This document shows positions 1 through 24,255 of a stretch of DNA of 24,255 bases, piece after piece. How positions within the stretch are numbered: position 1 is the stretch's first letter; each line of letters starts with the position of its first letter. The position numbers and the translations under genes are program-made. The notes beneath the pieces are model-generated. The model was not told where the DNA came from and made no database searches. It saw nothing but the letters and a program-made list of their open reading frames with translations. The DNA is taken from positions 1-24,255 of IMG/VR virus record IMGVR_UViG_3300044939_000143, one strand, 5' to 3'. Origin of the DNA: a virus.

Positions 1-1
1 A

Positions 2-796
2 AACATGCCCCGCCCCTACGACGATTCTCACCCAGACTACAGGACGTCCAAGGACTTTGGTATGCGGTTTAGGCAGCTATTTTGTGCCCCACCAGGAAAG
101 CGGATTTTGGTGGCAGACTTGGACAGAATTGAGGTGGTTGTGCTTGCTTGGTTTTTGGCCAAATGCACAGGCGATAGCAAACTGCTTGACATAATAAACT
201 CTGGTGAAGACGTTCACTCGGCCAATGCCAAAAACTGGGGCATAAGCCGTAGCATGGCGAAGACTGTGCTTTTTCTTCTAATCTACGGAGGCTCGGCCAA
301 CCTAATCTACAAGCGAGGCTTAACTGCGTCTTTAGAAGAGGCAGAGAGGGTGTTTGCTCAGGTTCACTCAAACCAGCCGAGCATACAGCGTCTCCGCGAT
401 ATGTGCTTGTCTAAGGCCAAATCCAGGGTCCATGTGGATGGTGTGCCTGTTCTGTCAAACCCGTTTGGAGCCAGAGGAGTTTATCCAGAGTTGCTAAGTT
501 CAAACAAATGGGAGCGCTTGCGTGGAGAACGACAGTGCTTCAATTTTCTTATTCAAAAAACAGCCCGTGATGTGTTGCACTTGCTGCTGATTGAGTCCCT
601 TCCTTGTGTTGAGTTGGCAGGTGCTGCGTTTGTGAACGTGGTTCACGATGAGGCAATTGTTGAAGCAGATGAAGAAAAAGTTCCACAACTGCTGCAGGAC
701 CTAAACAGAATCTGGAACAACAGAATGGACATTCTCCAAGGGGTGCGAATTCATGGTGAGTGGCATGAAGGTGAGAGCTGGTTTGAGGCTAAATAA
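2..796 (+). CDS. DNA polymerase family A, C-terminal part (5' end outside window)
   Basis: This is the polymerase (palm and fingers) part of a Pol I/T7-type replicative DNA polymerase; the reading frame is open to the window edge, so the gene starts upstream. Counting from the Met at position 5, motif A has Asp38 and Glu43 (DLDRIEVVVLAWF). Motif B has Arg82, Lys86, Phe90, Tyr94 and Gly95 (RSMAKTVLFLLIYG), and motif C is VHDE with His213, Asp214 and Glu215. The Phe at the position of E. coli Pol I Phe762 predicts discrimination against dideoxynucleotides. Motif A is unusual: the Arg that normally follows Glu-Leu is Val. The 3'-5' exonuclease domain, if present, is not in view. The stop is followed by 72 noncoding bases and then the gp14-like gene on the same strand, so replication and virion genes adjoin. 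Confidence 0.93.
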   Translation, partial: NMPRPYDDSHPDYRTSKDFGMRFRQLFCAPPGKRILVADLDRIEVVVLAWFLAKCTGDSKLLDIINSGEDVHSANAKNWGISRSMAKTVLFLLIYGGSANLIYKRGLTASLEEAERVFAQVHSNQPSIQRLRDMCLSKAKSRVHVDGVPVLSNPFGARGVYPELLSSNKWERLRGERQCFNFLIQKTARDVLHLLLIESLPCVELAGAAFVNVVHDEAIVEADEEKVPQLLQDLNRIWNNRMDILQGVRIHGEWHEGESWFEAK

Positions 797-868
797 TCCC
801 CACAACCACCTATTAGAATGTAGCAACATGCAAGAAAACAAAGTGGGAAAAAGGAGTAAATTAATTAC

Positions 869-1909
869 ATGGGAGCAGCTGGTGCAGTTGCTGCCGGCCT
901 TTCAGCCGTCAGCGGCATTGTTTCATATACAAGCCAACAAAAACAAGCAAGTGCCCAACGCAAAGCACTTGCTTCTCAACAACAACAACAACAGCTTCAG
1001 GCTGAATTGCAGTTGTTTGCCATTAGAAACCAACGCTTGATGGATTCTCTTCAAGATGCGTTGGTGGATGCGGCACAACGAACCTCTTATTTGCAAACAG
1101 ATGCTGCGCTTAGAATGCAAGAGCGGTTGAACGAACTTGCTGCTCAAAACGCCATATTTGCAAGCAACATAGAGCTGCTTAAATCTGGGTTGGAACAAAA
1201 ACAAAAACAACTTCAAGCAGCTGAGAAAGCAAGTGAGCGCCGCAAGGCAGCAGCAGAGGAGTTTTTGTCGACTTTGTCAAATGAGAACCAAGATGTGGAG
1301 ACCCTTGCTAAGATCATACTAAGCAACCTAGAAAAGGCTGATGACAAACGGGCAACTATAGCCACTCTATTAGATATGGGCGCAGCTTCTGGTGGCATAA
1401 ATGAGGCTCTTGTGGCTCTCTTAGATTCTGGTGCGTTTGATGTTCTAAAACAAACTCAATTGTTTCAACGAAAGCAGCAAGAAAGGGATCAACAAATTGC
1501 TGCTTCTCGTGCCATCAGAAACACTTTTGAAACGTTGGCTGATGTTGGTAAAGGGATTGAGTCAACTTATGCGGGCTTGTTAAGCACAGAGTCTGACTTG
1601 TCAGCCAAGTTGAACCAAATCAATGCAGCAGCATCTGCTGATTTGGCTCGAAGAGCGTTTGAAAGTCAACGTCTGGTAAATGACCAATCATTCAAATTTA
1701 ATCTGTTGGCCAACGACATTGCCCGACAAAGCCGGTATTTGCAAAACCGACTAAATGAGCAAGCAGTAAAAGCTGGTACTTCGTTGGCTTTGGACACACT
1801 AGAAGCACAAAAACAGGCTATAAGACCACCAGGGTTTTTTGACTTCTTGGCTATTGGCATGAATGCAGCCACTGCCTACAAACAATTCACACCACCGAAG
1901 TTAGTTTGA
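869..1909 (+). CDS. gp14-like internal virion (DNA ejection) protein
   Basis: A 346-aa protein that is probably the small ejection protein of the internal core, matching T7 gp14 in role. It starts with a short Gly/Ala-rich hydrophobic stretch (GAAGAVAAGLSAVSGIVSY). About 250 residues of Gln/Ala/Glu-rich helix with coiled-coil character follow, including a Gln run encoded by CAA/CAG repeats near 979-995. The C-terminus returns to a hydrophobic patch (FFDFLAIGMNAATAYK). T7 gp14 has the same hydrophobic N-terminus, helical middle and alanine-rich end but is shorter, 196 aa. The ATG at 869 is preceded by AAGGAG at 851-856. The next gene begins 7 bases after the stop, so the two are co-translated. 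The call rests on architecture and position, not on a motif. Confidence 0.65.
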   Translation: MGAAGAVAAGLSAVSGIVSYTSQQKQASAQRKALASQQQQQQLQAELQLFAIRNQRLMDSLQDALVDAAQRTSYLQTDAALRMQERLNELAAQNAIFASNIELLKSGLEQKQKQLQAAEKASERRKAAAEEFLSTLSNENQDVETLAKIILSNLEKADDKRATIATLLDMGAASGGINEALVALLDSGAFDVLKQTQLFQRKQQERDQQIAASRAIRNTFETLADVGKGIESTYAGLLSTESDLSAKLNQINAAASADLARRAFESQRLVNDQSFKFNLLANDIARQSRYLQNRLNEQAVKAGTSLALDTLEAQKQAIRPPGFFDFLAIGMNAATAYKQFTPPKLV

Positions 1910-1916
1910 GGAAACT

Positions 1917-4900
1917 ATGGTACTAAACAACAGATACTTGGGCAGCGATGAGGCAATTTATTTGCAACAAAAGGCAGGTAATAGCCTGTTTGAATCAGCC
2001 TTGTCTGCTGCCAATAAAATAAACGAAAGCACTCAAAATTATTTGGACAGTGCACTAAAAATTAATGAGCGCTTCATGCAGCTTTCGCAACAAAACGAGG
2101 CAGCAAAAGCTGTTTTGGGTTCAGCTCAACCAGGGCTGGCGGTTTTGGCTGATGCAGGCCTAAAGTACATGGCCCTAAAGCAACAACACGAGCAAGAGTT
2201 GGCTAAGATTAGTCTACAACTAAAACAACAACAGCTTAAAAAGCTGTTGGATTCAAATTATGAGCAAGCCACATCTCGTATTGGTCAGCTCATGCAAGAC
2301 TACATAGAAAGCGGGGCATTGTTTAGAGAAACTCAAACTGACAAAGGCGTTGTCACCGGCCCTCAATCGTTTAGAGAGTCTGCTTTGCGTGAGCTAACAA
2401 ATGTTGGTGAGCTTGATCCTGATGACAAAGTAAAGCTGTTAAACAAAATTAATGAGTTTGCCGAATCTGCGTCCAGAGAAAGACAGCGAAAATTAATTGA
2501 CGCTTTAGAAAAAAACAAAGCAGCAAGGGCTGATGCAATTGTTGCTGGCTTGGAACTTGATGTTGTTCCGTTGATTTCCAACATAAAGAAAGCAGGTGTT
2601 ACTCAGCAAGCTAAGCCCTGGTTGGATGCAATTAGTCAGCGTTTAAAAGATTTTTTGGCAGCAGATAATGGGCTAGAGGAACACGAGAAGCTTACTGCAG
2701 CTGCACGTGTATTGAGGCAAGCTGCCGATGCTTATGGAGTAAAGGTGGAAAACTATGCCCAATACAACGCTGACCTTGTCAACTTCCAAAACTTTGTTCA
2801 AGAATATTACAAGGCTAGGATGGAATACGTTTCCCCAGCCTCAAAAGACTATAACAACTACGATGTGTTTAAGACCAAGGTCGGTTTGGCTGCTATCAAG
2901 TACGGTGATTGGACCAAAAACGTTGCGCAAATAAACGAAGCAGACAAGCTCAAGATGGAGGCCATTGAGCTACAACGTGCACAACAACGTGTTCAAGAAG
3001 AGGTGGTGAAGTCTGCTGGTATGCGCTTCCCATTCTCAAATGCTTGGTCTGTTTGGGTGGCTGCCAGTGCTATCAGCAACCCGTTCTTTGCAGCATCAAT
3101 ACAAAACTCTGAGTTTGGTGACAACCCTGCTACTAAAAATGGGCTATGGTTGGCTGAAGAGTATAAAAAGTATGAGAAAGATTTGACTGCACTACAGACT
3201 GAATTAGCTGGCTTAAACATTGATTTTTATCGAATGGATTTAAGGCGGGTAGATTCCATGTCTGCTGTGTTGAACAAACTGGCTGAGCGCAACACAACAG
3301 GTCAGCTATCGCCTGCTGATTTGGAGTTTCTTAACCAGCTTCAGCAAAATGCACCCGAACTTTACGGCATTTTAGCTTCCAAGCTAACCAATCCTCAACA
3401 GTCTTTAGACGTTGGTGCGCTAAGGCGGGCTCTTGATCTTGAGCAAAATGCCATTACTAGAATTCAAAACGCCATAATAGACAAACAACGCACCAAACAA
3501 GCTGAATTGAGGGCAAGATATGCTCACCTAGCACAAGCTGGGTTGCTGGTAGACCGTACCCAAATTGCCAAAATTGCACAGCAGTATAAGGCAGCTGCTG
3601 AAAAAGAGCTTTCAGAGGCCAACAAATTCGCCAATGAGTTAAAAGCACGGGTTGTTGTGCCACAGTTCTATGGTGTTCCACCAAATTTTGATGGCTCGTC
3701 CACGTATGCACCCGACGTGGACGCAAGCGGTAGGGTGCGCGTTGCACCTCGTGCCAGACTTCAAAACTTGCGTGTTGGAAATAACACAATAATCACGCCT
3801 GTTTTGGCTGGTGCAAATGCCCCAATCACCAGCCAATTTGGTGCTCCAAGACCGTCTAATAGGCGACACGCAGGTGTTGACTTTGGTGTTGAAGGCAATG
3901 AAAGAGCTGTGGCTCTTGTTGGCGGTGTTGCCTATGTAGGCAAAGCAGATGGTTATGGCAATTTTATTGACATCATAGGCGACAACGGCTTTGTATACAG
4001 GTATGCACACCAGCAAGCTCTTGTTAAGTCTGGACAAAGAGTGCAACCAGGTGAGCCAATAAGCTTCAGCGACGGTTCTGGCATAAACATTGGAGGTAAG
4101 CACTTGCATTTTGAAGTACGCAACAAAGCCAATTTTGATAGCAAAGGCAACTATGTTCCCTCCTTTGGCTGGGATGGTGTTGTTGACCCAATTGAGCATT
4201 TAAGAAGGCTAACAATCAAAGACAGTAACGTTCTTAAACCCAGATCAATTGGTGCTTTGTTTGCTCGCACCCATCCTTGGCTGAAAGCAAGTCCAAACAG
4301 TTTCTTAACACCTCAAGGAGCCATGCAAGCAAATGTTTTTCAAACGCCTACTTCCCAACCACAACCTGCAACCAATGTGTTCACGGCGCAACGCCCATTA
4401 AATAGAACTTATTTGCCCTTCACTAGAGGCAACGTCCAATCATATGATTATAATGACGACTACAACTACGCCATCCTTCGTAAAAACCCAACCTGGCGTA
4501 GGGCTTTGGTAGATGCTGCTCGTGCGCTAAAAATACCGGCTGTTTGGTTGGCCGACATTATTCAGCAAGAGACCAGTTGGAATATTCACAAACGCCATGG
4601 CGGCAGAATTACGGGCATAATCGGGTTTGATGACCCAACTGCTGGTGACAAGCCTTTTGAAACACAGGCCAAAATGGTTGTTGACTACTACAGAAAAGCT
4701 GGTTGGTTTGATGTTTTGCGTAAGAAGGGACCAAACGCCAGCATTGCTGACTTTTGGATCTTAACCAGAGCAGGTACTGTGCCTCTTCGCAGCCTGGGAG
4801 GCAAAAACATGCGTCAGTACATAATCGATGGCGGAGATCCATTTAAGCTGCGCATGAATGACACAGGCACCACGTTTGGGTATGAGCTTCAGCTGCTTGG

Positions 4901-5072
4901 TAAATGGGCTGGCAGACGCTACAACATCCCATACTCAGGTGGTGTCAACAGCAACTACAGAATAAGCAGGAACAAGGCTGTTTCGTTTGACTATCACCCC
5001 CATTGCAGCATTTGTAATGAGCTCCTGCTTTCTGGTTCATGGGTTCATCACCAACATGACAACACAATCTGA
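1917..5072 (+). CDS. Large ejection protein with M23 peptidase and lytic transglycosylase-like domains
   Basis: A 1051-aa virion protein predicted to enter the cell envelope during DNA ejection and open the peptidoglycan, in the role of T7 gp15/gp16. Residues 1 to about 600 are helical and coiled-coil rich. Residues about 625-765 form an M23 (LytM-type) zinc endopeptidase: His651 and Asp655 in RHAGVDFG, a YAH motif, and His729/His731 in HLHFEVR, which is the full metal-binding set. Residues about 860-1010 look like a lysozyme/transglycosylase fold, with Glu885 in IIQQETSW as the likely catalytic acid. T7 gp16 has only the transglycosylase domain, so two cutting activities here is a notable addition. 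The last 25 residues hold a Cys/His cluster (HCSIC then HHQH). The start is set by GAGG, which overlaps the stop of the upstream gene. Confidence 0.85.
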   Translation: MVLNNRYLGSDEAIYLQQKAGNSLFESALSAANKINESTQNYLDSALKINERFMQLSQQNEAAKAVLGSAQPGLAVLADAGLKYMALKQQHEQELAKISLQLKQQQLKKLLDSNYEQATSRIGQLMQDYIESGALFRETQTDKGVVTGPQSFRESALRELTNVGELDPDDKVKLLNKINEFAESASRERQRKLIDALEKNKAARADAIVAGLELDVVPLISNIKKAGVTQQAKPWLDAISQRLKDFLAADNGLEEHEKLTAAARVLRQAADAYGVKVENYAQYNADLVNFQNFVQEYYKARMEYVSPASKDYNNYDVFKTKVGLAAIKYGDWTKNVAQINEADKLKMEAIELQRAQQRVQEEVVKSAGMRFPFSNAWSVWVAASAISNPFFAASIQNSEFGDNPATKNGLWLAEEYKKYEKDLTALQTELAGLNIDFYRMDLRRVDSMSAVLNKLAERNTTGQLSPADLEFLNQLQQNAPELYGILASKLTNPQQSLDVGALRRALDLEQNAITRIQNAIIDKQRTKQAELRARYAHLAQAGLLVDRTQIAKIAQQYKAAAEKELSEANKFANELKARVVVPQFYGVPPNFDGSSTYAPDVDASGRVRVAPRARLQNLRVGNNTIITPVLAGANAPITSQFGAPRPSNRRHAGVDFGVEGNERAVALVGGVAYVGKADGYGNFIDIIGDNGFVYRYAHQQALVKSGQRVQPGEPISFSDGSGINIGGKHLHFEVRNKANFDSKGNYVPSFGWDGVVDPIEHLRRLTIKDSNVLKPRSIGALFARTHPWLKASPNSFLTPQGAMQANVFQTPTSQPQPATNVFTAQRPLNRTYLPFTRGNVQSYDYNDDYNYAILRKNPTWRRALVDAARALKIPAVWLADIIQQETSWNIHKRHGGRITGIIGFDDPTAGDKPFETQAKMVVDYYRKAGWFDVLRKKGPNASIADFWILTRAGTVPLRSLGGKNMRQYIIDGGDPFKLRMNDTGTTFGYELQLLGKWAGRRYNIPYSGGVNSNYRISRNKAVSFDYHPHCSICNELLLSGSWVHHQHDNTI

Positions 5073-5088
5073 TGCGGGTTAGATTATC

Positions 5089-7827
5089 ATGGAAAATCGT
5101 ATTAAACCAAAGCTCGTTGTTCAGGAACCAGACACTCCTGAAATAGCCTCGTTTGCTGGTCTTTCTTCTGCCACAACAAACCAAGGCACTGATTCTGTGT
5201 TTTTGGACAAGCAAGTAAATGCTGTTATTACCTCCACAGGAGAGCTGACTCCCCGCTTTGGCAGCAGGGTAAAAGGCATTTTATCTTCTGTGTCTGGCTC
5301 TTGTAACGTGTTTCAGTTTCAGTTTGAATCTCGCAATTACTTGCTGCTCAAAACTGGTGTTGACTTGGCTCTTTATCTAAAAGACAACAACGGTAGGTTA
5401 AGGTTTGTTGCCTATAAACCCAGCGTCTTCAGAGATGAAAGCGCTGATGAAGAGCCTTCGTTTTCTGCTTTGGTGGAAAACAAAAGCTGCTTTGTTTTGA
5501 TTGCCACAAAATCTACTCCCTTGTTGTGTTTTTGTTTGATTTCGCTTCGCGCATCAGTTGGTTCTATTTCCAACGGTGGCAGTTCATTGTCGCTTTCGTT
5601 GAGTGTGTTTCCCAATAACAACAACACCATCAACACAGGCAACACAATCATTGTGTCTCCAACTGGTGCTATTCACGTTTTAACCAGCATGACGCAAACA
5701 GGTGCTAACGTGGCACTTACTTCATCTTCTCCATTTGACTGGGTACAAGTGGGTAACACCATTAGTTTCCATTCCTGTTTTTGGTTTTGGTGTGCAGATG
5801 CCAATTACTACCCAGGCAATTACTTGTGGAATTCTGCCGTTCGAAAAAATCAATTGCCAATAGATGTTAACGTGGCTGTGCCTCAGCCTTTGTCTGCCAA
5901 TCCTATAATAAATGAAAGCGACATTCTAGATGATTACACAAGTTATTGGTTTATTGTTTTTAAAAACAACAGCAACCCAGCAGATGTTTTTAATTTCAGG
6001 GGAGACAGACAACCAGCAACTGCTGACGAATGGTGTCAGTCTGATGGTAGTTACATGCCTGGAAGAGGTATGAAGTGCACTCAAACTCCTTTTTTTATTT
6101 CGTTTGGAGCATTGGAGTCTGGTGGCCAACCCAGCACAGTTCTTATTGGAAGAGGCAGACGCATCTTGTTGGGTAATGGTAATGGAGTTCCTGTTGAGCA
6201 TGTTCTGGTTCGTGTTGATAAAAATCCTGTTGACTTCCCCACTTTCTTTACCAACACTTTATGGGTTACGTCTGGCATAGCTCATGCTTTTGCTGTTATA
6301 AATTACGACCCATCTTCTTCTTGTTTCAGAAACCCAGGTGTGGATTCTTCAGCAGTTGTTGAACTAATTTTTTCCCGCCCATTTAAACCCGGAGCGTCAA
6401 CTTCTGTTGTTGATCTAGAACCAAACCAGTCTGGTACAATAAATCTTGGTGATGGTTGGATTGTGCCCCTCTACGGATACAACTACATTGCCAACACACT
6501 AGACCACAAGTACCCACACATTGTGTCTTCAATTGGCCAACGGTTGGTCTTGACTGGTTTAAACAACAAAGTGGCGTTTTCTCACGCTGATTGGCAATAC
6601 CGCGGCATTTCATGGAACAATTTCCAAGTTAGCTCAATTTCATTTTCTCCCTCATCTGCTTACGTTGTTTCTATTCGAGAAAATTGTTCCAAAGTAATTG
6701 ATGTAAAGTCTGTTTTTGGTGTGCTGGTGGTTGCGACGGACGTTGGTATTTTCCGCATTAGCGGCGAATCCTCAAGCTCCCCGCCTTCTGCGTCTGTTGC
6801 CAACACCGTCATTGTCAGTCGTGAGATTGTGCCTTCAACCTCCTCTTTTGTTCTATACGAAAACAAGCTCTTTTACATAAGCCGCAACGGCCTGTTTATT
6901 TTGGAGTACAATCAAAACATACAGGAACTAGAAAACATTGTTTTTTCACCCCACGTTAGCGACTATTTTGAAACCAAATCTCCAAAATCTTTGGTTTGGT
7001 CAAACACCTTACAAAGCTTTTTAGTTGGCTTTGGCGGTACCTTGGATTTGCTTCAGCTGAGTGTTAAGTCGCTCACGTGGTCTTCAATACGGCTTGCCAC
7101 TTCTTTGGCGCCCAACCTAAACACAAGTTTTGATGGCTTCACTCTTCTCACCACTGCCACAACTGGGTCTGGCACCCAGTCTGCCATTATTTTGTGTGAG
7201 TGGGACCGTGTTGATAGGGACTTGGAGGGCATCACCAGCTGGAACAGCCTTCTAAATGTGCAATTGCCTGGCACTCAGGTCACTGTCTACAACACTCCAA
7301 CTGATGTTTCTGACCTTGTCCTTCCTTCTGCCCTTGTTTGTTCCCTCAACCCCAATTGTGTGCAAGCACATGGTCCCAACCACGCCCGTGTTGTTGGAGC
7401 CAATCAGGTGCTCTTGGTTGAACACTCTGGCGGTATGGTGCCTTTGCCCATTGTCTCTGCCTTTGTTACCAAGGCGTTTACCAGCGACAGACTCAACAGG
7501 GCCAACCGCATCCGAGGCTGCAATTTGCTCCTTCGTGGCCGTGGCACCATTTCCGTCCGCCTTGTCTTACCTGTTTACGGGTTTGATGATAGGTTGGACG
7601 AACTTACCACATGGGTCGTTGGCTCCCCTTCTCAGCATGCTGGAGAGGGCCTTTTAAATGCCGCATTTGCTGTTCGTCTAGCACCTGGTGACACAACCAA
7701 CCTCCGTGTTGGCATGGTGGGGCATGCCGAGGCTTGGCAATTGGCCTGTGTTTTGTCTTCTGGCCTGGCTGTTGCTGGGCTTCAGTTCGATACCAGCCGC
7801 AAGGGACTGCGCCGCACCCGCTTCTAA
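5089..7827 (+). CDS. gp12-like tail tubular protein B (tail nozzle)
   Basis: A 912-aa beta-rich protein predicted to form the tail nozzle below the adaptor ring, as T7 gp12 does (794 aa). The strongest match is the central stretch around residues 480-565. There GQRLVLTG, VAFSHADW and NNFQ, followed by a strand-rich part ending GIFRISGE, mirror the T7 gp12 pattern of an Arg-Leu/Phe-Gly line, a Ser-Arg line, NF and a final gif.isG segment. The N-terminal region has TPRFGSRVKG and DLALYLKDNNGRLRF, similar to the opening of gp12 proteins. The gene starts 16 bases after the ejection protein with no clear Shine-Dalgarno, so it may depend on coupling. It is the last plus-strand gene before the opposite-strand island. 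Confidence 0.78.
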   Translation: MENRIKPKLVVQEPDTPEIASFAGLSSATTNQGTDSVFLDKQVNAVITSTGELTPRFGSRVKGILSSVSGSCNVFQFQFESRNYLLLKTGVDLALYLKDNNGRLRFVAYKPSVFRDESADEEPSFSALVENKSCFVLIATKSTPLLCFCLISLRASVGSISNGGSSLSLSLSVFPNNNNTINTGNTIIVSPTGAIHVLTSMTQTGANVALTSSSPFDWVQVGNTISFHSCFWFWCADANYYPGNYLWNSAVRKNQLPIDVNVAVPQPLSANPIINESDILDDYTSYWFIVFKNNSNPADVFNFRGDRQPATADEWCQSDGSYMPGRGMKCTQTPFFISFGALESGGQPSTVLIGRGRRILLGNGNGVPVEHVLVRVDKNPVDFPTFFTNTLWVTSGIAHAFAVINYDPSSSCFRNPGVDSSAVVELIFSRPFKPGASTSVVDLEPNQSGTINLGDGWIVPLYGYNYIANTLDHKYPHIVSSIGQRLVLTGLNNKVAFSHADWQYRGISWNNFQVSSISFSPSSAYVVSIRENCSKVIDVKSVFGVLVVATDVGIFRISGESSSSPPSASVANTVIVSREIVPSTSSFVLYENKLFYISRNGLFILEYNQNIQELENIVFSPHVSDYFETKSPKSLVWSNTLQSFLVGFGGTLDLLQLSVKSLTWSSIRLATSLAPNLNTSFDGFTLLTTATTGSGTQSAIILCEWDRVDRDLEGITSWNSLLNVQLPGTQVTVYNTPTDVSDLVLPSALVCSLNPNCVQAHGPNHARVVGANQVLLVEHSGGMVPLPIVSAFVTKAFTSDRLNRANRIRGCNLLLRGRGTISVRLVLPVYGFDDRLDELTTWVVGSPSQHAGEGLLNAAFAVRLAPGDTTNLRVGMVGHAEAWQLACVLSSGLAVAGLQFDTSRKGLRRTRF

Positions 7828-7864
7828 CCACCACCCCCTTTCCTTTCCGTTGCCCGCCTGCGCT

Positions 7865-7888
7865 GCCCTCAAGCAGCCGGGGCTTTTT
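7865..7888 (+). terminator. Possible weak terminator after the tail nozzle gene
   Basis: GCCCT (7865-7869) can pair with GGGGC (7879-7883), leaving a 9-base loop, and TTTTT follows directly at 7884-7888. The stem is short and its inner pair is a T-G wobble. The position, 38 bases after the stop, fits the end of the plus-strand transcript before the island. Confidence 0.4.
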
Positions 7889-7930
7889 CTGTGGTTGGTT
7901 GGGGCTTTTGCCAGGGGGTGATTTTCCACC

Positions 7931-7957
7931 AAATCCCGACCGGATTGCCGGAGTTTC
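7931..7957 (+). repeat. 27-bp repeat, left-flank copy 1
   Basis: This copy shares with the other six C at position 7, GG at 12-13 and CCG at 18-20. It carries ATCCCGACCGG then CCGGAG. It lies 177 bp beyond the 3' end of the minus-strand gene at 8109. Confidence 0.7.
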
Positions 7958-8013
7958 CTGCGCTACATCGGCCTCACTTAGGCTGGTGCATGTGGGCCAA
8001 GAGGCAATCACCA

Positions 8014-8040
8014 GCAACCCGATTGGAATGCCGGAGATGG
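8014..8040 (+). repeat. 27-bp repeat, left-flank copy 2
   Basis: Same orientation as copy 1 and 83 bp from it. It reads CCCGATTGG then CCGGAGATGG. The 83-bp spacing is about two periods of the right-hand array, but I see no convincing copy between them. Confidence 0.7.
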
Positions 8041-8057
8041 CCCAGGTCGCAGGGGCC

Positions 8058-8091
8058 AAAAAAGGCCCGGTCAGCGGGTGCTGCTCAGGCC
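8058..8091 (-). terminator. Possible terminator of the minus-strand two-gene operon
   Basis: On the minus strand GGCC (8091-8088) can pair with GGCC (8067-8064), enclosing a smaller CAGC/GCTG stem, and six T follow (8063-8058). It lies 18 bases beyond the stop codon at 8109-8111. The stem has internal mismatches, so this is moderate evidence. The A-run also sits between GGGCC and GGCCC, an alternative small hairpin. Confidence 0.4.
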
Positions 8092-8108
8092 AGTGCAGGA
8101 GGGAAGTG

Positions 8109-8537
8109 CTAGGCGAGGTCCTCTAGGTCCTCATCATCAAGATCCTCAAAGTCATCGTCATCGTCATCATCAAGGTCATCCCCGTCAGGGTCTGAGGGGC
8201 TGTCAGAGTCGGCGTCAGGGGCCAGCTCAAAGAGGAGGGCAGTCACGTGGCGAAGGTCTTGCTCTGTGTCTTGGGTGTCTAGGTAGTCGAAGTGTTCGGC
8301 CACCCAATTGCCAAACCGCATGGCAAGTGGGACAACATCCTCATAGTCTGCAGTAGCTGAGTCAGCCACCGTGGCTGCGGCAAGCAGGGCAATGGCCTCT
8401 TTGAAAGACACGCCAAAAGCGTGGGCAATGAAGGTGGCCCGGTCCTGGGTGCGCGGGTGGTAAGGAAAGGCCCACACAATGTCGGGGCGAGAAACGCCTG
8501 CTTGCTTTAGTTCGCGGATGGTGGTTTTGATGTCCAT
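8109..8537 (-). CDS. Small protein with a very acidic C-terminal tail, function unknown
   Basis: A 142-aa protein I do not recognise. Residues 1 to about 105 look helical and soluble, with no signal peptide or membrane segment. Residues 108-142 are almost all acidic: about 22 of 35 are Asp or Glu, including seven Asp in a row at 123-129. Such tails occur in proteins that mimic or compete with nucleic acid, for example the RNA polymerase delta subunit and anti-restriction DNA mimics; applying that here is inference. The frame is open to a Met at 8597, but I chose 8537 because GGAGG sits 8 bases upstream (8546-8550) and the extra 20 residues cover an intercistronic hairpin. It is the second gene of an operon with the 198-aa gene, 78 bases downstream. 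Codon use is GC-rich, unlike the plus-strand genes. Confidence 0.8.
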   Translation of the reverse strand: MDIKTTIRELKQAGVSRPDIVWAFPYHPRTQDRATFIAHAFGVSFKEAIALLAAATVADSATADYEDVVPLAMRFGNWVAEHFDYLDTQDTEQDLRHVTALLFELAPDADSDSPSDPDGDDLDDDDDDDFEDLDDEDLEDLA

Positions 8538-8574
8538 GGTGAGTTCCTCCAAACTGGGTGGTCTGAGGTGATCA

Positions 8575-8599
8575 CCGTGGCTGCTGGGCGCAGCCACGG
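8575..8599 (-). other. Perfect 10-bp intercistronic stem-loop
   Basis: CCGTGGCTGC (8575-8584) and GCAGCCACGG (8590-8599) are exact inverse complements with a 5-base loop. The hairpin lies between the two minus-strand genes, just upstream of the Shine-Dalgarno of the acidic-tail gene. No T-run follows it, so it looks like an mRNA stabiliser, processing site or partial block to readthrough rather than a terminator. Confidence 0.75.
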
Positions 8600-8615
8600 A
8601 GGCTGAGGGCAGAAA

Positions 8616-15154: not shown

Positions 15155-16264
15155 ATGCCACTATTCAACACAGACAACAACACAAACTACAATCTACAGG
15201 CCACTTACCGAGGCGACACATACACCAAACAAAACATTGATAAGTGGATAAAGCAGCAATGGTCCACCATGGTTCGCCGCGAGCTAGATGCCAATCTGCT
15301 AATGCGGCAGTTTGTTATGAACCTAACTTTTCCGGATGGTCGTCACGGAGACACAGTTCACATTCCCACTCTAGGCAGACTTGGTGTGAACAAAAAGGAA
15401 CCTGCTGTGCCGGTTGAGTTGCAAAAGACCGACACTGACAGAATAACCATTCGTATTGACCAGTACAAAGAATGCTCTTTCATGATAGAGGATATTGTGT
15501 CTATCATGTTAGACCCAAGCGGGTTGTTGGCATCTAACTTGGCCAAGGAAGCCGCATATGCCATAAACCGAGACTTGGAGTCCTATTTGCTCGGTCTAAG
15601 AGCAATCACCAACAGCTTACCAAACCAAGTTGTTTGGTGTACAAGTGACGGCCAAAACGGCGGCAGTTCTGTTTCAAAACCATTTAATATTGACTCGTTT
15701 TTGAAAGCCAAGCTGATATTGGACCAAAACAATGTTCCGGCAGATGGAAGAGTGCTGATAGTAGATCCTGTGCAATATTCCCAATTGCTAGCATTAGATA
15801 AAGTGCAAAGCATGTTCTACCGAACATCTGCTCCATTAGAGAATGGCGTAGTTGGCACTTTACTTGGTGTTCCTGTGTACATGAGCTCTTTAATGCGAGC
15901 AAACGCAGATACAGGCTACTTTATCAAGCCTGGACAAACAGGACCCACGCCAGGAGTTGGTAACACAGGAAACAACCCGTATTTTCCCACCCAAGGGTCA
16001 CCCGCAACAATAACGGCTTTACCAACCACGTGGCAAAACACAGCTGGAAACACAGGAAAGAAAGCAGAAGTGCGCTCAGCCATTATGTTGCATCGCGAGG
16101 CGTTTGTTTTGGCAATGCTGCAAGAGCCCAAAACAGAGATGAGCCGCGAAACGCTTTACCTTGCAGATGCAATTGTGACCAGCACGCTGTATGGAGCACG
16201 TGACTACAGACCAGAGTGTGCTGTTGTCATTCACACAAACGGAGAAATTCCTCAAGTCGCCTAA
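15155..16264 (+). CDS. Major capsid protein (HK97 fold, T7-like)
   Basis: The 369-aa shell protein. An N-terminal arm (about 1-45) is followed by the segment that usually forms the spine helix and P-domain. RVLIVDPVQYSQLLALDK and the GVVGTLLGVPVYMSS line (about 215-248) are typical of T7-type capsids, where a G.(V/I)G...G..V..S pattern is well kept. After this comes a Gly/Pro/Asn-rich loop (about 262-295; GQTGPTPGVGNTGNNPYFPT) that is likely exposed, then the conserved end with YLADAIVTSTLYGARDYRPE. The length is close to T7 gp10A (345 aa). AGAGGT is well placed before the ATG, in keeping with a highly expressed gene. No frameshifted long form was found. Confidence 0.93.
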   Translation: MPLFNTDNNTNYNLQATYRGDTYTKQNIDKWIKQQWSTMVRRELDANLLMRQFVMNLTFPDGRHGDTVHIPTLGRLGVNKKEPAVPVELQKTDTDRITIRIDQYKECSFMIEDIVSIMLDPSGLLASNLAKEAAYAINRDLESYLLGLRAITNSLPNQVVWCTSDGQNGGSSVSKPFNIDSFLKAKLILDQNNVPADGRVLIVDPVQYSQLLALDKVQSMFYRTSAPLENGVVGTLLGVPVYMSSLMRANADTGYFIKPGQTGPTPGVGNTGNNPYFPTQGSPATITALPTTWQNTAGNTGKKAEVRSAIMLHREAFVLAMLQEPKTEMSRETLYLADAIVTSTLYGARDYRPECAVVIHTNGEIPQVA

Positions 16265-16270
16265 TTAGCA

Positions 16271-16858
16271 ATGAAACTGCTTGAGTTTATAAACAGCATA
16301 CTTGCCCTGGTTGGCGAGCAACGGCTCGCCTCCACCAGCGGCTCTCTTGGCACTTTAACAAAAAACGTGGCCCAATCTGCAGTTGTGAGTGTGGCAGCTG
16401 CAGTTAGGCCACAGCAGTTTGAGAAGTTGGTGGTGGTGAGCAACCAAGTTCAGCAATTGCCAGATAGTATTCTCCAAATCTTTTCTGTGTTTTTATCTTC
16501 ACAAGGGCAGTTGCTCAAGCTGTCGCAGCTGCCATTGGAAGCGTTGTCCACCAACGTTGGTTATGCGATTGTGGGCAACACAATGTACTTGAGTCCTCGC
16601 ATAGTGACAACGCCACTAGAAGTTAAGGTGCATTGTTTAGTTGTGCCCCAACTCCCCATGTCAGACGACGACGACGTTGGCATTGATTTTATACTGTTGC
16701 CGGCCATTCAGCACGTAGCAGCCAGCACACTATTGGTGTCGTATTTGGATGATGCCAACCAAGCTGCAATCCACAAAAACATTGCAGACCAACTGATAAT
16801 AACATTGAGAGGCACAACCGGTATAAGCAGAGGCCGTCAGTTCAACATCGGTGGTTAG
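16271..16858 (+). CDS. gp11-like tail tubular protein A (head-tail adaptor)
   Basis: A 195-aa protein predicted to form the adaptor ring between portal and nozzle; T7 gp11 has 196 aa. The start EFINSILALVGEQRLAS matches the gp11-type opening (V/I-N-x-I-L-A-x-I/V-G-E), followed by a helical stretch and a beta-rich centre (VGYAIVGNTMYLSPRI, LEVKVHCLVVPQLP). It follows the capsid gene by 6 bases. Its stop overlaps no other frame if the next gene starts at the ATG at 16860. The nozzle partner gp12-like gene is not next to it, as in T7, but about 8.4 kb upstream. Confidence 0.85.
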   Translation: MKLLEFINSILALVGEQRLASTSGSLGTLTKNVAQSAVVSVAAAVRPQQFEKLVVVSNQVQQLPDSILQIFSVFLSSQGQLLKLSQLPLEALSTNVGYAIVGNTMYLSPRIVTTPLEVKVHCLVVPQLPMSDDDDVGIDFILLPAIQHVAASTLLVSYLDDANQAAIHKNIADQLIITLRGTTGISRGRQFNIGG

Positions 16859-16859
16859 C

Positions 16860-17111
16860 ATGACAACAGACAACACAACAGGCAAATCGGGCTCTATTTT
16901 AACACTAGAAGACGAATTTTCAATTGCTTCAATGAACGCATTGTCAGACCAAATGAGCCGAGAGCAAGCAATTGAGTTTCTAAAGAAAGCATTTGCCCTT
17001 TATGTGACAACACGAAGGATGTTATTAGCCCACATGGAATCAACTTTACCAACGCTTTATGAGCATAATCAAAGACTACCAGAGGAAGAGGGCAGAACAA
17101 ACCCAACCTGA
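16860..17111 (+). CDS. nblA: NblA-family phycobilisome degradation protein
   Basis: An 83-aa protein with the signature of NblA, a small helical adaptor that binds phycobiliproteins and brings Clp protease to the cyanobacterial antenna. Residues 14-20 are LTLEDEF, like the L(S/T)LEQEF opening of NblA; 32-41 are MSREQAIEFL, like its MSREQAQ(E)xL centre; and a helix to Met59 follows, with two Arg at 52-53. The core is about 47 residues and the last 20 (TLPTLYEHNQRLPEEEGRTN) are extra. Cyanophages of freshwater hosts, such as Ma-LMM01 and PaV-LD, are known to carry nblA. Here the gene sits inside the virion operon between the adaptor and ejection genes. I chose the ATG at 16860 over a GTG at 16851. 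The 3' end overlaps the next gene by 53 bases. Confidence 0.8.
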   Translation: MTTDNTTGKSGSILTLEDEFSIASMNALSDQMSREQAIEFLKKAFALYVTTRRMLLAHMESTLPTLYEHNQRLPEEEGRTNPT

Positions 17112-20100
17112 GCTGCCCGTTTTAAAGCCACATCCTGTTGATGTGGATGTGATGCAGACAGCCCAACCAGATACTGAATCCAAACCAACCACAGAGCCAC
17201 CGCCATTGCCAGCACCAGAGCCAGGGTCACAAGAAGAGCCTGGTTTGGCCGTGAGTTTGGATCAGCCTGTGTTGCCACTGCAGGAGCCAGCGCCCACATT
17301 ATCATCATCTTCAACACCTTCTTTGTTGGCGGACCAGGCACTGATGGAGGCGTTGGAGCAGAATTCTGGTCCAATGCCTGGGAGCGCTGGTGCACCTTCG
17401 CCGCAGGAAATTGTGGACAAGGTAAGGCAAGTGTCACTGCCGTCTGTTTTGGTGGACATAGGACAAGAATTTGGAGACTCACGAATTTATGCGCCAGAGA
17501 TTATCACTACAAAGATCCCAACAGTCTATAACACACTCGATACAAAAGGCACCTACGAGCTCATCAAGCAAGGATATGCTGGGATTAACGACGCGGCAAC
17601 CCGCCGATTTGCCGAGCGACAAGCAGCAGTTGAACAAGCCCAGCGCATCTTAGAAAACAGGGACAGGTTGTTGAATGTGCCAAGGGCTGATCGGCCTTGG
17701 CATGCAACTCCTGCAGAGACAGGCAGCAACCCATGGCTTGACATTTTGTTTGGAAAACAGGAAATACGGGATAGCAACAAGTTCTCTCCGAATTTAGACC
17801 CAAGAAAAGCATCCTATGGGCAAGCAGGCTCGGGTTTGCTAGGCGGCCTCAACTACCTTTTTGGGTTGCCTCTCAACACAATATTGGCTGGAGTTGGGGA
17901 AATAGCAGAGACACTGTCAAGAGCAGTTGAGTCGGGATTGGTGGCCAAAGAAAAAAAACAACCTGCTCAAGCAAGACCAGAAGCCAACAACGTGATTCAG
18001 AATTTGTTTGGTGGCTCATTGCGAGCAGTGTTGGAGGCAAACAAAGGAGCCCTAACAAGAACAGCTGCTGAAAATGCCAGAAACGAGGCCATACGGGCCC
18101 TAACAGCATCGGGCTACAGTCAAGCAGAAGCCCAGAAACTGGTGCCACAAGAAACCCAACAAGGGTTTTCAAGGGACGCAATTGAACGCATCAAAAAAGC
18201 CACAGTAGATGCATTGGTAGCCAAAGGCAAAACACGGGAACAAGCCCAACAACAAGTAAATGATTTGAGGCTGATGGACTATTTGCCCATAGTGGGCATT
18301 GATGTGGAAAAGGCCAGAAAGCGCAACTTGCTGGCCGATGCTTTGAGAGGAGCACAAACAGGGGACACAAACGACCCTCAAGGTGCCAACAAAGGCGTGT
18401 TGTTTGCACCAAGACGGAGACGGGCAGTAAAAGGAGCACCAGCCACAAGCTCCTGGAAGAAGTTTAGGCCAGTGCAGCAGTTTGCGAATGATGTGTTTGC
18501 AATTGCCAAAGACGACCCCATTGGCACCGGCATAGAAGTTTTTACTCAGTTGTTTTTAGACCCATTTGACCTGCTCATTGGTGACACCCTCAAATCAGGT
18601 TTGAGGAAGTTGCGCCAAGTACGCAAACGCCAAGCCACATCACAATTAGCTTCTCAAGCAGCCCAAGCAGCTGCTTCTGAAGCCAAACTTTCACAAACAG
18701 CTTCTCAAGCAGGAAAAGCAGCAGCAACTGCTGCACAACCAGTTTCACAAGCGGCTCAATCAGCAGCAACTGCTGCACCACCTCCACAATCAGTTTCAAA
18801 AGCGGCTCAAGCAGCAGCAGAAACTGCTGCACCACCCTCACAAGCAGCAAAAGCTGTGTCTCAAACAGGCCAATCAGCCACGGTTACTTCACCATTACCA
18901 TCAGCAAAATCAGCTTCTCAAGCTGTAGCAGGAGCAGGTGAGCAAGCAGGGCAGGCGGTGACAAAGGCAGTACAGGGGCAAGTGAGGCAAGTCCAGCCAA
19001 GAGCCAGGCAAATACCTGCAGTGGAGATGGAACAGCCAGTGCGGCTTGGGCCAGAGCTAAATAGAAGCAAGCCGATGAAAACCAAAGTGGCACTGGAGGG
19101 CACAACTGATGTCATAACACAAGAAGTGAGGCCAGTTGTCGGTGGCAAAACAAAGCTGCCGCCCAACTCACCAGCAGAAGTTGCAGCCAGTGTGGGCATT
19201 GGGAGAGCATCAAAAACCCCAATTGATGTGCCTGGCAACATTGTGTTGAAGGGAGTTGACGATGTGCCAGGAGGGTTTCTCAGGGCCCGCACAGACGACC
19301 TTTTGGAAATTGCCGAACAATTGGCAGCCAATAAAGCAGTGGTGAACGAAAACCTCAAGCTGCTTGATGAGATGTTCAAAACAACCGTTGACTTTGGACG
19401 CAAGTCCATTGACAGGGTGCCGTATTCGGAAATAACCCCAGCCCAAGTAAAGCGGATAATAGAAACAGGCGGAAAATTGAATTTGCCTCCAAAGTCGTTT
19501 AGGTTTGTTGACAGAGAATTTAGGCCCTTCATAATGCGGGGCGACTATGAGGGATTGGCCCAAGTTGGCGGTTTTTCAAAAGAAGGCGCGTTGGACATAA
19601 TAGCCGAAGAGCTTGCCAATGCCAACAACACAACATTGCGCTATGCACAACGAGTGTTGCCAGAAGACCAGATGGCACTTCGTGAACTTAATTTTTCGAG
19701 GAAAAAACCATTTCTGGCAAAATTGCCAACCACCCTTTACCACGGGACTGCCATTGCTGACTGGAACCCAAAATACAATCTAGAGCTGTTTGGCACAAGA
19801 GGAGAGCTTGGGTCTGGGTTGTACTTGATTGACAATCCAGAAAAAGCAGCCATCTATGCAAAAGCAATGGTGAATATAAACGTGTCACCAGAAACACTGT
19901 CGAGAAAAATTGAACCGGCTGTGTATCAGGTAAGGCACTCCCTTAAAACCCCCCTAGACGCAAGAGCAGAACTTAGGACAACGTCGGAATTTGTTAAGAA
20001 AATAATAAGTTCTTTGCCTGTGCCAATCAGAAATGCAATCAACCAAAAAACCACCATTTCGTTTGCCAGCATGATGGACCTCATTGAAGAAACGCTGGTA

Positions 20101-20586
20101 AAAACAAAACAAGACACATCGGAACAGTCACTTCGCAAGATAAGTGATGCAATCAGCGACGGCTTACGCGACGCAGGGTTTGATAGCGTGTATGACCCTA
20201 AATCCGGCATATTAATGGTCCTAGATGAGGCAAGAGTGGAGGTAGTAAACAAAAACATGGTAGAGCCTCCCAAAACACCAATGGAGGCCATTGTGGCTCG
20301 CTACAACGCCGACGCCTACTCAGCTTACCACTTCCCAAAGAGGCTGTCTGTGGACTCGAACTTACGAGACAGCGCTGCGAAACTACTCAACCAACTAAAT
20401 GATGCCATAGACACCAAATTGCAAAAAGTGCAGCAAGAACTGCTTAATAGGGGCATGCTACCACAAGACACACCATTGCCTCCAAAAGAAGCAGTTGTGT
20501 CTTCTAAACTTGATAAAGCCCCAATAACCGTAGAAGAAGCACTTAAGAACATACAAAATAGGAGCTCATCACCATGCCAACCTTAA
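17059..20586 (+). CDS. Large ejection protein with ADP-ribosyltransferase-like domain
   Basis: A 1175-aa protein in the position of a T7-like internal core protein. Residues 1-130 are Pro/Glu-rich. A hydrophobic stretch at about 260-284 (GLLGGLNYLFGLPLNTILAG) may insert in membranes, and 520-645 is an Ala/Ser/Gln low-complexity linker. Residues about 885-1070 resemble ADP-ribosyltransferases of phage polyvalent proteins: YHGT (His895), GSGLYLIDNPEKAAIYA (Tyr922), VYQVRHSLKTPLDA, and a final GFDSVY...LMVLDEARVEVVN segment. In related sequences the last motif has Glu before the aromatic residue; here that place seems to be Ile, so activity is uncertain. The likely role is modification of host proteins after injection, which is inference. 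The start lies inside nblA; no good Shine-Dalgarno is visible and coupling is probable. Confidence 0.75.
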   Translation: MSIIKDYQRKRAEQTQPELPVLKPHPVDVDVMQTAQPDTESKPTTEPPPLPAPEPGSQEEPGLAVSLDQPVLPLQEPAPTLSSSSTPSLLADQALMEALEQNSGPMPGSAGAPSPQEIVDKVRQVSLPSVLVDIGQEFGDSRIYAPEIITTKIPTVYNTLDTKGTYELIKQGYAGINDAATRRFAERQAAVEQAQRILENRDRLLNVPRADRPWHATPAETGSNPWLDILFGKQEIRDSNKFSPNLDPRKASYGQAGSGLLGGLNYLFGLPLNTILAGVGEIAETLSRAVESGLVAKEKKQPAQARPEANNVIQNLFGGSLRAVLEANKGALTRTAAENARNEAIRALTASGYSQAEAQKLVPQETQQGFSRDAIERIKKATVDALVAKGKTREQAQQQVNDLRLMDYLPIVGIDVEKARKRNLLADALRGAQTGDTNDPQGANKGVLFAPRRRRAVKGAPATSSWKKFRPVQQFANDVFAIAKDDPIGTGIEVFTQLFLDPFDLLIGDTLKSGLRKLRQVRKRQATSQLASQAAQAAASEAKLSQTASQAGKAAATAAQPVSQAAQSAATAAPPPQSVSKAAQAAAETAAPPSQAAKAVSQTGQSATVTSPLPSAKSASQAVAGAGEQAGQAVTKAVQGQVRQVQPRARQIPAVEMEQPVRLGPELNRSKPMKTKVALEGTTDVITQEVRPVVGGKTKLPPNSPAEVAASVGIGRASKTPIDVPGNIVLKGVDDVPGGFLRARTDDLLEIAEQLAANKAVVNENLKLLDEMFKTTVDFGRKSIDRVPYSEITPAQVKRIIETGGKLNLPPKSFRFVDREFRPFIMRGDYEGLAQVGGFSKEGALDIIAEELANANNTTLRYAQRVLPEDQMALRELNFSRKKPFLAKLPTTLYHGTAIADWNPKYNLELFGTRGELGSGLYLIDNPEKAAIYAKAMVNINVSPETLSRKIEPAVYQVRHSLKTPLDARAELRTTSEFVKKIISSLPVPIRNAINQKTTISFASMMDLIEETLVKTKQDTSEQSLRKISDAISDGLRDAGFDSVYDPKSGILMVLDEARVEVVNKNMVEPPKTPMEAIVARYNADAYSAYHFPKRLSVDSNLRDSAAKLLNQLNDAIDTKLQKVQQELLNRGMLPQDTPLPPKEAVVSSKLDKAPITVEEALKNIQNRSSSPCQP
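18721..18846 (+). repeat. Imperfect in-frame tandem repeat in the ejection protein gene
   Basis: Three unequal units, 18721-18762 (42 bp), 18763-18813 (51 bp) and 18814-18846 (33 bp), each begin GCAGCA(GA)AACTGCTGCA. They encode AATAAQPVSQAAQS-type linker segments. All units are multiples of three, so the frame holds while length can vary. Confidence 0.75.
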
Positions 20587-23500
20587 GGTGTCCAGCACCT
20601 CCTTCACCACCTCAAATGAACAACCTGCCAGGGTCTGCCATTGCGAAGCGCATAAAAGCGCACTACGAGGAGCTTCGCAAGCAAGCTGGTGTTTTGTCTT
20701 CCCATCACATAATGGAACTTAGATTGCAACACGATTATGCCATAAAGGCCCTTTCTGTTGCCCATCTTCCTGTGTTGAGAAACTACAGCCGCCTCGAAAG
20801 CTGGGTGGCCAAAAACCTGGGGTGGAAGAGCTGGCTGTGGCAAGCTCCCCTAGAGGCCATGACAGAAGCAGGAGCAGTGAGGTATGCACTATTAGACAGG
20901 GTTAACATGGCCAAGAACCTAATTGAAACTGCCGCCATTTACAAAGCCCTCCCTGACATTGACAAACTCTATAAGGAGCTAAAAACCGCACTGCCTTTGA
21001 TGCCAGAATATCAACTGCAAGAGCTGGTTTATGACCACATAATAGTGGGCCAATATCCCAAGCTATACAACGTTATTGACTCCCCAGTTGTTCGCAATCA
21101 ACTAATAGCTCGTTACAACAAACACATTAGCAAGCTAACCGATCTTGGTGTGGACACAGAAACAATTCGTTTATTAGACCGCTTAAGCGGGCGCATAAGC
21201 GAGGCCTATGACAACCTGCGCTATATTGCAGCCAAAGAAGGGCTGTCGTTGGAAACGCTTAAGAACGGCGGTTATTTTCCATTGCAAGTTCAAGAAGAGG
21301 CAAAAAAGCTTATCAGTGCATTTGCTGAAACAGTGAACCTAACTTCACCATCAAAGTCAATTGATGCCAACGAGTTTTTGTCAGCAACCAGATCCAGCAA
21401 TGTGCCTGTTGTGCTAAAGCCCTCCATCATGGCCACAATTCTTGGCATGCAAGAGCACGAACTAATTCAAATTGCCTCACAACCAGGTGAATTGTCTAGG
21501 CTGCTTAAGTCCAAGCTAAAGCCCGAGCAGATTGAGAAGCTGTTTGAAAGCGGGTTTTTGTCTCAAGCGCCTGCCATGAGCGACGAGCTGACTGAGTTTT
21601 TTCGCACTCAACTGGATTTGCCCATTCGCCACCTTGGCGAGGCTGTTGTGTTGGATCCAGTAAAGGCCATAAAGGAATATGCAGACCAGCTAAAGGATGC
21701 AGTGTCAAAATCCACATTAGTAAAAGATTTGCTAACAGAAGGCATTGAAAAAGGCTGGGTTGTAGATAGTTCATTTATCAACCAAAACACAAAGTCCTTT
21801 GTTAGGTTGTCATCATTGCCTGTGGTTAAAAAAGCATTTGAAGAAGCTGGTGTGCCAACAGAACTGCAAACGCTGTTTGTTCACAGAACAGTGGCAGACC
21901 AAGTAAGCAGCATATTGCAGCTCAACCAAAGCTGGGCAGACTTGGGAATGGTTGGTCAGTTTGTGCAAACCTTGGTTATTCCCTACACAAGAGTGTTTAG
22001 GAAAGCCGCCTTAATGGCTGCTCCAATAAACTACATCAAGCGAGTAATGCTGCAGAACGTGGTGGCACTGTATGCAGCAGCTGGCGACCTAAGCCAGCTC
22101 GGCATTGCAACTGCTGAAGTCACACGAGCATTTGTGCAAAAGAACCTGGACGTTTTTCCCAAAAACGTGACAGTAGTCATAGGCAACGAAAGCTACAGCC
22201 TCAAAGACTTGTTTGAAGCCACAATGCTTAAACGGGGAGGCGATTTTATAACTGCCATGGGCGAACGCATGGAACGCGTTCGGCACCCTCTAGAGCGGCT
22301 AAACACCAAGTCAATGCAAAGGTTTTTTGTGTTTAACAAGGCCTACCACGAAAAGTTTGGGTCGCCGTTCACTGGCAAAATACAAACAGCAGCAGAAATG
22401 CTAAAAGAAATGACCAAAGCCCCGTTTGATGCCGCTTATGCGGTATTGGCGGCAATAAACCAACACGCTGACTTTGCAGCACGGTGGGCTGCTGTGCGTA
22501 CATTGGCCCTAAAAAAGGGCAACCAATTTGAAAGCATTGACGATCTAATCAGACACACAGACGAGTTTTTTCAAATCAACATAGACACAGGAGTCGTTGG
22601 ACGCGTGTTAAGCAGCGTGGGCATGCCGTTTGCCTCATTTGCATTGGCTGCTCCTGGAGCAGCACTGCGCTACACGCTCATGTATCCGTGGCGTGCAGCT
22701 CGGATGCTAAAACTGTATGCCTATGCCATGAATGGCCAACACCTCACTGATGCTGAAATGGCGCAGTGGCAAAAGGACGATTATGTCATTGCCATTGCTT
22801 ATGACCCAGAAACTGGTAAAGCATATGGAGTCATGCCAACAAGCGTTGACTTTTACCTCTCAAGCTTTTCTTGGTTTCGAGAGCTCGCAGAAGACATTGG
22901 ACGCAGCATGGGCGCTCCCGTTGGCAGTGTAAAGGAACAAGTTGAACAACAGAAAAACCCTCTCAAACCGTTTGAAGACCTGCTAAAAGAATTTGCTTCC
23001 AAAACCTATGTAAGCACTTTCTTTCCCCTCATGGGCATAAATCCCGACACACTAGAGCCATTGGAAGGAGCTGCTGACGAAGACACTCTGCTTGGTGTGC
23101 CCATGCCACGGTCATTGAGAGAATTGGCAACAAGGGCGTTTCCGTTGCTAAAGTCAGCAGACGAAAAGTGGTTGCCGCCTTCAATTGTTGGACAGGCACA
23201 AAGAACATCACCCACCGGATGGGTGCAACAACAAGGACAACCAGGGTGGCTAGGGCGCACACCTTCGTTTGGAGGACGAAGGCAGCGTATGGAACCAGTA
23301 GAACCGTTTGGGTGGTTGTTTAGCAACCTAGGTGGTCTTACGTTGGTAGCAATTGACCCACAATCTAACATTGTGAAAACCTATGAGGATTTTGACAAAC
23401 TCCAAACCGACATAAGCAGCACAATCAACAAAATCAACAAACGACTGTTAAAAGAAGCTTCCACCTTGTCTGATGCTGACAAAGCAGCATTAGCAGACCA

Positions 23501-23702
23501 ACTAAACCAGTTTCTCCGGCTCAGGTTCTTGTTGAAATACAACAAGTTTTTGGTTGACAAATTGGCCCAAGAACGAGGGCTTGCCAAACCAAGCGCTCTA
23601 AAACTACTCCGCTCTCAGTTTACAAACTCAATAAAACCCAGCCAATTTGAAGACGCCAAAGAATTTATAAAACACTACATTAACAACGAAAAAGGACAAT
23701 GA
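20574..23702 (+). CDS. Large internal virion / ejection protein, unknown fold
   Basis: A 1042-aa, mostly helical protein following the ART-like protein. By size and place it is a core or ejection protein; its sequence does not show the T7 gp16 transglycosylase motif, which is on the 1051-aa protein instead. Two stretches are notably hydrophobic and amphipathic, about 460-505 (VIPYTRVFRKAALMAAPINY) and about 681-719 (MPFASFALAAPGAALRYTLM). They resemble helical segments of the large polyvalent-type proteins that phages inject and could form a membrane conduit. The last 150 residues are helical and charged. The ATG overlaps the upstream gene by 13 bases and has AGGAGC in good place. The stop TGA overlaps the next ATG (ATGA). 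Confidence 0.7.
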   Translation: MPTLRCPAPPSPPQMNNLPGSAIAKRIKAHYEELRKQAGVLSSHHIMELRLQHDYAIKALSVAHLPVLRNYSRLESWVAKNLGWKSWLWQAPLEAMTEAGAVRYALLDRVNMAKNLIETAAIYKALPDIDKLYKELKTALPLMPEYQLQELVYDHIIVGQYPKLYNVIDSPVVRNQLIARYNKHISKLTDLGVDTETIRLLDRLSGRISEAYDNLRYIAAKEGLSLETLKNGGYFPLQVQEEAKKLISAFAETVNLTSPSKSIDANEFLSATRSSNVPVVLKPSIMATILGMQEHELIQIASQPGELSRLLKSKLKPEQIEKLFESGFLSQAPAMSDELTEFFRTQLDLPIRHLGEAVVLDPVKAIKEYADQLKDAVSKSTLVKDLLTEGIEKGWVVDSSFINQNTKSFVRLSSLPVVKKAFEEAGVPTELQTLFVHRTVADQVSSILQLNQSWADLGMVGQFVQTLVIPYTRVFRKAALMAAPINYIKRVMLQNVVALYAAAGDLSQLGIATAEVTRAFVQKNLDVFPKNVTVVIGNESYSLKDLFEATMLKRGGDFITAMGERMERVRHPLERLNTKSMQRFFVFNKAYHEKFGSPFTGKIQTAAEMLKEMTKAPFDAAYAVLAAINQHADFAARWAAVRTLALKKGNQFESIDDLIRHTDEFFQINIDTGVVGRVLSSVGMPFASFALAAPGAALRYTLMYPWRAARMLKLYAYAMNGQHLTDAEMAQWQKDDYVIAIAYDPETGKAYGVMPTSVDFYLSSFSWFRELAEDIGRSMGAPVGSVKEQVEQQKNPLKPFEDLLKEFASKTYVSTFFPLMGINPDTLEPLEGAADEDTLLGVPMPRSLRELATRAFPLLKSADEKWLPPSIVGQAQRTSPTGWVQQQGQPGWLGRTPSFGGRRQRMEPVEPFGWLFSNLGGLTLVAIDPQSNIVKTYEDFDKLQTDISSTINKINKRLLKEASTLSDADKAALADQLNQFLRLRFLLKYNKFLVDKLAQERGLAKPSALKLLRSQFTNSIKPSQFEDAKEFIKHYINNEKGQ

Positions 23703-24255
23703 CCAAACCAATTGTGTTGCGATTAACCAACAAAAGCGGCACGTCATTTACCATAGACGTGACAGCGCTCCAACTTAGCGACAACCTCAGCGAGCGTGAC
23801 TTTTATGTGCTTCACAACGGCGAAGACAAAACCAACCTCTACACAAAAACCAGTCAAACAACCCTAACCTACAATGGACCAAACGTGGCATCTGGAACCA
23901 TCATCCAAACGGCTAGGCAAACAATTGTGCAACCAGCTGATGTCACCTTTCTTTCTGTGTCAACAGCAGCTGATTTGACACTGGCATTAACCAAACTAAA
24001 AAAAGCTGCAGAAGAAATTGAAGCTCACACCAACTTTGTTATTGACCAATTAAATGCAGGCAGCATTAGCTTGCGACCTTCACCAGTCATAAATGAAGCC
24101 TATGGAAGCAGTTGGGATGGAGACACAATATCTGCCCCTAGCCGCAACAGCGTGTATCAGCGCCTAAATCAGCTCTTTACTGGCTCAAACCAACTCACAG
24201 GCACCTATGACATAACAAGTGGCTCTGTGTTGGTTCCAACTCAAGCTAATTCAAA
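23699..24255 (+). CDS. gp17-like tail fibre, N-terminal part (3' end outside window)
   Basis: The frame starts at the ATG overlapping the previous stop (ATGA) and is open for 185 codons to the window end. The N-terminus matches the T7 gp17 tail-attachment domain in pattern: a beta-rich opening (LTNKSGTSFTIDV), then RDFYVLHNGEDKTNLYT, LTYNGPNVASGTIIQTAR, QPADVTFLSVSTAADL, and a helix (LKKAAEEIEAHTNF) in the place of the coiled-coil neck. This domain fixes the fibre to the tail; the receptor-binding part would lie beyond the window. The gene is the last of the visible late block. Confidence 0.82.
   Translation, partial: MTKPIVLRLTNKSGTSFTIDVTALQLSDNLSERDFYVLHNGEDKTNLYTKTSQTTLTYNGPNVASGTIIQTARQTIVQPADVTFLSVSTAADLTLALTKLKKAAEEIEAHTNFVIDQLNAGSISLRPSPVINEAYGSSWDGDTISAPSRNSVYQRLNQLFTGSNQLTGTYDITSGSVLVPTQANS

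Follow-up and report, generated by a model that had tools for sequence, protein, structure and literature searches.

The window, by which is meant the whole 24,255-nucleotide stretch of viral DNA analysed here, carries a conserved gene of the NblA family within its virion operon, an assignment drawn from sequence and profile comparison. The normal role of NblA is to make the host break down its light-harvesting antenna, and phage nblA is usually explained as sustaining photosynthesis or freeing nutrients. What is new in the window, as read from the alignments, is a split in conservation, where the ClpC-side half of the protein is host-like and the phycobiliprotein-side half is diverged, yet conserved among the phages. 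The product is probably a divergent NblA-type protease adaptor that is made with the virion proteins and acts late on the antenna. The features concerned are as follows.

10819-12630, + strand: terminase large subunit (phrog_38)
12654-14420, + strand: portal/head-tail connector (phrog_332, E 4e-59)
14473-15135, + strand: scaffolding protein (phrog_19777)
15155-16264, + strand: major capsid protein (phrog_267, E 4.6e-54)
16271-16858, + strand: tail-tubular-A/head-tail adaptor, 195 aa (PF24175 SU10_adaptor, 34.2 bits, cut-off 27)
16860-17111, + strand: nblA-family gene, 83 aa (PF04485, 33.3 bits; reciprocal profile matches)
16899-16994, + strand: conserved N-terminal half of NblA, residues 14-45 (17/32 identical to best host NblA)
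16995-17054, + strand: diverged C-terminal half of NblA, residues 46-65 (2/18 identical to best host; LKHQWG absent)
17059-17111, + strand: 53 nt shared by the nblA 3' end and the beginning of the ejection-type gene
17059-20586, + strand: ejection-type virion protein, 1175 aa, with a weak ADP-ribosyltransferase-like segment (PF18760, below cut-off)
20574-23702, + strand: virion protein, 1042 aa (phrog_19395, annotated tail fiber; host specificity)

The nblA frame begins with ATG, has no internal stop and includes LTLEDEF and MSREQAIEFL, from which the earlier note had recognised NblA and suggested a profile search. That search upholds the assignment, with Pfam PF04485 matching at 33.3 bits (E 6.8e-8) against a curated cut-off of 25 bits and the next-ranked Pfam family falling under its own cut-off. 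Both N-terminal motifs, L-[ST]-[LMV]-E-x-x-F and S-x-[ED]-Q-A, are found in the window protein, and its homologues within the lineage also score above the PF04485 cut-off. In the reciprocal direction, a profile built from the window NblA and its phage relatives retrieved NblA from 93 genomes of a 292-genome cyanobacterial sample and, among PDB sequences, matched Anabaena NblA (1OJH, E 6e-11). The NCBIfam NblA equivalog (NF045916) did not match the window protein at E 0.01, PHROGs profiles did not recognise the gene, tblastn with the NblA of the window and of a related contig (L029) gave zero matches among annotated phages, and an initial phage-profile scan of genome contigs gave zero confirmed relatives. 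The AlphaFold model comprises two helices (residues 16-31 and 34-71) with mean pLDDT of 81-96 through residue 60; this short model matched no PDB chain with Foldseek and VIA-align. The frame is under purifying selection: pN/pS between the window and its relatives L002 and L003 is 0.36-0.39, with dS near saturation, and dN/dS between L002 and L003 is about 0.2.

NblA contacts ClpC via an N-terminal motif and phycobiliproteins via a C-terminal motif (PMC4103541); a literature search found no usable residue-level NblA binding study. In an alignment that included 44 sequences from hosts, each half of the protein was compared with the best-matching host NblA. The identity of the window protein is 17 of 32 residues (about 53%) at positions 7-38 and 2 of 18 (about 11%) at positions 39-58, and NblA of the second subclade described below has 17/32 and 4/19, respectively. 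For the N-terminal half, dN/dS from the window to L003 and L002 is about 0.11-0.15. At position 51, where hosts have F, L, M or I, and position 53, where they have K or R, the window has H and E and its relatives E and A; the canonical phycobiliprotein-binding marks (hydrophobic-51, basic-53 and LKHQWG) are absent from the window protein. The adaptor half is thus retained and the cargo half altered. Loss of the basic residue as a phage-only trait was ruled out. An initial host sample, in which the best matches were over-represented, had K or R at position 53 throughout, and a wider sample gave exceptions, since one member of some tandem pairs of host NblA also lacks it. Consequently, the claim is reduced to a diverged C-terminal half for which the sample holds no host match.

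It is unlikely that this NblA is a late, virion-coupled Clp adaptor with a rewritten cargo half that hands different or narrower host proteins to the protease during assembly, or that is carried in the virion. Rather unlikely, too, is a retargeted adaptor which keeps the ClpC-docking half but whose new C-terminal half brings to the Clp protease a different host protein or only a single class of phycobiliprotein. The disparity between the halves would be accounted for, as would the conservation of the C-terminal half among the phages themselves, where LYVxTR(R/K) is kept, up to 11 of 20 residues are identical between clades 1 and 2, and dN/dS is 0.2-0.4. It would also fit that, when a clade-2 protein was queried against a 386-genome cyanobacterial sample, all alignments among the matches listed end by residue 48 of 54. 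However, two phages with nblA in the same slot, L025 and L029, have a more host-like C terminus (for L025, 16/32 and 14/20 identical to the best host in the N- and C-terminal halves), and the tandem-pair host proteins imply that loss of basic-53 need not alter the target.

The window belongs, by its capsid tree and its terL, portal and capsid tree, to an uncultured cyanobacterial virus lineage related to Saffermanviridae and separate from it, the window clade forming its own branch with support of 100/100. The order tail-tubular A, nblA, ejection protein recurs in L002, L003, L004, L018, L022, L023, L024 and L029, and L025 has nblA in the same slot behind an inserted gene. These nine nblA-bearing contigs comprise the window subclade (L002, L003 and L004), a second subclade (L018, L022, L023 and L024) and two deeper branches, so the placement is no accident of one contig. 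A further contig of the second subclade (L019) ends inside nblA. In L026 and L027 there is no nblA at the slot and the tail gene directly meets the ejection gene; as many of the relative records are fragments, nblA may lie elsewhere in these two. A reading of L026 and L027 as clean nblA loss, taken from the capsid tree, was dropped because the three-gene tree, on which nblA presence and absence needs a minimum of one change, leaves the fork open; loss and never having gained the gene are both compatible with that tree. Being so short, the NblA gene tree neither dates the acquisition nor names a donor. A 38-kb relative contig (L233) has at its end (2-286) a short tandem repeat, ADMHSQRRHAFATQTCIRN repeated, which is perhaps an assembly edge or a terminal repeat.

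The + strand of the window reads terminase, portal, scaffold, capsid, tail-tubular A, nblA, 1175-aa protein, 1042-aa protein and fibre, bearing out the placement of nblA between adaptor and ejection genes described in the earlier note; the tail-tubular-A orthologue in L003 matches phrog_10775, a tail protein. The nblA ATG lies 1 nt past the stop of the tail-tubular-A gene, and across the two window-side subclades this junction is a 1-nt gap or an overlap of 4, 8 or 11 nt. A promoter scan of the + strand from 15193 to 19508 scored no sigma-70-like site, which, the scan being crude, is weak evidence. Replication genes lie upstream of nblA on the same strand, so the border between early and late genes is not sharp. 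For the late function also claimed for nblA, the support is the operon anatomy (same strand, tight 5' junction, no promoter-like site); from this layout, nblA would be expressed late.

Elsewhere in the window, a perfect sigma-70 promoter (10239-10211, - strand; TTGACA-17-TATAAT with TG) stands in front of the minus-strand genes from 10175 to 8109, which encode an HNH endonuclease, a 198-aa protein apparently made of two copies of one domain and a 162-aa protein whose tail is rich in Asp, and which are possibly an early operon. The inserted gene of L025 (12415-12939), between the tail gene and nblA, likewise encodes an HNH endonuclease. Its presence at this junction would suit a view of nblA as a passive resident that entered between tail and ejection genes by chance, with no regulatory meaning and its timing set by an unrecognised internal promoter or by processing of the transcript. 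The tight 5' junction seen in both window-side subclades, the lack of a promoter-like site and the use of the same slot across the whole clade argue against this view, which is quite improbable.

As the earlier note had it, nblA overlaps the ejection-type gene at its 3' end; the overlap measures 53 nt. The N terminus of the ejection protein, M(S/T/G)LI..xQ/R-K, is common to the nine nblA-bearing contigs and two without nblA, which indicates that the overlapping start is real. Moreover, because this N terminus (MSLIND.Q.K and variants) is alike with and without nblA, the 3' end of nblA seems to run across a start that was already there, with the tail residues of NblA probably by-products of the other frame. 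The overlap is 38 nt in both L002 and L003, 29 in L025 and 44 in L029. In L018, L022, L023 and L024, a 14-nt gap separates nblA from the ejection gene, whose start is preceded by a Shine-Dalgarno-like AGGAGG, whereas in the window subclade the ejection gene starts within nblA and no such AGGAGG is present, making translational coupling from nblA to the ejection gene possible there. Short overlaps are frequent in this operon, occurring also between 17059-20586 and 20574-23702 and between the latter and the gene at 23699. The proposal that nblA is hard to lose without damage to its neighbour is not supported by these comparisons, as the second subclade keeps nblA without a 3' overlap, which therefore cannot explain retention there, and L026 and L027 have an intact neighbour start with no nblA.

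The L025 orthologue of the ejection-type protein (13159-17319) matches Alt-like ADP-ribosyltransferase PHROGs; the match of window 17059-20586 is sub-threshold. Proteins with ADP-ribosyltransferase segments are of a kind injected by some phages, and the ejection-type protein is a candidate injected host-takeover effector. That NblA is itself packaged, as a minor virion protein ejected with its large neighbours to attack the antenna at the start of infection, is very improbable, since its position between the tail gene and this large protein gene, conserved over a deep lineage, is offset by its lack of any seen resemblance to a virion protein and by its known role as a cytosolic adaptor.

Under the favoured reading of a late-acting adaptor, nblA would be transcribed by read-through along with the virion genes, and its translation would be coupled to the preceding tail gene, so that a small helix-loop-helix protein would be produced alongside the capsid and tail proteins. 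Host ClpC would be bound by the conserved N-terminal half and phycobilisome subunits by the C-terminal half, whose changes would suit the particular host of the phage, and the antenna would be dismantled during particle assembly. We infer the late timing, the ClpC docking, the targeting of the phycobilisome and a benefit in the form of amino acids and reduced photodamage; amino-acid supply for capsid synthesis is plausible. If antenna breakdown does serve capsid synthesis, a late payoff is expected, and with nblA fixed in the virion operon of a lineage the timing question becomes testable. The kept protease side and changed cargo side also provide a natural experiment for locating target choice within NblA.

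Saffermanviridae and their kin share homologous terminase, portal, scaffold and capsid with the window. In the annotated records of this group, tail-tubular B or small inserts come after tail-tubular A, a place taken in the window by nblA and the ejection gene. Their order of capsid, tail A, tail B, internal protein, peptidase and large protein does not recur in the window, where internal protein, peptidase and tail-tubular B lie upstream of terminase (869-7827), apart from the 15155-24253 block. The nblA gene sits at the junction where Saffermanviridae carry the internal protein, peptidase and tail-tubular B block. The 1175-aa protein weakly matches the large gene region of A-4L and Pf-WMP3, and a search for NblA across seven Saffermanviridae-type records (A-4L, Pf-WMP3, Pf-WMP4, LPP-1, TR020, PP and CHP58) gave no match anywhere.

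Cyanobacterial NblA (Anabaena 1OJH; S. elongatus 3CS5) resembles the window protein in L-S-L-E-x-x-F, M-S-R-E-Q-A, the two-helix hairpin predicted for the window protein and the profile match. It differs in being about 60 aa long rather than 83, in carrying LKHQWG and the 51/53 residues, all of which the window protein lacks, and in having no C-terminal tail running through the start of a following gene. Cyanobacteria made to express phage NblA, including a marine metagenomic one, lose phycobilin (PMC9602691). Marine cyanopodoviruses (S-TIP37 and KBS-P-1A; Nadel et al. 2019, as cited in PMC9602691) resemble the window in carrying NblA in a podovirus, although their nblA follows or overlaps an exonuclease gene and precedes ribonucleotide reductase, in the replication module; their NblA matches are weak, that of KBS-P-1A just below the PF04485 cut-off. 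In two uncultured phages, nblA lies near PhoH, thymidylate synthase and UvsX (L045, 136 kb; 5995-6180) or near a nucleotide kinase (L046, 146 kb; 5923-6207), and in the Planktothrix phage PaV-LD it adjoins thymidylate kinase. Among the phages examined, a sample of known phages, nblA amid virion genes was observed only in the window lineage. The Microcystis phage Ma-LMM01 also has an nblA overlapping a neighbouring gene, but that neighbour is nrdA rather than a virion gene, its NblA retains the basic residue and WGL motif that the window protein lacks, and its nblA was measured to be transcribed early (PMC4103541). In the window lineage antenna breakdown probably accompanies particle assembly, not early infection as in Ma-LMM01, and the late, virion-coupled nblA, its timing read from gene order, is most likely a real variant.

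Follow-up and report, generated by a model that had tools for sequence, protein, structure and literature searches.

An ADP-ribosyltransferase-like domain lacking the catalytic glutamate in a predicted pre-ejectosome protein of a probable T7-like cyanophage

The 24,255-nucleotide stretch of viral DNA analysed here (the window) encodes a 1175-residue protein in which residues ~886-1070 form a genuine ADP-ribosyltransferase (ART)-like domain. The domain would be a new variant among virion-delivered phage ARTs, which are already known as a group; its role may be to modify host proteins as soon as infection begins, or it may be a structural element put to new use. New are the invariance of H895 and Y922, the loss of the catalytic Glu throughout the family, an invariant E916, and the presence in five relatives of a second ART with R-S-E motifs.

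The ART-bearing protein and its family

17059-20586, + strand: putative core (pre-ejectosome) protein gene, 1175 aa; recognized from the ORF, tblastn, profile, synteny and the terminal Cys motif
20575-20577, + strand: conserved C-terminal cysteine C1173 (tail ...SPCQP); Cys tail in 16/16 homologues

The ORF is a single uninterrupted frame in which positions 19710-20270 correspond to residues 885-1070. Its product matches Saffermanviridae proteins in tblastn, and its match to the gp27-family profile is significant, with an HMM built from Saffermanviridae-type proteins only giving 63.6 bits (E=8e-19) against a top score of 5.6 bits among 500 shuffled copies, and profile-profile comparison of the protein with the Saffermanviridae-type family by hhalign giving a probability of 98.8-99.2 and E values of 7.6e-17 to 3.2e-19. 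Judged by sequence, it is the orthologue of A-4L gp27, Pf-WMP3 ORF26 and Pf-WMP4 ORF32. A scan for close relatives with P0001 gave no confirmed relative. Since PDB 9k3a, ‘Cyanophage A4 pre-ejectosome’, a structure from within the virus head, has the syntenic orthologue A-4L gp27 as its chain B, the virion setting proposed in the initial annotation is supported by homology, and the protein is probably a virion core protein, as presence in the virion is known for the A-4L orthologue. That the SPCQP tail results merely from the 13 bases shared with the gene downstream was considered and rejected, as A-4L and Pf-WMP3, whose genes do not overlap there, also have the Cys tail. A Pfam scan found no domain in the protein beyond the ART-PolyVal match described below, and the AlphaFold2 model of the full-length protein is poor (pLDDT 43.8).

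Neighboring genes and phage type

869-1909, + strand: T7 gp14-like internal protein (P0011); T7_gp14 PF24072, E=3.6e-5, 24.2 bits with a cut-off of 27
1917-5072, + strand: internal core protein bearing an M23 peptidase domain and corresponding to A-4L gp28 (PDB 9k2v); Peptidase_M23 E=4.2e-15, phrog_21656 E=5e-48
16860-17111, + strand: NblA-like gene, start codon inferred; Pfam NblA PF04485, E=7.2e-8, 33.2 bits with a cut-off of 25
20574-23702, + strand: second core protein of 1042 aa, homologous to A-4L gp26 (9k3a chain A); phmmer E=2.8e-51 to 9k3a_A

The gene for the second core protein (P0002) and the ART gene have an overlap of 13 bases, and relatives also have a gp26-type neighbor directly downstream. 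The P0002 mixed alignment was too diverse to serve as a search profile. Directly upstream, the NblA-like gene overlaps the start of the ART gene, an arrangement shared by L007, L008, L009 and L011-L014. In the virion structures, A-4L gp28 is identical with 9k2v_E, gp28 and gp29 are both in 9k2v, and the gp26-type protein is 9k3a_A. The relatives of the 1175-residue protein are from phages infecting filamentous cyanobacteria, and because of this and the adjoining NblA gene a cyanophage identity is supported; with the T7 gp14 match of P0011, the earlier attribution to a T7-like cyanophage gains support, and the source is probably a short-tailed virus, T7-like and Saffermanviridae-like. A PF00940 search, with a positive T7 control, found no T7-type RNA polymerase in five relatives with complete records.

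The ART fold

19714-20268, + strand: ART-fold domain, residues 886-1070; AlphaFold2 model of residues 870-1140, fold comparison and profile comparisons

The AlphaFold2 model of residues 870-1140 is of medium confidence (pLDDT 69.7, pTM 0.65) and matches residues 1421-1664 of 9k3a_B with a Z of 17.4 at 2.6 Å over 229 residues. Among the further VIA-align matches listed, at modest Z values of 6-8, all but the anti-CRISPR 6kyf are ARTs or proteins related to them in fold (MbcT Z 8.0, diphtheria toxin ~7.4, ParT 7.1, Tpt1 7.0, PARP14/10 ~6.1-6.4), and phage ART-PolyVal models were matched in BFVD (prob 1.00, E down to 4e-7). Structure prediction and fold comparison thus bear out the ART fold that had been proposed from motifs, and the motifs themselves were located: YHGT is Y894-T897, the GSGLYLIDNPEKAAIYA stretch starts at G918 with Y922 as the motif II Tyr, and the closing segment, GILMVLDEARVEVV, is residues 1050-1063. 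The strand segment of L014 is GFDSVYDKKSGFVMALD. The R-S-ExE motif of Alt/VIP2 ARTs was not found in the protein.

Affinity to the ART-PolyVal domain, also part of the initial annotation, is confirmed by hhalign against four references, moki, phiD3, K751 and ctQRb9 (96.7%, E 4e-10), and by the CHP58 homologue, which matches ART-PolyVal with E values of 0.0012 to 1e-6. Matches of single sequences to Pfam or PHROGs were not by themselves counted as evidence. Pfam ART-PolyVal (PF18760, gathering cut-off 31.2 bits) gives E=0.042 and 15.1 bits for the whole protein and E=0.01 and 17.1 bits for the excised domain, so that neither reaches the cut-off; the moki reference reaches 42 bits, and PF18760 scans of the genomes of the window and its relatives gave sub-cut-off matches or none. 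The ART domain is under purifying selection, with dN/dS in three close relatives of 0.07-0.16 there versus 0.34-0.44 in a linker of the same protein.

The active site

19741-19749, + strand: motif I, H895-G896-T897, with predicted first catalytic residue H895; H895 and G896 invariant in 16 homologues
19804-19824, + strand: motif II, E916-L-G918-S-G-L-Y922, with predicted second catalytic residue Y922; E916, G918 and Y922 invariant in 16 homologues
20209-20226, + strand: strand 5, ‘ILMVLD’, with I1051 at the catalytic-Glu position and D1056 five residues on; alignment with Glu-bearing ART-PolyVal-type references

The His in strand 1 and the Tyr in strand 2 that characterize ART-PolyVal are present as H895 and Y922, and both are among the only 8 of 221 residues of the protein that are invariant among 16 homologues, whose median identity is 22%. 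In A-4L the counterpart of H895 is H1426. An intact ART active site, which had been assumed, is not what strand 5 reveals. The catalytic-Glu position is Ile1051, and none of the 16 family members has Glu, Asp or Gln there, the relatives having Phe, Thr or Arg, mostly Thr; the Glu is present in 4/4 ART-PolyVal-type references. D1056, an acidic candidate for a third residue, is not conserved in all relatives. With Ile at the catalytic-Glu position the triad letters are H-Y-I, as in the mono-ART PARP10, and active mono-ARTs, PARP10 among them, typically have H-Y-hydrophobic triads (PMC9189837). E916 is a Glu that is invariant and specific to the family, the references having T or W at its position.

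Some relatives have a second ART. The canonical R-S-E ART in the Pf-WMP4 and LPP-1 orthologues exceeds Pfam cut-offs, with best E values of 1.1e-9 and 9e-10, and its R, STS and ExE motifs are intact in five genomes, WMP4, LPP-1, JingP1, Dor1 and Pbo-yong3. As the H-Y domain is in 16/16 homologues while the canonical R-S-E ART is missing in Lbo240, the H-Y domain behaves as a fixed component of the protein, not as a swappable effector. The labels ‘ParB-like partition nuclease’ (phrog_33290) and ‘RNA polymerase ADP-ribosylase’ (phrog_832), which come from near-full-length matches to WMP3 and WMP4, were set aside, as these families appear to be built around these very proteins and so are not independent evidence.

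Proposed mechanism and alternatives

The leading mechanism, to which we give about an even chance, is that of a virion-delivered mono-ART acting after ejection, its activity being predicted. An H-Y class ART-fold domain near the C-terminus of a Saffermanviridae-like pre-ejectosome core protein would be packed in the virion alongside the other core proteins and would leave with them at infection; inside the host it would bind NAD+ through H895 and Y922. Because strand 5 has Ile1051, and so H-Y-I, instead of Glu, a mono-ADP-ribosyltransferase of PARP10 type is proposed, in which the target, through one of its acidic residues, or else the invariant E916 may provide the missing charge. A likely purpose would be early reprogramming of the host, ahead of phage gene expression. 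The targets suggested earlier, host RNA polymerase and photosynthetic proteins, are guesses, with RNA polymerase being one candidate that is made somewhat more plausible by the five relatives with complete records that have no T7-type enzyme of their own. Support for a mono-ART comes from the invariance of H895 and Y922 in so divergent a family, the low dN/dS of the domain, and the canonical R-S-E ART at the same locus in Pf-WMP4 and LPP-1; against it is that no member has the Glu and that most have Thr at its position, not a hydrophobic residue as in known H-Y-Φ mono-ARTs; the constancy of the H-Y domain across the family and the medium confidence of its AlphaFold2 model also count against it. 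When A-4L ORF27 and three other genes were introduced on a plasmid into Synechococcus 7942, the salt phenotype was one that ORF25/26 reproduced without ORF27 (PMC9410186), which, because expression was low, is a weak argument against the mechanism. A bolder version is improbable in our estimate: an ejectosome with a built-in mono-ART of a new active-site type, where E916 in motif II functionally replaces the lost strand 5 Glu, and to which some genera have added the second, R-S-E ART.

The alternative with the most weight, held to be appreciably probable though short of an even chance, is a pseudo-enzyme, structural or NAD-binding, in which an ancestral ART lost catalysis and came to serve pre-ejectosome assembly, the old NAD+ pocket perhaps being a binding or packing site. 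It would account for the 16/16 absence of the catalytic Glu, for an H-Y domain in every family member even where the second ART is missing, for an equivalent region whose order in the virion structure sufficed for model building (9k3a_B 1421-1664), and for the conservation, along with the domain, of the terminal Cys motif and a flanking helical segment with R1081; the invariance of H895 and Y922 is unexpected for an idle pocket. A canonical ART-PolyVal enzyme of H-Y-D type, with D1056 at the end of strand 5 as third residue, has a small probability. Iyer et al. (2017) describe the ARTs of polyvalent proteins as having H in strand 1, Y in strand 2 and D in strand 5 (PMC5512222), and position 1056 is Asp in TR020, in WMP4 and in the clade of the window protein; however, it is Asn in A-4L, Pf-WMP3, LPP-1, LPP-2 and Lbo240, it is missing in CHP58, and in moki, phiD3 and K751 it is Lys, with the Glu five residues earlier. 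That the domain consumes NAD+ without a protein target, as a hydrolase or phosphorylase of the kind reported for the MbcT toxin, so lowering host NAD+ or blocking NAD+-based defense, is very unlikely: MbcT is the second-best fold match and the absent Glu could disfavor transfer chemistry, but MbcT, diphtheria toxin, ParT and Tpt1 differ by no more than about 1 in Z, so that their ranking does not discriminate, and core proteins are probably present in few copies per virion, with which depletion would be slow. The sub-cut-off Pfam match of the single sequence would fit a chance resemblance of motifs with no ART relationship, an idea of negligible probability that is refuted by the family profile match with its shuffles, the fold match to 9k3a_B, and further matches that are nearly all to ARTs.

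Significance and comparison with known systems

The best-known virion-delivered ARTs are those of contractile-tailed phages, T4 among them, and a survey found ARTs in just 3% of siphoviruses and podoviruses (PMC9503650). Here an ART-fold domain is in the pre-ejectosome protein of every member of a cyanophage family that was examined. For phages with no T7-type RNA polymerase this would be a candidate route to influence the host before the first phage gene is read, and if the ejectosome does contain a mono-ART, one of the structural components of the apparatus that ejects the DNA would double as the enzyme acting earliest on the host. Because the orthologue has been solved in the virion, an enzymatic role of a core protein beyond the DNA channel is directly testable with A-4L and Anabaena/Nostoc.

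The closest counterparts are A-4L gp27, Pf-WMP3 ORF26 and the proteins of TR020, LPP-2 and CHP58, with which the core-protein gene set, the neighboring gene, the ART domain (hhalign 99%), the Cys tail, and the H and Y motifs with no catalytic Glu are shared. Identity to A-4L gp27 and its orthologues is ~20%, they are longer (1205-1717 aa versus 1175), and they have Thr or Arg where the window protein has Ile; its gene follows adaptor and nblA genes, whereas the A-4L gp27-type gene follows the M23 core gene. The ART-PolyVal domain (PF18760) that Iyer et al. (2017) describe in phage polyvalent proteins is similar in H-Y class, motif order and virion delivery, and descent is likely common; unlike it, the window domain scores under the Pfam cut-off, is interrupted ahead of strand 5 by a long helical insert, lacks the Glu that the references keep before [IVM]VV[FY] or the like, and is accompanied by no further recognized effector domain. 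For the motif I-II segment the closest standalone sequence match is moki_205 of Kuttervirus/Limestonevirus (phrog_4700; 35% over ~78 aa), annotated as a putative structural protein, but it is an ART alone of 149 aa and has the catalytic Glu. PARP10-type mono-ARTs (H-Y-I) have triad letters equal to H895-Y922-I1051 and the superfamily fold, with a sequence relationship limited to the superfamily and a Z of about 6. Comparison with T4 Alt, of the Alt/VIP2 R-S-E clade, is one of working mode only, that of an ART-fold protein carried in the virion and expected to act as infection begins; Alt is of the R-S-E class and the window domain of the H-Y class, and it is five Wumpquatrovirus/Morrisvirus orthologues, not the window protein, that have an R-S-E domain besides.

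The ADP-ribosyltransferase-like domain and its relatives

The ADP-ribosyltransferase (ART)-like domain that the initial annotation placed at 19710-20270 does correspond to residues 885-1070 of the ORF below, whose product is a core protein.

17059-20586, +: ART core-protein ORF, 1175 aa
Y894-HGT-897; E916-LGSGLY-922; 1050-GILMVLDEARVEVV-1063: ART motifs in its product

Single-sequence database matches to this protein are marginal: ART-PolyVal gives E 0.042 with the whole protein and 0.01 with the domain alone, at 15-17 bits and so below the cut-off of 31.2, and tblastn of phage records gives E of ~1e-2, with eight of the 10 records being filamentous-cyanobacterial podoviruses of a single group (Pf-WMP3, A-4L, TR020, LPP-2 and allies), all at the same domain. 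With a profile drawn solely from these podoviruses and their allies, the window ORF is matched at E=8e-19; its 63.6 bits compare with 5.6 bits for the best of 500 shuffles. Profile-profile comparison gives a probability of 98.8-99.2%. Close relatives encoded on environmental contigs have 42-59% identity within the ART domain. In three close relatives dN/dS is 0.07-0.16 in the domain versus 0.34-0.44 in the linker. An Ala/Gln/Pro-rich low-complexity linker (residues 521-690; 18619-19128) differs greatly in length among relatives, its counterpart in one of them (L007:5712-10013, residues ~480-950) containing a long PALEGA/PQLTG-like repeat array.

Fold and virion setting

The AlphaFold2 model of residues 870-1140, from an alignment of 8 sequences including A-4L and with no template, has mean pLDDT 69.7 and pTM 0.65. 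Its best PDB match is 9k3a chain B, positions 1421-1664 (Foldseek E 1.2e-12; VIA-align Z 17.4, 2.6 A, 229 residues), from the entry titled 'Cyanophage A4 pre-ejectosome with C1 symmetry'. The other VIA-align rows are nearly all ARTs or ART-fold relatives, namely MbcT (Z 8.0), diphtheria toxin (~7.4), ParT (7.1), Tpt1 (7.0) and, lower, PARP14/10/13 and tankyrases (~6) as well as RES toxins; the one exception, going by its title, is the anti-CRISPR entry 6kyf (Z 6.0). As the ART rows have modest and tied Z values, they support the superfamily and no subgroup within it. ART-PolyVal proteins were among the top named matches when predicted viral proteins were searched with the model, and the predicted structure agrees with the ART fold proposed initially.

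The chain B protein has exactly the sequence of A-4L gp27 (1717 aa), the window gene next to the ART gene matches 9k3a chain A (E 2.8e-51), and A-4L gp28 and gp29 are found in 9k2v. Because of this orthology with A-4L core proteins, the ART protein is probably located in the virion of the window phage also; the suggestion of a virion protein thus holds for the orthologue gp27 in the pre-ejectosome and, by orthology, probably for the window phage. Conserved terminal cysteines, possibly for metal binding, disulfides or assembly signals, occur in three core proteins: a C-terminal Cys tail in 16/16 ART proteins (window C1173, 20575-20577), in 10/10 gp26-type proteins examined an N-terminal Cys among residues 1-8 (C6 of window ORF 20574-23702), and in the M23 proteins (window ORF 1917-5072) a C-terminal CxxC cluster with a His after it, present in five of the six and missing from that of TR020.

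Gene order and host

The window, a virus record of 24,255 bases, bears out the T7-like assignment: its structural genes are those for terminase, portal, scaffold-like protein, major capsid protein and adaptor, together with internal and tail genes. The gp26 and gp27 homologues adjoin, and the gp14-like and M23-peptidase core proteins are elsewhere in the window. In Saffermanviridae the adaptor gene is followed by those for the nozzle, the gp14-like, M23, ART and gp26-like proteins and the fibre, in that order. The window has its gp14-like, M23 and tail genes ahead of the packaging genes, and its ART gene comes after the adaptor and an nblA-like gene. A family A DNA polymerase gene, of which the window has the C-terminal part (2-796, +; E 3e-30), directly precedes the gp14-like gene, unlike the order in the Saffermanviridae records compared. 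Tail and packaging genes are separated by ~2.5 kb (7828-10373) that has short ORFs only, several on the minus strand, with no Pfam matches.

16860-17111, +: NblA-like gene, directly upstream of the ART gene and overlapping its start; E 7.2e-8, above cut-off

NblA functions in phycobilisome degradation, and here its relative is a host-takeover gene within a structural cluster. The gene pair is present in all close environmental relatives (NblA-like at L007:5555, L008:4225, L013:5254 and L014:5365), with overlap in the window and proximity in all near relatives. Freshwater cyanophages are known to carry nblA genes (PMC5083919). From the nblA-like gene adjoining the ART gene and the hosts of the relatives, a cyanobacterial host is very likely, as the description of the virus as a cyanophage had implied.

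Active site

Among 16 homologues with median pairwise identity of 22%, only eight domain positions are invariant (H895, G896, E916, G918, Y922, R1037, G1040 and R1081), and two of them, H895 and Y922, had been predicted in advance as the catalytic His and Tyr. In 4/4 ART-PolyVal-type references (Salmonella phage moki, Dickeya phage phiD3, Klebsiella phage K751 and podovirus ctQRb9) a Glu opens the last catalytic strand (EMVVF, EVVVY, EIVLY, EIVVF). Within the cyanophage family this third position is Ile in the window, Phe in close relatives, Thr in Saffermanviridae and Arg/Thr in CHP58. The segment is short and was aligned on the G[FYVI]D motif that precedes it and by eye; the alignment is clearest in Pf-WMP4 (TVAVYDPAIIK versus EIVVFDPASVK). 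The window triad therefore has the same letters, H-Y-I, as PARP10 and other human mono-ARTs, in which the charge comes from the substrate (PMC9189837). Polyvalent-protein ARTs were defined as H-Y-D by Iyer et al. (PMC5512222), and by sequence D1056 could be that Asp; its position is Asn in several relatives. E916, in motif II, is a family-specific acid, Glu in 16/16 homologues, where the references have Thr or Trp; that it stands in for the lost catalytic Glu is only a hypothesis.

A second ART domain in orthologues

Besides the H-Y domain, the orthologues of Pf-WMP4, LPP-1, JingP1, Dor1 and Pbo-yong3 have near the C-terminus a canonical ART domain of the R-S-E class.

L005:7355-11734 (Pf-WMP4 ORF32), residues ~1250-1400: R-S-E ART domain; also in L019, L020, L021 and L022 (Wumpquatrovirus/Morrisvirus)

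All five carry the R, STS and ExE motifs, Pfam scores exceed the cut-off for WMP4 and LPP-1, and the GenBank label of the Pbo-yong3 protein is 'mono-ADP-ribosyltransferase-like'. Lbo240-yong1 lacks the R-S-E domain, a different segment being in its place, while the H-Y domain is kept, so the former looks like optional cargo and the latter like a fixed part of the protein. Residues ~1300-1410 of A-4L ORF27 (L002:7759-12912), before the ART domain, look ParB-like by eye, and RefSeq labels Pf-WMP3 ORF26 a 'ParB-like partition nuclease'.

Enzyme or structural element

The H-Y domain would be an H-Y-Phi mono-ART working in the host after ejection, a reading to which we give an even chance and which is favored because His and Tyr are kept, selection is purifying and an intact ART keeps it company. 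That it is instead a pseudo-enzyme, serving the pre-ejectosome as a structural or NAD-binding element, is possible if somewhat doubtful; the missing catalytic Glu, the presence of the domain throughout the family and its ordered state in the virion point that way. When A-4L ORF27 was cloned along with three genes in Synechococcus 7942, no effect was assigned to ORF27, although its expression was low (PMC9410186). As to what a mono-ART might modify, no T7-type RNA polymerase was found in five relatives with complete records or in one 38-kb environmental contig (positive control, T7 itself, 1e-109); host RNA polymerase as target, by analogy with T4 Alt, is only a guess.

Comparison with known systems

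T4 Alt is a known ART in an ejected phage protein. Ejected polyvalent proteins with ARTs are also known, including one from an N4-like podovirus (PMC5512222), though of siphoviruses and podoviruses only 3% have ARTs (PMC9503650). The authors of 9k3a may already have noted the ART fold. What is new, as far as checked, is a Glu-less H-Y ART domain that is family-wide in a cyanopodovirus pre-ejectosome core protein.
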